DNA of 64,000 nucleotides from NCBI GenBank assembly GCA_903904755.1, contig CAIVDV010000040.1, positions 1 through 64,000 of the forward strand, in the 5' to 3' direction. A program made the translations under genes and the position numbers. Below the pieces are notes generated by a model, which was not told the origin of the DNA, ran no database searches, and saw only the letters and a program-made list of their open reading frames with translations. Positions 1 to 64,000 of the stretch are shown here, piece after piece (within the stretch, counting starts at the first letter, position 1; every line of letters begins with the position of its first letter). The stretch comes from an uncultured Acidobacteriaceae bacterium (GTDB taxonomy: Bacteria > Acidobacteriota > Terriglobia > Terriglobales > Acidobacteriaceae).

Positions 1-618
<618 letters not shown>

Positions 619-1265
619 AACTGTTTAATTCTTGTCATTGACCAGGATAACGGAGGTCACCTGGTTTGACAGCATCACGTACCCGAAGGCCGTGATGACT
701 TACCTTGTGAGAAGATGCAAGCCAAAGCTGCATACTTTCTCACGACTGGCACGTTTAACCTGTTGTCAAAGATCCTTACAGCCCTCCGCCTGAGCGGTGC
801 CGTTTGGATCGAGGCCGAAACTGCGTTTCGGTTGTCCTCGAACTTGTGCGCCGGTTGCGTTTCGCTTTCGCGTTTCGCCGCCGTTAGCGCCTTTCCCAGT
901 CTACCGCTTTTCTCTGCTTTCTGTCAACCTTTAACTTTTCGCTCTTTCAACCGAGCCGCGCATCACCATGGATCGCGGTTGCAACTCGGAGAGCTAAGTT
1001 TCGGTCAACCGGCAGGCCGGCTCGCTGATACTCGCGCTACGCAAATTCTCAAAGATTGACCGGCATAAAGCCAGAGCCGATAGGGGCTCACGAGGTCTTG
1101 GCCTCGGGTCGTGCAATGGGATGTTCTCTGGGGTCTTCCAGGGGACTCCGGGGCTACTGCCTCACCCGTCCCTACGAACTGCTTCCTATCCTCTTCGGGT
1201 CGGCCATCCAGGTAATCGTTACGACTAGCCGAACCGCTCAGGAAGCTCCACCGCTCTTGTGCAAC
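619..1265 (-). other. rRNA operon leader (untranslated)
   Basis: This stretch holds no convincing gene. On the minus strand it would be the transcribed leader ahead of 16S. It contains a strong hairpin at 707-743 (arms GTGAGAA / TTCTCAC with further pairing inside), a second one at about 672-698 (ATCACG / CGTGAT), and a boxA-like GATCTTTGACAAC at 762-774, close to the CTTTAACA-type element used for rRNA antitermination. The hairpins may take part in RNase III processing with matching sequence downstream of 16S, which is outside the window. The sequence 1301-1554 to the marC stop also shows no gene. Confidence 0.55.
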
Positions 1266-1271
1266 TTTTCA

Positions 1272-1300
1272 AGACTATCAAACTTCCGTCTCGATTGCAA
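1272..1300 (-). promoter_or_regulatory. candidate rRNA operon promoter
   Basis: On the minus strand TTGCAA (1295-1300) is followed after exactly 17 bp by TAGTCT (1272-1277), a plausible sigma-70 pair pointing at the 16S gene, with a start near 1265. It is the best spaced pair seen between marC and 16S, but neither hexamer is consensus. Confidence 0.4.
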
Positions 1301-1554
1301 GCTCGTGAATTTCTTTCTTTTCACTGCTCTTGCTTGTTGCTTTTCAACTGTTGCCCCGTCTTGCCCTTTGCCCTTCGCGTGTTCGCTACTGGCTCCGTGC
1401 TGCCCGGTTGCAACTTTCTGAGAATAGCAAGGACTGGGCCGGAGCGCAACCCCCAAACCGCCCTGCGCATGTGGAAAGGTGGCGAATCGACAGTGTTTAC
1501 GCGGGTAAATACATTTCGCCGCAGCACAGCTCCCGGCCGAACCCCCAGAAAACC

Positions 1555-2253
1555 CTACTCCATGCCGCCCGGATGGGGAACAATTCCCAGATCTGTCAGG
1601 CCGTTTACAAAGAACTGCATGGCCAGGGCCACCAGCAGCAGGCCCATGATGCGCACCAGGATGCGGATACCGGTCTCTCCCAGCAGATTCCGCACCCGGC
1701 TGGCGCCTGCCAGCACCAGATAGCTGACCAGAGCGGTGAATCCGATGCATCCCAGGATTGCGACCATCTGCCAGGTCTTGTTTACCTGCCCCACCAGCAC
1801 CATCACGCTTGAAATCGCGCCCGGCCCGGCCAGCATCGGTATGCCCAGGGGCACAATGCCGGCGTCTTCCTTGTGACTGGCCTCTTCGGTGTCACCGCTG
1901 GTCTCCTGCGTGGGCGAGCGGCGCGCCTCCAGCATGTCCAGGCCAATCAGCAGCAGAATCAGTCCCCCGGCAATTTCAAAGGCCGGCAGGGTAATCCCCA
2001 GCAGCTTGAAGATGACGCGGCCGGCCAGTGCAAAGGTAGACAGCACCAGGAAGCAGGTCAGTGCGCCCTTGGCGGCAATCCGCGCGCGACGCTTGGCTTC
2101 AAGCCCGGCAGTAATCGCCAAAAAAGACGGGATGGCAGCGAAGGGATCCACCAGGAAGAAGATGGAGCTGACGGCCAGCACGCTGAAGCGGACATAGGGG
2201 CCCTGCTGCAGCTCGCGGAGAACTCCTGCGACTTCGGGGGGTGGCATCAGCAT
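1555..2253 (-). CDS. MarC/UPF0056-family integral membrane protein
   Basis: A 232-residue polytopic inner-membrane protein with about six hydrophobic segments and the two family hallmarks: LVDPFAAIPSFLAIT near residues 34-48 and a second VPLGIPMLAGPGAISSVM motif after a charged, Glu/Ser-rich loop. The two motifs are the inverted-repeat halves typical of MarC proteins; the transported substrate of the family is unknown. The start was set at the ATG with a GGGAG ribosome-binding site, which leaves only 2 bp to the stop of mtnC upstream, so the gene is probably the last cistron of the methionine-salvage operon. A longer in-frame start exists 31 codons upstream inside mtnC but lacks support. Confidence 0.85.
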   Translation of the reverse strand: MLMPPPEVAGVLRELQQGPYVRFSVLAVSSIFFLVDPFAAIPSFLAITAGLEAKRRARIAAKGALTCFLVLSTFALAGRVIFKLLGITLPAFEIAGGLILLLIGLDMLEARRSPTQETSGDTEEASHKEDAGIVPLGIPMLAGPGAISSVMVLVGQVNKTWQMVAILGCIGFTALVSYLVLAGASRVRNLLGETGIRILVRIMGLLLVALAMQFFVNGLTDLGIVPHPGGME

Positions 2254-2255
2254 GG

Positions 2256-2999
2256 CTAATCTCCCTGGAAGCTCGACAGTACCCCATGCCCATGCCCCTC
2301 GGCAACAGGCGAATTCCCGGGCCTCACCACGAGCCGCGTCCCGCACGCCGCCGCCCGGGCCGCATCCAGCTCGGCAACCACATCGGAGAAGAACAGAACG
2401 CTCCCCGGCTCGACGCCCAACTCCTCGGCAATCCGCTGGTAGCTGGCCGGATCGCGCTTGGCTCCAACCCGGGTGTCAAAGTGGGCGGCGATGTGGCCAC
2501 TGATATCCCCGGCGCTCGAGTACCGGAAAAACAGCCGCTGCGCCGCGACCGATCCTGAGGAGTAGATGGCCACGCGGCCCAGCTCGCTCCAGCGCTCAAT
2601 CGCCGGGGCCACATCCGGGAACAACTCGCCCTTCAGTTCCCCGCTCTCAAAGCCGGCCTGCCACACCCGGCCCTGGATGGCTTTCAGCGCGGTCGACTTG
2701 CGGTCCTGGTCCATCAGCCACAGCAGATACGCTGCGGCCCCGGCCAAATCTGCCACTCCATCTATATATGGGGCCTCGGAATCAGGCGCTTCCCTGTCGG
2801 CCTGGTTTTCTCTGAGCAGCAGGGCAAGATCGGCGGCAACATCAGAGTCCGCGCCATGCGCTGTGAGAAATGCGCCCAGGTGACGGCGGGCAAAAGGAAA
2901 CATCACGTCGTACACCAGCGCAATCGGGGCAACCGTGCCCTCCACATCCAGCAGGTACACCTGCGGCAGCGCGCCAATGCCGGCATCCGAATCGCTCAC
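2256..2999 (-). CDS. mtnC: enolase-phosphatase E1 (methionine salvage)
   Basis: HAD-superfamily enzyme of 247 residues that enolises and dephosphorylates 2,3-diketo-5-methylthiopentyl-1-phosphate to the acireductone used by MtnD. The N-terminus carries the MtnC version of HAD motif I, LLDVEGT (D18, E20), followed by SSGS as motif II and FFSDVVAELDAA as the late acidic motif. The GTG start overlaps the mtnD stop as GTGA, giving translational coupling and the normal family length; longer versions would run into mtnD. MtnC and MtnD act on consecutive steps, which fits the overlap. Confidence 0.93.
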   Translation of the reverse strand: MSDSDAGIGALPQVYLLDVEGTVAPIALVYDVMFPFARRHLGAFLTAHGADSDVAADLALLLRENQADREAPDSEAPYIDGVADLAGAAAYLLWLMDQDRKSTALKAIQGRVWQAGFESGELKGELFPDVAPAIERWSELGRVAIYSSGSVAAQRLFFRYSSAGDISGHIAAHFDTRVGAKRDPASYQRIAEELGVEPGSVLFFSDVVAELDAARAAACGTRLVVRPGNSPVAEGHGHGVLSSFQGD

Positions 3000-3568
3000 A
3001 ACGAAATCGTCTTCTGCGCCAGCGTGCCGAAGTAGGCAGGGCCAAAGCACAGCGGCTCAAATTCGCGGTCCACGCCGCTCCATGTGTAGTTGGGGCTCCA
3101 GCCTGCGGGGTCCTGGAACCAGCGAATCGCGCGGATGCGGCGCTCCGTGCACAGCGTGAACCAGTGTGTGGTGCCGCGGGGGACCCGGATGAGGTCCCCG
3201 GGAACAACTTCCACTGAAAGAACCTGGCCCTCCATCCCGCGCAGGAAGAAGATGCCGCGGCCCCCGATGATGAAGCGCACCTCGTCGTCGGAGTGGGTGT
3301 GCTCCTTGTCGAACTTGGCCAGCATGGTTTCCAGGCCCGGAACTTCAGGGGTGATGTCGATGACGTCGGCGGTGACAAAGCCGCAGCGGCGCTTCATTGC
3401 ATCAATCTCATCCGAATAGGCAGAGAGCACCTCGTCGGCAGTGGCGTCGGCAGCCACGCGTGAGAGATCCCAGCGCTCGTACTCCACATCCACGGTGTTC
3501 AGCAGGGCGCGGACCTCGTCATCGTTGGTCACGGCCACTCCGTTCTCTGTATTGGTGACAACTGCCAT
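2996..3568 (-). CDS. mtnD: acireductone dioxygenase
   Basis: Cupin-fold metalloenzyme of 190 residues that cleaves the acireductone to the keto-acid precursor of methionine plus formate (Fe form), or to off-pathway products (Ni form). The metal ligands are visible: H90, H92 and E96 in EHTHSDDEVRF and H135 in GTTHWF. The start chosen is MAVVTN; six residues upstream another start is possible. It is coupled to mtnC by a 4-bp overlap and lies 104 bp downstream of mtnB, so the order follows the pathway: MtnB, then MtnC/MtnD. mtnA, the kinase/phosphorylase and the final transaminase are not in the window. Confidence 0.93.
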   Translation of the reverse strand: MAVVTNTENGVAVTNDDEVRALLNTVDVEYERWDLSRVAADATADEVLSAYSDEIDAMKRRCGFVTADVIDITPEVPGLETMLAKFDKEHTHSDDEVRFIIGGRGIFFLRGMEGQVLSVEVVPGDLIRVPRGTTHWFTLCTERRIRAIRWFQDPAGWSPNYTWSGVDREFEPLCFGPAYFGTLAQKTISL

Positions 3569-3672
3569 CTTCTCTATCAACCTCATAGCCCGGAGAACCG
3601 GGGAAATTCACCCGGACGAGCCGGTAGTGCCAGCTAGCCGCGTTTCACGGCTTCGCGGATATCTCTGATGTA

Positions 3673-4323
3673 TTACCAGCCGCTTGCGATGCGCCTGACT
3701 TCACACTCGAAAAGGAATTCGAGGGCTTCCATGTGACGCCACGCCTCAGCAGCGGATTGCCCCCAAGTATATAGTCCGTGGCCCGCCAAAAGCACCCCGT
3801 GAGTTTCGGGATTCGCGGCGACGGCCCGCGCCACCTCACGGCTGAGTTTGGCATAGTCCTGGCTGTTTTCCACCACCGGAATGCGCTCAATGTGCTGGTG
3901 GGTGGTGACGCCGCTGAGAGCCTTCAGCAGCTCGTAGCCGGTCAGCGTCACAGCCCCGTCGTGAACCAGCCGATTGGAGAGCAGGGTATTCCAGATGGAG
4001 TGCCCATGAACGATGGCCCCGGCCTGCGGAAAGGCGTCATAGAGAACGCCGTGGACGCGGGTCTCCGCCGAGGGCTTGCCATTGCCGGCGAGCACGCTGA
4101 AGTCCCCGGAGCCTGAAGCGTCAAAGGCCACCTCCAGCAGACCGGCGGGGGTGAGCTGGCTCTTGTCCAGCCCGCTGGCGGTCACCAGCACGTGGCCGGT
4201 GGCGATGTTGCGCACGCTGAAGTTGCCGCTGGTGGCCGGCACCCAGCCGCGCGCGGCCACTTTGTGGGCAACGCGGCACAGCTCTTCGGCTGCGGTCGTC
4301 AATTCCCTGCTGGAATCGGTCAT
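3673..4323 (-). CDS. mtnB: methylthioribulose-1-phosphate dehydratase
   Basis: Class II aldolase-fold enzyme of 216 residues. It dehydrates 5-methylthioribulose-1-phosphate to the diketone used by MtnC. Visible motifs are TSGNFSVR near residue 31, the zinc pair HGHS (H106, H108) and the downstream HGLYTWG with the third zinc histidine. The start is the ATG in front of MTDSSREL, which gives the family length; an upstream extension of about 90 codons reads through the divergent promoter region of the methyltransferase gene and is low complexity, so it is rejected. First gene of the mtnB-mtnD-mtnC-marC run. Confidence 0.92.
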   Translation of the reverse strand: MTDSSRELTTAAEELCRVAHKVAARGWVPATSGNFSVRNIATGHVLVTASGLDKSQLTPAGLLEVAFDASGSGDFSVLAGNGKPSAETRVHGVLYDAFPQAGAIVHGHSIWNTLLSNRLVHDGAVTLTGYELLKALSGVTTHQHIERIPVVENSQDYAKLSREVARAVAANPETHGVLLAGHGLYTWGQSAAEAWRHMEALEFLFECEVRRIASGW

Positions 4324-4456
4324 GGTCCTGGAAGGCTCCCGAAAGCGAAAGCTCTGCCACCTCTGCCATCGCTGCCTTTTCAGGATAGGGCAAAGTGCGG
4401 GTTGGCCGGGCCCGGAACCGGCGCAGGGGGCATCCGGCTCGTTACAATGGGGTTGT

Positions 4457-5257
4457 TTGCTCACTCCGGAACAATCCGAACGGCTGCTGGTCGTGCTGGT
4501 CTCGCCGCGCAATCCCCTCAACATAGGAGCGGCGGCGCGCGCCATGGCCAACTTCGGCTTCCAGCGACTGGCCATCGTGGCACCGTTTGCCGTCAACTGG
4601 GCTGAGGCAAAGAGCGCGGTCGGCGCGCCCGACCTGCTGCGCGATGCCCAGGTCTACGACACCCTCGGCGCGGCGCTGGCTCCCTGCCAACTGGTGCTGG
4701 GCACCGGCTCGCTCGACAAGCGCCGACCCGTGCAGGCCATCGTCAACCTGCCTGAAGGCGCGGCCCGGCTGCGGCAGGCGCTCGAGACCCCGCATCTCGA
4801 CGACGCCGCGCGCCCCACTGCGGCAATTCTCTTCGGCAGCGAAAAGCACGGGCTGACGGCCGACGATCTCTCGTTTTGCCACGGGCTGATCGCCATTGAC
4901 ACGGCCGAGGCGCAGCCCTCAATGAATCTGGGTCAGGCCGTCGCAGTCTGCCTCTATGAAATCGCGCGCAACCCCGATGCGCAGCCGCCCCTGGTGCCCC
5001 ATCGCGGAGCCAACCCCACCCTTTCTTCGCCCACCGGCGAGATGCCCGAAACCGAGCAACTGGAGCGCCTGGCGACCCTGGTAACCGAGGTCATGGAGCG
5101 GGTGGATTACACCATTCGCGGTCAAAAGGCCAGCTCGAGCGAGTCCCTGCGCATTCTGCTGCGCCGATTGATGCCAAATGAGGCGGATTTGCGGCGCATT
5201 ATGGGGCTCTTCCGGCGTATCCTGTGGCAGTTGGCACGGCAAAACGGAAAGCCGTAA
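4457..5257 (+). CDS. SpoU/TrmJ-family RNA 2'-O-methyltransferase
   Basis: SPOUT-fold methyltransferase of about 266 residues that uses S-adenosylmethionine to methylate a ribose 2'-OH in tRNA or rRNA. The family motifs are intact: LVSPRNPLNIGAAARAM near the N-terminus, FGSEKHGLT in the middle and SMNLGQAVAVCLYE forming the knotted SAM site. The C-terminal extension (TLVTEVMERVDY onward) is of the TrmJ type, so Cm32/Um32 methylation of tRNA is the likely role. The start is uncertain: the TTG at 4457 sits only 8 nt after a TACAAT box at 4443-4448, with no Shine-Dalgarno sequence, so the mRNA may be almost leaderless. In-frame sequence further upstream overlaps mtnB antisense and is rejected. 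Confidence 0.85.
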   Translation: MLTPEQSERLLVVLVSPRNPLNIGAAARAMANFGFQRLAIVAPFAVNWAEAKSAVGAPDLLRDAQVYDTLGAALAPCQLVLGTGSLDKRRPVQAIVNLPEGAARLRQALETPHLDDAARPTAAILFGSEKHGLTADDLSFCHGLIAIDTAEAQPSMNLGQAVAVCLYEIARNPDAQPPLVPHRGANPTLSSPTGEMPETEQLERLATLVTEVMERVDYTIRGQKASSSESLRILLRRLMPNEADLRRIMGLFRRILWQLARQNGKP

Positions 5258-5314
5258 ATTTCCTGCATCGCATTGTCACGGAACCCTGCTAAAGTCTCCG
5301 CAAGGCCCTTACCT

Positions 5315-6727
5315 ATGAATGAACGCGCGCGTCTGCCTCTCCCCCTCTGGCTGGTCTGCCGGCTCCTGATGCTCTCCGTATTCGCCGTTGTCCCGGTTGC
5401 GCTGCAGGCCCAGCAGCCCGCGCCTTCCCCTGCACCCGACCCCGCTCAGCAGCCGGCGCCTGCTGCCTCCGCCCCCGCAGAGGCAACTCCGGCAACGGAT
5501 GCCCAGCAGCCGGCTCCCCCGGCAGCGGAAGCCGCTCCTGCCCCGGCAACTGCGCAAGCCCCTGCGGCCGCCCCGGAAGCAGCCCAGCCGCAGCCCGCCC
5601 CAGCCACCAAAGCCAAGGGGATTGTCGCCGACAAGGAAGAGGCCGGCGGCATTACCGAAGACGAGCTCAAGCAGATGCTGGTGGGCAAGGAGCTGTACCT
5701 GCGCGGCGCCTACCTGGGCGACACGCTCAACTTCAACGAGCATGGCCAGCCCATCGGCCACCCCAACGCCGGCTCATGGACCCTTTCCGGCGTGCAGATT
5801 GAGAAGATCCGCATCACCAAGCACAAAGTTGAGCTGGACGGCGCGCGCTATGGGCTGCACTTTCTGGGCGCGCTGCCCAACGAAGACGCCAGCAAGGCCG
5901 TCGACCGGGTAAAGATTACGCCCAAAAAGAAGGTTCTGCGCATAACCATCGACCGCGAGCAGGTGGTCAAGCCCAAGAAGGACAAGGAAAAGGACAAGAA
6001 GGGCGACAAGGCTGCGAAGGAGAAATCCGGCAAAAGAGTGGTCGAGATGGGCACCCAGGCCTCCGTGGAAGACGATGCGGACAAAACTCCTGAAGAACAG
6101 GTCAAGGCCAGCATCGAGAAGGCTCCAGAGGGCGACCGCCCCGCGGATGCCAAATCCCTGACCACCACTACTTCCCCGGCGCACGCCACCGCGGTCCTTC
6201 GCGAGGCCCTGGCGCACATCTTCTCCGATGGTGTGGATGACCAGGTGCGCGCCTCCATGCCGCAATTCTGGAAGCTCTACTTCCAGGCCCAGGCGGCCGG
6301 GGTGGACTACCGCCCCACCGGCGCCAACATCCTGCGCTCCTCTGCGGTAGAGAAGCAGGCCCGGGTGGTCACCTCGCTTGCGCCGGAGTCAAATGACTTT
6401 GCCCAGGCCAGCGGCATCGCCGGGCGCGCGCTCTACCGCGCCGTCATAGGAGCCGACGGACGCCCAACCGAAGTTGCCGTGGTGCGACCCATCGGCTTTG
6501 GGCTGGATGAAAACGCGGTCACCGCGATTGGCAAGGCCACCTTTGAGCCGGGCTTGAAGGGCGGCCAGCCGGTGGCCGAAGTGCTGGATCTCGCCGTAAT
6601 GTTCCGCATCTACTCCAAGCGCACCTCTGGCACGGCTGAGCCGGAGCGCAAAAAGGAAGAGGCGCCAGGGCCGTACACGGTGCAGCATCCGCCCACGGCA
6701 AACTCGCCCTACGAGCAGCCCAAATAG
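5315..6727 (+). CDS. exported protein with TonB C-terminal-like domain
   Basis: A 470-residue protein with an N-terminal hydrophobic segment (about residues 8-33, ending ALQAQQ, a signal peptide or anchor), a long Ala/Pro/Gln-rich periplasmic spacer to about residue 105, a middle region with a Lys-rich patch around 215-240, and a C-terminal domain of about 80 residues resembling the energy-transducer TonB domain (ALYRAVIGADGRPTEVAV ... AVTAIGKATFEPG). Acidobacteria carry many such proteins and most are not paired with ExbBD; none is here. The ATG at 5315 was preferred to a TTG 14 codons upstream because it starts the basic n-region of the signal. Role in outer-membrane energy transfer is inferred. 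Confidence 0.8.
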   Translation: MNERARLPLPLWLVCRLLMLSVFAVVPVALQAQQPAPSPAPDPAQQPAPAASAPAEATPATDAQQPAPPAAEAAPAPATAQAPAAAPEAAQPQPAPATKAKGIVADKEEAGGITEDELKQMLVGKELYLRGAYLGDTLNFNEHGQPIGHPNAGSWTLSGVQIEKIRITKHKVELDGARYGLHFLGALPNEDASKAVDRVKITPKKKVLRITIDREQVVKPKKDKEKDKKGDKAAKEKSGKRVVEMGTQASVEDDADKTPEEQVKASIEKAPEGDRPADAKSLTTTTSPAHATAVLREALAHIFSDGVDDQVRASMPQFWKLYFQAQAAGVDYRPTGANILRSSAVEKQARVVTSLAPESNDFAQASGIAGRALYRAVIGADGRPTEVAVVRPIGFGLDENAVTAIGKATFEPGLKGGQPVAEVLDLAVMFRIYSKRTSGTAEPERKKEEAPGPYTVQHPPTANSPYEQPK

Positions 6728-6739
6728 TCCGGCCGGCGG

Positions 6740-6913
6740 CTACTCCAGCCCGTCCGCCAGTTCCTCCAGCTTTTCCTTGTGTTTTGCGCCGCGGGCGGTC
6801 GCCGCAGGCTTGTCGGCCACCACGCGGCTGGCCTTGGGCTGGCCCACATGTTCCCGGGCGTTGGCCTTTACGGCCTTGGTCACACTGAATGTCTCTCGCT
6901 TCTTCTTCGTCAT
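6740..6913 (-). CDS. small basic conserved-type protein (57 aa)
   Basis: A short reading frame starting MTKKKRETFS and ending EELADGLE. It is lysine- and alanine-rich, strongly polar, with no membrane segment. It fills the gap between the convergent TonB-type gene (stop 12 bp away) and the divergent zinc-ribbon gene, and its codon choice matches neighbouring genes. No clear ribosome-binding site is seen. Function unknown; the composition would suit a nucleic-acid-associated protein, but this is only a guess. Confidence 0.55.
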   Translation of the reverse strand: MTKKKRETFSVTKAVKANAREHVGQPKASRVVADKPAATARGAKHKEKLEELADGLE

Positions 6914-6972
6914 GGCAGGGTTGAGTATGGAATACTTTTCTCCAGAGCGAAAGTGCAGAGCGAGGTTTATCT

Positions 6973-7248
6973 ATGGAAGAGCGAGAGTTTTTTACCGAAT
7001 CGAACGAGCAGCGTACCCATACCCTGACCTGCCCGCACTGCGGCCAGCCCGGCCAGTACCAGATCAGCTGGGTGGTTCGCCGCAAGCGCGCGCAGCTTCC
7101 ACGACACGCGGATGAGCGCGACCGCGCCCGCTTTGCCAAGGCCCGCACCTACATGGTGCGCAAGGACGACCTGCTCGGCTGCAGCAATATCCGCTGCCGC
7201 AAGCGTTTTGAAATCAGCGGTCTCCAGACCATCGCCTTCCTGGATTAG
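6973..7248 (+). CDS. small zinc-ribbon-like protein
   Basis: A 91-residue cytoplasmic protein with two cysteine knuckles, CPHC at 20-23 and CSNIRC at 70-75, separated by a basic, Arg-rich stretch. This is the pattern of a zinc ribbon in which the intervening region could contact nucleic acid or a protein partner. I do not recognise a named family. It is followed after 225 bp by a small membrane protein gene; no shared promoter is evident. Confidence 0.7.
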   Translation: MEEREFFTESNEQRTHTLTCPHCGQPGQYQISWVVRRKRAQLPRHADERDRARFAKARTYMVRKDDLLGCSNIRCRKRFEISGLQTIAFLD

Positions 7249-7413
7249 GCGGGATTTCCCCGCCCTGTTCCACTGCTGGGCCGCAGGATGCAGCTTTTGC
7301 AACTCCGCTCTTGCGCTCCAGCCCCAGACCCCGTTTACAATCACAGGAGGGGGGTGCCGGGATTCCCACGGCTCGTGCGGCTTTTCTCAGCCGCTCTTCC
7401 TCAACCCCTTGCA

Positions 7414-7443
7414 CCACTCAATTTTGCACCACCCAATTTTGCA
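7414..7443 (+). repeat. 15-bp tandem duplication in 5' untranslated region
   Basis: Two adjacent copies of CCACYCAATTTTGCA (one mismatch) followed by a decayed third copy, ending about 30 bp before the start of the downstream membrane protein. A TTTACAAT box lies upstream at 7333-7340, so the repeat would be in the transcribed leader. Confidence 0.6.
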
Positions 7444-7473
7444 GGACCAAATTCTGAAGGAGAGATTCCACTC

Positions 7474-7752
7474 ATGGCCAACAACCTGCTTCCCCAGGAA
7501 GAACGCAACCTTACTCCCTCCCAGGTGGAAGCCCTGGACAAGCGCCGCGAGTGGGGCCTGACTCTGCAGGTCATCGCCGGCCAGTTTGCCGTAATCTCAG
7601 TAATTCTTTCTCTGTGGGTCGGCCAGGACCTCACCTACTCGCCGGGCTGGGCGCACCCGATTGCCTATTACATGGCCGTGGCCGTCGGTATTGTCGTGGT
7701 TGCCGGCACCGCCGGAACCGTGATGCGCCGCGGCACCGTGCCGCTCGACTAA
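7474..7752 (+). CDS. small two-helix membrane protein
   Basis: A 92-residue protein with a polar N-terminus (MANNLLPQEE) and two transmembrane helices at about residues 30-48 and 62-81, the second Val/Ala/Gly-rich, ending in a short tail with RRGTVPLD. The start is supported by an AAGGAGAG ribosome-binding site; longer in-frame versions run through the tandem repeat of the leader. A strong terminator follows. Function unknown. Confidence 0.75.
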   Translation: MANNLLPQEERNLTPSQVEALDKRREWGLTLQVIAGQFAVISVILSLWVGQDLTYSPGWAHPIAYYMAVAVGIVVVAGTAGTVMRRGTVPLD

Positions 7753-7778
7753 CTTTTGGCTGCTATCGCTGAGGTTGA

Positions 7779-7806
7779 AGCCCCACCCGAGCGGTGGGGC
7801 TTTTGC
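7779..7806 (+). terminator. rho-independent terminator
   Basis: Perfect stem AGCCCCACC / GGTGGGGCT with a 5-nt loop followed by TTTT, 26 bp after the stop of the small membrane protein gene. Confidence 0.85.
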
Positions 7807-7915
7807 TTTCACCGCATCATCCGCCCCCTGATTCTGCAAGGGTTACCCTGCCACTGGCAGCGCGCCTTGCACCCCTTGCCCATTTCCTGCCATCTTGTCA
7901 CTGGGGCCAACGCCA

Positions 7916-8956
7916 ATGCTGTCGACACACCCAATTCCGAAGCTTCACGGCGCTGAGCCGGAAAACCTGCTCCGGGACAGCCATGGCCGCGTCATCCGAG
8001 ACTTGCGGGTCTCCATTACCGACCGCTGCAACTACCGCTGCGTCTACTGCCGCACCGGCGAGGGCGGGGCCCAGTACGCCGAGCTGGCCACAGAAGAATA
8101 CCTGCGCCTCATCCGCGTCTTTGTCTCACTCGGCATCAACAAACTCCGGCTGACCGGCGGCGAACCCCTGCTGCGCACCGACCTGCCCGCCATGCTGCGG
8201 GAGCTGGCTCTGCTGCGAACCCCCAACAACGAGCCCCTCGACCTGGCGCTGACCACCAACGGCCATCTCCTGGCCGGCCTGGCGCAAACTCTCGTCGACT
8301 CTGGCCTGCAACGGGTTACGGTGAGCATGGATGCGGTGGACGCACCCACCTTTGACCGCATCACCCGCGTTCCCGGCAGCCATGGCAAAGTGCTGGCCGG
8401 CATCCGCGCGGCGCAGGCTGCCGGCCTGGGCCCGGTCAAGGTCAACTGCGTGCTGCTGCGCGGCTTCAACGACGACCAGATTCTCCCCTTCGCCCACTTT
8501 GCCCGTGCCGAAGGCGTGATTGTGCGCTTCATCGAGTTCATGCCGCTGGAAGAAGGCCGTCTGTGGACCCCGGCAATCGTGGTCTCGCACGACGAGATTC
8601 TCCAGCGCATCTCACAAGAGCTGCCCCTGCTTCGGCTTACCCCAAGCGCCGCCGGTGAAACCGCCCGCCGCTACGGATTCGCCGATGGCCAGGGCGAAAT
8701 TGGCATCATCGCGCCGGTCACCCAGGCCTTCTGCGGAGCCTGTTCGCGCATTCGCCTCACCTCAGACGGCAAAATCCGCACTTGCCTCTTCTCGCACCGC
8801 GAGCACGACCTGGCCGGGCACCTGCGCCGTGGCGCAAGCGACGAGGATCTGCAGGCATGGATTCGCCAGGTGGTACACACCAAGGAAGCACGCCACCACA
8901 TCGGCGAGCCCGGCTTCCATAAACCCAGCCGCTCCATGGTGCATATCGGCGGGTAA
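7916..8956 (+). CDS. moaA: GTP 3',8-cyclase MoaA (molybdenum cofactor)
   Basis: Radical-SAM enzyme of 346 residues catalysing the first committed step of molybdopterin synthesis, conversion of GTP to 3',8-cyclo-7,8-dihydro-GTP with MoaC. The N-terminal [4Fe-4S] motif is CNYRCVYC (C38, C42, C45), the SAM motif LTGGEPLL follows, the C-terminal cluster motif is FCGACSRIRLTSDGKIRTC, and the chain ends in the functionally important Gly-Gly tail (VHIGG). A TTG start seven codons upstream is possible; the ATG was chosen. No other moa gene is adjacent. Confidence 0.95.
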   Translation: MLSTHPIPKLHGAEPENLLRDSHGRVIRDLRVSITDRCNYRCVYCRTGEGGAQYAELATEEYLRLIRVFVSLGINKLRLTGGEPLLRTDLPAMLRELALLRTPNNEPLDLALTTNGHLLAGLAQTLVDSGLQRVTVSMDAVDAPTFDRITRVPGSHGKVLAGIRAAQAAGLGPVKVNCVLLRGFNDDQILPFAHFARAEGVIVRFIEFMPLEEGRLWTPAIVVSHDEILQRISQELPLLRLTPSAAGETARRYGFADGQGEIGIIAPVTQAFCGACSRIRLTSDGKIRTCLFSHREHDLAGHLRRGASDEDLQAWIRQVVHTKEARHHIGEPGFHKPSRSMVHIGG

Positions 8957-9056
8957 TCCTCCGCGCGCCTGCCCGCTCCCTTGCTTTCTCGGGCCCAAAG
9001 CGGGACAATAGCGTCAATCAACTGCAGTTATCCTCGTTCCGCCACAGGTCGTTTGG

Positions 9057-10073
9057 ATGCCCCCCCCCACGGACTTACGGCTACCCCTGAAAGACCTTCT
9101 TGTCTTTCATCGCATTGCGCGTTCGCTAACTTCCAGCCTCGAGCTCGATGCCATTCTGCTCACCATCTTTGAGCAGATGCAGCAATTTGTCCACGTGGGC
9201 TTTTGGGCGCTGCTGCTGCTGGACCGTGAAAACGCCGAGCTCTATTACGCCGCCGCCTCTGACAATCTTGACCGCCTGCGCGACCTGCGCGTGAAGGTGG
9301 GAGAAGGCCTGGCGGGCTGGGTTGCAGAAAAGGGCCACACCCTCATCCTGCCCGATCCCTCAGACGATCCCCGCCTGGCCGCTGCCGGCTCCAGCCACAA
9401 CAAAACCATTCGCGCCGCCATCGCGCTGCCGGTTCGCGGCCACAAGGGCACCCACGGCGTCCTGGAGATTTTGAATCCCGCGCTCGGCGGGGATGCCGAG
9501 TACACCATTGCCATGCTGCACATCCTCGCCGATTACGCGGCCATCGCAATTGAGAACGCTGAGGATGTGGCGCGCGCCAAAAGCCTTACCATTACCGATG
9601 ACCTCACCGGCCTCTACAACGCACGACATCTCTACAAACGTATGGAGCAGGAGATTCATGCCGCGAAGGAGAATGGGGGCTCGTTTTCCCTGGCATTTCT
9701 GGATCTGGACCGCTTCAAGGCCGTCAACGACAAGCACGGGCACCTGGTGGGCAGCGAAGCGCTCAGCCGATTTGGACAACGCCTGCGCAAACTTGCCCGC
9801 CCCGGCGACCTCTGCTTCCGCTACGGCGGCGACGAATTTGTCATTCTCATGCCGGATACCACCAATGAACAGGCATCCCACTGGACCCACAGCCTGCACA
9901 AGCGCATGTCGGCTGCCCAGTTTGAGCTGGCGGGAGGGTTGCAGGTTTCGCTGGCCTCATCGGTCGGAGTTGCCACCTACCCTACCGATGGCCGCACCAT
10001 GCACGCCATCCTCGGCGCAGCCGACCAGCGCATGTACCAGGTAAAGGCGACCGGTCGCGGGCGAGTCATCTAG
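9057..10073 (+). CDS. GAF-GGDEF diguanylate cyclase
   Basis: A 338-residue soluble protein with a GAF sensor domain (about residues 15-168) and a GGDEF domain (about 175-338). The active-site motif is canonical GGDEF (257-261), and an RxxD inhibitory site (R248-D251) sits exactly five residues before it, so the enzyme should make c-di-GMP from GTP and be product-inhibited. The GAF ligand is unknown. There is no receiver or membrane segment. Its stop is 3 bp from the stop of era, transcribed from the other strand. An HD-GYP phosphodiesterase lies 16 kb away. Confidence 0.92.
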   Translation: MPPPTDLRLPLKDLLVFHRIARSLTSSLELDAILLTIFEQMQQFVHVGFWALLLLDRENAELYYAAASDNLDRLRDLRVKVGEGLAGWVAEKGHTLILPDPSDDPRLAAAGSSHNKTIRAAIALPVRGHKGTHGVLEILNPALGGDAEYTIAMLHILADYAAIAIENAEDVARAKSLTITDDLTGLYNARHLYKRMEQEIHAAKENGGSFSLAFLDLDRFKAVNDKHGHLVGSEALSRFGQRLRKLARPGDLCFRYGGDEFVILMPDTTNEQASHWTHSLHKRMSAAQFELAGGLQVSLASSVGVATYPTDGRTMHAILGAADQRMYQVKATGRGRVI

Positions 10074-10076
10074 CGC

Positions 10077-11171
10077 CTACTTCTCTTCGTCCCGCCCCTG
10101 CTTGTTGCCCAGCTCTTCCAGTTGCTTGCGCCAGTCCAGCCCGTCCACAAATCCCTTGCGCTCCCGCCAGTCCGGCTCCACAATCACCCGCAGTTCCAGG
10201 TAGACGCGCGTGCCCAGCAGGCCCTCAATCTCGCGGCGGGCAGCAGCACCTATGGTTTTGAGCTTCTCCCCGGCACGGCCAATCAAAATCGCCTTTTGCC
10301 CGTCGCGCTCGCAGTAAATCACCGCGCCAATATGGGTCACCGGCACAAACGCCGGCGCGGGAATGCCGCCCTTCAGCATGCGCGGCTTCTTCGCCTTCGA
10401 CACCGGCACCGGTGCCGGCTCCTCAAAAGTCTCCACCACCACCGCCGAAGCATACGGCACTTCCTCGCCCGTCTCCATCAGGATCCGCTCGCGAATCAGC
10501 TCCGCCACCAGAAATCGCTCCGGCTGGTCGGTGAATTGGTCCTTCGGGAAATACCGCTCGCCCACCGGCAGCACCGCCACCAGCTCGTCCACCAGCGCAT
10601 CCAGCCCGTCCCGCTTGCGGGCGCTTATCGGGAAAACCCCGGCAAATCCACGGCGACCGCGCAATCGCTCAATCAGCGGCAGCAGCTCTTCCCGGCGCAC
10701 AAGGTCAATCTTGTTGATTACCAGGAACACCGGGCAATCCAGCTTCTCCACCAGGCCAAAGACAAACTCGTCCTCGCTGCGCCAGTCCAGCTTGCGATGC
10801 TCGGGCTTTTCCGCGGCCACCTCGCCCTCAGCCAGCGGTGCCGCGGCGGCCTCCTCTTCCAGCCGAACTTCGCGGCTGGCATCCACCACCAGCATTACGG
10901 CATCGCGGTCTTCGAGAGCCGCATGCACCTCCTGCATCATCTGCCGGTCCAGGTGCGTGCCCGGCTTGTGCACCCCCGGTGTATCCACAAACACAATCTG
11001 CGCCGCCGGCAACTTGCCCTTCGCCACCACTTCCAGCACCCCATGGATGCGGTTCCGCGTCGTCTGCGGCTTGCTGGTGACAATGGCCACCTTTTCGCCC
11101 ACCAGGGCATTCACCAGGGTGCTTTTGCCGGCATTCGGCCGGCCCAGAATTGATACAAATCCACTTCGCAC
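10077..11171 (-). CDS. era: GTPase Era
   Basis: Ras-like GTPase with a C-terminal KH domain that binds the 3' end of 16S rRNA and assists 30S maturation. G1 is GRPNAGKS, G3 is DTPG, G4 is NKID, and the C-terminal KH region shows ILIGRAGEKLKTIGAAAR. At 364 residues it is about 60 longer than E. coli Era because of two insertions: an Ala/Glu-rich one after VVDASRE in the G domain and a Pro/Lys-rich one before the KH domain. The GTG start has a good GGAG site; 12 extra upstream codons are possible. It is the last gene of the phoH-ybeY-corC-era run. Confidence 0.95.
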   Translation of the reverse strand: MRSGFVSILGRPNAGKSTLVNALVGEKVAIVTSKPQTTRNRIHGVLEVVAKGKLPAAQIVFVDTPGVHKPGTHLDRQMMQEVHAALEDRDAVMLVVDASREVRLEEEAAAAPLAEGEVAAEKPEHRKLDWRSEDEFVFGLVEKLDCPVFLVINKIDLVRREELLPLIERLRGRRGFAGVFPISARKRDGLDALVDELVAVLPVGERYFPKDQFTDQPERFLVAELIRERILMETGEEVPYASAVVVETFEEPAPVPVSKAKKPRMLKGGIPAPAFVPVTHIGAVIYCERDGQKAILIGRAGEKLKTIGAAARREIEGLLGTRVYLELRVIVEPDWRERKGFVDGLDWRKQLEELGNKQGRDEEK

Positions 11172-11225
11172 TTCGTTACTCCACTTCCTGTTGCCTGCGC
11201 GGCGCACTCAAGGCCGCGGGCCGTT

Positions 11226-12521
11226 CTATTCGTCAGGATCTTTTTCGGGCAGCACCACCACCCGCACGCGCTCCACCAGCCGGTCCGTTGAGGCCACCAC
11301 CTCCAGCCGCAAGCGCCCAGCTTCCACCACTTCCCCAGCCAGCGGAATCCGTCCCGCAGTCTCACTCACCAGCCCGCCAACGGTCTGTGCCTCAAAGCTC
11401 TCTTCCGGCTGCCACTCCACCTGGGTCAGCTCTTCCAGCTTGTCCACGTCGTACCCGCCCGGAACCAGCCAGACTCCCGGATCTTCCTCCACCGGCTCAA
11501 CATCCCCGGCCTCCGCCTCGTCTTCGTGTTCGTCGCCAATGTCGCCCACAATCTCTTCCAGCAAATCCTCAATCGTCACCAGCCCGGCCACTTCGCCGTA
11601 CTCGTCAATCACAATCCGCATGTGCTGCTTCTCGCGCTGCATCTCCTTCAGCAGCTCGTAGCCCTTCTTCGTCTCTGGCGTCAGCGCCGCCGGCCGCATA
11701 ATCGTTGCCACCGTACGCGTCGTCGTCACGGCGTCGGGAATCTGCAGCAAGTCGTGCGCAAAAGCAATCCCCGTAATCGAGTCAAGCGTACCGGAGTACA
11801 CGGGCACCCGCGAGTAGTTCTGGTCCTTCAGCGCGGCAAGGAAAGCCTCCAGCGTCATCGACTCCGGCACCGCAAAAATCTCCGGGCGCGGCGTCATCAC
11901 TTCCTTCACCAGCTTGTCGCCAAACTCCACCGCCGAGCGCACCAGCTCACGGTCGCTCTCTTCCAGAATCCCCTCTTCCTCACCCGCTTCCAGCAGCGCT
12001 TCCACATCGCCGGCGGTCTCTTCCTCTTCCGTCGCCGGCTCCTCAGCCAGCGTGGCAATGCCCACCAGCGCGCTCACCAGCAGCGTCACCGGCAGCATGA
12101 TGTACAGCAGCAGCCGCACCACCCACACCAGCCGCACCACCCACACGCCGCGCGTGCGCTGGAAGAGCAGAAACGGCACAAACTGCGTGCAAAACACCAC
12201 GGCCAGCACCACCGCCAGCAGCGCCTGCACCATCTCCTCCACCGTGGGACGCGCCAGGCCCGGAGCGCGGTCAAACACAATCCGCCCAACCTCCAGCGCC
12301 AGCAACCCCATCGCCGTGTGCATCAGCACCGCGGAACCCAGTTCCGCCTTGTCGCGGTCCATGCTCAGCCGCGGCTCTATCTCCTGCTCCCACGCGTCAA
12401 GGTTATCCTGCACCTGGCGCGAAAGGATGCGCCCAAACTCCGAGTACACGCGGGACATGTAGGCAGCCAGCGTAAGAATGGCGGCCAGCACTACCAGCAG
12501 GCATAATCCAGCGATGGTCAT
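11226..12521 (-). CDS. CorC/HlyC-type CBS-domain membrane protein
   Basis: A 431-residue protein with several N-terminal membrane helices (about residues 3-24, 62-82, 100-125 and 130-158, the DUF21-like part), an acidic Glu-rich linker, two CBS domains (from about 205, with MTPRPEIFAV and VIDEYGEVAGLVTIEDLLEEIVGD-type signature split across 313-337) and a C-terminal CorC/HlyC transporter-associated domain. Family members are implicated in magnesium or cobalt efflux. Its ATG overlaps the ybeY stop (ATGA), so it is translated with ybeY, as in many bacteria. Confidence 0.88.
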   Translation of the reverse strand: MTIAGLCLLVVLAAILTLAAYMSRVYSEFGRILSRQVQDNLDAWEQEIEPRLSMDRDKAELGSAVLMHTAMGLLALEVGRIVFDRAPGLARPTVEEMVQALLAVVLAVVFCTQFVPFLLFQRTRGVWVVRLVWVVRLLLYIMLPVTLLVSALVGIATLAEEPATEEEETAGDVEALLEAGEEEGILEESDRELVRSAVEFGDKLVKEVMTPRPEIFAVPESMTLEAFLAALKDQNYSRVPVYSGTLDSITGIAFAHDLLQIPDAVTTTRTVATIMRPAALTPETKKGYELLKEMQREKQHMRIVIDEYGEVAGLVTIEDLLEEIVGDIGDEHEDEAEAGDVEPVEEDPGVWLVPGGYDVDKLEELTQVEWQPEESFEAQTVGGLVSETAGRIPLAGEVVEAGRLRLEVVASTDRLVERVRVVVLPEKDPDE

Positions 12522-13111
12522 CGCGCGCCGCCTGTTTTTGCAGCCTTCTTCACGGCCTTTGCTGCTGGCGCCTTCGCCGTTTTCGCAGTGGCCTTTTTCG
12601 CCGATTTGACAGCCTTTGCCAGCTCAGGCTCCACGCGAGCAATCAGCCCCTGCCGCAGCCCCAGCTTCGCGCCCAGCCTGGCCTCCAGCTTGCGCATCTC
12701 GCCCTCGTCGGTTTCGTGATCGTGCCCGGCCAGGTGCAGCAGCCCATGCAGAATCAGCACCTTCATCTCCGTGCCCAGGCTGTGATTGTGTTCTGCGGCC
12801 TGCCTTGCGGCCGTATCCACTGAGATTGCCAGATCCCCGGCCTGCCCCCAACTGCGGTCCTCCACCGGAAAGCTCAGCACGTCGGTGGCCTTGTTCTTGT
12901 GCCGGAATCGGCGGTTCAGACTGCGAATCCCGCCATCGGTCGTCAGCAGCACCGTTACTTCCCCGCGCAGCTTCACCGCCGTTTGCGCCAGCCGCAGAAA
13001 CCGCCCCAGCGTCGCCCGCACGGGCAGCGCGGCCTTGCGCCCCGCAACGGCTACGCGCAGTTGCGGGAACTCTGCCGCCGATTCGGCTTGTTCGCTGTCA
13101 AAAAGAATCAT
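12518..13111 (-). CDS. ybeY: endoribonuclease YbeY
   Basis: Zinc-dependent RNase needed for 16S 3'-end maturation and 70S quality control. The metal motif is intact: HGLLHLAGHDH with H122, H126 and H132. At 197 residues it exceeds the usual ~155 because of a C-terminal tail from about residue 165 made almost only of Lys and Ala, which may bind RNA. The stop overlaps the start of the CBS-domain gene. Its normal upstream partner phoH is 3.4 kb away here, beyond an inserted block. Confidence 0.93.
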   Translation of the reverse strand: MILFDSEQAESAAEFPQLRVAVAGRKAALPVRATLGRFLRLAQTAVKLRGEVTVLLTTDGGIRSLNRRFRHKNKATDVLSFPVEDRSWGQAGDLAISVDTAARQAAEHNHSLGTEMKVLILHGLLHLAGHDHETDEGEMRKLEARLGAKLGLRQGLIARVEPELAKAVKSAKKATAKTAKAPAAKAVKKAAKTGGAR

Positions 13112-13212
13112 CGTGCCTGCACGGATGGCCCGTCAGGGCTTTTCCGCTTCTCTCTCAAGATGATACGGCATTCGTGATTTTTCTGAGCAATCCCAACTTC
13201 GGCGGCCAGCGT

Positions 13213-13551
13213 TCAGGCAGGGTTGCCGGCGCCGTCCCCAGCCTGTGGCGGCACACCGCACCGCCCCCCCATACGCTCGCGCATCCGCTCACGCTCCTCC
13301 GGCGACATCGGGCCCCAGCCCTTGCCGCCCTGGCATTTGCCGCCCTTGCGGTCTCCGCCACCGCCTATGCCACCCACCAGAATCCGGCACAGCAGCAGCA
13401 ACCCCAGCCCCTGCCAGAAGGTAATCGTGTGCCAGCCAAACAGCGGCGGCAACAGCCAGTTCCACAGGTGCATCACCAGCTCGCCAAAGCCAAAGCCAAA
13501 CAGCGCGAGCGCCGGGGGCAGCAACAGCCAAAGCCATCCCTTATTCCTCAT
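13213..13551 (-). CDS. small membrane protein coupled to ECF sigma factor
   Basis: A 112-residue protein with two hydrophobic helices at the N-terminus (about residues 5-22 and 43-62, Leu/Trp/Phe-rich), a Gly-rich loop, and a charged C-terminus containing PEERERMRERMGGRCG. Its ATG overlaps the stop of the sigma factor gene (GGATGA), which argues strongly for joint translation. It lacks the zinc-finger anti-sigma motif HxxxCxxC, so any anti-sigma role would be by a different fold. Function unknown. Confidence 0.75.
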   Translation of the reverse strand: MRNKGWLWLLLPPALALFGFGFGELVMHLWNWLLPPLFGWHTITFWQGLGLLLLCRILVGGIGGGGDRKGGKCQGGKGWGPMSPEERERMRERMGGRCGVPPQAGDGAGNPA

Positions 13552-14132
13552 CCTTCCACCCTCATTCCTTCTTCCATTTCGTCGTGAATCCTGCTCAGCC
13601 GTCGGCGCAACTGCTGCACTGCGTAGCGTTTGCGAGAAAGCAGGGTATTGATGTTGATGCCCGTGGCAGCGGCCATCTCCTTGAAGCTCTGGCCTTCCAG
13701 CTCGTGCGCCACAAAAACCGTGCGCCACTCTTCGGGCAGCGCGGCCACCGCCCGCTCCAGCTCTGCCAGCAGCCGTTTGCGCCGGTACTCGGCATCCGGT
13801 CCCGCATCCGGCGAAGGCAACAGCTCCTCAATCGCCAGCAGCTCGCCGTCGTCGTCCACCGTTGCAATGTCGGTAAAGTTCGCCGGCTTCTTCTTGCGGA
13901 AAAGATCAGTAATCCGATTCCGCGCCACCCGGTACAGCCAGCCGGTCACATAGTCGATGGGCAGCAGAAACCGCTTGGCCGCCACCAGCTCGTAGAAAAC
14001 CTCCTGCAGCAGCTCGTCCACATCGGCGTCATTCGCCACCCGCTTGCGGATGAAGCTGCGCAATCGCGCTCCCTGCCCTTCCACGACCTCCGCGATTTGC
14101 AGGTCCTGCTCGGTCATTGTGGTCACGCTCAT
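13548..14132 (-). CDS. ECF-type RNA polymerase sigma factor
   Basis: About 194 residues with sigma region 2 (ELLQEVFYELVA ... WLYRVARNRITDLFRK) and region 4 (LPEEWRTVFVAHELEGQSFKE, then a helix-turn-helix with NTLLSRKRYA). Region 3 is absent, as in ECF factors. Three in-frame ATGs lie at 14147, 14132 and 14117; the middle one has a GGAG site 5 nt upstream and was chosen. It is followed with overlap by a small membrane protein, the position where an anti-sigma factor is usually encoded. This pair lies between ybeY and phoH. Confidence 0.92.
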   Translation of the reverse strand: MSVTTMTEQDLQIAEVVEGQGARLRSFIRKRVANDADVDELLQEVFYELVAAKRFLLPIDYVTGWLYRVARNRITDLFRKKKPANFTDIATVDDDGELLAIEELLPSPDAGPDAEYRRKRLLAELERAVAALPEEWRTVFVAHELEGQSFKEMAAATGININTLLSRKRYAVQQLRRRLSRIHDEMEEGMRVEG

Positions 14133-14438
14133 GGTTGCTCCATCCACCTATCAGGACGGAACACAGTCGCACATATTGTAGGGAATTGGAACAGAAAGTG
14201 CCGTACTGTTCAAAAGGCTAGTCCAAATGGTGCGGCAAACGGCCCGCGTTAGGATATCCACCGGTAGCCAGGAATCCACAGCATCGGTAAATTTCCTCTT
14301 CTAATGAGACCGCGAGCCGCAGTCTTGGGCCCAATAGCAGTCGGACCTTGGACAGCTCAAGCGGCAGAATTCAAGCCTGCGGCAGAATTCCTGCCCTTCC
14401 GCGATTCAAATCTCCGCGATAGCCCGTGATAGTGTGCA

Positions 14439-15269
14439 TTATTTTGGGGGTAAATCGTCTAGGACCTTTACGGCAGTACTGCGAGATTCAGCAGTTTCGG
14501 CAGGGTCAGCGGCAATCGCTGCCAGTCTGGCGCGGATCATGCTGACAGCGCGGGGGCCCACCTTTCCACAAGCACGGATTGCAGCGTCGCGCAGCCTGCC
14601 ACGGCCAGAGGTATTAGCAAAAGCTACGAGCTCTCTCGTGATGCTTTCCCCCAACTGAGGCCTTGCTACCGCCTCGATAAAAGCAGCCTTGCGTTCCTCT
14701 CCCAACGCGGGGTTGTGCAAATATTCGAGCAGCGCATCCTCAACGGAAGCATCCCCAGGCTTGATCTGCACGAGCGTCTCGGCCAAGTTAATGCCAAAAT
14801 CATCGGAGGCTCCTGCATTGCGAAGTGCACTCACCAGCGCTAAAACTGAGGTGTCCGGAGGGCTTGGCTGGATGGTTTGGATTGCCAAGACTGCCCCATA
14901 ACGCATATGAATGTCCTGCTCCGACAAGCGATCGTTCAAATCTGACAACACCGGAGCTAGTTCAGACGCGCTGTTGGGTCTGCGCGCGAGGGTGCATACC
15001 GCCAAAAGCGCATAGCGCCTTAGTTCTTGATTCGGACTCCTCAGATATTGACGAATCAGGGGAACCACCGCTTCAAAGTCAATCTTCTCCTCGGTGACCT
15101 GCGCCTCAAGCGTGTTCGTGTATTCCATGTAATCCAATGTTTTCGACGAAACTTGTGAAGGCAGGGCAATCAGTACTTCTACAAGTGACTTAGTTCTCTT
15201 TGGGGGCTCCTGAGCGCGGCAAGAAGCACACAAGAACAATATGATTAGACAAGTCTGCAGATGTCTCAT
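14439..15269 (-). CDS. exported HEAT-repeat-like protein
   Basis: A 276-residue protein with an N-terminal signal sequence (MRHLQTCLIILFLCASC; the Cys at 17 could be a lipidation site, though the box is poor) followed by helical repeats with the HEAT look, for example YALLAVCTLARR, YGAVLAIQTI and DAAIRACGKVG. Such solenoids mediate protein-protein contacts. The coding sequence is clearly AT-richer than the flanking era-ybeY and phoH genes and begins 16 bp after the upstream exported protein, so the two probably form one transcript. Confidence 0.75.
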   Translation of the reverse strand: MRHLQTCLIILFLCASCRAQEPPKRTKSLVEVLIALPSQVSSKTLDYMEYTNTLEAQVTEEKIDFEAVVPLIRQYLRSPNQELRRYALLAVCTLARRPNSASELAPVLSDLNDRLSEQDIHMRYGAVLAIQTIQPSPPDTSVLALVSALRNAGASDDFGINLAETLVQIKPGDASVEDALLEYLHNPALGEERKAAFIEAVARPQLGESITRELVAFANTSGRGRLRDAAIRACGKVGPRAVSMIRARLAAIAADPAETAESRSTAVKVLDDLPPK

Positions 15270-15285
15270 TCTGCCTCCGCTGAAA

Positions 15286-16266
15286 TCAGTAAACTTGAAT
15301 CGAAGTCCCGCCTGCCTGCGTCGCAGGACCCATTAACGAAGTCGCAGGCCCCAAGAGAACGAGGCAGCCCGTAATATAGGCAAGAGTTGGATTCTGTGGC
15401 GCTGCAAAGAAAGCTACGTTTGTATCGTTCACCAAAATCTGGTGAGACGGATAACATGTGACGCCACCAGAGACGAAAACCGTGGCCGTTGATTTCCCAC
15501 CAGTGTTGTTGATTGTCGTCGAAACATTCCACTGAATCGCAGACTTGGATGATTCTAGCGGATTACTGATACGGCCTATGAGTTTTACCACGATATTACT
15601 GCTGCTTGGTATTGCGGCCCAACTGGAGGTATTTGAGCCCTCACCAAATTGAGCATGGCCAGCGCCGTTCCAAAGCTTACAGTCATTTGCTACGCCATCG
15701 TAGTCAGAGGACGTGATATAAGCCCCGTTGTGAGGCGACCCTACCGAGAATTGTTCGGTGTACCCTACGGACGAACTTGCCCCCTCCGAGACACCGCTGT
15801 CCGGATAGACAATAATTCCCTGCTGCACTCTGTAAGAATATGGGCTCCCTAAAGTAACTGGATCACCCTGCCTATCCCCAAGATAGAGGAATCCCTGTGT
15901 GAGCGAGCAAGAGTTTGGAAACGGTCCGTAAATATGATCTTGAGGAATGTACGCCTCATAAAAAACGGAAACCGCGGGATTTGTCGGTGGCGAGACCGGC
16001 GGAGGAGGCGGACCTGGAACTGGCGGAGGCGGATCAGGGTCTGGGTCGCAATAGTCGCAAGGCGGATCGATGCACTCCAAACACAAGACTTGGGGACTGT
16101 TTTGGATCCCGCTTTGACCTGTGTGAGGTTTCCTGACCTTCGCCAACCTTGGTTTGCTATCCTGCCGATTCTCGGCGGCCGAGACTCCCTGGGCCAAAGA
16201 TGGTGTGGCCATGAGGGTGCAACAAAACACGGCAATCAATGCCAGCGGCAACCGTATTCGAATCAT
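15286..16266 (-). CDS. secreted protein with cysteine knuckle and Pro-rich linker
   Basis: A 326-residue protein with a clear signal peptide (cleavage expected after SLA, residue 25), a short basic segment, a cluster C62-x2-C65-x4-C70-x2-C73, a Pro/Asp-rich linker (about 74-95) and a C-terminal domain of about 230 residues rich in Ser, Thr, Asn and Gly with beta-strand character. The four-cysteine cluster directly before the linker could bind a metal or form disulfides. I recognise no family. Base composition is AT-richer than the neighbouring core genes. It is the first gene of the pair with the HEAT-like protein. Confidence 0.75.
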   Translation of the reverse strand: MIRIRLPLALIAVFCCTLMATPSLAQGVSAAENRQDSKPRLAKVRKPHTGQSGIQNSPQVLCLECIDPPCDYCDPDPDPPPPVPGPPPPPVSPPTNPAVSVFYEAYIPQDHIYGPFPNSCSLTQGFLYLGDRQGDPVTLGSPYSYRVQQGIIVYPDSGVSEGASSSVGYTEQFSVGSPHNGAYITSSDYDGVANDCKLWNGAGHAQFGEGSNTSSWAAIPSSSNIVVKLIGRISNPLESSKSAIQWNVSTTINNTGGKSTATVFVSGGVTCYPSHQILVNDTNVAFFAAPQNPTLAYITGCLVLLGPATSLMGPATQAGGTSIQVY

Positions 16267-16523
16267 GCTTCATCTCCATAGATGCAGTTAGATTCTTGGT
16301 ATCAAGTTTTTGCTCGAATTCTATGACCTTGGGGCAACATACCACAGAACAGACTCGCTTACCCATAGATATTTCAATATTTTTGCAGAAGATTTGCCAG
16401 ATGGGGATCATTGAACTAGACCTTGCGTCCATCCCCGTTCTGGGAGGACTGTCCGACTCCTGCGCGGATCCCGAGAGGTTTATAGGTCAGCTGGTGCGTT
16501 ATAACAGCTAAACAGGCGTAACG

Positions 16524-16550
16524 CCGGGCGCGAAGTTCGTTCGCGCCTGG
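16524..16550 (-). terminator. hairpin downstream of phoH
   Basis: Inverted repeat with core GGCGCGAA / TTCGCGCC and a 5-nt loop, starting 13 bp past the phoH stop. There is no good U-tract, so it may be a weak or factor-assisted terminator. The rest of 16267-16562 holds no gene and would contain the promoter of the exported-protein pair. Confidence 0.45.
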
Positions 16551-16562
16551 CATCAAATCAAC

Positions 16563-17777
16563 TTACTGCATCTTGCCTACGCTCAGCCCCGGCCCCCGGG
16601 CAACCGTCGGCGCGGTGGTCTCTTCCAACCCCAGCGGCAACTCCTGCTGCAGCGGCTTCTGCTCGTAGGCGCGGATAATCCGCTGCACCAGCGAGTGGCG
16701 AACCACGTCCACATCTTCAAAGTGGCAGAACTGGATTCCCTCCACCCCGCCCAGCAGATTGATCGCATCCACCAGGCCGGACTTCTTCGGATTCGGCAAA
16801 TCAATCTGCGTGATATCCCCCGTGATGACCGCCTTCGAATTATTCCCGAGGCGAGTAAGAAACATCTTCATCTGCTCAATCGTGGTGTTCTGCGCCTCGT
16901 CCATGATGATGAAGGCATCATTCAGCGTGCGCCCGCGCATAAAGGCCAGCGGAGCCACCTCAATAATGTTCTTCTCCAGCATCTTGTCCACCTTCTCCGG
17001 CTCGCACAGATCGTAGAGCGCGTCGTACAGGGGTCGCAGATACGGGTCCACCTTCTCCTGCAAACTGCCCGGAAGGAAGCCCAGCCGCTCGCCCGCTTCC
17101 ACCGCCGGGCGGACCAGGATGATGCGGCTCACCTTCTTCGAATTCATCGCCGCCACGGCCATGGCCACCGCCAGATACGTCTTGCCGGTACCCGCCGGGC
17201 CCACGCCAAAGACCATGTCGTTCTTCTCAATGGCCTCAATGTACTTGCCCTGGTTCAGGCTGCGCGCCTGCACGCCGCGCTTCACGCCCGCAGCACCGGC
17301 CGCCCCGCGCTGCTTCTGCGCGTCCGCCAGGCCCTTCAGGCTCAGGCTGCCATCGGCCGTCACCAGCTTCAGCATTCCGTTCAGCTCGCCGTTGTGCGGA
17401 TGCACGCCGGCACGCCGCAATGCCTCAAAATCAGCAAAGATGCGCTTCACGCGCCCTACACCCTCCTCCGGTCCCTGTACATGCACGGCATCCGACCGTA
17501 AATCGATCCGTACGCCAAGTGCATCTTCCATCAGCCTCAGGTTTTCATCGCGAGTCCCAAACAGCGGCTCAAGATTGGGCGTAATCTCCAGTGCGATCTT
17601 CAAGGGCGAATAGGCCTCCGTGGCTGAGGCGCGTGGCCGCAGCAGCTCGTCTTGCGTGGGTTTTGGGTTGGGAAGGATTGCAGAAGTGTCCAGGATTCGA
17701 TTCCGGCTCAGCCCCACCCAAGGCGACACTTGCCCGGCCAGTCTTAGCACCGGCCCAACCGCTACCCGAAATGGCAT
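16563..17777 (-). CDS. phoH: PhoH-family ATPase (YbeZ-like)
   Basis: P-loop ATPase of the PhoH family, a partner of YbeY in RNA metabolism. It has the N-terminal PhoH-associated region (LEITPNLEPLFGTRDENLR from about 63), a linker, then the ATPase domain with Walker A GPAGTGKT (193-200), LGFLPGSLQEKV, and Walker B FIIMDEAQN. At 404 residues it is longer than E. coli YbeZ because of about 55 extra N-terminal residues, so the true start may be downstream. Elsewhere phoH directly precedes ybeY; here 3.4 kb separate them. Confidence 0.92.
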   Translation of the reverse strand: MPFRVAVGPVLRLAGQVSPWVGLSRNRILDTSAILPNPKPTQDELLRPRASATEAYSPLKIALEITPNLEPLFGTRDENLRLMEDALGVRIDLRSDAVHVQGPEEGVGRVKRIFADFEALRRAGVHPHNGELNGMLKLVTADGSLSLKGLADAQKQRGAAGAAGVKRGVQARSLNQGKYIEAIEKNDMVFGVGPAGTGKTYLAVAMAVAAMNSKKVSRIILVRPAVEAGERLGFLPGSLQEKVDPYLRPLYDALYDLCEPEKVDKMLEKNIIEVAPLAFMRGRTLNDAFIIMDEAQNTTIEQMKMFLTRLGNNSKAVITGDITQIDLPNPKKSGLVDAINLLGGVEGIQFCHFEDVDVVRHSLVQRIIRAYEQKPLQQELPLGLEETTAPTVARGPGLSVGKMQ

Positions 17778-17942
17778 TGGTCACCAAATCCTGTACTTGC
17801 GAAAAGACTACCCCCCACAGGCGGGGGCGTCAAGGTGGATATCGTCAATTCTTTTCAACATTCGGAATCGACCAGGTCAACGGCCAGCAAGTTCATACTG
17901 TAAGCAGAATTGTGGCCGATATCAGAGGAGAATAGCCTCCTC

Positions 17943-18098
17943 TTACTTTGGGCTGAAGATTACACGGAGCAGAAATGAGACCAAACCATAGTGAGCGATC
18001 CAATAGATGGACCCCACAAGTATGAGAACTGCGAACACAACTCGTGCGCCTGTGGGGAGGCGGTCAAAAACCTTGTCGAAGAGGGATATCAAGCTCAC
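17943..18098 (-). CDS. small single-helix membrane protein (51 aa)
   Basis: Starts at a GTG with a GGAAGG site 9 nt upstream. The protein has an amphipathic N-terminus (SLFDKVFDRLP), one transmembrane helix (about residues 18-36) and a conserved-looking end SFLLRVIFSPK. The end resembles small acidobacterial proteins I have seen, but the family has no name I can give. It lies upstream of phoH on the same strand, about 165 bp before its start. A frame on the opposite strand covers it and is treated as a shadow. Confidence 0.6.
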   Translation of the reverse strand: MSLISLFDKVFDRLPTGARVVFAVLILVGSIYWIAHYGLVSFLLRVIFSPK

Positions 18099-18546
18099 GA
18101 TGGGGTACCTTCCAGCTGCATAGCACAGTTTCGGAGCAAATGGCAGCAAGCCGTCACCGACACCTCCGACGGTCTTCCCGCAGACGAAGTCTTCCGCCGC
18201 CTGGCAGCGAAGTACACAGTCCACCCGGATTCCGACGAAGCCCGCCCCCGCCCCGATTGACCTCTCCACCCCTTTCGCGTAAACTAGAAAACTGCGAGGG
18301 ACTGCGCACACGTGTGCATTGGGCCCTCGGATTCCTGACCAGGCTTACCGCTTTTGCTCAGGAGTTCGGGCAGCATCTCCGGCAGTTTTGCCCAGTGCCT
18401 CATTCGTTCCGTCCCGCCCCTTCCACGGGGTGCAACAAATCTCCCGGCAACGGGCTATTCCCCTGACGTCAGGTTTTGATATCAGGATTTCGAGATTACC
18501 CCGGTGCGGCCCTTGAGGCTCAGGGGCAAAAAAGAAGGGTTCATTC

Positions 18547-18825
18547 ATGGCGAATCACGTATCTTCTCTCAAGCGCGCCCGTCAGACCGTCGTCAAGACC
18601 GAAGTCAACCGCGCCAATCGCTCCCGCGTCCGCTCCAGCCTGCGCCTCATGCGCGAGGCCCTCACCGCCGGCGACGTCACCGCCGCACAGGCCCAGTACA
18701 AGGCCACCACCTCTGCCCTCGACAAGAGCGTGCAGAAGGGCGTTCTCCACAAGAACACCGTCAGCCGCTACAAGAGCCGCCTCAACGCGCGCCTCAAGGC
18801 CCTGGCCGTTCCCGCCGCCAAGTAA
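18547..18825 (+). CDS. rpsT: 30S ribosomal protein S20
   Basis: A 92-residue three-helix ribosomal protein. The start [14 protein letters not shown], basic composition, [16 protein letters not shown] motif and length match S20, which binds 16S rRNA at the base of the body. A GAAGGG ribosome-binding site lies 7 nt upstream. The gene is monocistronic: more than 400 bp without a plus-strand gene before it and a strong terminator after it. Confidence 0.97.
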
Positions 18826-18872
18826 CTTCCGCCTCTTCCGGCTTCTGAAGTCCGGCACAAGGTACATGCACA

Positions 18873-18902
18873 AAAGGCCACTCCCCCGCGGGAGTGGCCT
18901 TT
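18873..18902. terminator. bidirectional rho-independent terminator
   Basis: Symmetrical hairpin AAAGGCCACTCCC / GGGAGTGGCCTTT with a 4-nt loop between the convergent rpsT and fadA genes; both flanks give an A/T tract, so it can end transcripts from both sides. Confidence 0.9.
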
Positions 18903-18921
18903 CTGCGTCTGCCCACTTGCC

Positions 18922-20103
18922 CTAAAGCCGCTCGAAGATGCCCGCCGCGCCCATGCCCCCGCCCACGCACATCGTCACCATGCCGTAGCGCACACCCCGC
19001 CGCTCCATCTCAGCCAGTATCTGCGCGGTCAGCTTCGATCCAGTACACCCCAGCGGATGCCCCAGCGCAATCGCGCCGCCGTTCACGTTCACCAGCGCCG
19101 GGTCCAGGCCCAGTTCCCGGATAACCGCCAGCGACTGCGCCGCAAAAGCCTCGTTCAGCTCAATCAGCCCAATGTCGGCCAGCGTCAGCCCGGTCTGCTT
19201 CAGCACTTTGGGAATCGCAAAAATCGGCCCCGAGCCCATCTCTTCCGGCAGGCAACCGGCCGTGGCATAGCCCACCAGCCGGGCCAGCGGCTTCAGCCCC
19301 AGTTCCCCGGCTCGCGCGGCCGTCATCACAACAACAGCAGCCGCGCCATCTGAAGTCTGCGACGAGTTCCCCGCCGTCACCGTCCCCGTCGCGGCAAAGG
19401 CCGGGCGCAGCTTCGCCAGCGCCTCAAGCGAAGTATCCGCCCGCGGGCCTTCGTCCTGATCCACCACCCGTTCGGTCACCACCGGCTTGCCCGCCTTGGC
19501 TCCCGGAACCGATGTCGTCACCGTCACCGGCACAATCTCCCCTGTAAATCGCCCGGCCTGCTGCGCGGCAATCGCCTTCTGGTGGCTGGCGTAGGAAAAC
19601 GCATCCTGGTCCTCCCGGCTGATGCCATATCTCGCAGCCACCCGCTCCGCAGTCAGCCCCATTGTCAGAATCGCGCCCGGATAATGCTCACCCAGCCAGG
19701 GATTCGGGCTTGGCTTGTTGCCCCCCATCGGAATCATGCTCATCGACTCCGCCCCGCCCGCAATCGCAACCGTCGCCTGCCCAGCCCCCACCTTCAGCAC
19801 TGCGAGCGAGACCGCCTCCAGCCCGGAGGCGCACAGGCGATTCACCGTCATCGCGCTGGTTTCCACCGGCAGCCCGGCGCGCAGCACAGCGGTGCGTGCA
19901 ATGTTCCACCCCTGCTCGGCTTCCGGCATCGCACAGCCCAGCACCAGGTCACTCACTTCGGCAGCCTCCAGCGCCGGAACGCGGTCCAGCGCACCCCGCA
20001 CCGCCGCCGCTGCCAAATCATCCGGCCGCGTGGTGGCAAAGGCGCCCTTGCCGGCGCGTCCCACCGCTGTCCGTACTGCACTTACGATTACCGCTTCCCG
20101 CAT
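18922..20103 (-). CDS. fadA: acetyl-CoA acyltransferase (thiolase)
   Basis: Thiolase of 393 residues that cleaves 3-ketoacyl-CoA with CoA in beta-oxidation. Catalytic residues are visible: C91 in [11 protein letters not shown]349 in [15 protein letters not shown] and C379 in [11 protein letters not shown]. Length and motifs are complete. It is the last gene of the fadN-X-Y-fadA run, 27 bp after the exported-protein gene. A biosynthetic (acetoacetyl-CoA) role cannot be excluded by sequence alone, but pairing with fadN supports degradation. Confidence 0.93.
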
Positions 20104-20130
20104 TGTTTCTCCTTCATTGGCCTGCGGCCA

Positions 20131-20784
20131 TCATTCGACCTTCAGGCGTTCCCATGCCCCGTTGCGAAACAGGTGATATACCGTGCGATGGTCAATGATG
20201 CTGTCGGCCACCGCGTCATGATCCGGCGTGGCTGGCCGGTGCGCCATCGCCAACTGCGCCTGGTGCACCACCGCCGGCGAGGCCGGGTCAATGCCCCAGT
20301 TGAATCCCATCGTCCCCGCCGCATCTGCCTCACCGGTGTTCCGGCTCTGCAATCGGTCAATCTCCATATGCTCGGCGAGAACCGCCGGGCTGGCCACCGC
20401 ACCGCTGGCAAAAAACACCAGCAACTGCACCCGCCCGCCCACAGAACACAGCACCGCCCAGTCCGTCGTCCCCGCCCGCTCCAGGCTGCCGTGAATCACA
20501 TTCTCAGGCCGGTGCGCTTCATACGTCTGCGGAATCAGGCATCCCCGCGTCTCCAACTCCGCCGCCACCGCTGCCGGCAGCTCCGGATACGAACTCACCG
20601 GCAAATGGCGAATCGTGTACGCCACCTCCCTGCCCTCAACCGACACATGCCCCTGCGTCACCAGCGGGTCAGGCGCAGCCGCCTGCTGGCCCAGCGCAGT
20701 CGGCGAACTCGCTGCCAACTGAAACAGACCAATTGCGGCCACTCCCAGCACCGCGCCCGCAACGATTTGCGCCCTGCCCAACAT
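20131..20784 (-). CDS. exported protein of unknown function
   Basis: A 217-residue protein with an N-terminal hydrophobic segment (about residues 8-25) followed by an Ala/Gln-rich stretch, so it is anchored or exported. The remaining ~170 residues form one soluble domain with a central LLVFFASG strand and two conserved-looking patches (HGSLERAGTTDWAVLCS and HRTVYHLF). No family recognised. It sits between a papain-like protein gene and fadA in a tightly spaced run, 41 bp after the former, so it is probably cotranscribed with the fatty-acid oxidation genes. Confidence 0.7.
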   Translation of the reverse strand: MLGRAQIVAGAVLGVAAIGLFQLAASSPTALGQQAAAPDPLVTQGHVSVEGREVAYTIRHLPVSSYPELPAAVAAELETRGCLIPQTYEAHRPENVIHGSLERAGTTDWAVLCSVGGRVQLLVFFASGAVASPAVLAEHMEIDRLQSRNTGEADAAGTMGFNWGIDPASPAVVHQAQLAMAHRPATPDHDAVADSIIDHRTVYHLFRNGAWERLKVE

Positions 20785-20825
20785 ACTTGCTTCCTTACCG
20801 ACCGAGCCTGATTCCGGGTACTCCT

Positions 20826-21437
20826 CTAGACCCGCAAACCCGTCATCGGTTTCGCAATAAAGTTTTCGTCTCCCACAACATCCTTCGACGCCACCGGAGT
20901 ATTTGCCACCGCCACCGTCACCCCAATCCCCTGTCGCGTAATCGTGTACTTGTCCCCATACACCGTCGTCATGGCAAAGTTCAGCCCCGTCGTCATGTCC
21001 GTACCCTGTATCCCCTTCAGATTCATCGGGCTGCTCGTCCCAAAAGTAGGATCGTAAATGATGTTCGTCTCGGGGTCTTTTACCCGCCAGTGGTTGTCAA
21101 ACTCCCACCCGGCCACCGGCGGCTTGTTGATCTCAGGCCCATTGCCCAGCGCCTTCACCCCGCGCTCCTGCAGAACAAGGTAACCCATTTTGTCGCCCCT
21201 CTTGTTGGTCCGCGTTGCGCCAAAGTACAGCGCCTGCAGCTTGTCCACGCCCATGTCAGTGGCAATCTGCATAAAGATGCGCGCGGCCGACTCGCAGTTC
21301 ATCGGCGTTCCCGGTGCCGGCGGCAGCGTTTCAATGCCCACCCGACCGCGTTCCTTCGCGTAGGAATAGCGGCTGGTCTGCAAAAGCTCCAGCAGCCGGT
21401 TCAATTTGTCTTTTCTCTCAGCCTGGGTCAATGACAT
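20826..21437 (-). CDS. putative transglutaminase-like (papain-fold) protein
   Basis: A 203-residue protein without signal peptide. A Cys-His-Asp triad in the order of the transglutaminase-like fold can be proposed: C48 in PMNCESAARIF at a helix start, H116 in WEFDNHWRVKD and D129 in IIYDPTFG. The spacing (68 and 13 residues) and the contexts NHW and YDPTFG are typical of that superfamily. The fold call is inference from pattern only. It lies directly downstream of fadN (61 bp), which makes it an odd member of a beta-oxidation operon. Confidence 0.6.
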   Translation of the reverse strand: MSLTQAERKDKLNRLLELLQTSRYSYAKERGRVGIETLPPAPGTPMNCESAARIFMQIATDMGVDKLQALYFGATRTNKRGDKMGYLVLQERGVKALGNGPEINKPPVAGWEFDNHWRVKDPETNIIYDPTFGTSSPMNLKGIQGTDMTTGLNFAMTTVYGDKYTITRQGIGVTVAVANTPVASKDVVGDENFIAKPMTGLRV

Positions 21438-21498
21438 GGTTTCCTCCTCCGGTGTTTCGTGGCGGTTTTCGGCATATCCGTCTGCGGGGGAAGCCGCC

Positions 21499-23973
21499 CT
21501 AGTTCCTCAACGGTTTGCCGGTCTTCAGTGTGTGTGCAATTCGCTCCTGGGTCTTGCGCTCCCCGCACAGCGACAGGAATGCCTCCCGCTCAAGGTCCAG
21601 CAGATACGTCTCCGTCACCAGCGTACCTGCGGTTAGCCGGCCTCCAGAAAGCACATATGCCGCCTTGCCGGCCACTTTCTGGTCATGTTCGCTGGCAAAC
21701 CCCGCCTGACCCATCAGATAAATGCCGGCCTCCAGCGTAGCCAGCGCCGCCGTTCCGCCAGCGGGAATCTCCCGTCGCTCCACCGGTGCCACGTAGCCCT
21801 GCCCGGAAAGCAGCAGCGCCTGGGCCTTGGCGTCCAGCAGTTGCCGGCTGCGATTCAGCGAAATCCGGTCCCGCCCGTGCAGCAGACCAAGTCCGCGCGC
21901 CTCGGAAGCCGAGGTCGAAACCTTGGCCATCGCAATCGTCTCCAGCGCCCGCTTCAGCCCCGTCGCGTACTCACTGCCCTGGGCAAACTTCGCCGGCGGG
22001 TCGCGCGGTTCCGGCGGAGCCAGCGCCGCCGCGGTATCCACCGCACGCAGCACCAGTTCCTTTGTTCCCCCGCCGCCGGGAATCAGGCCCACGCCCGCTT
22101 CCACCAGCCCCATGTAGGTCTCCGCGTGCAGTTGCCGCGCCGCAGCGTGCAGGCTTATCTCCGTTCCGCCACCCAGACACAGCGCATAGGGCGCAGCCAC
22201 CACCGGCCGCGGACAATACTTGATCGCCTGCGTCATCTGCTGAAATCCCCGGATGGCCATATTCACTTCATCCCAGTCGCCCTCCTGCACGCCCAGCAGC
22301 AACTGCATCAGGTTCGCGCCGACTGAGAAATTCTCGCCATCGGAGGCAATCACAAAGCCGTCGAAGTTGCGCACCGCCTCGCTTCCCGGCGCCAGCACCT
22401 GCGAAATCATCGCCACCACATCGCCGCCAATCGCCGCCTTTACACTGTGCAGCTCGATGCAGCCAATCCCATCGCCCAGGTCCACCAGCGAAGCCCCGGC
22501 ATTCCGTCGCACCACGCCAGCTCGGCCACCAGCAGCTATGCGGAAGTCCCGCACCCGCGCATGGCCCGCAGTCGGGGTCAGCGCTTCCACCCTGCCCGTA
22601 ATAGGAGACCAGCAGCCACCCTCGCCATACCAGCTCGTCCGCCCGGCCGCCAGCATCGCCACCACCCGCGGGCTCACCGGTAGCCCCGCAGCCTGGATGC
22701 GCGCCACCGTCTCCGGCACTCCCGCCGCATCCCACATCTGGAACGGACCCAGCTCCCAGTTGAATCCGGCACAAATCGCCCGGTCAATCGCCGGAACATC
22801 GTCGGCCACTTCGCCCACACGCTCTGCCGCATAATTCCACAGATTCGCCAGCAGCGGCAGCAGGTACGCAGCGGCCTTGTCCCTGGCCGAATCAGCCGCC
22901 AGCAGCGCCCGCAGCCGTTCCCCCACCGTTCCCAGATTTTTCACCGTATCCAGCGCCGCAATCTTCGCCTTGGCCAGCGGGCGGTATTCCAGTGACACGG
23001 TATCCAGCGCCAGCCGCACCTCGGCGCCGGTCTCGTCCTTGCTCTTTTTGTAGAAGCCCTGTTTCGTCTTGTCGCCCAGCCAGCGCCGCTTCACAAGTTC
23101 CGCAATCAGCCCGGTCACCGCCGCATCCGAAGCCCCATCGGCAAAGTTGCCGGCTACATGCGCCAGCACATCAATGCCCACCATATCCGCCAGCCGGAAG
23201 GTCCCCGTCCGTGGCCAGCCCAGCGCACTTCCCGTCAGCGCGTCCACTTCCTCCACCGCAAGTTTCTGCTGCTGCATCAGTCCCACAGCGGCAAACATGT
23301 TGGCAACACCGATGCGGTTGGCAATAAAGTTCGGCGTGTCGTGCGCCAGCACCACCTCTTTACCGAGAATCCTGTCGCCAAAGGCGCAAAAAGCCGCCAG
23401 CACCGCCCGGTCCGTTTCCGGCGTCGGAATCACTTCCAGCAGCCGCATGTAGCGCGGCGGATTGAAGAAATGCGTCCCAAACCAGCGCTTCCGCAGCTCC
23501 GCGCTCATGGCCTCGCCCAGGCTCTCGGCAATCCGCGCAATGGGCAGGCCCGAGGTGTTCGTCGTGAGGATGGCATTCGGCCCCAGGTGCGGTGTCACCC
23601 GCGACAGCAGTGCCTGCTTCACCGCCAGGTCTTCGGTCACGGCCTCAATTACCCAATCGCAAGTGGAGAGCTTGGGCAGGTCGGCGTCGAAGTTGCCCGG
23701 CGTCACCAGCTTGGCCGCTGCCGCCTCAAAAAATGCTGCCGGCTTGGCCTTCGCCAGTGCTTCCAACGCACCCACCGCCAGCTTGTTCGGATTCCCCGGC
23801 TCCCCTGGCAGCACCATATCCAGCAGAAGCGTGGGAATTCCCGCGTTGGCCAGGTGCGCTGCTATGCGCGATCCCATGGTGCCCGCGCCCAGCACTGCGG
23901 CACGGCGAATCAGGATAGGACGTGGATTCGGTGCGGAGATATCCGCAAGAGGAGGGGCGGCTTGGGTGGCCAT
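21499..23973 (-). CDS. fadN: 3-hydroxyacyl-CoA dehydrogenase / enoyl-CoA hydratase (FadN type)
   Basis: An 824-residue bifunctional beta-oxidation enzyme with the dehydrogenase half first: NAD-binding GAGTMG at residues 29-34, HFFNPPRYMRLLEVI, the C-terminal dehydrogenase domains to about 480, then an enoyl-CoA hydratase/isomerase domain (about 500-790, with ASDGENFSVGANL and LGGGTEISLH oxyanion-hole regions, and EAGVGLIPGGGGTKE). This order is the reverse of E. coli FadB/FadJ and matches Bacillus FadN. The ATG chosen has a GGAG site 4 nt upstream; 20 further codons upstream are possible but unsupported. First gene of the operon ending in fadA. Confidence 0.93.
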   Translation of the reverse strand: MATQAAPPLADISAPNPRPILIRRAAVLGAGTMGSRIAAHLANAGIPTLLLDMVLPGEPGNPNKLAVGALEALAKAKPAAFFEAAAAKLVTPGNFDADLPKLSTCDWVIEAVTEDLAVKQALLSRVTPHLGPNAILTTNTSGLPIARIAESLGEAMSAELRKRWFGTHFFNPPRYMRLLEVIPTPETDRAVLAAFCAFGDRILGKEVVLAHDTPNFIANRIGVANMFAAVGLMQQQKLAVEEVDALTGSALGWPRTGTFRLADMVGIDVLAHVAGNFADGASDAAVTGLIAELVKRRWLGDKTKQGFYKKSKDETGAEVRLALDTVSLEYRPLAKAKIAALDTVKNLGTVGERLRALLAADSARDKAAAYLLPLLANLWNYAAERVGEVADDVPAIDRAICAGFNWELGPFQMWDAAGVPETVARIQAAGLPVSPRVVAMLAAGRTSWYGEGGCWSPITGRVEALTPTAGHARVRDFRIAAGGRAGVVRRNAGASLVDLGDGIGCIELHSVKAAIGGDVVAMISQVLAPGSEAVRNFDGFVIASDGENFSVGANLMQLLLGVQEGDWDEVNMAIRGFQQMTQAIKYCPRPVVAAPYALCLGGGTEISLHAAARQLHAETYMGLVEAGVGLIPGGGGTKELVLRAVDTAAALAPPEPRDPPAKFAQGSEYATGLKRALETIAMAKVSTSASEARGLGLLHGRDRISLNRSRQLLDAKAQALLLSGQGYVAPVERREIPAGGTAALATLEAGIYLMGQAGFASEHDQKVAGKAAYVLSGGRLTAGTLVTETYLLDLEREAFLSLCGERKTQERIAHTLKTGKPLRN

Positions 23974-24181
23974 ACGATCTCCGGCTCTGGCTGGGCACGG
24001 CATTGCGCCGTACTCGCAGGCGAAGTCGAGCATACGGCGGCATACTCCCGAGGGTCAAGGTGAGCCCGCTTGCCCCCCCAGCCTCGCACCAAAATTGACG
24101 GCCCGCCATCCCAAGCCCAAGAATCAGAGAGGACGCATCGGCCCAACCCGGCCGCGCGCCACAAGTTCAGAGGAGATCCAA

Positions 24182-25585
24182 GTGAGTCTGGCAATCGTCA
24201 TCATGGCAGCGGGCAAAGGAACGCGGCTCAAATCGCGCCGCCCCAAGGTATTGCATGCAATCGGGGGCAAGCCCCTGCTGAGTCACGTCATTGCCGCAGC
24301 CGCGCAGGTCGTTCCGTCCTCCGACATCTTCGTCATCGTCGGACACCAGGCAGAGATGGTTCGCGCCGCAGTTGCCTCCTCTGGCGTCCAATTCGTCGAT
24401 CAACCCCAGCAGAACGGCACCGGCCACGCCATCCAGTGCGCGCGCAAGGCCATCGCCGGCTATGACGACTTCCTGGTTCTCTCCGGCGATGCCCCGCTCA
24501 TCCGGCCAGAAACCATCCGCCTCGTCCGTGACTTCCACCAGCAGCAGGCCGCCGCCATGACCCTGCTCAGCGCCATCCCCGAGCACTCCTACGGCTACGG
24601 GCGCGTCCTCCGCAAAGCGCCCGATTCCCCTGAAGTCGCCGCCATCGTCGAGCAGAAATCCGCTACCCCTGAGCAGCAGGCCATCCGTGAAATCAACTCC
24701 GGCATGTACGCCTTCCGTTCCCAGGCCGTCCTGCCCCGCCTCGATGAGCTCAAGACCGAGAACCCCCACGCCGAGTACTACCTGACGGATATGGCCGCAA
24801 TCCTCAACCGTGCCGGCGAGCGCGTCGTCGCCGTGCCCGCGCCCGATGCCAACGAAATTCTCGGCGCAAACACCATCGCCGAGCTGGTCGCGCTCGACTC
24901 CGAACTGCGCCGCAAAACCGCACACCGGCTCATGGCCCAGGGCGTCACCATCTTCCAGCCGGAAACCTCAGTCATCGACGCCGAGGCCGAAATCGGCCCC
25001 GACACCGTGCTCGAGCCCGGCGTGCAAATCCTCGGCAAATGCCGCATCGGCTCCGATTGCCTCATCCGCACGGGCTCCATTCTCGAGTCCGCCACCCTCG
25101 CCGACAACGTCCTCGTTCGCCCCTACTGCTTCATCGCCGATGCCACAATTCAATCCGGCGCAAAAATCGGCCCCTTCGCCCACATCCGGCCTGGCACCGT
25201 TGTCGGAGAAGATGCCCACGTCGGCAACTTCGTCGAAATCAAGAATGTGACTCTGGGCAAAGGCGCAAAGGCCAACCACCTCACCTACCTGGGCGATGGC
25301 GAAGTGGGCGCGGGCAGCAACATCGGCGCAGGCGTCATCACATGTAATTATGATGGCGTCAACAAACACCGCACCACCATCGGCGCCGGCGTCTTTGTCG
25401 GCAGCGACTCCACTCTCGTCGCTCCCATCACCATCGGCGACGGCGCATACATCGGCGCAGGCTCCTGCATCACCCAATCCCTCCCCGCCGACTCGCTCGG
25501 CGTCGCCCGCGCCCGGCAAATCGTCCGCGAGGGATGGGCCGTGGGCAAGCGCGCGCGGTTACAGGAGCTGAAGCAGAAGAAATAG
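24182..25585 (+). CDS. glmU: bifunctional GlmU (UDP-GlcNAc pyrophosphorylase / GlcN-1-P acetyltransferase)
   Basis: A 467-residue enzyme making UDP-N-acetylglucosamine, the precursor of peptidoglycan and lipopolysaccharide. The N-terminal nucleotidyltransferase has AAGKGTRLKSRRPKVLH and NGTGHAIQ; the C-terminal left-handed beta-helix has repeated hexapeptides and the acetyltransferase region NFVEIKN ... NHLTYLGD ... GAGVITCNYDG. The GTG start follows a GAGGAG site. Divergent from fadN with about 200 bp between them, which must contain both promoters. Confidence 0.95.
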   Translation: MSLAIVIMAAGKGTRLKSRRPKVLHAIGGKPLLSHVIAAAAQVVPSSDIFVIVGHQAEMVRAAVASSGVQFVDQPQQNGTGHAIQCARKAIAGYDDFLVLSGDAPLIRPETIRLVRDFHQQQAAAMTLLSAIPEHSYGYGRVLRKAPDSPEVAAIVEQKSATPEQQAIREINSGMYAFRSQAVLPRLDELKTENPHAEYYLTDMAAILNRAGERVVAVPAPDANEILGANTIAELVALDSELRRKTAHRLMAQGVTIFQPETSVIDAEAEIGPDTVLEPGVQILGKCRIGSDCLIRTGSILESATLADNVLVRPYCFIADATIQSGAKIGPFAHIRPGTVVGEDAHVGNFVEIKNVTLGKGAKANHLTYLGDGEVGAGSNIGAGVITCNYDGVNKHRTTIGAGVFVGSDSTLVAPITIGDGAYIGAGSCITQSLPADSLGVARARQIVREGWAVGKRARLQELKQKK

Positions 25586-25900
25586 GCCATTTCTGCGCAT
25601 GGAACAGAAAATGTTTTCATTGCGTATAGAGGAATGAAACCGGCGCAATTTCGCAAAGTCCCTGCCAATCTCTGCGAATGGCGCTCCAGGGGGTACGAAA
25701 CCCAATACGTACCTCCTGTGTCACGTAACCAATTGCAAGAAAACTGTTGCGGCATCCGAGGGGTGAGCCGTAATGTCATGGTTATCCGGGCCGCAAAAAG
25801 CCGGATGATTCAGTGAAAGCTACCTGCGAGGACTCCGCTGATCCTCAAAGGAATAACGGTACAATCCAGCCATGAACCACTTGTAAACCTGGGAGTTGCC
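25586..25900. other. intergenic region without recognisable gene
   Basis: Between glmU and the HD-GYP gene. It contains a short hairpin ATCCGG / CCGGAT (25784-25806) and, near its end, a TACAAT box (25860-25865) followed by a five-codon frame ATG-AAC-CAC-TTG-TAA (25872-25886) just ahead of the next gene's ribosome-binding site. I checked it against the c-di-GMP riboswitch consensus because of the downstream gene and do not see a match. Confidence 0.5.
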
Positions 25901-26992
25901 ATGGGGTCTGTCGTACGAATTCTGGTTGTCGATGACGAGCCCCACATACGCACAATGCTCGGAACCACGCTCTCCCGCCAGGGTTACGAGCCGGTTCTCG
26001 CATCCAGCAGGACTGAAGCCACTGAGCTCCTCGACCGCCAGGATTTCGACCTCGTCCTCTCTGACATTGTTCTGCGCGACGGCACTGGCATAAGCCTCCT
26101 CGACCGTGTCCGCATCCATCATCCTGAGGTGCCCGTGGTCATGGTCACCGCCATTCAGGATGTTTCCGTGGCCATTACTGCCATGCGCAAAGGCGCCCAC
26201 GACTACCTGATCAAGCCCTTTGAGCGCGACGCGCTGCTCACTACTGTGCGCAGTGCCCTGGACTACCGCCGCACCCTGCTCGACAACGCGGTCTACAAGC
26301 AGAATCTGGAAGACGTCGTAAAAGCCCGCACAGAACTGCTCCACAGCGCCATGCAGGACCTCGAACGCTCCTACGACATCACGCTCGAAGCCCTCGGCGA
26401 TGCGCTCGATCTGAAAGACTCCGAAACCGAAGGCCACTCCAAGCGAGTGACGGCTTACACCATTGCGCTGGCACGGTTCATGGGCCTCAGCTCAGAGCAG
26501 GTCAAAATCATCGCCCGCGGCGCATTCCTCCACGACATCGGCAAAATGGCCATCCCCGACGTGATTCTGCGCAAACCTGCAAAGCTCACTGCCGCCGAGC
26601 AGCAAATCATGCGCGAGCACTGCGAGCGGGGTTACAACATCGTCCGCAAGATTCCCTTCCTGGCCGAAGCCGCCGACATCGTCTTCTCCCATCAGGAGTT
26701 CTACAACGGCACCGGATACCCGCGCGGAATTCGCGGCGAAGAGATTCCCCTCGGAGCACGCATCTTCGCCCTGGCCGACACGCTGGATGCAATCACCAGC
26801 GACCGCCCCTATCGCGAAGCGCGCACCTTTGACATCGCACGGCAGGAGATCCTGCGCTGTTCCGGCACACAATTCGACCCCACCGTGGTCGAGGTCTTCA
26901 TCAAGATTCCGAACGAACTTTGGATCGAGTTGCGCTCAGAGTTGAACCGCACCAACTCCACCATCTCCGCGCTCGATGGCCCGGCCGATTAG
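25901..26992 (+). CDS. RpfG-type response regulator, receiver plus HD-GYP phosphodiesterase
   Basis: A 363-residue protein: receiver domain (residues 5-120, acidic pair in VVDDEPHIR, phosphoacceptor Asp in LVLSDIVL, Lys in LIKPFE), coiled linker, then an HD-GYP domain (about 165-350) with FLHDIGKMAIPD and HQEFYNGTGYPRG. The metal residues and the GYP loop are present; the usual HHE is HQE, a common variant. It should degrade c-di-GMP when phosphorylated. A GGGAG site precedes the ATG. No kinase gene is adjacent. The 3' end overlaps the convergent LysR gene by 57 bp. Confidence 0.93.
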   Translation: MGSVVRILVVDDEPHIRTMLGTTLSRQGYEPVLASSRTEATELLDRQDFDLVLSDIVLRDGTGISLLDRVRIHHPEVPVVMVTAIQDVSVAITAMRKGAHDYLIKPFERDALLTTVRSALDYRRTLLDNAVYKQNLEDVVKARTELLHSAMQDLERSYDITLEALGDALDLKDSETEGHSKRVTAYTIALARFMGLSSEQVKIIARGAFLHDIGKMAIPDVILRKPAKLTAAEQQIMREHCERGYNIVRKIPFLAEAADIVFSHQEFYNGTGYPRGIRGEEIPLGARIFALADTLDAITSDRPYREARTFDIARQEILRCSGTQFDPTVVEVFIKIPNELWIELRSELNRTNSTISALDGPAD

Positions 26993-27919
26993 CTCCTGGT
27001 TGCCCCGCTCCACCTGATAAAGAAACGGCGCGCCCTTCTCCACAGCGACCGCCCGGACCACCTGCAGAAATGCCGTCGCGGCGTAGCTCAGCTTGGCATT
27101 TCGACGGTGCACCAGCCGCAGCACGCGGCGAAACTCAATCTCATCCACCGGAATCGCCACCAATTCCCCCGTTTCCAGCTCCCGCTCCACCGTCAGCCGC
27201 GGCACCAGCGCCACTCCATTGCCCATGGCCACAAACCGCTTGATCGCCTCAATCGACGGCAGCTCCACCCGCATATTCAACGGAGTCCGGTGCCGCTCAA
27301 AGGTCTCAATCACCTTGCGCCGCTGCGGCGACGGCACATTGTGCGCCACAAACAGCTCATTGCCCAGGTCGGCAATCGACACCCGCGCCTCCCGCGCCAG
27401 CGCGTGTCGCGGATTCACCACAAACGCCAGCGTATCCCCATAAACCGCAATCGACCGGTACTGCTCCGGATCCGGACGGAAGCTCATCACCCCCAGCTCC
27501 GCCACCCGCAGGTTCAGCTCCTCCGGAATCCGGCTGGCCAGCGACCGGTGTACCAGCATGTCTATCTTCGGATGCTGCCGCCGAAACTCGTCCATCACCG
27601 GCAGCAGATACAGGCAGGTATATTCGTTGGCCGCCAGCAGCAGCCGCCCCCGCTCCAGCGACCGCAACTCGTCCATCGCGCTCGTGGCCTCGCGCCGCAT
27701 CGCCAGCAGCCGCTGCGCATACTCCCGCAGCAACTCCCCGGCCGCAGTCAGTTGCCCATCCCGCGCCGAACGATCAAACAGCACCTCATCCAGTTGCTCT
27801 TCCAGCTTGCGAATCACCATGCTCACCGCCGGCTGCGTCCGGTGCAGCCGCACCGCCGCCCGCGAAAAGCTCCGCTCCTCCGCCACCGCCAGAAAGGTCT
27901 CCAGTTGCGTCAGTTCCAT
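26936..27919 (-). CDS. LysR-family transcriptional regulator, probable leu operon regulator
   Basis: A 327-residue LysR-type regulator: winged helix-turn-helix at the N-terminus (ETFLAVAEERSFSRAAVRL ... QPAVSMVIRKLEE) and a periplasmic-binding-protein-like effector domain. The ATG has a GGAGACTGGG region upstream and gives the standard length. It is divergent from leuA with 138 bp between starts, and that gap has two LysR-type palindromes, so autoregulation and control of the leu-ilv operon are likely. The effector is not known; by analogy with LeuO or IlvY-type regulators a pathway intermediate is possible. Confidence 0.9.
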   Translation of the reverse strand: MELTQLETFLAVAEERSFSRAAVRLHRTQPAVSMVIRKLEEQLDEVLFDRSARDGQLTAAGELLREYAQRLLAMRREATSAMDELRSLERGRLLLAANEYTCLYLLPVMDEFRRQHPKIDMLVHRSLASRIPEELNLRVAELGVMSFRPDPEQYRSIAVYGDTLAFVVNPRHALAREARVSIADLGNELFVAHNVPSPQRRKVIETFERHRTPLNMRVELPSIEAIKRFVAMGNGVALVPRLTVERELETGELVAIPVDEIEFRRVLRLVHRRNAKLSYAATAFLQVVRAVAVEKGAPFLYQVERGNQELIGRAIERGDGGVGAVQL

Positions 27920-27950
27920 CAATCCCAGTCTCCGATTGCCCACTTCAAAT

Positions 27951-27996
27951 ATAAGCGATTCTTATACAGAACCAAAAAAGAATAACTTTGCGTTAT
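27951..27996. promoter_or_regulatory. pair of LysR-type operator sites between lysR and leuA
   Basis: Two 15-bp palindromes share the form ATAA-N7-TTAT: ATAAGCGATTCTTAT at 27951-27965 and ATAACTTTGCGTTAT at 27982-27996. Both contain the T-N11-A core of LysR sites. Their centres are 31 bp apart, close to three helical turns, as expected for recognition and activation sites on one face of the DNA. A TATAAG-like -10 for the regulator overlaps the left site. Confidence 0.65.
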
Positions 27997-28057
27997 ACGG
28001 GCCCAATCGGCGACACTACCAGTGGCGAAGTAGTCTTCCCCACACACAGGTGCATGC

Positions 28058-29254
28058 ATGACCAACCCAGCAAATCGTCTCGTTTTCTTCGACACCACCC
28101 TCCGCGACGGCGAGCAGTCGCCCGGCTGCAGCATGACCACCCAGGAAAAGCTCTCCATGGCCCACGCCCTGGAAGACCTCGGCGTTGACATCATTGAAGC
28201 CGGCTTTGCCATGGCCTCCGAGGGCGATTTTGCCGCCATCGCCACCATCACCCAGGCCATCCGCACCCCGCGCATCACCTCGCTGGCCCGCGCCAAGCGC
28301 GAAGACATTGAGATGGCCGCCCGCGCTCTCGAACACGCCGACCGCGCCCGCATCCACGTCTTCCTCGCCTCCAGCGACCTCCATCTCGAGTACAAGCTCA
28401 AGATGAGCCGCGAGCAGGCCCTCATCCAGACCGGCGAAAGCGTTCGCCAGGCCCGGGCCCTCGTTGACGACATCGAGTTCTCCCCGGAAGACGCCACCCG
28501 CGCCGACCGCGACTTCCTTGTCGAAATGGTCCGCATCGCCGTTGAAGCCGGTGCCACCACCATCAACATGCCCGACACCGTCGGCTACTCCACACCGGAA
28601 GAGTACGGCAAGATGTTCCGCGAGGTCCGCCAGCGCATCCCGGCCATCGACCAGCAGGGCGTCATCCTCTCCTCGCACTGCCACGACGACCTCGGCCTCG
28701 CCGTCGCCAACTCCCTCTCCGCCGTGCAGAATGGCGCACGCCAGGTCGAGTGCACCATCAACGGCGTCGGCGAGCGTGCCGGCAATGCGGCTCTTGAAGA
28801 AATCGCCGCGGCCCTCTTCGTCCGCGCAGACTACTACGGCATCTCCACCGGCATCAAGCTCGACAAGCTCAACCCCACCAGCCAGACTCTCGCCCAGCTC
28901 ATCACCTTCGGCCCCTCGCCCAACAAGGCGATTGTCGGCGCAAACGCCTTCGCGCACGAGTCCGGCATCCACCAGCACGGCATGTTGGCCAACCCCCTAT
29001 GCTACGAAATCATGACCCCAGAGTCGGTCGGCGCCAGCAAGACAAATCTCGTCCTCGGCAAGCACTCCGGCCGCGCCGCGCTTCGCCATCGCATTGAGCA
29101 GCTCGGCTACACGCTCGACCGCGAAGAGCTCCAGCACACCTACTACCGCTTTGTGGCTCTCGCCGATCGCAAAAAGAACATCTACGACCAGGACCTCATC
29201 GGCCTCCTGCCCCAGCAGATTCGCGACCGCAAAGCCGCCACCTACATCGACTAA
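28058..29254 (+). CDS. leuA: 2-isopropylmalate synthase, short form lacking regulatory domain
   Basis: TIM-barrel condensing enzyme that joins acetyl-CoA and 2-ketoisovalerate, the committed step to leucine. It shows [14 protein letters not shown] at residues 10-23, [12 protein letters not shown] with the metal histidines, and [14 protein letters not shown]. The protein ends at residue 398, after the helical subdomain with [13 protein letters not shown]; the ~130-residue C-terminal LeuA allosteric domain seen in E. coli or Mycobacterium enzymes is missing. The stop is followed closely by leuB, so this is not a local frameshift. Homocitrate synthase shares the short architecture but the motifs and operon favour LeuA. 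Confidence 0.9.
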
Positions 29255-29296
29255 GCAACCCGGAACCACACCTCTAATTTCACCTTAAGGAACGAG

Positions 29297-30382
29297 ATGA
29301 ACCTCAATCTTCTAGTTGTCGCCGGCGATGGAATCGGGCCGGAAGTTACCGCAGAAGCGGTTGCCGTACTCAACCAGGTTGCCGCTTCCGGTGGCCACAC
29401 CATCACCATTACGGAAAAGCGCATCGGCGGCATCGCCATTGATACCGACGGCACTCCCCTGCCCCAGGACACCCTCGACGCCGCGCTCGCCTCCGACGCT
29501 GTTCTCCTCGGCGCAGTCGGCGGCAACAAGTGGAACGCCCTCTCGCCCGACACCCGCCCGGAAGCCGGCCTGCTCAAGATTCGCGCCGCTCTCGGCGGTT
29601 TCGCCAACCTGCGCCCCGCCTTCGCCATCAAGGAGCTGGCCGTCAACAGCCCACTCCGCACCGAAGTCACCGAAGGCGCAGACATCCTCTTCGTCCGCGA
29701 ACTCCTCGGCGGCCTCTACTTCGGCCAGCCCCGCGAGTGGGACAAGGCCAAGGGCGAAGCCTGGAACACCATGCGCTACACCAAAGACGAAATCGTCCGC
29801 GTCGCCCGCATCGCCTTCCAGCTTGCCCAGAAGCGCTCCAAAAAGCTCACCTCCGTCGACAAGGCCAACGTCCTCGAAGTCTCCCAGCTCTGGCGCGCCA
29901 CCGTCACTGAGGTTGCCGCCGAATTCCCCGACGTCACCCTCGAGCATCAGCTCGTCGACTCCATGGCCATGCTCCTCATGACCAGCCCGCGCAACTACGA
30001 CGTCGTGCTCACCGAAAACCTCTTTGGTGACATCCTCTCCGACGAGTCCGCCGTCATCACCGGCTCGCTCGGCATGTTGCCCTCCGCCACCATCGGCGGC
30101 AAGGTCAACCTCTACGAGCCCATCCACGGCTCCGCGCCCGACATTGCCGGCAAAAAGCTAGCCAACCCCCTCGGCGCCATCATGACCGGCGCGCTGGTCC
30201 TGCGCCACTCCGCCGGCCTCGAAAAGGAAGCCGTCCTCATTGAAACCGCCGTCCGCAAGGTCCTCGAAGCCGGCTACCGCACCGCCGATCTGGCCCGCGG
30301 CAACACCACCGACTTCAAGGTCCTCAACACCACCGAAATGGGCGACAAGGTCCGCGAAACCATCGCCTCGCTTTTGAGCTAG
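29297..30382 (+). CDS. leuB: 3-isopropylmalate dehydrogenase
   Basis: NAD-dependent decarboxylating dehydrogenase of 361 residues for the third leucine step. It has [12 protein letters not shown] at the N-terminus, [14 protein letters not shown] with the substrate-binding region, [10 protein letters not shown], and the adenine loop [18 protein letters not shown]. It starts 42 bp after leuA with AAGGAACGAG upstream. Full length; second gene of the leu-ilv operon. Confidence 0.96.
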
Positions 30383-30387
30383 TCTTT

Positions 30388-30423
30388 AGCTCCGCTAACT
30401 CCGCTAGCCCCGCTAGCTCCGCT
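30388..30423 (+). repeat. 4 x 9-bp tandem array before leuC
   Basis: Exactly four head-to-tail 9-mers, AGCTCCGCT, AACTCCGCT, AGCCCCGCT and AGCTCCGCT, fill the space between the leuB stop (30382) and the AAAAGGAA ribosome-binding site of leuC. The same type of array recurs before ilvD. Confidence 0.85.
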
Positions 30424-30435
30424 AAAAGGAAACCC

Positions 30436-31863
30436 ATGAGCACCGCACCCAAAACACTCTTCGAAAAGGTATGGTCGCAGCACGTGGTGGTAGAGCCCAA
30501 GGGCGAACCCACGCTGATCTACATCGACCTCCAGCTCCTCCACGAGGTCACTTCGCCGCAGGCTTTTGAAGGTCTGCGCCTCTCGGGCCGCACCGTTCGC
30601 CGGCCTGATCGCTGCATCGCCACCATCGACCACAACGTGCCCACCTCGCTCGCCGAACGCTTCAACATCGTTGACCAGATCGCCGCCAAGCAGATCTCCA
30701 CCCTGCGCCAGAACTGCCAGGAGTTCGGCATCCAGCTCTTCGACATCGGCAGCCGCGAGCAGGGCATCGTCCACGTCATCGGGCCGGAAATGGGCATCAC
30801 CAAGCCCGGCATGACCATCGTCTGCGGCGACTCCCACACCTCCACCCACGGCGCATTCGGCGCCCTCGCTTTCGGCATCGGCACCAGCGAAGTGGAGCAT
30901 GTCCTCGCCACCCAAACCCTGCCCCAGGGCACGCCCAAAACCTTCCGCATCTCGGTCGAAGGCGACCTGCCCGTCGGCGTCACCGCCAAGGACATCGTCC
31001 TCGCCATCATCGGCACCATCGGTACCGACGGCGCAACCGGCTGCGTTATCGAGTTCGCCGGCTCGGCCATCCGCGCCCTCTCCATGGAAGGCCGCATGAC
31101 CGTCTGCAACATGAGCATCGAGGCCGGCGCACGCGCCGGCATGATCGCCCCTGACGAAACCACCTTCGCCTACCTCAAGGGCCGCCGCTACTCGCCCCAG
31201 GGTGCCGAGTGGGATGCAGCCGTGGCCGAGTGGCGCAAGCTCCCCTCCGACCCCGGCGCAAAGTTCGACCGCGAACTCGTCATCGATGCCACCACGCTCG
31301 CGCCCTACGTCAGTTGGGGCACCAGCCCCGGCATGGTCGCGCCCATCACCGCCTCCGTGCCCGACCCCGCCGCCACCACCGACGAGACTGACCGCAAGGC
31401 CTTCTCGCGCGCCCTCGAATACATGGACCTCAAGGCCGGCACGCCGCTTGAGGCCGTCAACATCGACCGCGTCTTCATCGGCTCCTGCACCAACTCCCGC
31501 ATTGAGGACCTGCGCGCCGCCGCCAAAATCGCCAAAGGCCACAAGGTCAGCACCCACGTCAGCGCCATGGTCGTCCCCGGCTCCCAGGCCGTCAAGGACC
31601 AGGCCGAAGCCGAGGGCCTCGACAAAATCTTCATCGCTGCCGGCTTTGACTGGCGCGAGCCCGGCTGCTCCATGTGCCTGGCCATGAACCCCGATATCCT
31701 CCAGCCCGGCGAACGCTGCGCTTCCACCTCAAACCGCAACTTCGAGGGCCGTCAGGGCCGCGGTGGTCGCACCCACCTCGTCTCCCCGGAAATGGCCGCC
31801 GCTGCCGCCATCGCCGGTCACTTTGTCGACGTCCGCAACTGGACGAAATCGGAGGTCAACTAA
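30436..31863 (+). CDS. leuC: 3-isopropylmalate dehydratase large subunit
   Basis: Aconitase-family subunit of 475 residues that, with LeuD, isomerises 2- to 3-isopropylmalate. Cysteine ligands of the [4Fe-4S] cluster are in [12 protein letters not shown] and [11 protein letters not shown]; the N-terminus has [13 protein letters not shown] and DHNVPT, and [19 protein letters not shown] is intact. The stop TAA overlaps the leuD ATG (TAATG), so the two subunits are translationally coupled. Confidence 0.96.
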
Positions 31864-32492
31864 TGGAACCGTTCCGCACACTCACCTCAATCGCCGTTCC
31901 GCTCGACCGCGCCAACGTCGACACCGACCAGATCATCCCCAAGCAGTTCCTCAAGCGCATTGAGCGTTCCGGCTATGGCGAGTTCCTCTTCTACGACTGG
32001 CGTCGTATTCAGGAAGGCCCCAACGCCGGCCAGCCTGACACCAGCTTCTCGCTCAACGCGCCCCGCTACGCCGGCGGCAAAATCCTCATCGCTGCCCGCA
32101 ACTTCGGCTGCGGCTCCAGCCGCGAGCACGCCGCCTGGGCACTCTCCGACTTCGGCTTCCGCGCCGTAATTGCGCCCACCTTTGCTGACATCTTCTTTTC
32201 CAACGCCGGCAAAAACGGCATCGTCCTCATCCGCCTCTCAGAAGAAGATGTGGCCCTGCTGCTCGACCGCGCCCAGCAGCAGGAAGGCTATCAACTCACC
32301 GTCTCGCTCGAGGACCAGAAAGTCACTGACAATCAGGGCTTTGAAGCCGGCTTTGACATCGACCCCTTCCGCAAGTACTGCCTTGTCGAAGGCCTGGACG
32401 ACATCGGCCTCACCCTGCGCCACGCTGCCGCTCTCGACACCTTTGAAAAGCAGCACGACCACGCCAACTGGCTCAAGCCGAAATACAGCTAA
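31863..32492 (+). CDS. leuD: 3-isopropylmalate dehydratase small subunit
   Basis: The 209-residue swivelling domain of the LeuCD isomerase. Features are NVDTDQIIPKQFLKRI near the N-terminus, NFGCGSSREHAAWAL in the middle and the IIFFSN-type segment DIFFSNAGKNGIVLI. The start overlaps the leuC stop by one base. After its stop comes a 90-bp spacer with a GCGGGC / GCCCGC hairpin and then the second 9-bp repeat array. Confidence 0.96.
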   Translation: MEPFRTLTSIAVPLDRANVDTDQIIPKQFLKRIERSGYGEFLFYDWRRIQEGPNAGQPDTSFSLNAPRYAGGKILIAARNFGCGSSREHAAWALSDFGFRAVIAPTFADIFFSNAGKNGIVLIRLSEEDVALLLDRAQQQEGYQLTVSLEDQKVTDNQGFEAGFDIDPFRKYCLVEGLDDIGLTLRHAAALDTFEKQHDHANWLKPKYS

Positions 32493-32534
32493 ACGCACAG
32501 GCGGGCGCAACCAACCTTGGCCCGCCGACTTTCT

Positions 32535-32570
32535 AACTCCGCTAGCTCCGGTAACCCCGCTAGCTCCGCT
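32535..32570 (+). repeat. 4 x 9-bp tandem array before ilvD
   Basis: Four head-to-tail 9-mers, AACTCCGCT, AGCTCCGGT, AACCCCGCT and AGCTCCGCT, directly upstream of the CAAAGG ribosome-binding site of ilvD. Copy number, unit length and position relative to the site match the array before leuC. Confidence 0.85.
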
Positions 32571-32582
32571 CCAAAGGACTTT

Positions 32583-34259
32583 ATGACTATCGAAGGCAAG
32601 CGCCAAAGCATCCCGTTGACCGAAGGCCCCAACCGCGCCGCAGCTCGCTCCTACCTGCGCGGCGTCGGTTACTCCAAGGAAGACCTGCACAAGCCCATCA
32701 TCGGCATCGCCAACACCTGGACTGAAATCGGCACCTGCAACGTGCACCTGCGCGACGTCGCCGAGGCCCTCAAGGAAGGCATTCGCGAAGCCGGCGGCAC
32801 TCCCATGGAGTTCAACACCATCACCATCTCCGACGGCATCACCATGGGCACCCAGGGCATGAAGGCCTCGCTGGTCTCCCGTGAAGTCATCGCCGACTCC
32901 ATCGAGCTCGTCGCCCGCGGCAACCTCTTTGACGGCCTGGTCGGCATCGGCGGCTGCGACAAGAACATGCCCGGCATCATCATGGCGCTGGCCCGCCTCA
33001 ACATCCCCGGCATGATGATCTACGGCGGCTCCATCGCCCCCGGCAAGCTCAACGGTGTAGACATTACGATTCAGAACGTCTTCGAGGCCATCGGCTCCCA
33101 CGCCCGCGGCACCCTCGACGATGCCGGCCTTGAGGCCGTCGAAGCCGCGGCCTGTCCCGGCGCCGGTGCCTGCGGCGGCCAGTTCACCGCCAACACCATG
33201 GCCATGGGCGCTGAAATCCTCGGCATCGCTCCCATCCAGCTCTCCGGCGTCCCCGCAACAGCAGGTGACAAGCACTCCGCCACCCGCGAAGCTGGCCGCA
33301 TCCTGATGAACGCCGTCCGCAAGAACATTCGCCCCTCCGACATCATCACCCGCACCTCCATTGAGAACGCCATCGCCGCCGTCGCGGCCTCCGGCGGCTC
33401 CACCAACGCCGTCCTCCACTTCCTCGCCATCGCCCGCGAAATGGGCATTCCCCTCCACATCGACGACTTCGACCGCATCAGCGACAAGACGCCCTTCATC
33501 TGCGACCTCACCCCGGCCGGCAAGTACGTTGCCAAGGACTACCAGGCCGCCGGCGGCTCCCGCCTCCTCGCCCAGCGCCTCATCGAGCGTGGCTACGCAC
33601 AAGGCTCCACCCTCACCATCAGCGGACGTACCCTCGCCGAAGAGGCCGCAGATGCCGTCGAAACTCCCGGCCAGGTCGTCATCGGCAGCTTTGACAAGCC
33701 GCTCAAGGCCCACGGTGGCCTCGTCATCCTCAAAGGCAACCTCGCCCCCGAAGGCAGCGTGATGAAGATTGCCGCCGCCAACAAGGTTGACCATCGCGGC
33801 CCCGCCCGCGTCTTCGAGTCGGAAGATGAGTGCTTTGAAGCCGTGCAGGCCCAGCGGATCAACCCCGGCGACGTGCTCGTCATCCGCTACGAAGGCCCCA
33901 AGGGCGGCCCCGGCATGCGCGAGATGCTCCAGGTCACCGCCGCCATCAGCTCCAACGCCGAGCTCAGCTCCACCGTCGCCCTCATGACCGATGGCCGCTT
34001 CTCCGGCGCGACCCGCGGCTTTACCGCCGGACACGTCGCCCCCGAAGCCTTCGTCGGCGGACCCATCGGCCTCGTCAAGGAAGGCGACATCATCCACTTC
34101 GACATTCCCAATCGCACCATCACGCTGGAAGTCCCGGAAGAGGAACTCGCCGCCCGCAAGGCCGCCTGGTCCGCTCCCGAACCTCGCTACAAATCCGGCG
34201 TATTCGCCAAGTATGTAGCCCGGGTCACCTCAGCCTCTGAAGGCGCAACAACGATGTAG
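32583..34259 (+). CDS. ilvD: dihydroxy-acid dehydratase
   Basis: Iron-sulfur enzyme of 558 residues producing the 2-keto acids of valine and isoleucine. Cluster cysteines are in NTWTEIGTCNVH, GIGGCDKNMPGI and AACPGAGACGGQFTANTM; the C-terminal TDGRFSGATRGFTAGHVAPEA-type motif is present (positions about 470-490). The ATG follows CAAAGGACTTT. Upstream in-frame codons encode only the translated 9-bp repeats, so they are excluded. Shared by the valine, isoleucine and leucine routes, which explains its place between leuD and ilvB. Confidence 0.96.
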   Translation: MTIEGKRQSIPLTEGPNRAAARSYLRGVGYSKEDLHKPIIGIANTWTEIGTCNVHLRDVAEALKEGIREAGGTPMEFNTITISDGITMGTQGMKASLVSREVIADSIELVARGNLFDGLVGIGGCDKNMPGIIMALARLNIPGMMIYGGSIAPGKLNGVDITIQNVFEAIGSHARGTLDDAGLEAVEAAACPGAGACGGQFTANTMAMGAEILGIAPIQLSGVPATAGDKHSATREAGRILMNAVRKNIRPSDIITRTSIENAIAAVAASGGSTNAVLHFLAIAREMGIPLHIDDFDRISDKTPFICDLTPAGKYVAKDYQAAGGSRLLAQRLIERGYAQGSTLTISGRTLAEEAADAVETPGQVVIGSFDKPLKAHGGLVILKGNLAPEGSVMKIAAANKVDHRGPARVFESEDECFEAVQAQRINPGDVLVIRYEGPKGGPGMREMLQVTAAISSNAELSSTVALMTDGRFSGATRGFTAGHVAPEAFVGGPIGLVKEGDIIHFDIPNRTITLEVPEEELAARKAAWSAPEPRYKSGVFAKYVARVTSASEGATTM

Positions 34260-34275
34260 CCACCCCCGCGAGGGT

Positions 34276-34306
34276 ATCCCCGGTCTCCGCGTGGATGGCC
34301 GGGGAG
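34276..34306 (+). promoter_or_regulatory. hairpin in ilvD-ilvB spacer
   Basis: Arms TCCCCGG (34277-34283) and CCGGGGA (34299-34305). The 5' arm with its flank, ATCCCCGGTC, and the 3' CCGGGGAG recur in the ilvN-ilvC spacer. It may affect processing or translation; no U-tract follows. Confidence 0.35.
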
Positions 34307-34358
34307 CAACAAATCAAGGTTTTTCAGCAGTCATAAAACCGGAAGGAGATCTTCCATC

Positions 34359-36113
34359 ATGTCGACCAACGAATCGAATGCTCACCTCACCACCCCTACC
34401 CGCCTCACCGGTGCCGAGATCGTCTGGGCAACCCTGGTAGGCGAGGGCGTCACCGATGTCTTCGGCTACCCCGGCGGAGCCATCTTGCCGGTCTACGACG
34501 CCCTGCGCAAGTTCCCCATCCACCATGTCCTTGTGCGCCATGAACAGGGCGCATCCCACATGGCAGACGGATACGCGCGCGCCAGTGGCAAGGTGGGGGT
34601 TGCCATCGCCACCAGCGGCCCCGGTGCGACCAACCTGGTCACCGGCATCGCCACGGCCATGCTCGATTCCATCCCCATGGTCTGCATCACCGGCAACGTC
34701 TCCAGCAAAGTGCTCGGGACCGATGCCTTCCAGGAAGTCGACATCACCGGCATCACCCTGCCCATCACCAAGCACAACTTCATGATCAACCGGCCTGAGG
34801 ACATCGCCCCGGCCATCCGCTACGCCTTCCAAATCGCCAAATCCGGCCGCCCCGGCCCCGTGCTGGTCGATATCACCAAGGACGCGCAGCAGGCCACGGC
34901 CATCTTCGACTTTGCCGCCGCCAAGCCCGCGCCCTACAAGCCGCACCCCATGCTCCACTGCACCTCCGAGCATCTGGCAGCCGCCGCCGACCTCATCCGC
35001 AACGCCAAGCGCCCCATTATCCTCGCCGGCCACGGCATCATGCGCGCCAATGCCATGGAGCAGGTCCGCACCCTGGCCGAGCGCATGCAGATTCCCGTCG
35101 GCACCACCCTGCTCGGCATCGGCAGCTTCCCCGCCTCTCACCCGCTGAACATGGGCATGATGGGCATGCACGGCGAAAGCTGGGTCAACAACGCAATCCA
35201 GGAAGCAGATCTGCTCATCGCCTGCGGCATGCGCTTTGACGACCGCGTCATCGGCACCCCGGCCACCTACGCGCCCAACGCCAAAAAGATCCACATCGAA
35301 ATCGACCCCGCTGAAATCAACAAGAACATCAAGGTAGATGTCGCCCTGGTCGGCGACCTCCATCATGTCCTCGAGCAGCTCCTGCCGCTGCTTCCCGGCC
35401 GCGACGGCTCCGCCTGGATCAACGCGATTAACTCCTCCAAGGGCACCGCAGCCGTCCGCGACATCCGCAACCTGCCCGACAGCGGCCATCTCTACGCCGC
35501 CCACGTCATGCACGACCTCTGGCGCATCACCGGCGGCAACGCCGTCGTCTGCACCGACGTCGGCCAGCACCAGATGTGGGAGGCACAGTACTACCGCCAC
35601 GACCAGCCCCGCACCCTCATCACCTCCGGCGGCCTTGGGACGATGGGCTTTGCTTTGCCCGCCGCCATCGGCGCCAAAATCGCCTGCCCCGAGAAGGAAG
35701 TCTGGGTAATCGCTGGCGACGGCGGCTTCCAGATGACCGCCTCCGAGCTCGCCACCATCGTCCAGGAAAAGATCAAGATCAACATCGCCGTCATCAACAA
35801 CGGCTACCTGGGCATGGTGCGCCAGTGGCAGGAGTTCTTCTACGAGCGCAACTACCAGTCCACCCCGCTCGTCTCGCCGGACTTCGTCAAGCTCGCCGAC
35901 GCCCACGGCATCCCCGGCATCGCCGTCCGCGACCGCGGCGACCTCGAAGCCGCCGTTGATGAAGCCCGCGGCGTCGAAGGCGCATTCCTCATCAACTTCC
36001 TCGTCGAGCAGGAAGACTCCGTCTACCCCATGATCCCCGCCGGCTCGGCCCTCCACGAGATGATCCGCCGACCCAGCCACAACCCCCTGATCGAAAAACC
36101 GGAAGACGAGTAG
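34359..36113 (+). CDS. ilvB: acetolactate synthase large (catalytic) subunit
   Basis: Thiamine-diphosphate enzyme of 584 residues that makes acetolactate or acetohydroxybutyrate. The catalytic Glu is in LVRHEQGASHMADGYAR, the FAD-binding region and PVLVDITKDAQ follow, and the ThDP motif starts at GDGGFQMTASELATI and ends INNGYLGMVRQWQ. An AGGAGA site is upstream. In most genomes ilvN follows directly; here a 480-bp insertion with its own gene separates them. Confidence 0.96.
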   Translation: MSTNESNAHLTTPTRLTGAEIVWATLVGEGVTDVFGYPGGAILPVYDALRKFPIHHVLVRHEQGASHMADGYARASGKVGVAIATSGPGATNLVTGIATAMLDSIPMVCITGNVSSKVLGTDAFQEVDITGITLPITKHNFMINRPEDIAPAIRYAFQIAKSGRPGPVLVDITKDAQQATAIFDFAAAKPAPYKPHPMLHCTSEHLAAAADLIRNAKRPIILAGHGIMRANAMEQVRTLAERMQIPVGTTLLGIGSFPASHPLNMGMMGMHGESWVNNAIQEADLLIACGMRFDDRVIGTPATYAPNAKKIHIEIDPAEINKNIKVDVALVGDLHHVLEQLLPLLPGRDGSAWINAINSSKGTAAVRDIRNLPDSGHLYAAHVMHDLWRITGGNAVVCTDVGQHQMWEAQYYRHDQPRTLITSGGLGTMGFALPAAIGAKIACPEKEVWVIAGDGGFQMTASELATIVQEKIKINIAVINNGYLGMVRQWQEFFYERNYQSTPLVSPDFVKLADAHGIPGIAVRDRGDLEAAVDEARGVEGAFLINFLVEQEDSVYPMIPAGSALHEMIRRPSHNPLIEKPEDE

Positions 36114-36128
36114 AAAGAAATCAGCAGT

Positions 36129-36145
36129 CAGAGATCAGAGATCAG
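36129..36145 (+). repeat. left heptamer repeat flanking four-helix-bundle gene
   Basis: CAGAGATCAGAGATCAG, two and a half copies of a 7-bp unit AGATCAG, 15 bp after the ilvB stop. It is the reverse complement of the right-hand repeat at 36558-36589. Confidence 0.8.
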
Positions 36146-36192
36146 TAACGGCACCTGGCTTTAAGTCCTTGTCGCCGTCCACAGAGGCAAAC

Positions 36193-36561
36193 ATGGCGCA
36201 GTCATTTCGAGATTTGATCATTTGGCAGAAATCGATGCAACTGACTGTAACGATTTATCAACTCACGCAGGGGTTTCCCCGCGAAGAACTTTACGGACTC
36301 AGCAGTCAACTCCGGCGGGCCGCAGTATCCATGCCCAGCAATATTGCAGAAGGACACGGACGGCTGAACACACGTGAATTCAAACAATTTCTCGGTATCG
36401 CACGAGCTTCAGACTTTGAATCGCAGACCCAATTGGAGATTGCGAGGCGGCTGGGAATGGGAGAAATCAAATTGCTCGACCTAGCCGAAAGCCTTTCCCA
36501 TGAAGTAGGAAAGGTGATTTACGCAATGGTGGAATCTCTCAGGAGCAGCATCCAAAACTGA
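36193..36561 (+). CDS. four-helix bundle protein (23S rRNA IVS / S23-like family)
   Basis: A 122-residue all-helical protein. Family signature is clear: FRDLIIWQKSMQL at 5-17, FPREELYGLSSQLRRAAVS, SNIAEGHGR and a helix with EFKQFLGIARASDFE. Homologues are encoded within intervening sequences of 23S rRNA in spirochaetes and others, and as free genes; the distantly related Avd protein assists diversity-generating retroelements. Molecular role of the free proteins is unknown. The gene sits between ilvB and ilvN, is bracketed by inverted 7-bp repeats, and its stop codon lies inside the right repeat. Its codons are less GC-rich than those of ilvB. The start follows AGAGGCAA. Confidence 0.9.
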   Translation: MAQSFRDLIIWQKSMQLTVTIYQLTQGFPREELYGLSSQLRRAAVSMPSNIAEGHGRLNTREFKQFLGIARASDFESQTQLEIARRLGMGEIKLLDLAESLSHEVGKVIYAMVESLRSSIQN

Positions 36562-36589
36562 TCTCTGATCTCTGATCTCTGATCTCTGA
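36558..36589 (+). repeat. right heptamer repeat flanking four-helix-bundle gene
   Basis: Four copies plus four bases of CTGATCT in tandem (32 bp). It includes the stop codon of the four-helix-bundle gene and ends 9 bp before the ilvN start, so it also occupies the ribosome-binding region of ilvN. Confidence 0.85.
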
Positions 36590-36598
36590 AAGGCCGTT

Positions 36599-37189
36599 AT
36601 GTTGCACACATTTGTAGCGTACGTAGAAGATAAACCGGGCGTACTCACGCGAGTCGCCTCTCTCTTCCGCCGCCTCAACATCAACATCAACTCGCTCACC
36701 GTCGGCCGCTCCGAGCGCCCCGGCCTCTCCCGCATGACCATCGTCGCCGACGCCGACGAAAGCGCCGCCAACCGCATGAGGGCCAGCCTGTATAAACTGG
36801 AAGTGGTTGTCGAGGTCGATGACATCGGCAAGAGCGCCTCGGTCACCCGCGAACTGGCGCTCATCAAGGTCGCCGCGACCGCCGAAAACCGCAGCAGCGT
36901 ATTTGAGCTCGCTGAGGTCTTCCGCGCCCGCATCGTCGACCTGACCAGCGAATCGCTGATGATCGAGATCACCGGCGTCGAAAGCAAGATTGAAGGGCTC
37001 ATTCAGGTGTTGAATGAGCAGGAAAACCGCGTGCTCGAAGTTTGCCGAAGCGGGAAAATGACCATGCGCCGCGGCCAGCACACCAGCCGTGTCCTGCGCG
37101 CGCTGGGTGCCGTGGACGGAGCCTCCGCTCAGTCCGCCAACCTTCTGCCCGAGGCTTACGGAGAACCCGAAGCCACCGAGCCGGAGTAA
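36599..37189 (+). CDS. ilvN: acetolactate synthase small (regulatory) subunit
   Basis: A 196-residue subunit with an N-terminal ACT domain (HTFVAYVEDKPGVLTRVASLF, where valine binds for feedback inhibition) and a C-terminal ACT-like domain. About 30 extra Ala/Glu-rich residues at the C-terminus make it longer than usual. The only ribosome-binding sequence is GAAAGG just after the repeat array, so insertion of the upstream cassette must have rebuilt the translation start. Confidence 0.94.
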   Translation: MLHTFVAYVEDKPGVLTRVASLFRRLNININSLTVGRSERPGLSRMTIVADADESAANRMRASLYKLEVVVEVDDIGKSASVTRELALIKVAATAENRSSVFELAEVFRARIVDLTSESLMIEITGVESKIEGLIQVLNEQENRVLEVCRSGKMTMRRGQHTSRVLRALGAVDGASAQSANLLPEAYGEPEATEPE

Positions 37190-37216
37190 TCAATTTCCGG
37201 GCAGCCCGGATTCTGA

Positions 37217-38335
<1,119 letters not shown>

Positions 38336-38357
38336 TCACAACTCAATCCCAACAGAC

Positions 38358-38391
38358 GCCCGGTAGCCCTCAGCTGCCGGGCTTTCGCTTT
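38358..38391 (+). terminator. terminator of the leu-ilv operon
   Basis: Stem GCCCGGTAG / CTGCCGGGC with a 7-nt loop followed by CTTTCGCTTT, immediately after ilvC. Confidence 0.8.
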
Positions 38392-38462
38392 GCCGTTGCT
38401 CCTCTCCTCCCCCCCATCACGGGAATTTCCTTCCTACTTCGAATCGGGGTATCATCGTCATC

Positions 38463-38768
38463 ATGGCGACCATCCACATTTCGGAGGCTGATGCGGCCCG
38501 CGATTTCCCTGGGCTGATGGCCAAGGTGCGCAACGGTCACGAGGTCGTCATTGAAAATGGCTCATCCTCGCGCGCCATTCTCCGGACAGAGTTTTCCGCA
38601 CCGCGCACCCTCTCCCAGTGCATCGAACTCGCCCGCCAACATGAGCTTGCGACCGGAGAGACACCCGTTCTGGACGCTGATTTCGCCCAAGATGTTGCCG
38701 AAATCGTACGCAACCGGAAGCCGTGGACGCCGCCCGCATGGGACCAATCCTGGATTCAAATATCCTGA
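38463..38768 (+). CDS. Phd/YefM-type antitoxin
   Basis: A 101-residue protein beginning ATIHISEADAARDFPGL and continuing VRNGHEVVIENG, the N-terminal DNA-binding fold of Phd/YefM antitoxins; the C-terminal half would wrap the toxin. It overlaps the start of the PIN-domain toxin gene by 31 bp, the usual antitoxin-first arrangement with autoregulation by the complex. Located just after the ilvC terminator. Confidence 0.88.
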   Translation: MATIHISEADAARDFPGLMAKVRNGHEVVIENGSSSRAILRTEFSAPRTLSQCIELARQHELATGETPVLDADFAQDVAEIVRNRKPWTPPAWDQSWIQIS

Positions 38769-39148
38769 TTGCCGCTGAACGCCACGGGCATACGGTTCGA
38801 CAAATCCTGGAACAGATGCGCGCGCTCCACGGGGATGTCGCAGTTGGCATTTCCGTGGTGAGCGTCGCTGAGATAACGCACGGTGCGTACAGAACCAAGG
38901 ATGAGTCGTTGCAGCAGCGACGGCTCGCATTCGTCGATCGCCTCTGTTCCGATATGCCGGTTTGTCCAATCACGCTGGATGTAGCGCGGCTCATTGGTCG
39001 CATCGAAGGTCAGCAAGCCGCGCTCGGATATACGCTGGCCTTCGAAGATTTGGCCATCGGCGTCACGGCATTGCATCTTGGCTACGAAGTCGTCACACAC
39101 AACGAGAAGCACTTCAAGCTAATTCCCGGCCTCATTGTCCATGGGTGA
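38738..39148 (+). CDS. vapC: VapC-type PIN-domain toxin
   Basis: A 136-residue PIN-domain ribonuclease. The acidic site is visible: D6 in ILDSNILIA, E45 in SVVSVAEI, and D104 in FEDLAIGVTAL, with the closing THNEKHF motif. VapC toxins usually cut tRNA or the sarcin-ricin loop. The ATG at 38738 starts the canonical N-terminus; a GTG five codons upstream is possible. Partner of the overlapping Phd-like antitoxin. Confidence 0.9.
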   Translation: MGPILDSNILIAAERHGHTVRQILEQMRALHGDVAVGISVVSVAEITHGAYRTKDESLQQRRLAFVDRLCSDMPVCPITLDVARLIGRIEGQQAALGYTLAFEDLAIGVTALHLGYEVVTHNEKHFKLIPGLIVHG

Positions 39149-39438
39149 GGGTCATGGACTCCCCTCACAAACTTCGCTCGAATCTCCGCAAACACTTCCT
39201 CTGCCGGAACGCTTGGTCGCGGGTGAGCGATAGGTGCCTCCGCCAATTCCACCAGCAGCATATCTCTTTCCGAATCATCCAATTCCAGAGTCCGCAGCGT
39301 CGGCTTCAGAATCGGCACCTTCGCAGTCTTCGCCGCACTCCAATCCACATACTCCGTCGAGTCCGCCCCCGCCCTGGACGATGACTAGAACTCAAACTCC
39401 TCAGCTTCACTCTTCAACTCAGGTATCTTTCGCTCCAC
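39082..39438 (-). pseudogene. CopG/BrnA-like antitoxin remnant with in-frame amber codon
   Basis: On the minus strand from the GTG at 39438 the frame reads VERKIPELKSEAEEFEF, then TAG at 39387-39385, then continues in the same frame with DSTEYVDWSAAKTAKVPILK. This matches the opening pattern of CopG-family antitoxins (IPxF/L-x-SEAEE-x-EFW, then DSTDYxDWSKA, then FPxLKPS), in which the stop position is normally Trp, so TGG to TAG is the likely mutation. The sequence after LKP does not follow the family and instead resembles another antitoxin tail (PAEEVFAEIRAKF). The 3' end runs into vapC from the opposite strand. Match is from memory of the family. Confidence 0.5.
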
Positions 39439-39608
39439 GGGGTCATCCCGCACTGCAACCACCTCCTCACCCGCTCCCCCTCTGCGAAATCATCAATCCG
39501 GACCGACCAGAATAATTCTCGCCCAGCCTTGACTTCCCCCGCCATTCAGCCTACGCTGAACCCCTTCCCCAAACTGAGCCCCATTCACCCGGCTGGGAAG
39601 GAAAGACC

Positions 39609-40658
39609 ATGGGTTTCACCCTCTACAAGGACCAGTCCAAAGCCTCCTGGCTGGTCGATATCGATGGCATTAAACAGTTGGTTCGCTCTTATGTGAGGTC
39701 GCACGCCGTCCTCCGCCGCTCCTCCCTCAAATACGACACCCAAAACTTTGGCCCATGGGGCCGCGGCTTCCCCGTCACCATTTACACCATCCAAACCGAC
39801 TACGACGGTCTCGGAGCCGAAGTCGATACGCTCTCTCGGAACTTCCTGAAACTGCTCATTCCTCAGATGACCCAGGCAGGACTAACTGCATTCAACACTC
39901 TGGTTCGATGGCGCAGCGCGACCATTGAGATGAATCAGAAGTTCCGGGATATGCAGACAACGGCGTCCGGGAACAACAACTCATCTTTCGATCAACTCCA
40001 GCGAAACCTGGGTACCGCTATCACCATCACCCGAGCCGTGCGCGACATTTCCGCAACAGCGGTCCTTGTCGGCGCAAGTGCCCTCAGTGGCGGAGCCGCA
40101 GCGGCTGCAATCGGGGCAGGATCAACCCTGAAAGGCATCGGAAGCTTTGAGGATGACGCCCTCGATGGGAAATCCATGACCACAGCCGCAGCCGACGGTC
40201 TCATGGAGGCAGGCACAGACGCGATTGTGGGTGTCATTGGACTGGGAAAGGGCGCGGCAATGGTAGTGATAGGCGCCGCAACGGACGGCACCTCCGAGTA
40301 CGTTAAAGCAACCATTAGCGGGAAGTCCGTCAAGCAAGCTTTGATTTCTGCGAGTTTGACCACAGGCGTGGATTTGGCTTCTCTTGGGATGGACAAACTC
40401 TTCAAAAACAGCGTGCTCTCCAAGCTCAGCTTTCCCATTACCGTCACAAAGGGGAGCAAAGACACTGTCAAAGTTGGGATATTGGGCACTGAGGCCTTAC
40501 TCTCGGTTGGTGCAGATTGGCTGGGAAATCTCTTGACCTCCAACTCCAACCAGGACTCTGCAGCATGGCACCAATCTGTTGCCATCACTTTTCCAGCCCA
40601 CGGAGATTCGGACATGCTCTATGTGGAGCAGCACGCAATGTGCCCGGCAAAAAGCTGA
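39609..40658 (+). CDS. orphan protein with Gly/Ala-rich hydrophobic core
   Basis: A 349-residue protein with no signal peptide. The first ~160 residues look soluble, with a long helical stretch (LSRNFLKLLIPQMTQAG and onward); residues about 165-270 are Ala/Gly-rich hydrophobic helices with glycine zippers (SGGAAAAAIGAG, GVIGLGKGAAMVVIGAA), followed by a short soluble tail. This resembles membrane-inserting proteins or toxin-like effectors with a pore-type segment, but I recognise no family and see no immunity gene. A GGAAGG site precedes the ATG. It lies in the toxin-antitoxin island. Confidence 0.7.
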   Translation: MGFTLYKDQSKASWLVDIDGIKQLVRSYVRSHAVLRRSSLKYDTQNFGPWGRGFPVTIYTIQTDYDGLGAEVDTLSRNFLKLLIPQMTQAGLTAFNTLVRWRSATIEMNQKFRDMQTTASGNNNSSFDQLQRNLGTAITITRAVRDISATAVLVGASALSGGAAAAAIGAGSTLKGIGSFEDDALDGKSMTTAAADGLMEAGTDAIVGVIGLGKGAAMVVIGAATDGTSEYVKATISGKSVKQALISASLTTGVDLASLGMDKLFKNSVLSKLSFPITVTKGSKDTVKVGILGTEALLSVGADWLGNLLTSNSNQDSAAWHQSVAITFPAHGDSDMLYVEQHAMCPAKS

Positions 40659-40659
40659 A

Positions 40660-40717
40660 GCCGGGTAGCCTTCGACCTGTCCCGGAATCTCTTCGGGACA
40701 CGCCTCGACCACCCGGC
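40660..40717. repeat. nested palindrome between convergent genes
   Basis: Outer arms GCCGGGT (40660-40666) and ACCCGGC (40711-40717) enclose inner arms TGTCCCG (40678-40684) and CGGGACA (40694-40700); TTCGACC and CTCGACC sit between the arms. It begins 2 bp after one stop codon and ends 8 bp before that of the facing gene. It could be a bidirectional terminator or a dispersed REP-like element. Confidence 0.6.
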
Positions 40718-40725
40718 ATTTCTTC

Positions 40726-40905
40726 TTACCGGCTATCCCCATCGTGGTCCACATCCCCAGCTGCGGCAGCCTTACCCGCCGCGCTGATGCTCACCGTGTC
40801 CGGTTGCAGGGTTGCGGACGCAGCCGGCGCCGGCGTCGGTGCCAGCTTGGCCACCTCTGCCGAGGCCTGCGATACGTTCGCGATGCTGATCGGTGAAATA
40901 CTCAT
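40726..40905 (-). CDS. small protein with terminal DxDxDG motif (59 aa)
   Basis: Begins MSISPISIANVSQ after a strong AGAAGGAG site and ends with GDVDHDGDSR. The middle is Ala/Pro/Ser/Thr-rich and unstructured. The end fits the DxDxDG calcium-loop pattern of EF-hands and dockerins, so calcium binding is possible but unproven. No signal peptide. Divergent from the histidine kinase gene. Confidence 0.65.
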   Translation of the reverse strand: MSISPISIANVSQASAEVAKLAPTPAPAASATLQPDTVSISAAGKAAAAGDVDHDGDSR

Positions 40906-41183
40906 GGGCAATACTCCTTCTGGGCGCCCAGTCTTCGCGATCATTCCTTCGCAACCAGGCCCTGCTCTCTCTGTCGGCCTACAAACTCAAACCAGCAGCC
41001 CCGCCCTGCAACAATGACAAAAGATTCACCCCGCCGCCGGGAAACCAAATCCCGCCCGCCTGCGTATACCTCTCAGCAGTCGGCACTTCCCCTGCCCGGC
41101 GAAACTCCGGAAATCTACGCCGTCTCATTTGTCTCGACATTCGTCCTTTACACTGGTTCCGTGGCCGCGAGGGGGCCGCACCC

Positions 41184-42650
41184 ATGCCGAATCCTATTCC
41201 CGCATCGCTCCTTCCCCACTCGCCCTCCCCGGCACACGAAATCGCTGAGGCGCTTGACCGCATCACGCCTCTCCAGGGCCTGCCGATCGAAGCCCGTCTC
41301 TGGCTCGCCGGCCGCGGCATGGAAATACGCGCCCAGGCCGGCTCCATCCTCTTTGAAGAGGGCCAGCCCGCCGAGCAGATGATGCTCATCCTCAAGGGCG
41401 AAATCCACGTCCGCCGCAACCGCACCAGCTCCAACGCCCTCTTCATCGGTCGCGCCGGGCAAATGACCGGCCTGCTGCCCTTCTCCCGCATGGTCGGCTA
41501 CGGCGGCCAGGGCGTTGCCGCACAGGATGTCTGGGCCCTGCTCTTCCACCGGGATATCTTCCCGGAAATCCTCGCCGCCATCCCCAGCTTCGGCCAGCGC
41601 GTCGTCTCCACCCTGCTCGACCGCGTTCGCGAGGTCACCCGCATGGAGCAGCAGAGCGAGAAGCTCTCTGCCCTCGGCAAGCTGGCCGCCAACCTTGCCC
41701 ACGAGCTCAACAACCCCTCCTCGGCCGCCCAGCGCGCTGCAAGCGGCATCCTCACCGAGCTGCGCAGCGCCAACGAGGGCCGCTACCGCCTCGTCGCACT
41801 CTGCCTCAGCCCGGAGCAGGTCCTCGCCGCGCAAAGCTGGGAGCGCGATGTCCGCGCCCGCGCCCGCCTGCAGGTTGCCGACTCCTCCAGCCAGGTCACC
41901 CTTGCCGCCCGCGAAGATGCCCTGGCCACCTGGATGACCGCGCATGACCTCGCCGATGCCTGGCAAATCGCCCCCGAACTGGCTGAACTCGGCGTGGAAG
42001 CCGCTGACCTCGACCCCCTCGCCGACTTCCTCTCGCCCCAGGCCATGCACATCGTGCTGCAGCAGTTTGCCTCGGCCCTGCGCGCGGAAAACTTCGCCCA
42101 GGCCATGCTCAACTCCTCCAGCCGTATCTTCAGCCTCATCAGCGCCATCCAGACCTACTCCTACATGGACCGCGCCCCCATCCTCGAAGTCGATATCCCC
42201 GCCGGCCTCGACGCCACCGTCCAGATGCTGGGTTCGCGCATCGGCAAGGTCGAAATCCGCCGCAGCTACCAGCCCGATCTGCCCATCATCAGCGCCTATG
42301 GCTCGGAGCTGAACCAGGTCTGGACAGCCATCCTGGAAAACGCACTCGATGCCCTCGAAGCCATTCCCGCCGACTCCCGCGCGCCCCAGTTGGAACTCGC
42401 CTGCCGCCGCGAAGGCGAAATGCTCCTCGTCGAAATTCGCGACAACGGCCCCGGCATCCCCGCTGAAATCCAGAACCGCATCTTCGAGCCATTCTTCACC
42501 ACCAAGGCCCCCGGTCAGGGCCTCGGCCTGTCGCTCGACAACGCCATGCGCATCGTCCGCAAACATCGCGGCCACCTCAGCGCCCACGTTGAGCAAGGCT
42601 GGACCAGCTTCCGCGTCCGCCTCCCCATTGACCAGCTCCAGGCCTATTAG
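41184..42650 (+). CDS. cyclic-nucleotide-binding-domain histidine kinase
   Basis: A 488-residue cytoplasmic kinase with an N-terminal cNMP/Crp-like sensor domain (about residues 25-140, ILFEEGQPAEQMMLILKGEI), a short coiled coil, a His box LAANLAHELNNPSSAA (H173), an unusually long helical insert (about 190-300) between the His-box helices, and a C-terminal ATPase with N-box ILENALDAL, DNGPGIP and GQGLGLSL. It probably senses a nucleotide or redox ligand. The ATG was set where the sensor domain begins. It converges on the receiver gene 18 bp away, the nearest partner candidate. Confidence 0.9.
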   Translation: MPNPIPASLLPHSPSPAHEIAEALDRITPLQGLPIEARLWLAGRGMEIRAQAGSILFEEGQPAEQMMLILKGEIHVRRNRTSSNALFIGRAGQMTGLLPFSRMVGYGGQGVAAQDVWALLFHRDIFPEILAAIPSFGQRVVSTLLDRVREVTRMEQQSEKLSALGKLAANLAHELNNPSSAAQRAASGILTELRSANEGRYRLVALCLSPEQVLAAQSWERDVRARARLQVADSSSQVTLAAREDALATWMTAHDLADAWQIAPELAELGVEAADLDPLADFLSPQAMHIVLQQFASALRAENFAQAMLNSSSRIFSLISAIQTYSYMDRAPILEVDIPAGLDATVQMLGSRIGKVEIRRSYQPDLPIISAYGSELNQVWTAILENALDALEAIPADSRAPQLELACRREGEMLLVEIRDNGPGIPAEIQNRIFEPFFTTKAPGQGLGLSLDNAMRIVRKHRGHLSAHVEQGWTSFRVRLPIDQLQAY

Positions 42651-42668
42651 CCCCGCTTCAGCCCGTCC

Positions 42669-43199
42669 TCAGCACTCCCCAAACACGCTCGCTTCCATCT
42701 GCCGGAAGAGCATGGCCGAGTGATGCCGCACCGCCAGCTCCGCACGCTTTTGCACCAGGGCCATCTGCACCGATGCGTGCAACTGGCCCTGCGCGAATGG
42801 CCCCTGCAGCGCAGAGGCGCGCACCGGCGCGGCCTCGGCAGCCTCAGGCCCGTGCCCGGCCACATACACCACCGGCAAATTCACATACCGGGGCAGCCGC
42901 CAGTACCGCTCCAGCCCAATTCCATCGTTCGGCAACGCCACTTCCAGCACCACCACATCCGGAAACTCCCGCTCCATCGCAATCAGCGCCTCTTCTCCGC
43001 TCATGGCAATCTCCACCTGGCCGTAGCCCCGCTTCAACAGCGCCAATCGCAGTTGCAGCGCAATCACCGGCTCATCCTCCACCACCAGCACCCTGGTTCG
43101 GCCCACCGGGGGCGCCAGTTCAGGGATGTCCATTATCAGGCTGGCAGGTATCGGCAACCTGTCCGCCGCTTGCACGCCGGAATAGAGATTCGGGTCCAT
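42669..43199 (-). CDS. degenerate receiver-domain protein
   Basis: A 176-residue protein of one receiver domain (about residues 35-150) with short extensions and no output domain. The acidic pocket E41-D42 is kept (VLVVEDEPVIA), but the phosphoacceptor position is Glu (E86 in DVVVLEVALPNDG), the switch Thr/Ser is Ala (A114 in VVYVAGHG) and the conserved Lys is Gly (G133 in LQGPF). It therefore should not be phosphorylated normally and may be locked in one state or act as a binding partner. A GAGG site lies upstream of the ATG. It faces the histidine kinase. Confidence 0.85.
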   Translation of the reverse strand: MDPNLYSGVQAADRLPIPASLIMDIPELAPPVGRTRVLVVEDEPVIALQLRLALLKRGYGQVEIAMSGEEALIAMEREFPDVVVLEVALPNDGIGLERYWRLPRYVNLPVVYVAGHGPEAAEAAPVRASALQGPFAQGQLHASVQMALVQKRAELAVRHHSAMLFRQMEASVFGEC

Positions 43200-43448
43200 T
43201 TGCTTGTCATCCTCGCGACATGAATTCTGGCGTTGCCGTCCCCCGCCGCTCGCAGCAGGTCCTCACTCCCGCCGTCCCTCGGCAGGCAGCCCGGAAGCGC
43301 GCCATGTATCGCAAACCGGATATCGGCAGGCTCACACCGCCCTTTACGTTTCCTAAGCTGCGGCCCATGTGTAAAAAGTCATTAGCCCTCCCTGCACTTG
43401 AGCATTTGAAATCTCCCATTCGGCGCTGCCTCCCCGCCGTCCCTGCCC

Positions 43449-43486
43449 CAAAAACAACACCGGCCCCCTCTTGAGAGGGAGCCGGT
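43449..43486 (-). terminator. terminator of the M16 protease gene
   Basis: On the minus strand CCGGCTCCCTCT / AGGGGGCCGG forms a hairpin with a CAAG loop, followed by TGTTGTTTTTG, 25 bp after the stop codon. Confidence 0.8.
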
Positions 43487-43510
43487 ACCGTAACGCGTTT
43501 GTGTTTTTGA

Positions 43511-46360
43511 CTACTTCTTCTCTGCCGCCACCGGGTCGCCAGACTTGTCACGCAACTCCAGCGGACCAAGGTTCAGCTTCTCCAAATCCGCCTGAATCTT
43601 CTCGCGGTCCCCAACGGCAACCACAATCAGATTCTCGGGATGAATGTACTTCGCAGCCGCCGCGGCCACATCGGCCGGGGAAACCGCGTTGTACTGCGCC
43701 GGCAGCTTCTGGAAGTAGTCCAGCGGCAGGTTGTAGACAAACAGCGAGGCCATCAGTCCGCTCTCACTGCCCACCGTCTCAAACTCCCCAGGCAGCGAAC
43801 GCAGCGCATTGTCCTTGGCCAGCTTCAGCTCCTCAGGCGTGGCAGGAACAGAGTGAATCCGGTCCAGTTCGCTGAACAGTTCCCGCGCCGCCGGAGCCGT
43901 CACATCGGTACGCACCTGCGCACCGGCATAGAACGGGCCGCCGCCGCGGAAGTAGCCAAAGCCCGAGAAGGCTCCGTAGGTGAACCCGTTCTTCTCGCGC
44001 AGGTTCATGTTGATGCGGCTGGAGAAGAGCCCGCCCAGAATCGCGTTCATCTCCTCAATCGCCGGGTAGTCCGGGGTATTGCGGGCCACGCCCAGGCCAA
44101 AGGCCAGCAGCGTCGTCTGCGGTGCACCGGGGCTGTCCACAATAACCACCTTGCGGCTGGGAGCTGCCGGGGCTGCCGGAACCGGCGCATTGGCCGTCAC
44201 CGCAGGATTCGTCCAGCTTCCGAAGTACTTCTCCGCCAGCTCCTTCGCCTGGGCTTCCGTCAGGTCGCCGGCCAGGATAAGCGCGGAGTTCTGCGGCCCG
44301 TAGTGGGTCTTCCAGAACTTCTCCAGGTCCTCGCGGGTCGTCGCAGTCACGCTTTCCGTGGTGCCCACCGGCCGGAAGCCGTAAGGCTGGTCACCATACA
44401 GCAGCTTGGCGCCCACACGCATTCCGGAAGACACCGGCTGGTCAGCCTCCTGCACAATCGAAATCAGGCGCTGCTTGCGGATGCGCTCCACTTCCTCAGC
44501 CTTGAAAGCCGGATGCAGTGCCACATCGGCCAGCAGTTCCAGCGCCGGACCGGTGTTGTTGGTCAGCGATGAAATACCCGCTGAAGCCGAGTCCATCGTG
44601 GCGCCGGAGCTGATGCCCGCGCCAATCTGCGCCGCCGCATTCGCAATCTCCGTGGAGCTGCGGGTTGCCGTGCCTTCCGTCAGCAGCCGAGCTGCGTAGC
44701 TGGCCAGTCCGGCCTTGTCGGCGGGGTTGTTCTCGCCCCCGGCCATCGAAACCAGATTTGCGCTCAGCACCGGCAGTTCATGCTCTTCCGTCAGATAGAC
44801 CTTCAGGCCATTGGCCAGCGAGAAGCTCTTGGCCGCGGGCAGGTGCAGCGCGCTCTCCGGCCCCGGTTCGGGAGCCACCTTGCGCCAGTTCTGCGCGGTC
44901 TCAAAATCGGCCGTATAGGGCGGCGTCACCACCGTCTTCGCGTCCGTGTCCTCCGGGCTGCGCGGCACTTCTTCGGTCACCTTCTTGCCCGGCACGCAGT
45001 ACACCACCACGCGCTGGTTCTTGCCAAAGACCTTCTGGCCAATCGTCTTCACGCTCTCCGTCGTCACCGCCTCGTAGCGTGCCACGTCCTTGGGCAGGTA
45101 GCCGGGGTCGCCCATGTACTGGTTGTAGCGGTCCATCATGTCGGCCACGCCGCCAAATCCGCCCAGCCGCTGCAGTCCCTGCACCAGCCCGCTCAGGCTC
45201 TGGTTGCGTGCGCGGTCCAGCTCGGCCTGGGTCGGACCTTCCGTCCGCAGCGCCTCAATTTCCTTGTCCACGCTCGCTTCCAGGTCTTCCAGCTTCACGC
45301 CGGGGCGCGCCGTAATGTCGCACTCCGCCATGCTGGTCACCATCAGCGGCTCGCCGCTGCAGCTCACGCTCTGCGCAACCTGGTCCTTGTACACCAGCTT
45401 CTGGTACAGACGGCTGATCTTGCCGCCGCCCAGGATGTGCAGGAAAAACTCCGCATCCGCATCGCCGGGCTTGAAGGCCTCAGGCGCAAGCCATGCAATG
45501 CTCAACCGCGGCAACTGCACCGTATCCGTCACCGTCTGGCGGCGTTCCGCGGTAATCGGCGGGGTCACCACCTGCGGCTTCTCCACCTTCGGGCCGGCCG
45601 GAATCGGACCAAAGAACTTGATCAGCTTGGCCTTCAGCTCTGCAGTCTTGAAGTCACCCACAATCGCAATCGAAGCATTGTTCGGCGTGTAGTAGTCGTG
45701 GAAAAACTCGCGCACATCATTCAGCCGCGCTGCTTCCACATCGGCATGCGAGCCAATCACATTGCCGTAGTACGGGTGCTCCTTGGGAAACAGCAGATGC
45801 CCCACGGCCTCGTCCGCCACGTCATAGGGCTCGCCCTCGTCCTGCCGCAGTTCGTTGCGCACCACGTCCCGCTGGTTGGTCAGCTTCGCCCGGTCCAGCG
45901 TCTCCAGCAGAAAGCCCATGCGGTCGCTTTCCAGCCACAACGCCAGGTCCAGCTGATTCGAAGGCACGGTCTCAAAATAATTGGTCCGGTCATAGCTGGT
46001 CGTGCCGTTGATGTCCGTCGCCCCGGCGCCTTCCAGATACTTGAAGTGGGCCTTCTCGCCAACATGCTCCGAGCCTTCAAACATCATGTGCTCAAACAGA
46101 TGCGCAAAGCCCGTGCGGCCAGCCTTCTCGTTCATCGGCCCCACGTGGTACCACAGGTCCACAGCCACCAGCGGCAGCCGGTGGTCCTCCCGCAGGATGA
46201 CCTCCAGCCCGTTCGGCAGCGTGTACTTTTCAAACTTCAGCTCGGGAACCTTGAGCTTGGCCTGGGCCTGGCCGGCCAGCGGCAGGCTCACCAAAGCTGC
46301 CAAAAGGGCAGCACACACGGCTGCGGTACGACGCAGGCGAGAAAGCGAAAGGATGTACAT
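43511..46360 (-). CDS. exported M16-family zinc metallopeptidase (two-domain)
   Basis: A 949-residue protein with a signal peptide (cleavage after about GQAQA, residue 34) and two M16 halves. The first half carries the inverted zinc motif HLFEH (H87, E90, H91) with the third ligand Glu in the following NELRQDEGEP region; the second half (from about 500) lacks it and is the structural, inactive half (REKNGFTYGAFSGF). Such fused pitrilysin-type proteases degrade peptides in the periplasm. A GGAG site precedes the ATG; a strong terminator follows. Confidence 0.93.
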   Translation of the reverse strand: MYILSLSRLRRTAAVCAALLAALVSLPLAGQAQAKLKVPELKFEKYTLPNGLEVILREDHRLPLVAVDLWYHVGPMNEKAGRTGFAHLFEHMMFEGSEHVGEKAHFKYLEGAGATDINGTTSYDRTNYFETVPSNQLDLALWLESDRMGFLLETLDRAKLTNQRDVVRNELRQDEGEPYDVADEAVGHLLFPKEHPYYGNVIGSHADVEAARLNDVREFFHDYYTPNNASIAIVGDFKTAELKAKLIKFFGPIPAGPKVEKPQVVTPPITAERRQTVTDTVQLPRLSIAWLAPEAFKPGDADAEFFLHILGGGKISRLYQKLVYKDQVAQSVSCSGEPLMVTSMAECDITARPGVKLEDLEASVDKEIEALRTEGPTQAELDRARNQSLSGLVQGLQRLGGFGGVADMMDRYNQYMGDPGYLPKDVARYEAVTTESVKTIGQKVFGKNQRVVVYCVPGKKVTEEVPRSPEDTDAKTVVTPPYTADFETAQNWRKVAPEPGPESALHLPAAKSFSLANGLKVYLTEEHELPVLSANLVSMAGGENNPADKAGLASYAARLLTEGTATRSSTEIANAAAQIGAGISSGATMDSASAGISSLTNNTGPALELLADVALHPAFKAEEVERIRKQRLISIVQEADQPVSSGMRVGAKLLYGDQPYGFRPVGTTESVTATTREDLEKFWKTHYGPQNSALILAGDLTEAQAKELAEKYFGSWTNPAVTANAPVPAAPAAPSRKVVIVDSPGAPQTTLLAFGLGVARNTPDYPAIEEMNAILGGLFSSRINMNLREKNGFTYGAFSGFGYFRGGGPFYAGAQVRTDVTAPAARELFSELDRIHSVPATPEELKLAKDNALRSLPGEFETVGSESGLMASLFVYNLPLDYFQKLPAQYNAVSPADVAAAAAKYIHPENLIVVAVGDREKIQADLEKLNLGPLELRDKSGDPVAAEKK

Positions 46361-46512
46361 GGAATCTCCGGGGAATGCAGAGTCGGTTCAGATAGGAGTA
46401 CGAGGACAAGAATACGCTGGTTCCCGGAATCATGGGAACCGGCATGGTGCGATGGACGTGCGCAAGGCCAAATCGTCAACCAGCGGCCATGCGCCCGGGC
46501 CGGGGCAGCACT

Positions 46513-46797
46513 CTACTTTTCGACCTCAACCCCGCGCCAGAAGGCGACGTGATTCTTGATCTTGCGGGCTGCCGGCTTGGGATTCGGGTAATACCACGCC
46601 GCATCCTGGTTCTCTTCGCCCAGAACCAGCAGCGAGTAGTACCGCGCCTCGCCCTTCCATGGGCAGGTCGAAGTCGTCGTGCTGGGCCGGAAAAACTCCC
46701 GTCGAATCGACGCCTCAGGAAAATACACGTTATTCTCTACGACTTCAAACGTCTCGCTCTCTGCGATGACATGTCCGTTCCAGATTGCTTTCGCCAT
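46513..46797 (-). CDS. DUF427 domain protein
   Basis: A 94-residue single-domain protein with the DUF427 pattern: AIWNGHVIAES at the start, VYFPEASI, TSTCPWKGEARYYS in the middle and DAAWYYPNPKPAA toward the end. The family is widespread and of unknown biochemical function. Length is normal. AGAGAG precedes the ATG. Confidence 0.88.
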   Translation of the reverse strand: MAKAIWNGHVIAESETFEVVENNVYFPEASIRREFFRPSTTTSTCPWKGEARYYSLLVLGEENQDAAWYYPNPKPAARKIKNHVAFWRGVEVEK

Positions 46798-46869
46798 TGC
46801 TCTCTAGCCCTGCTGAAAGGCTGCGGCCTTGCGGGGATTGCCCCCCCAGCCGCGCCCCGGTTAAGGAAA

Positions 46870-47196
46870 CTACTCAGGCAGTACAGCAACCGCCGTCACG
46901 TGAACGCTCTTCGCAGCAGAATCCAGAGTCCCCGTCATCGCGACATGCTTGCCGTAGGCATCTTTTACGGCTTCCGGGTTGTCAATGGTCCATACCTGCT
47001 TCTTCGCTTCGTCCACAAAGACGGGCTTGCTGCCGCCTTCAATACACTTCTTTGCGCATGCGGCTCCCGTGCCGGCGTGTTTTGCGCCGCACATGGAGTC
47101 GGATATCCAGCCGTCCACCTTGGTCGTGTCGGCTGCAAAAGCCACCGATGCCAATCCCGATAGCAAAACCGCACCCAGAATCACTGCTCGCTTCAT
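46870..47196 (-). CDS. small periplasmic protein with cysteine cluster
   Basis: A 108-residue protein with a signal peptide (cleavage after AFA, residue 21) and a mature domain with GWISDSMCGAKH and CAKKCIEGG (C36, C47, C51), then KPVFVDEAKKQVWTIDNPEA, a small beta-rich fold. It resembles a family common in acidobacteria that I cannot name with certainty. The cysteines could bind a metal or form a disulfide. The start was placed at the signal peptide Met, 33 codons inside the longest frame. Confidence 0.75.
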   Translation of the reverse strand: MKRAVILGAVLLSGLASVAFAADTTKVDGWISDSMCGAKHAGTGAACAKKCIEGGSKPVFVDEAKKQVWTIDNPEAVKDAYGKHVAMTGTLDSAAKSVHVTAVAVLPE

Positions 47197-47302
47197 GCGA
47201 AACACCCCCACAGTCCTTGCGTACCAACGAACAGAAATGAGCATGAGGCAGAGTCGCCCTGTTTGGCAAGTGTTTCCCTGCATTCCGTGCAGCATTCCTG
47301 CA

Positions 47303-47740
47303 TCACGCCCGCGCCGCCCGCGTCTTCGCCACGGTTCGCTTCATGCTCTCAAAGGTCTGCGCCGCCACCTGGTACTCGTCAATCACCCGCCGCGTCTTCG
47401 CCATGAACGCCGGACGCTGTTCCAGAATCTCCGGCAGAATGTGGCTCAGCTTGGCCAGAATGAAGAAGCCCTCTCCGTTCGTGTCCAGATACAGATCAGA
47501 CGAGACCGCTCCATGCAGCACCAGCGCTGACGCCATCTCCCAGTAGCTCGTCACCTGGCGCAGATACGCATTGTGCTGCGATCCAAATCCATTCATCACA
47601 GCAAAAAAATCGTCCGCCGTCTCCGGCCAGAACTCCACTACCAGCCACGCCCGGGCCGCCCGCAAAACCGCCTCCGTGCGCAGTTCGTACAGCTTCAAAA
47701 TGATTTCCGCATCGCCGTTGCTTGCCAGTGCCTTGTGCAT
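47303..47740 (-). CDS. conserved-type helical protein of unknown function
   Basis: A 145-residue, mostly helical soluble protein (KLYELRTEAVLRAARAWL, MNGFGSQHNAYLRQVTSYW, ending in a basic KRTVAKTRAARA tail). An AGGA-containing site lies upstream of the ATG. No family recognised. It lies 143 bp downstream of topA on the same strand. Confidence 0.7.
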   Translation of the reverse strand: MHKALASNGDAEIILKLYELRTEAVLRAARAWLVVEFWPETADDFFAVMNGFGSQHNAYLRQVTSYWEMASALVLHGAVSSDLYLDTNGEGFFILAKLSHILPEILEQRPAFMAKTRRVIDEYQVAAQTFESMKRTVAKTRAARA

Positions 47741-47883
47741 GAGTCTTTTTTTTCCTCGGGCTCAATAGTAACCGAACAGGCCACGGAAGATAATCCCCTT
47801 CAGAACCGCCCAGGCAGGAAAACGGCGGCAGAGGTCACCCCCATGCCGCCGCTTCCCGTCATATTTCCCTGCAATCTGCCGCC

Positions 47884-50586
47884 TTACGCCGGCTGCAGCT
47901 CCTTCACCGGCCCGTGCGTGGCCACCGTCGGCGGCGGGGGCGGCGGAGGCGCATCGCCTATCCGCTTCTCGTACTCGCACGCCTCGGTCACCACCGGAGC
48001 CTTCTTTACCGCCACCGTCTTCGCTGCCGTCTTCTTCGCGGCAGTCTTCTTCGCAGGCACCTTCTTCGGCGCCTCTTCCACCTCAGCCTGCGGCTTCGAG
48101 TTCGGGCAGAACAGGAACACCCCAGACCGCAGCGTCTTTTCCAGCAGATACGGGCTCTTGCACTTGGGGCACTTCTTCGCCACCGGCTTGTAGTTGCTGG
48201 TAAAGTCGCACTTGGGATAGTTCGTACAGCCCCAGAAGATGTTGCCGCGCTTTGCCTTGCGCTCGGCCAGGTCGCCCTCGCCGCACTTCGGGCACTTCAT
48301 CCCCTCAATCAGGTTCTGCTTCACATACTTGCACTTGGGGTAGCCACTGCAGCTTACAAACTCCCCAAAACTCCCCTGCCGCAGGACCAGTCCCTTGCCG
48401 CACACCGGGCAATCCTCGCCCGTCGGCTGCGGTGCATTCAGTTTCTGCTGCGCCTTCTGGCTCAGCTTGCGTATCGTCTTGCATGGCGGATCTTCATTGA
48501 AGCCCGGACACGACATGAACGGCCCGAATATCCCGCGCCGCAGCACCATCACCCGCCCGCAGTTGTCGCAGTACTCTTCGTTCTGCTCCGCCTGCTGGCC
48601 CTCCGGCGTCATCATATCCGGCTTGCCCACCGTGTTTTCCCGGGTGAACGTACAGCTGTTTTTGTCCTTCTTGTTGTACGCGCTGCACGAGAAAAACGTG
48701 CCAAACTTGCCCCACTTCAACAGCAGCGGAGAACCGCACAGCTCGCACTTCTCATCGGTCCGGATCTCCATCGCCTTGATGGATTCCATCTCCTTCTCGG
48801 CAATCTTCAGCTCGTCCTCAAAGTGTGTGTAGAAGCCCTTCAGCAGGTCCGTCCACTTCTCGTTGCCTTCTTCAATCTCGTCCAGCTCCTCTTCCAGCTT
48901 GGCCGTATACGCGGTGTCGAAGATGTACGGGAAGTTCTTCACCAGCAGGTCGCACACCACCATGCCAATCTCTGTCGGATAGAACGGCCCGCGCGGCCCG
49001 CCCGGCTTCACCGCATACTCGCGATCCTGAATCGTATTGATGATCGACGCATACGTCGACGGACGACCCACCCCGCGCTCTTCCAGCACCTTCACCAGCG
49101 ACGCTTCGTTATACCGCGGCGGCGGCTGCGTAAAGCTCTGCCTGGGATTCAGTTTCTCCGCATCCAGCAGCTTCACTCCATCCAAATTCGGCAGCGCCTG
49201 CGACGACTCGTCATCGTCATCCTTCTTCTCTTCAGAAACTTCGTACAAGTTCAAGAAGCCATCAAACCGCAGCACCGAACCGCTGGCCCGGAAGTCATAC
49301 ACCTTGCTGCTCCGCTTCGACTTCGCTTCAATCTTCGCCGTCGTCACGTCAAAAACGGCAGGCGTCATCTGCGAGGCCACAAACCTGCGCCAGATCAGCG
49401 TATACAGCTTCAACTGCTCATCGCTCAGGTAGGCCGCCATCGCCTGCGGCGTGCGGTTCACGTCCGTCGGGCGAATCGCTTCATGCGCATCCTGCGCGTC
49501 CTTCTTGCCCTTGTACGCATTCGCCGTCGCCGGCAGATACTTCGCGCCCAGCTTCGCCTTGATCCAATCCCGCGCAGCCTGAATCGACTCCGGCGAGCAC
49601 CGTGGCGAATCGGTACGCATGTAGGTAATCAGACCCACCGTGCCTTCCGCGCCCACTTCCACGCCTTCATACAGCCGCTGCGCCACGCCCATCGTCCGGC
49701 GCACATTGAAGCCCAGCTTCGTCGAAGCATCCCGCTGCAACTGGCTGGTGATAAACGGCGACAGCGGACGCCGCTGCATCTCCTTCGACTGCACTGAGGT
49801 CAGCGCCCATGCCGCGCCTTCCAGCCCGGCCAGCACCGCATCCATCTGCGCCTTGCCCGGTACGGCATTGGAAACAAACTGTGCCTTGCCTTCCTTATCC
49901 ACACCGGTGGAAACACGCGATGGCTCCCCGTCAATGCCCACAAAGCGCGCCTTGAAGCTCTTGCCCTTCTGCCCCTGGGGATGCACATCCGCATCCAGCG
50001 TCCAGTACTCCACCGGCTTGAAGGCCTTGATCTCGCGCTCCCGCTCGACAATCAGCCGCACCGCAACCGTCTGCACACGGCCCGCCGAAAGTCCCCGGCG
50101 AACCTTGTCCCACAGCAGAGGAGATACCTGGTACCCCACCAGCCGGTCCAGCACGCGCCGCGTCTGCTGCGCATCCACCAGGTTCTGGTCCACTTCCCTT
50201 GCGTGCTGGAATGCCTCCTGCACTGCCTTTTTCGTGATTTCGTTGAACGTCACCCGGCGAATCTTCTTCCGCTGCGCCGCGTTCACGCCCAGCAGCAGCG
50301 CCAAATGGTAGGCAATCGCCTCGCCTTCGCGGTCAGGGTCAGGTGCCAGAAAGATATGGTCGGCCTTCAGCGCGGCTCGCTTCAGCTGGTCCACCAGCTT
50401 CTCCTTGCCCGGGGACACAATCAACGTCGGCTCAAACGTCCGCTTCTTCAACTCCACGCCAATTTCGTTCTTGGGCAGGTCCATAATGTGCCCAATCGAG
50501 GCCTGTACCTCGAAATCCTTGCCAAGATATTTTCCAATCGTCTTCGCCTTGGCGGGGGACTCGACGATCACCAGTGATTTGCTCAT
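47884..50586 (-). CDS. topA: DNA topoisomerase I with five C-terminal zinc ribbons
   Basis: Type IA topoisomerase of 900 residues relaxing negative supercoils. The Toprim domain opens SLVIVESPAKAKTI, the acidic DPDREGEAIA triad follows, and the active Tyr is in ITYMRTDS. After the core come five Cys4 ribbons starting CELCGS, CDNCGR, CPVCGK, CPKCGE and CPKCKS; the last lacks a complete second knuckle. A Lys/Ala-rich tail ends the protein. The second ATG (50586) has AAGG at the right distance; the one two codons earlier is within it. dprA lies upstream on the same strand, a frequent topA neighbour. Confidence 0.95.
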   Translation of the reverse strand: MSKSLVIVESPAKAKTIGKYLGKDFEVQASIGHIMDLPKNEIGVELKKRTFEPTLIVSPGKEKLVDQLKRAALKADHIFLAPDPDREGEAIAYHLALLLGVNAAQRKKIRRVTFNEITKKAVQEAFQHAREVDQNLVDAQQTRRVLDRLVGYQVSPLLWDKVRRGLSAGRVQTVAVRLIVEREREIKAFKPVEYWTLDADVHPQGQKGKSFKARFVGIDGEPSRVSTGVDKEGKAQFVSNAVPGKAQMDAVLAGLEGAAWALTSVQSKEMQRRPLSPFITSQLQRDASTKLGFNVRRTMGVAQRLYEGVEVGAEGTVGLITYMRTDSPRCSPESIQAARDWIKAKLGAKYLPATANAYKGKKDAQDAHEAIRPTDVNRTPQAMAAYLSDEQLKLYTLIWRRFVASQMTPAVFDVTTAKIEAKSKRSSKVYDFRASGSVLRFDGFLNLYEVSEEKKDDDDESSQALPNLDGVKLLDAEKLNPRQSFTQPPPRYNEASLVKVLEERGVGRPSTYASIINTIQDREYAVKPGGPRGPFYPTEIGMVVCDLLVKNFPYIFDTAYTAKLEEELDEIEEGNEKWTDLLKGFYTHFEDELKIAEKEMESIKAMEIRTDEKCELCGSPLLLKWGKFGTFFSCSAYNKKDKNSCTFTRENTVGKPDMMTPEGQQAEQNEEYCDNCGRVMVLRRGIFGPFMSCPGFNEDPPCKTIRKLSQKAQQKLNAPQPTGEDCPVCGKGLVLRQGSFGEFVSCSGYPKCKYVKQNLIEGMKCPKCGEGDLAERKAKRGNIFWGCTNYPKCDFTSNYKPVAKKCPKCKSPYLLEKTLRSGVFLFCPNSKPQAEVEEAPKKVPAKKTAAKKTAAKTVAVKKAPVVTEACEYEKRIGDAPPPPPPPTVATHGPVKELQPA

Positions 50587-50860
50587 TGCCATCCTTAATA
50601 TGTCAGGCGGTGCCCGCTCGGGGGCTCCCTGCCTTGTGCCTGTGACGCGGCTTTGGTGCTCCTGGCACCTGCCCGTCTGGCTGAAAATTGCTGCGTTTGT
50701 CTCCCGCGCCGCCTGCGGCACAGGGAATAGGAAGAAAAAACCTTGCTTCCGCATTGGAAACTACCACGGAATGGGGCCCCATTACTAGCAACCCCCAGTT
50801 TTTCCACAGGATTTGATACCGGAATTCCGAAGATTCCCGCCCCCTTCCCAGCCCGGAAGG

Positions 50861-52042
50861 CTAGAAAGTCCGCACGTAATTCTTCCCCGGAAGCCCTCGC
50901 ACACGGCCCGCCATCTCCAGCTCAAACAGAGCCGTAAACACCTCACTGGACGACAGTTGCGTCTCCAGCCGGTCCAGCAGGTCGTCCAGTTGCAGGGCCT
51001 CGTCCTGGCGCAGCGCCTCCAGCACAATTCGCTCATTGGCGCCCATGGCAGGCTCAGTCATATCCGATGCACCATGGTCGCCAAACGATGCAACCCCCCA
51101 TTCCGTCTCCAGCTCCAGCCGGATCTGCGAGGGCAGCACCTCCCACACATCCTCCCAGCTCGCCGTCAACTGCGCCCCCTGCTTGATCAGCGTGTTCGGC
51201 GTCCAGGAATTCTTGCTCGTCGCATTCCCCGGCACCGCATACACATCCCGGTTCTGCTCTGTCGCGCAACGCGCCGTCACCCGCGTGCCCGACCGCTCCC
51301 CAGCCTCCACCACCAGCACACCAATGCTCAGCCCTGAAAGTATCCGGTTCCGCCGGGGAAAGTTCTGCGGCGCTGGGAACGTCCCCATCGGCAGCTCACT
51401 CGCCACCACCCCGCCCGTCGCCAGAATCTCCTCAGCCAGCTTCCTGTTCTCCTTGGGATACACCACGTCCACCCCGGTTCCCCAAATCGCCGCCGTGGGC
51501 CGGTGCGCCGCCAGCGCTCCCCGGTGCGCGGCAGAGTCAATCCCCCGCGCCATCCCGCTCAGGATTAGCATGCCCCTGGCCGCCAGGTCCCGCGACAGCA
51601 TCTCCGCCATCCCCGATCCGTACGGCGTCGGCTGCCGAGTTCCAACCACCGCAATCGAGTGCCGACTCAGCAGCCGCACATCTCCCCGCACCCACAGCAC
51701 CGGCGGCGGATCGTAGATCTCCTTCAGCCGCTCCGGATACTCCGGGCAACTGTATGTCAGCACCCGCGCGCCCTGCTTTGCCGCCTCCGCCGCTTCCCGC
51801 TCGGCACTTTCGCGCCCCTTGCCGTCAAACAGAAATTGCGCCGCCTCCGCTGGAAACTTCAGCCCCTCCAGCTCTGTCAGCGCCAGGTCAAACAGCCGCC
51901 CCGGCCTATCCAGTTGCTTCATCGCTTCCAGCACACGCCTCGGCCCCAGCCCCGGCGCCAGCATCAGCGCCAGCCACGCCAGCCGGTCCTCATCCAGTTC
52001 AGGAGACGCCACATGTCCAGCGGCTTCGGGCATTGGGGGCAT
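50861..52042 (-). CDS. dprA: DNA-processing protein DprA
   Basis: A 393-residue RecA loader for incoming single-stranded DNA in transformation. The Rossmann-like DprA core has VVGTRQPTPYGSGMA, ILSGMARGIDSAAH, AIWGTGVDVVYPKENR and SELPMGTFPAPQNFPRRNR; the C-terminal winged helix (ILEALRQDEALQLDDL-like) is present. The ATG chosen has a GGAGG site 8 nt upstream; other Met codons lie 6 and 18 codons upstream. dprA precedes topA by about 270 bp. Confidence 0.93.
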   Translation of the reverse strand: MPPMPEAAGHVASPELDEDRLAWLALMLAPGLGPRRVLEAMKQLDRPGRLFDLALTELEGLKFPAEAAQFLFDGKGRESAEREAAEAAKQGARVLTYSCPEYPERLKEIYDPPPVLWVRGDVRLLSRHSIAVVGTRQPTPYGSGMAEMLSRDLAARGMLILSGMARGIDSAAHRGALAAHRPTAAIWGTGVDVVYPKENRKLAEEILATGGVVASELPMGTFPAPQNFPRRNRILSGLSIGVLVVEAGERSGTRVTARCATEQNRDVYAVPGNATSKNSWTPNTLIKQGAQLTASWEDVWEVLPSQIRLELETEWGVASFGDHGASDMTEPAMGANERIVLEALRQDEALQLDDLLDRLETQLSSSEVFTALFELEMAGRVRGLPGKNYVRTF

Positions 52043-52414
52043 GACCGGAATCCTCCGCATTGCGCCACTCGCGCAACTGACGCGCAAACTGGGCAAAGCA
52101 TTTTATTGGTTTGAAAGTTGGAATCACTCTAATGCATTTCCGCTGCTGTGTATATCTCCGCAGAGCAAATCACGCAGCCGAAGCTTCCGCCGGATGGCAT
52201 CGCAGGAATGGGGAAGGAAGGGATATCCGGGTGGCTCAATTCATAACTCCGAATCAAAGCTGCGCCCGGACATCCGCACACCTCTCGCAACACAAGCGCA
52301 TTCTGGGGAATGCGGAAGGACCTCCAACGGCAGCCGCCGCCAGTTTACGTACCAGCACAGCCTCTCCACCAGAGTCCGTTGCCAGAATCTCGCATCCTCA
52401 CCCCCCCGGTCTGG
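52043..52414. other. intergenic region without recognisable gene
   Basis: Lies between dprA and the small acidic gene upstream of it, both on the minus strand. AT-rich near 52100-52140, where AATAAAAT on the minus strand could be a dprA -10 element. No reading frame, tRNA or strong hairpin stands out. Confidence 0.4.
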
Positions 52415-52681
52415 TCAATTCCGCACACCCCCGCGCTCCCGCCCCGCTTTCAACTCCCGCCAGCTTGCCTCCCCCACCTCCACGCCAAATCGCGCCGCAG
52501 CAGCCAAAATGCGCTTCCACGCCGCATCCCGTTCTGCCTCCGACACTCCCTCCACCTGGTTAAACCGCGCAATCGCATTCCGAACGTGCGCCGCATCTTC
52601 CAGCGGCTCCTTCCTCTCCGCCGGAAAGGCAAACTCCCTACCCTGCATTTCGTTGCGCTCTTCTGTATCCAGCTTGCTCAT
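52415..52681 (-). CDS. small conserved protein, DUF6582-like
   Basis: An 88-residue charged protein with an AGGAGG site 8 nt before the ATG. The core FAFPAERKEPLEDAAHVRNA, ARFNQVEGVSEAERDAAW and ILAAAARFGVEV match a small family also found in phage and soil bacteria as a stand-alone protein or a tail of larger proteins; the family number is from memory. Function unknown. Divergent from mqnA. Confidence 0.8.
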   Translation of the reverse strand: MSKLDTEERNEMQGREFAFPAERKEPLEDAAHVRNAIARFNQVEGVSEAERDAAWKRILAAAARFGVEVGEASWRELKAGRERGGVRN

Positions 52682-52825
52682 CGGTGTTTCCTCCTGCCAC
52701 CACCCTCTGCAATCCCTGCTCCCCGCGCCGTGCAATATGGCACGCCGCCCGCACCTCATCCGCAACAGCCTTCCCTTTCCCCAACTGCGAGACACCCCCA
52801 CGCCCACGGCTGTTACCCTTAGCCT

Positions 52826-53728
52826 GTGAGCAGTTCCGGCAAAAACGATCCATCCCTGCTGCGTATCGCGGCCATTCGCTTCCTCAATCCCGCCCCCCTC
52901 ATGTGGGATTTTGAGCATCCCCCGCTCGACTCCGTCCTCGCCCGCCGTTACAGCCTCCAGTTCATGATGCCCGCCCAGTGCGCCGTCAGCCTGGAGCTCC
53001 CCTTCGACGCCCCCGGCGCTGCCGACATTGGCCTCATCCCCGTCGCCGCGCTCGCCACCACGCCCGGCCTTCGCATCATCCCCGGCTGCGCCATCGCCGC
53101 CCGCACCCGCGTCCGCTCCATTCTCCTCGTCCGCCGCGCCTCCACCCAACTCCAGCACATCCGCACCGTCGCCGCAGACACCAGCTCCCGCGCCTCGCTC
53201 ACCTACGCCCGCATCCTCTTCCGCCAGTGGTGGAACCCCGAAGCCGAGTTCGTTGCCCACGCCCCCAATCTTGACGCCATGCTGGCCACCTCCGACTCCG
53301 CCATCCTCATCGGCGACCCCGCCCTCTTCGCTCTCGAAGACCGCAAGGCCCGTGAGCAGCGCACCGGAGAAAAGCTTGTCTATCACGACCTCGCCGCCGA
53401 GTGGATCGCCCTTACCGGCCTGCCCTGGGTCTCCGCCGTCTGGGCCATCCGCGAAGAGGCCCTCCTCCGCACAGGCCTATCCCTCGACCAGCTCGAGCAG
53501 GACTTCAACCTCTCCCGCGACCACGGCCTCCAGCATCTCGACGAACTCGTCGACGAGTGGGCCGCGCGCCTGCCCCTCTCCGCCGACACCATTTGCACCT
53601 ACCTCACCACAAACATCCACTACCTGCTCGACGACGATTGCCTCGATGGCCTCAAGCGCTTCTTTGAGCTGGCAGAGTCCAACCACCTGCTCCCCGCCTA
53701 CTCCCTCGACCAGCCCATCACCGCATAA
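52826..53728 (+). CDS. mqnA: chorismate dehydratase MqnA (futalosine menaquinone pathway)
   Basis: A 300-residue periplasmic-binding-protein-fold enzyme that dehydrates chorismate to 3-[(1-carboxyvinyl)oxy]benzoate, the first step of the futalosine route to menaquinone. Supporting pattern: RIAAIRFLNPAPLMW at the N-terminus (family: R-I/V-G-x-I-x-Y-x-N), DIGLIPVAALA, ILLVRR, and SRASLTYARILF. The start is a GTG at 52826 without a Shine-Dalgarno sequence, 6 nt after TACCCT; the transcript could be leaderless. The other mqn genes are not nearby. Confidence 0.88.
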   Translation: MSSSGKNDPSLLRIAAIRFLNPAPLMWDFEHPPLDSVLARRYSLQFMMPAQCAVSLELPFDAPGAADIGLIPVAALATTPGLRIIPGCAIAARTRVRSILLVRRASTQLQHIRTVAADTSSRASLTYARILFRQWWNPEAEFVAHAPNLDAMLATSDSAILIGDPALFALEDRKAREQRTGEKLVYHDLAAEWIALTGLPWVSAVWAIREEALLRTGLSLDQLEQDFNLSRDHGLQHLDELVDEWAARLPLSADTICTYLTTNIHYLLDDDCLDGLKRFFELAESNHLLPAYSLDQPITA

Positions 53729-53796
53729 ACAAAAACGGCCTCCGAAGAGACCGTCAGGCTGTTGAAAAACTTTGATTCTGAGAAGTTTTGTGAAAG

Positions 53797-53816
53797 GGCA
53801 CAACTTCAGTCGTGCC
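53797..53816. repeat. REP-like palindrome
   Basis: GGCACAACTTCAGTCGTGCC: 8-bp arms with one mismatch around TTCA, in the gap between the convergent mqnA and fabH. The form resembles short dispersed palindromes in acidobacterial genomes, as I remember them. Confidence 0.5.
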
Positions 53817-53864
53817 GCAAGTTTTGAACGAAAGAGATTGGGCTTTCGCCTCTGCCCACTGCCC

Positions 53865-54878
53865 TTAAATCTCCCACCGGAACAGCGCCGCACCCACCGT
53901 AAATCCAGCTCCTGCAGCGGCAATCAGCACCAGGTCGCCCTTCTTCAGCTTGCCCTCTTCCAGCGCCGTCCCAATCGCCAGCGGAATGGTACCCGCCGAG
54001 GTATTCCCGTAGCGGTCGATGTTGATAATCACCCGCTCCGGGCCCATGCCCAGCCGGTCCGCCGTCGCGTTGATGATGCGAAGGTTCGCCTGGTGCGGAA
54101 TGAACACATCCACATCCTTGCCCTCAACCCCATTCCGCTCCAGCACCTTGGTCGTCGCCTCAGCCATCTTGCGCACCGCAAACTTGTACACCGTCTGCCC
54201 ATCCTGGTGGATGTAGTGTCTGCCCGCGTCAATCGTTTCGTGCGTGGCCGGATGCAGACTGCCACCGGCCCACAGATTCAGCGCCGGGCCACCCGATCCA
54301 TCAACCTCGTGCACAAAATCAATCATGCCCACTTCGCCCTCGTCACAGGGCTCAATCAAGACTGCTCCGGCTCCGTCGCCAAACAAAATGCACGTCGTCC
54401 GGTCTGTGTAATCCACCATGCGCGAGTTGGCATCCGCGCCAATCACCAGCACCTTCTTGTGCGCGCCAGACTCTACCAGCTTCACGCCCGCCTGCAGCGC
54501 AAACACAAAGCCCGAGCAACCCGCGGAAACATCAAATCCCCACGCGCCCTTGGCGCCAATCTTGTCCTGCACCAGGCACGCCGTCGAAGGGAACATCATG
54601 TCCGGCGTCACCGTGCCCACAATAATCGCCTCAACCTCGGTCGCTTCAACTCCGCGCGCCGCCAGGCACTTCTTCGCCGCCTCCGCAGCCATGTCGCTGG
54701 TGCCCAGCCCATCGGCCAGAATATGCCGCTCCTTGATGCCGGTGCGCTCGGTAATCCACTGGTCGTTGGTCTCCACCATCTTTTCCAGGTCGGCATTGGT
54801 CAGCACCTTTGGCGGCACATACGTGCCCACTGAGCTGATTTTGGCGCGGGTGGCATGGGGCGAACGGAAAGCCTGGGT
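53865..54878 (-). CDS. fabH: 3-oxoacyl-ACP synthase III
   Basis: Initiating condensing enzyme of fatty-acid synthesis (acetyl-CoA or branched acyl-CoA plus malonyl-ACP), 337 residues. The active triad is C122 in DVSAGCSGFVFAL, His in VFIPHQANLRI and Asn in DRYGNTSAGTIPLA. The start is a TTG with an AAGGAG site 9 nt upstream (MTQAFRSPHATR); longer frames run into the SRP RNA gene. fabH is followed by nothing on this strand until the convergent mqnA. Confidence 0.94.
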   Translation of the reverse strand, partial: TQAFRSPHATRAKISSVGTYVPPKVLTNADLEKMVETNDQWITERTGIKERHILADGLGTSDMAAEAAKKCLAARGVEATEVEAIIVGTVTPDMMFPSTACLVQDKIGAKGAWGFDVSAGCSGFVFALQAGVKLVESGAHKKVLVIGADANSRMVDYTDRTTCILFGDGAGAVLIEPCDEGEVGMIDFVHEVDGSGGPALNLWAGGSLHPATHETIDAGRHYIHQDGQTVYKFAVRKMAEATTKVLERNGVEGKDVDVFIPHQANLRIINATADRLGMGPERVIINIDRYGNTSAGTIPLAIGTALEEGKLKKGDLVLIAAAGAGFTVGAALFRWEI

Positions 54879-54964
54879 CAAGACGATATTCTCCTTCGGG
54901 GCTGACGCAGAACGCCCACAACTGTGCGTTTCTGCCCTCTTGCAAATGGCCCCGTACAAAAAAA

Positions 54965-55062
54965 GTACCGGGTAACCTACTGCGCCCGCACTAGCCCGTT
55001 ACCGTTGCTTCCTTCCGGACCTGGCGGGGTTGGCGGGATTGCGTCGCGTAGGACCCGGCACC
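54965..55062 (-). ncRNA. ffs: signal recognition particle RNA, small bacterial type (4.5S)
   Basis: The minus strand carries the SRP domain IV core CAGGTCCGGAAGGAAGCA (around 55007-55024), with GGTAACG and CGCCAACC flanks as expected. The ends pair: GUGCCGGG at the 5' end with CCCGGUAC at the 3' end, followed by a run of seven T. Length of about 98 nt suits the small SRP RNA lacking the Alu domain. Located immediately upstream of fabH. Confidence 0.93.
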
Positions 55063-55206
55063 ACTTGATGATACCACTCCACACCCGCCAGCCGGCCTGT
55101 GGAAGGCCCCCCACCCCCACCCCGCCAATCGCCCTTTCGTCACTTGCACTCAATCCCGTTTTCCGCTTAAACTACCCAAAACTTCCTACCACCAGGCCAT
55201 GCACAC

Positions 55207-56367
55207 ATGAAGACCCCTTCCTTCGCATTTCTGCTCGTCCTCGCCGCCGCTGCCCTCTGCCTCTGCACCCTCAGCCGCCCCGCCCTTGCTGACGGCAAAC
55301 CCCTTTCCATTGAGCAGCTTCGCACCCTCGTCACCGAGATGACGCAGTCCAGAAAAACTGATGACGAGGTCGCCACAGCCCTCATGCGGGTTACCCTCGC
55401 TGAGCGCCTCGAAAGTGAGCTCGTCGATACCCTCGCCCCCCTGCTTCCCGGCCCCCTGGCCAAGGAGCAGTTGGAGCTGCTGGAGTCAGCAAGCGCCGCG
55501 CTGCCTCAGGCCGCCGCACTCCAGCCTGCCCTGCCGCCGCTGGAGGCAGCCGCGCAAACTGACCTGCTCGCCAAGGCCAAAGCCTACCTCGCCCGCACCG
55601 CCTCCAACACGCCCCGTATCGCCGCCGTCAAATCCATCAAGCGCTACCAGAACGGCGGCAAGCTCGCCGCCACCTACTCCGGCGGAGGGCTCAGCGACGC
55701 CGGCACTTCCACCTCCCAGGGCAGCAGCCCTTACATCAAGCTCATCGACAGCGACACCGCCTGGGCCGTCCTCGCCGATGCCGCCGAGCTGCCCGCCACG
55801 GAAGTCGACACCACGCACTGGGGATCCAACGGCAAGGTCAACCCCACCCTGCCTCCGCTCTTCGCCAACACCCTCTTCCAGGAAGCGTCCCAGAACGGTG
55901 GCCTGCACTTCGTCCGCTGGGAGACCGTCCGCACCCGCCATCTCGCCGTCTTTGCCTTCGCCCTCAACAAAAAGCAGAGCCACTACGGCATCAACTACTG
56001 CTGCTTCCCGGTCTCCAACTCCACCGGAAGCCCCACCGGCGGCACCGCCACCTTCCAATCGGAAAGCGACTGGAAGCCCTTCAAAACCAGCGCCCCCTAC
56101 CACGGAGAAATCTTCATCGATTCTGAAACCGGCGCCATCCGCCGCACCGTCTCCGTCGCCGATCTCAAAAAGTTCGATTACGTCCACACCGAATCCATCC
56201 TCATCGACTACGGCCTCACCGTCGTCGGCCAGAACTCCGTCATGGTGCCCTCCGACTCCATCCTCGACGCCAACATCACCCCCAACGGCGAATCCTTCGC
56301 CGGCGGATACTCCAACCGCCACATGCTCATCACCGCCAGCTACTCCGCCTACAAGCCCGCCCACTGA
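55207..56367 (+). CDS. secreted CCFP-motif paralogue 1
   Basis: A 386-residue protein with a signal peptide (cleavage after ALA, residue 28). It belongs to a family of three tandem copies here: an N-terminal helical region (SIEQLRTLVTEM, LAPLLPGPLAKEQLELL), a variable Pro/Ala/Ser linker, then a C-terminal domain with LHFVRWETV, INYCCFPVSN, YHGEIFIDSETGAIRRTVS and a closing RHMLITASYSAYK. This copy is the most divergent and lacks part of the linker motifs. No family name recognised; the C-terminal pattern recurs in acidobacterial exported proteins. Confidence 0.82.
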   Translation: MKTPSFAFLLVLAAAALCLCTLSRPALADGKPLSIEQLRTLVTEMTQSRKTDDEVATALMRVTLAERLESELVDTLAPLLPGPLAKEQLELLESASAALPQAAALQPALPPLEAAAQTDLLAKAKAYLARTASNTPRIAAVKSIKRYQNGGKLAATYSGGGLSDAGTSTSQGSSPYIKLIDSDTAWAVLADAAELPATEVDTTHWGSNGKVNPTLPPLFANTLFQEASQNGGLHFVRWETVRTRHLAVFAFALNKKQSHYGINYCCFPVSNSTGSPTGGTATFQSESDWKPFKTSAPYHGEIFIDSETGAIRRTVSVADLKKFDYVHTESILIDYGLTVVGQNSVMVPSDSILDANITPNGESFAGGYSNRHMLITASYSAYKPAH

Positions 56368-56515
56368 CCCTCAATCACCACCCACAGCAAGGGGCCAACA
56401 TAGGAAACTCCGGCGACCTCGAAATTTCCTGCGAACTTAAATCCTGCTGGCCACGTCCTATCTATCAGTCACATGCACTCGCGGCTTCCGCCCTTCGCCC
56501 GCCCGCCTGCCGCCA

Positions 56516-56544
56516 TTGTTCACCCTGCAGTAAAGCGATACAAT
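56516..56544 (+). promoter_or_regulatory. sigma-70-type promoter of paralogue 2
   Basis: TTGTTC (56516-56521), 17-bp spacer, TACAAT (56539-56544), about 34 bp before the ATG. Good spacing and a near-consensus -10. Confidence 0.7.
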
Positions 56545-56577
56545 TCGTTCGCACATTCCGTGCAAAAGGAAGACCCC

Positions 56578-57753
56578 ATGAAACGTCTCGCCCTCGTCCT
56601 CGCGCTTGTCTCCATGACTACCCCAGCGTGGTGCGCCCAGAAGCAGCTTTCCGTCAGCCAACTGATGGACCTCGTGAAGTCTCTCAAATCTTCCAGCAAG
56701 TCTGACCACGACTTCGCCACCGAACTCAAGCAGGTCGTCCTCACGGAGCAGCTCTCTGCGGCCAACCTGAATCTCCTGGCCCAGTCCATGCCCGGCGCGG
56801 AATCCACCGAGCAGGCCTACGTGCTCGAAGCCCGCAGTGCCGCCCTTGCCCCGCCCGCCAGTGAAATTCCCACCACCGCCGCCCTTGACCCCGCCGCCAG
56901 CCAGGCTCTCCTCGCCAAGGCCCAGGACTACGTCTCCAAGACCTACTCCGCCCTGCCCGCGCTCACCGCCAGCAAGCAGGTCGCCCGCTTCCAGGATGGC
57001 GTTGAAGCCGTCCACGCCCTCACCGGCGTCAACAACAACATGAGCCAGGATTCTGACCCCTCCTTCCAGCAGACCAAGCTCTATGTTCGCCTTGTCGCCA
57101 ACGTCACCAACCCGGCCCAATTTGCCGGCGGAGTGGAGAAGCTCGCCGTCGACAAAACCAAATACGGCCCAAACAACATCGTTGCCTCCGTCGGCGCGCC
57201 CCTCGCCCTGCCCACAATCCTCCAGGAAGCTACCGCCAGCGGCAGCCTCAAGTTCGCCCGCTGGGAGACCATCGCCGGCAAGGCCTCGGCCGTCTTCACC
57301 TTTGCCGTCGACAAGAAAAAGACCAAGTACAACGTCCTCTACTGCTGCTTCCCTGACACCGACACCCTCGGCGTCATGAGCACCGGCGCAGGCATCGGCA
57401 ACGCCCAAAGCGGCGCCGGAGCCTCGGCCAACGGCAACATGCAAACCGTCTCCGAGTTCAAGCCATTCAAGTCCCAGGTCGGCTATCACGGCGAAATCGT
57501 CATCGACCCCGACACCGGCATCATCGTCCGCACCATCACCCAGGCCGACTTCAAAAAGTCCGACTTCGTCCACAACGAGTCCATCCGCACCGACTACGGC
57601 CCGCTTCAGATCGACGGCAAGGCCCTCGTCCTGCCCACACAGGTCTTCACTGCGGCTGAAATCGTCCCCAACGGCGACTCTTTCGCCAGCCACTACGCCG
57701 TCCGCCAGACATTCACCATGACCGACTACAAGGACTACAAGGCCGGCCAGTAA
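56578..57753 (+). CDS. secreted CCFP-motif paralogue 2
   Basis: A 391-residue homologue of the flanking genes with a signal peptide (cleavage after WCA, residue 20), a helical N-terminal part (SVSQLMDLVKSL, LTEQLSAANLNLLAQSMPG), and the C-terminal domain with LKFARWETIAGKASAVF, YNVLYCCFPDTD, YHGEIVIDPDTGIIVRTIT and RQTFTMTDYKDYK. AAAGGA precedes the ATG. It has its own promoter and a strong terminator, so the three copies are separate transcription units. Function unknown. Confidence 0.82.
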   Translation: MKRLALVLALVSMTTPAWCAQKQLSVSQLMDLVKSLKSSSKSDHDFATELKQVVLTEQLSAANLNLLAQSMPGAESTEQAYVLEARSAALAPPASEIPTTAALDPAASQALLAKAQDYVSKTYSALPALTASKQVARFQDGVEAVHALTGVNNNMSQDSDPSFQQTKLYVRLVANVTNPAQFAGGVEKLAVDKTKYGPNNIVASVGAPLALPTILQEATASGSLKFARWETIAGKASAVFTFAVDKKKTKYNVLYCCFPDTDTLGVMSTGAGIGNAQSGAGASANGNMQTVSEFKPFKSQVGYHGEIVIDPDTGIIVRTITQADFKKSDFVHNESIRTDYGPLQIDGKALVLPTQVFTAAEIVPNGDSFASHYAVRQTFTMTDYKDYKAGQ

Positions 57754-57778
57754 CCGGTTTCCATATCCAGCATCACCA

Positions 57779-57812
57779 GGGGGGAGGGCAATTTGCCCTC
57801 CCCCCTTTTTTC
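57779..57812 (+). terminator. rho-independent terminator
   Basis: Stem of about 12 bp, GGGGGGAGGGCA / TGCCCTCCCCCC, followed by TTTTTT, 25 bp after paralogue 2. Confidence 0.92.
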
Positions 57813-57891
57813 TGCGTGCCGCAGCGCACATTCCCCGCCCATCCGGGAACCGTATACTCGCTCTGCGCGTTATCGTCGTTGGGAGCCCCTC

Positions 57892-59064
57892 ATGAAACGT
57901 ATTGTCTTAATCGCTTTACTTCTCACTTTTGCCATTCCGTCCTGGTCCGCCGCCCGTTCTGTCACTGTTGATCAACTGCACCAGATGCTCGCCGATATGC
58001 AGCGCGCCAACAAGACTGACCAGGAGGTCGCCACCGAACTGCATCAGGTGCTGCTCACCCAGGAACTCACCGGTGCCGCCCTGCAATCCATCACTCCCCT
58101 GCTTCCCGGCCCGCTGGCCACCGAGCAGATCTACGTCCTGCAGACGCGCAGCTCCATGCTGCCCCCGCCAGACTCCTCCATCCCCGCCGACCCCGCGCCC
58201 GATGCCGCAGCCCAGCAGGCCCTGCTCGCAAAGGCCCAGGACTACGTCACCAAAACCTTCTCCCAGTTGCCCCACCTCGCCGCCAGCCGCCTCACCGCGC
58301 GCTTCCAGGATGGCGTCGCCGCCGTGCACACCTACTCCGGCATGAACCACGGCTCCGCTCAGGACTCCGACCCGCTCTGGCAGGAGACAGTCGCCAAAGT
58401 CCGCCTCGTCAACACCGCTTCAGCACCGTTCGAAAGCATCGGCGGCATCGAAAAGCCCTCCCCGGTCAAGGACAAGAACAACTGGGGCGCAAACAACATC
58501 ATCACCCCCACCGCTCCGCCCCTTGCCCTGCCCACCATACTCAAGGAGGCCATCGCCGCCGGCTCCCCGCACTTTGTCCGCTGGCAGCTCATCGGCAAGC
58601 GCAAGGTCGCCGTCTTTGAATTCGCGCTCGACAAGGAAAAAACCTCCTACTCCGTCACCTACTGCTGCTTCCCCAAATCCGATACCTCCGGCATGTTGAG
58701 CAACACCATCGGCATCAGCGCAGGCGCCAGCCAGGGCGGCTCCGGCACCCTCCAAACCATCAGCGAGTGGCTCCCCTTCCACTCCGAGCCCGGCTTCCAC
58801 GGCCAGCTCTTCATCGACTCCGAACTCGGCGTCGTCTTCCGCACCATCACCACCGGCGACTTCAAAAACACTGACTTCGTCCACGCCGAATCCTTCCGCA
58901 CCGACTACGCCGCCCAGAAAATCGACGGCAAGGTCCTCGTCGTCCCCGCCCGCACCTTCCTCGTCGCCGATATCGTCCCCAACGGCGACTCCTACGTCGC
59001 CTACTACGCCGTCCGCCACATGATGATCACCCAGACCTGGTCCGACTACAAACTGGCCCAATAA
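57892..59064 (+). CDS. secreted CCFP-motif paralogue 3
   Basis: A 390-residue homologue of the two preceding genes. Signal peptide MKRIVLIALLLTFAIPSWSA (20 residues), N-terminal helical part with TVDQLHQMLADMQ and ITPLLPGPLATEQIYVLQ, then PHFVRWQLIGKRKVAVFEF, YSVTYCCFPKSD, FHGQLFIDSELGVVFRTIT and RHMMITQTWSDYK. It is closer to copy 2 than to copy 1. A TATACT box at 57853-57858 with weak -35 may be its promoter. Family function unknown; export suggests an envelope role. Confidence 0.82.
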   Translation: MKRIVLIALLLTFAIPSWSAARSVTVDQLHQMLADMQRANKTDQEVATELHQVLLTQELTGAALQSITPLLPGPLATEQIYVLQTRSSMLPPPDSSIPADPAPDAAAQQALLAKAQDYVTKTFSQLPHLAASRLTARFQDGVAAVHTYSGMNHGSAQDSDPLWQETVAKVRLVNTASAPFESIGGIEKPSPVKDKNNWGANNIITPTAPPLALPTILKEAIAAGSPHFVRWQLIGKRKVAVFEFALDKEKTSYSVTYCCFPKSDTSGMLSNTIGISAGASQGGSGTLQTISEWLPFHSEPGFHGQLFIDSELGVVFRTITTGDFKNTDFVHAESFRTDYAAQKIDGKVLVVPARTFLVADIVPNGDSYVAYYAVRHMMITQTWSDYKLAQ

Positions 59065-59092
59065 ACCGTCCGGTCACCACCCTCGGGGTGCC

Positions 59093-59130
59093 CCACCCTC
59101 GCCACGCCTTCGTTTTTGTGGCTAGGGTGG
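59093..59130. repeat. REP-like long hairpin
   Basis: Arms CCACCCTCGCCAC and GTGGCTAGGGTGG pair over 13 bp with one mismatch around a 12-nt loop. Located between paralogue 3 and rimO; it may act as a terminator, but the sequence (GGGTGCCCCACCCT context) looks like a dispersed repeat. Confidence 0.65.
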
Positions 59131-59203
59131 GAAAGCCCCCGGAACCCGGTCCACCAGCCGGATGCCGGAAGCCTGAATTCCAATTCCCCGGTAAAATAGA
59201 GAT

Positions 59204-60724
59204 GTGACCACATCCGCAACATCCGCAAACCCCAAGGTCGGCTTCATCTCCCTCGGCTGCCCCAAGAACCTCGTCGACTCCGAAGTCATGATGGGCCTGC
59301 TCGACCGCGCCGGCGCTCAGCTCACCAACTCCACCGAAGAAGCTGAAATCCTCGTCGTCAACACCTGCTCCTTCATCGATTCCGCCAAGCAGGAGTCCGT
59401 CAACACCATCCTCGAAATGGTCCAGCACAAGACCCACGGCCGCGCCCAGCGCCTCATCGTCACCGGCTGCCTGGTCGAGCGCTACCGCGACGAAATCCAG
59501 AAGAACATCCCCGAGGTCGATGCCGTCCTCGGCACCGGCGAGCTCGACGCCATCCTCGCCGCCGCCGGCCTCACCTCCGCACCAGCCACCCAATCCGGCC
59601 CCTTCAACATCCTTTCTTCTGCGGAAAGCGAACTCATCTCCCGCGCCCCCTCCGCCGTCCACAAGCACTCGCGCCCCGAAGGCAACCTCCGCGAAGAGCA
59701 GGGCCGCTTCAGCCGTGCCGACTGGGATGGCGCCGTCGCCAGCCTGCCCAACTACCTCTACTCCGACGAAACCCCGCGCATCCTCACCACCCCCAAAGCC
59801 TCCGCCTACATCAAAATCGCCGAGGGCTGCGACCACCCCTGCGGCTTCTGCATCATCCCCCAGCTCCGCGGCAAGTTCCGCTCCCGCCGCTTTGAGTCCG
59901 TCGTCGCGGAAGCCGAGCGCCTCGTCGCCCAGGGCGTCCGCGAAATCACCCTCATCGGCCAGGACACCACCTGCTACGGCGAAGACCTCGGCCTGACCGA
60001 CGGCCTCGCCAACCTCCTCGACCGCCTCGCCCAAATCCCCGGCCTCAAGTGGCTCCGATTCCTCTACGCCTACCCCAACAAGGTCACCACGGCGCTTCTC
60101 GAAACCATCGCCCGCCACGACAACATCGCCAGCTACCTCGACGTCCCCCTCCAGCACGCCGCCCCATCCGTCCTCAAACGCATGAAGCGCGGCGGCAGCG
60201 GAGCCATCTTCCTCAAAATGCTGGAGAAAGCCCGACGCATCGTCCCCGACCTCGTCGTCCGCACCACCTTCATCGTCGGCTTCCCCGGCGAAACCCCCGA
60301 AGACTTCGCCCTCCTCATGGACTTCGTCAAGGAAGCAAAAATCGACTGGCTCGGCGCATTCCCCTACTCCGACGAAGAAGGCTCCCCCGCCTTCGCCCTC
60401 GACCGCAAGGTCCCCAAACGCACCATTGAGAGCCGCCGCCGCAAGCTCATGGCCCTCCAGCAGAAGATCTCCGCCGAGCGCCAATCCCACTGGGTCGGCC
60501 GCAAGATGGACCTCCTGGTCGAAGGCGTCAGCGAGGAATCCGACCTCCTCTGGGAAGGCCGCACCCTCCTCCACGCCCCCGAAATCGACGGCAAAGTGCT
60601 CATCAACGACTTCGGCACCAACGCCGACGGCACCCCCCGCGAAACCCTCGTCCCCGGCACCTTCTACCGCTGCGAAATCACCGAATCCCACCACTACGAC
60701 GTCGTCGCCCGCATCATTGAGTAG
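59204..60724 (+). CDS. rimO: ribosomal protein S12 methylthiotransferase RimO
   Basis: Radical-SAM methylthiotransferase of 506 residues that modifies Asp88 of S12. The N-terminal MTTase domain has ISLGCPKNLVDSE and NTCSFIDSAK; the radical-SAM motif is CDHPCGFC; a C-terminal TRAM domain binds S12. An insert of about 45 residues (Ser/Pro/Glu-rich, around 135-180) separates the first two domains. Start is a GTG 6 nt after TAAAAT, with no ribosome-binding site, so a leaderless message is plausible. Confidence 0.94.
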   Translation: MTTSATSANPKVGFISLGCPKNLVDSEVMMGLLDRAGAQLTNSTEEAEILVVNTCSFIDSAKQESVNTILEMVQHKTHGRAQRLIVTGCLVERYRDEIQKNIPEVDAVLGTGELDAILAAAGLTSAPATQSGPFNILSSAESELISRAPSAVHKHSRPEGNLREEQGRFSRADWDGAVASLPNYLYSDETPRILTTPKASAYIKIAEGCDHPCGFCIIPQLRGKFRSRRFESVVAEAERLVAQGVREITLIGQDTTCYGEDLGLTDGLANLLDRLAQIPGLKWLRFLYAYPNKVTTALLETIARHDNIASYLDVPLQHAAPSVLKRMKRGGSGAIFLKMLEKARRIVPDLVVRTTFIVGFPGETPEDFALLMDFVKEAKIDWLGAFPYSDEEGSPAFALDRKVPKRTIESRRRKLMALQQKISAERQSHWVGRKMDLLVEGVSEESDLLWEGRTLLHAPEIDGKVLINDFGTNADGTPRETLVPGTFYRCEITESHHYDVVARIIE

Positions 60725-60766
60725 TGGAGCGAGAACTTAAGGGAGCACTGCGGTGTCTAGGAGAAC

Positions 60767-61548
60767 ATGATGCGCCATAATCTCCAGATGCTCACCCTTG
60801 TGGCCCACTCCTCGCTCTGCTCGCGTCTCTCGCGGGGCAAACGCCTGTAGCCCCTTCTGACTCGAAGCCAGAAACACCCATCACGGTGGCGCCCTGCGAG
60901 TTGAATACCAACCCTGGTGCCTATAACCACAAACTCATATCGGTCACCGGTTTCGTGTCTCAGGGTTTTGAGGACTTTACCCTTCAGGACCCGGAATGCC
61001 CTGAAGCATTTGGCCCCTGGCTTGAGTTCGGCGGCACCGTCAACTCGGGCGTCATTTCTTGCTGCGGCCCTACCAACAAAAGCACCCGCCCCCAGCAACT
61101 CACCGTCGAAAACATCCCCATTCCTCTTGCCGAGGACAACCAATTGCAGTTGCTCATCAAGCAACTACACCGCCCGACACGAGAAAGCAATCTCGTACAT
61201 TCCACGCTTGTGGGCAGGTTCTTCGCTGGCCACCCACAAAACGGAGTTGACGGGAAGACCTATTGGTCCGGCTTTGGACATATGAGCTGTTGCTCCCTGC
61301 TCGCAATCCAGCAGGTCACCCAAGTGGACGCCAATGACAGTCCGAACCTCGACCACGACCCATGGGCGACCTTTCCCTATATCCCGGAGGACAAAGTCGG
61401 CTGTGGATACACAGGTCTTCTTCCACTCAACCCGATGCAGGAAATGCTCAAAGCACAGCGCACCGCAGAAGCCTCAGAGCCATGGGCATTCGACCAGCCG
61501 GATAAGGTTGCCCGAGTCTCTGAGCCATCTGGCAAAGCTGCCGGATAG
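60767..61548 (+). CDS. secreted conserved-type protein, frameshifted in its signal peptide
   Basis: A TAGGAG site precedes ATG-ATG at 60767; that frame encodes MMRHNLQMLTLV, the start of a signal peptide, and then goes out of phase near 60800. The continuation, LLALLASLAGQTP, lies in the -1 frame and runs without stop to 61548, giving a mature domain of about 240 residues with VAPCELNTNPGAYNH, VTGFVSQGFEDFTL, SCCGPTNKS and HMSCCSLLAIQQV. One missing base would restore a normal exported protein. If the shift is real, only a GTG at 60886 could start the body, without a signal. No family name recognised. Confidence 0.65.
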
Positions 61549-61805
61549 CCCAGCGCTTGTCCCCGACAACAAGCACACGACACCGGCACGTCGCGTATAT
61601 ACCTGGCACCCCCCGCATTCTCGTTCTACCTACACGGTCATCCTGAGTCGCCCATACTGGCTCAGCTTCTATTCCGCCCTCCCCAACCACGTTGCCTGGG
61701 TAATTCGCTCTGCCTTTCTCAGCTCTTGCGACAAGAACAACTCCGTCACCCGCATCCGGTAATTCGCTGAACGACTTCTGCCGCGCTACCATAGTTCCAG
61801 CGCCT

Positions 61806-62012
61806 ATGACGAAGAAGATCACAAAACTGAAGTGCCCCACCTGCAAGGCCACCGTCCGCGCCAAAGACCCGGACTTCCCCTTCTGCAGCGACCGCTGCCG
61901 CAAAATCGACCTCGGCAAGTGGGCCATGGGCGTCTACAAAATCAGCTCCCCCGCCCTCGACCCCGAACTCCTCGAAGACCTCGAAGCCCCCATGGTGGAC
62001 AACCGTGAGTGA
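61806..62012 (+). CDS. yacG: YacG-family zinc protein
   Basis: A 68-residue zinc-ribbon protein with KCPTCKATV at the start and FCSDRCRKIDLGKWA, the family signature; four Cys bind zinc. In E. coli YacG binds GyrB and inhibits gyrase. Length is normal. Its stop overlaps the GTG of pgpA by 8 bp, so the genes are cotranslated. 61549-61805 holds no gene. Confidence 0.9.
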   Translation: MTKKITKLKCPTCKATVRAKDPDFPFCSDRCRKIDLGKWAMGVYKISSPALDPELLEDLEAPMVDNRE

Positions 62013-62526
62013 ACCAAAAGACAGCGCCGCCCTCGGCATCCGACCCGGCCACAAAACCCTGTGGGCCTGGACCATTGCGACCTTCTTCGGCGCCGGCCTC
62101 GGCAAGCCCGGCCCCGGCACCTGGGGCTCTGCCGCCACCGTCCTCCTCTGGTCCGCAGTCGCCTTCGGTGTCCACCCGGCCACCAGCACCCTCTATGCCG
62201 TCACCGCAGCCATCATCCTGCTCTCCTCCGCCCTCGGCGTTCCAGCCGCCACCATCGCCGCCCGCGAATCCGGTCGCAAAGACCCCGGCTTTGTCGTCAT
62301 TGACGAGGTCGCCGGCCAGGCCATTGCACTCCTCGGCGCTGTCACGCATCCAACCTGGCAGCACGTCCTCGCCGCACTCCTGCTTTTCCGCATCTTTGAT
62401 ATCACCAAACCGTTTCCCGTCCGTCAGTTGGAAAAGCTCCCCGAGGGCTGGGGCATCGTCTTCGATGACCTGGCCGCCGGGCTGTATGCTTGGGCTGGGA
62501 TGCTTCTCGTCACCCACTGGATCTAA
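62005..62526 (+). CDS. pgpA: phosphatidylglycerophosphatase A
   Basis: A 173-residue membrane phosphatase converting phosphatidylglycerophosphate to phosphatidylglycerol. Family motifs are GLGKPGPGTWGS near residue 32 and FVVIDEVAGQAIAL in the middle, plus FRIFDITKPFPVRQLEKLP; three to four membrane helices. The GTG start overlaps the end of yacG. Confidence 0.92.
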   Translation: MSEPKDSAALGIRPGHKTLWAWTIATFFGAGLGKPGPGTWGSAATVLLWSAVAFGVHPATSTLYAVTAAIILLSSALGVPAATIAARESGRKDPGFVVIDEVAGQAIALLGAVTHPTWQHVLAALLLFRIFDITKPFPVRQLEKLPEGWGIVFDDLAAGLYAWAGMLLVTHWI

Positions 62527-62543
62527 CGAAAGAAGGCTCTGCA

Positions 62544-63572
62544 ATGCCGACCTCCGCCGCCGCTCTTCCGCATCTCGTCCATGTCTCCCCCGCCGCCGCT
62601 CTGCCCGGCGCGGAGGTTGAGGTCCATGGCTCGGGCCTCGGCGTGCGCTCAGGTCAGTTGCCGTACCTCACCGTCGACGGCCAGCCCGCCCACATCACCC
62701 TCTGCCGGCCCGACCGTATCGGCTTCCTCGTCCCTGACACCTCCGAAACCGGCTTGATTGAAGTCGCCACCGTCGACGGCGACGCCCTGCCCCTCCCCCT
62801 GCGCGTCGGCCGCGAACTCTCTGACGGCCTGCACCCCGTCACCAGCCCCGTCGTCAGCCGCTCCGGCATGACGTTTGCCACCATCAGCGGCCCCCGCGGC
62901 AAAATGACCCCCGTCTCCATCGTCCGCATCAGCCCCGACGGCCTCGGCACCCCCTTCGTCAGCGGCATCCTCAACGCCACCGGCCTTGCCTTTGACCCCG
63001 ACGGCAACCTCTATGTCACCTCCCGCGCCGAAGGCGCCGTCTACCGCATCGATGCCGGCGGCGATGCCGAGGTCTACGCCGAGGGCATGGGAATCGCCAC
63101 GGGAGCCGCCTTTGACGCCGACGGCAACCTCTTCGTCGGCGACCGCAACGGCACCATCTTCAAAATCGACCCCAACCGCAAGATCTTCGTCTACGCCACC
63201 CTCGAACCCAGCATGGCCGCCTATCACCTGGCCGTCGGCGCTGACGGCACGCTCTACGTCACCGCGCCCAACCTCTCCAGTTGGGGAGCGATTTGGGCCA
63301 TCGACCGCGAAGGCGCAGTCCGCCCCTGGTACCAGGGTCTCGGCCGCCCCCAGGGCCTCGCCCTCGACGCCGAGGGCAACGTCTTTGTCGCTGCCGCCTG
63401 CCGCGGACGCCGAGGTCTGGTCCGCGTCACACCACAGGGTCAGGCCGAAGTGGTAGTCTCTGCCAATAACCTCATTGGTGTCGCCTTCTCGCCCCTCGGA
63501 AGTACCGTACTGGCCACCAATTCTGCCGTCTTTGATGTAGACCTGGGAGTGGAAGGGCTGCGACTTTTTTAG
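62544..63572 (+). CDS. IPT/TIG plus NHL-type beta-propeller protein
   Basis: A 342-residue protein with an N-terminal IPT/TIG-like immunoglobulin domain (about residues 10-90, SPAAALPGAEVEVHGSGL) and a propeller of NHL/SMP-30-like repeats (ATGLAFDPDGNLYVTSR, ATGAAFDADGNLFVGDRN, PQGLALDAEGNVFVAA). No signal peptide is evident. AAGAAGG precedes the ATG, 17 bp after pgpA. Propellers of this kind bind ligands or act as lactonases; no catalytic set can be assigned. Confidence 0.8.
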   Translation: MPTSAAALPHLVHVSPAAALPGAEVEVHGSGLGVRSGQLPYLTVDGQPAHITLCRPDRIGFLVPDTSETGLIEVATVDGDALPLPLRVGRELSDGLHPVTSPVVSRSGMTFATISGPRGKMTPVSIVRISPDGLGTPFVSGILNATGLAFDPDGNLYVTSRAEGAVYRIDAGGDAEVYAEGMGIATGAAFDADGNLFVGDRNGTIFKIDPNRKIFVYATLEPSMAAYHLAVGADGTLYVTAPNLSSWGAIWAIDREGAVRPWYQGLGRPQGLALDAEGNVFVAAACRGRRGLVRVTPQGQAEVVVSANNLIGVAFSPLGSTVLATNSAVFDVDLGVEGLRLF

Positions 63573-63585
63573 GGACCATGCTGCC

Positions 63586-64000
63586 ATGAAATGTGAGATT
63601 ATCGCCGTCGGCTCCGAGCTCCTGACCCCCTGGCGTCAGGACACAAACTCGTTGTACCTCACCGAACGCCTCAACCAAATCGGCGTCCGCATCTCCTTCA
63701 AAACCATCGTCGGCGACCGCCAGCACGATCTCGTTTCCACCATCGCCACCGGCCTGCGCCGCTCGGACATTCTCATCCTCATGGGTGGCCTCGGCCCCAC
63801 CGAAGACGACCTCAGCCGCGAAGCACTCGCTGAAGCTCTCGGCGTCTCGCTCCGCCGCGACGGTGGCCTCGTCGCCGCGCTCAGCATGCGCTTTGCCGCC
63901 ATGCGCCGCCCCATGACCGACAACAACCTCAAGCAGTGCGACGTCCTCCCGGGCTCCATCGTACTGGCAAACGCCAACGGCACCGCGCCCGGCCAGTGGA
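63586..64000 (+). CDS. cinA: CinA-family protein, N-terminal part (cut by window edge)
   Basis: Begins MKCEIIAVGSELLTPWRQDT and continues ILMGGLGPTEDDLSREALAEAL, the COG1058 (MoaB/MogA-like) domain of CinA. The visible 138 residues are open to the end of the window. CinA often has a second, nicotinamide-mononucleotide deamidase domain beyond this point. The ATG is 13 bp after the preceding stop. Confidence 0.92.
   Translation, partial: MKCEIIAVGSELLTPWRQDTNSLYLTERLNQIGVRISFKTIVGDRQHDLVSTIATGLRRSDILILMGGLGPTEDDLSREALAEALGVSLRRDGGLVAALSMRFAAMRRPMTDNNLKQCDVLPGSIVLANANGTAPGQW

Follow-up and report, generated by a model that had tools for sequence, protein, structure and literature searches.

A candidate mobile cassette between ilvB and ilvN of an uncultured Acidobacteriaceae bacterium: an S23 gene within its own inverted heptamer arrays

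Why does a small gene for a four-helix-bundle protein lie between ilvB and ilvN, and does it belong together with the short repeats on its two sides? We analysed this locus in a window of 64,000 nucleotides (the whole stretch studied, positions 1 to 64,000 of contig CAIVDV010000040.1), in which ilvB, ilvN, the S23 gene and its two arms lie on the forward strand. The upstream neighbour, ilvB for the acetolactate synthase large subunit (34359-36113; TIGR00118, 713 bits against a cut-off of 538), and the downstream neighbour, ilvN for the small subunit (36599-37189; NF008864, 162 bits against a cut-off of 119), were both intact, in line with the sequence-only reading. The S23 (23S_rRNA_IVP) gene between them encodes 122 aa (36193-36561) and starts with the ATG at 36193, with the TTG at 36169 as a possible alternative. 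Its left (5') arm at 36116-36146 and its right (3') arm at 36557-36587 are tandem rows that form an inverted pair of 31 nt each, 87% complementary and separated by a gap of 410 nt, and these coordinates confirmed the proposed placement between inverted AGATCAG and CTGATCT arrays. The right array (36558-36589) consisted of 4.6 perfect CTGATCT units, inverted relative to the left one as claimed, but the left array was degenerate: of its AGATCAG copies, two are perfect and two imperfect. The stop codon of the S23 gene (36559-36561) indeed falls inside the right array, but the ribosome-site-like AAGG of ilvN (36590-36593, found by eye), which had been placed there too, lies immediately 3' of it. 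The repeats exceed chance expectation, as the 14-mer AGATCAGAGATCAG occurred 20 times in the same genome (G000), and not once when its sequence was reversed.

The S23 protein is a clear member of its family, with an E value of 9.5e-35 and 119.5 bits against PF05635 (cut-off 33.8) and 115 bits against TIGR02436 (cut-off 24). The sole relative of solved structure that we found was 2gsc, which is Xcc0516 of Xanthomonas campestris (E 4.5e-23). Comparison of the gene with the copy at the same site in the genus genome G002 gave differences of 0.25, 0.14 and 0.55 at the three codon positions, which means that the gene has been kept as a protein under purifying selection. Among its family matches there was no transposase and no known catalytic domain. 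S23 proteins are common (a match was present in 96 of 151 sampled genomes of the class), and to our knowledge they have no assigned function. The genome of the window itself carries three S23 genes, each within inverted arrays and each with a different unit.

We interpret the segment 36116-36589 as a small mobile cassette of the intervening-sequence (IVS) type, made of an S23 gene and its own self-matching heptamer arms and similar to a RAYT-REPIN system without the transposase, and we give this reading a probability of about 60% on the strength of sequence comparison. The suggestion of a mobile cassette in the sequence-only reading was supported by the patchy occupation of the ilv site, the arrays around other S23 genes and the similar arms at unrelated sites, each described below; mobilisation in trans, also suggested there, gained no support from this analysis.

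Arrays bracket other S23 genes as well, a question left by the sequence-only reading, and their unit varies by locus in the class, across phyla and on plasmids. To score the arms, we aligned the 350 nt upstream of the domain locally with the reverse complement of the 350 nt downstream and took the best alignment, with a threshold score of at least 30. This was reached by 32 of 42 S23 loci in the class (same-direction alignments 1/42), by 37 of 40 in a further sample of the class (direct 1/40; L314, counted here, duplicates the gene L063) and by 55 of 79 across phyla (same-direction 8/79), and by none of 28 PIN-domain control loci in either orientation. Plasmid loci, mostly from cyanobacterial plasmids, reached it in 6/6 and 10/12 cases, together 16/18, counts that cover 18 of 29 records and include the near-copies L301/L302 and L417/L423. 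On viral contigs the score was reached by 25 of 32 loci (direct 5), where L248-L250 lay outside the scoring and several loci, hits and misses alike, are near-copies of each other. Flank windows differed slightly between the main scoring (class, cross-phyla, PF13366 and PIN) and the plasmid sets. From the class rows we dropped L033, truncated at the end of its contig, and L034 and L035, with a broken gene; short flanks removed one locus each from the cross-phyla and PF13366 sets and two from the PIN set. About one fifth to one third of the S23 loci stayed under the threshold; 20 array-poor cross-phyla loci were scanned with Rfam as possible rRNA insertions, and this idea was rejected, as no rRNA was found. 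Compared with partner-swapped flanks, 39 of the 80 cross-phyla loci had p<=0.01 and 61 had p<=0.05. Among the loci scoring at least 30, a period of 7 or 14 was seen in 25/32 (class) and 34/55 (cross-phyla), and the AG-rich strand was the 5' one, pointing towards the gene on either flank, in 26/32 and 54/55, respectively. The layout of a gene within mirror repeats occurs in many phyla with a different unit at most sites, which suggests a form of wandering DNA that is widespread yet hardly described.

If gene and arms form one cassette, similar S23 genes at unrelated sites should have similar arms. Arm similarity was correlated with S23 protein identity over 120 loci (r 0.337, 0/500 shuffles), that is, over the 123 loci with arms minus three having internal stops, with L314 excluded. 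The correlation was also found for the 104 pairs whose two members share a genome (r 0.478), and distal flanks gave only a weak one (r 0.086, 1/300 shuffles). For the 201 pairs with a protein identity of at least 0.6 and flanks without detectable protein homology, mean arm similarity was 0.269, with a shuffled baseline of 0.058 and a maximum of 0.090 in 2000 shuffles. As an example, L171 and L179 of a single Prevotellaceae assembly and L207 all had TTTCTAGTCCCTAG-type arms and unrelated neighbours. Comparison shows gene and arms as one unit, jointly inherited and recurring at unrelated sites, and it also shows that arms vary by lineage, yet both arms of one locus match each other. The correlation by itself is no proof that the protein recognises the arms, because common descent of the cassette gives it too. 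We infer that the cassette moves as a unit. A recent transposition between the Calothrix plasmids L301 and L302 was considered and rejected, because their homology extends into the neighbours and so shows no move. Near-identical moved copies were absent among 40 extra class loci, where the best pair had 84% DNA identity and came from two genomes.

The ribosomal IVS is a close known relative of such a cassette, and it also gives the strongest alternative to it. At L427, on an Azospirillum lipoferum plasmid, an S23 insert with AGGACGG/AGGACAG-type arms lies within a 23S rRNA gene and takes the place of a hairpin loop near model position 1218, in what we take to be helix 45. The IVS shares with the window an S23 family protein whose ORF lies within complementary terminal arms; the window cassette differs in its place between two protein genes, outside rRNA. 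Tandem heptamers are common to both, since the available part of PMC4990558 describes tandem GACAGAT heptamers ahead of the S23 start in the Coxiella IVS, together with a 28-bp terminal stem and cleavage of the IVS by RNase III. With the Azospirillum arms and the Coxiella heptamers, the ribosomal IVS and the cassettes in operons appear to be elements of a single kind. Solo arrays and co-variation of arm and protein have no counterpart in the portions of the IVS literature covered.

The insert might be an RNA element like the rRNA IVS, whose arms are complementary so that the operon mRNA folds into a long stem and RNase III, by cutting it, releases the S23 part, its spread being incidental; we consider this unlikely. 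The Coxiella heptamers and the cleavage by RNase III speak for it, and in the predicted RNA fold of the window the arms closed the entire insert (z -3.5, with 1/100 shuffles equally good). The orientation of the genes also favours it: by a longest-ORF rule, S23 was co-directional with both neighbours at 43 of 80 cross-phyla loci and opposite to both at none, a placement to be expected from an RNA route and equally from selection against antisense inserts. But an antisense S23 gene does exist, in Nostoc edaphicum (L303, 1489-1857), where it lies between nrdB and nrdA, opposes both and has arms that agree at 33 of 34 positions. If a sense-strand RNA stem were under selection, G.U-type mismatches in the arms should moreover outnumber A.C-type ones; we counted 38 versus 40 and 51 versus 75 of them at S23 loci, and this lack of a G.U excess speaks against such selection. 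The RNA element also leaves unexplained both the similar arms at unrelated sites and the solo arrays of matching unit.

The history of the ilv site was compared in 15 genus genomes, in 14 of which ilvN was located. The S23 gene was present in the ilvB-ilvN spacer of two (G000 and G002), bare inverted arrays enclosing a short loop in place of S23 were found in three (G001, G013 and G014), and nine had plain spacers of 19-71 nt. The sequence-only reading had proposed to compare the spacers of related strains for empty sites, and in this comparison the gene is not carried at this place by all relatives. In the bare hairpins the paired arms also matched each other, and the units differed (AGTGTGA-type and TAGCTTC-type). 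A genome of another genus, G022, had inverted AGCTTTC-type arrays in the same spacer (L049), with a loop of roughly 100 nt between them and no visible S23 frame. No transposition event, target duplication or clean pair of empty and filled site was seen; at the ilv site, the divergence of the flanks could obscure any duplication. The history of the site was also approached through an IlvB and IlvN tree, which was set aside, as the two S23 genomes were not resolved in it and the bare-hairpin genomes grouped weakly (support 61/90).

These bare arrays of G001, G013, G014 and G022, of which G001 gave no S23 match in its genome, could mean that the heptamer hairpins belong to the host, where slippage and template switching make them independently of S23, and that S23 genes land in their harmless loops. 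We find this improbable, because the arm unit tracks the S23 protein lineage at unrelated sites. Unbiased scans pointed the same way. In 464 kb of the window's genome, the scan for separated inverted pairs (arm score at least 38, gap up to 2.5 kb) gave four pairs, two of which were both of the S23 loci of the sample; in 400 kb of G182 it gave 16 pairs, and both S23 loci present and one PF13366 locus were recovered among them (3/16), the remaining pairs being RAYT-like transposase loci (ORF judged by eye), bare AGTACTC arrays and coding pairs. A further point against independent host repeats is that no period-7 array occurred in four genomes lacking S23, with 100 kb sampled from each.

Comparison shows that geneless arrays of the S23-arm unit are scattered through the same genome: solo arrays of period 7-8 resembled own-genome arms more than foreign ones in G000 (13 arrays), G182 (26 arrays, compared with one of its S23 arms) and G114 (38 arrays), with 0/1000 foreign sets reaching the value in each. 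G013 had one solo array, which failed the test (707/1000 foreign sets reached it), and even in G000 the own similarity was at least 0.46 in 5/13 arrays and at most 0.12 in 8/13. The number of period-7 arrays per 100 kb rose with the number of S23 genes (Spearman 0.80 over 14 genomes, which are related to one another and sampled only at 464 kb, 400 kb and twelve times 100 kb). It was 26 in G114 (10 S23 genes), 6.0 in G182 (8), 2.6 in G000 (3), 2 in G119 (5) and in G143 (3) and 1 in G013 (2), and zero in G009 and G003 (one S23 gene each) and in G123 and G174 (three each). The arrays of G000 were unevenly placed, as 10 of the 12 period-7 arrays of the 464-kb sample lay on contig C40, nine of them at 103-143 kb, and the longer contig C9 had only two. 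Arrays of GATTTGTG type, with at most one mismatch, occurred 45 times in G114 and 57 times in G182 (reversed pattern 0 and 3), and no partner for this unit was found among the available S23 arms.

Least credible of all, and in our view very improbable, is a host regulatory or defence device in which S23 and its arms tune the surrounding operon, as the purifying selection on S23 and its recurrence in certain operons (between two genes that we read as pheS and pheT in five genus genomes, and in cas operons) would allow, because presence is patchy at each site and the neighbours (ilv, phe, nrd, cas and rRNA) are unrelated, which suggests no shared regulatory target.

How, then, could such a cassette spread? 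As the S23 protein has no known enzymatic domain, we suppose that its oligomer would recognise the hairpin of its own arms and help to copy the cassette, or the arms alone, into gaps between genes, with the copying itself done by host or other enzymes. Insertion between co-directional genes, with the stem looping out the insert, would leave the neighbours usable. The classical rRNA IVS would then be such an element too, with a hairpin of ribosomal RNA as its insertion site. Tentatively, and with less confidence than in the cassette itself, we extend this to a selfish element based on a non-enzymatic four-helix-bundle protein, which would bind selectively to the heptamer arms that belong to it and cause them to spread, either together with the gene or alone.

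Another close known parallel is the RAYT-REPIN system, which, in the part of PMC3116915 available, likewise has one gene flanked by inverted short repeats, repeats that are also scattered without the gene, singly or as inverted pairs, and a repeat type that matches the gene type (as here in G000, G182 and G114, though not in G013). The differences are that S23 is a four-helix bundle and RAYT a tyrosine (HUH) transposase, and that S23 arms are tandem heptamer arrays and REPINs tagged palindromes. The Avd protein of diversity-generating retroelements has a related fold, according to the accessible part of PMC10053308, but the bAvd match of the window protein was weak (22 bits, under the cut-off of 40); the genome had two RVT_1 matches, on contigs C23 and C82 and not on the window's contig. 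An unrelated protein family shares the arm layout of S23: PF13366 (GxxExxY) genes of the same class (L106-L135) had inverted short tandem arrays with a score of at least 30 at 24 of 29 loci (same-direction 8/29), with units such as ACAGAGG, CACCGAGA and ACGAAGGAC that were 8-10 nt long where periodic, no clear period being found in 14 of the 24.

For decades, bacterial heptamer repeats have figured in the literature as orphans. Excerpts of PMC4692102 report intergenic GGGAATC and GGGGA[C/T]T in Xanthomonas and Nostoc, in arrays only a few units long, and count 70 and 75 inverted heptamer pairs of convergent orientation in two xanthomonads, and those of PMC4679880 report intergenic TAACTGA heptamers in Beggiatoaceae, whose complement TCAGTTA is the arm unit at L062, and heptamer arrays also in Cyanobacteria and Bacteroidetes. 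In these excerpts, in contrast to our loci, the arrays are tied to no gene, and the term S23 is absent from both texts. Within the open-access literature of PMC, which leaves most subscription papers and all preprints outside, heptamers were known from the Coxiella IVS, and we found no general link between S23 and heptamer arms. In cyanobacterial plasmids, S23 genes lay inside cas operons, between cas6 and cas4 twice and between cas10 and cmr3 once (L306, L419 and L421, with arm scores of 57, 29 and 62, respectively). S23 genes in cas loci have been listed as possible CRISPR-associated genes of interest (18 genes; PMC3936711, in part) and are also named in a legend of PMC10910872. The link offers a testable role to both S23 proteins and orphan heptamers, and an explanation of the S23 genes in cas loci. 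If the selfish element is real, many bacterial heptamer repeats that now lack an explanation would come from it, as would the presence of S23 genes in cas and other operons, the ribosomal IVS would be one landing site among many, and PF13366 would be a second, unrelated protein sharing this way of life.

Short arrays of another kind occur in the same amino-acid gene cluster of the window, where 9-nt arrays of TAGCCCCGCTAACTCCGC type lie at 30387-30425 and 32533-32570 in two other spacers without S23, beside genes that by eye appear to be leuB/leuC and leuD/ilvD.
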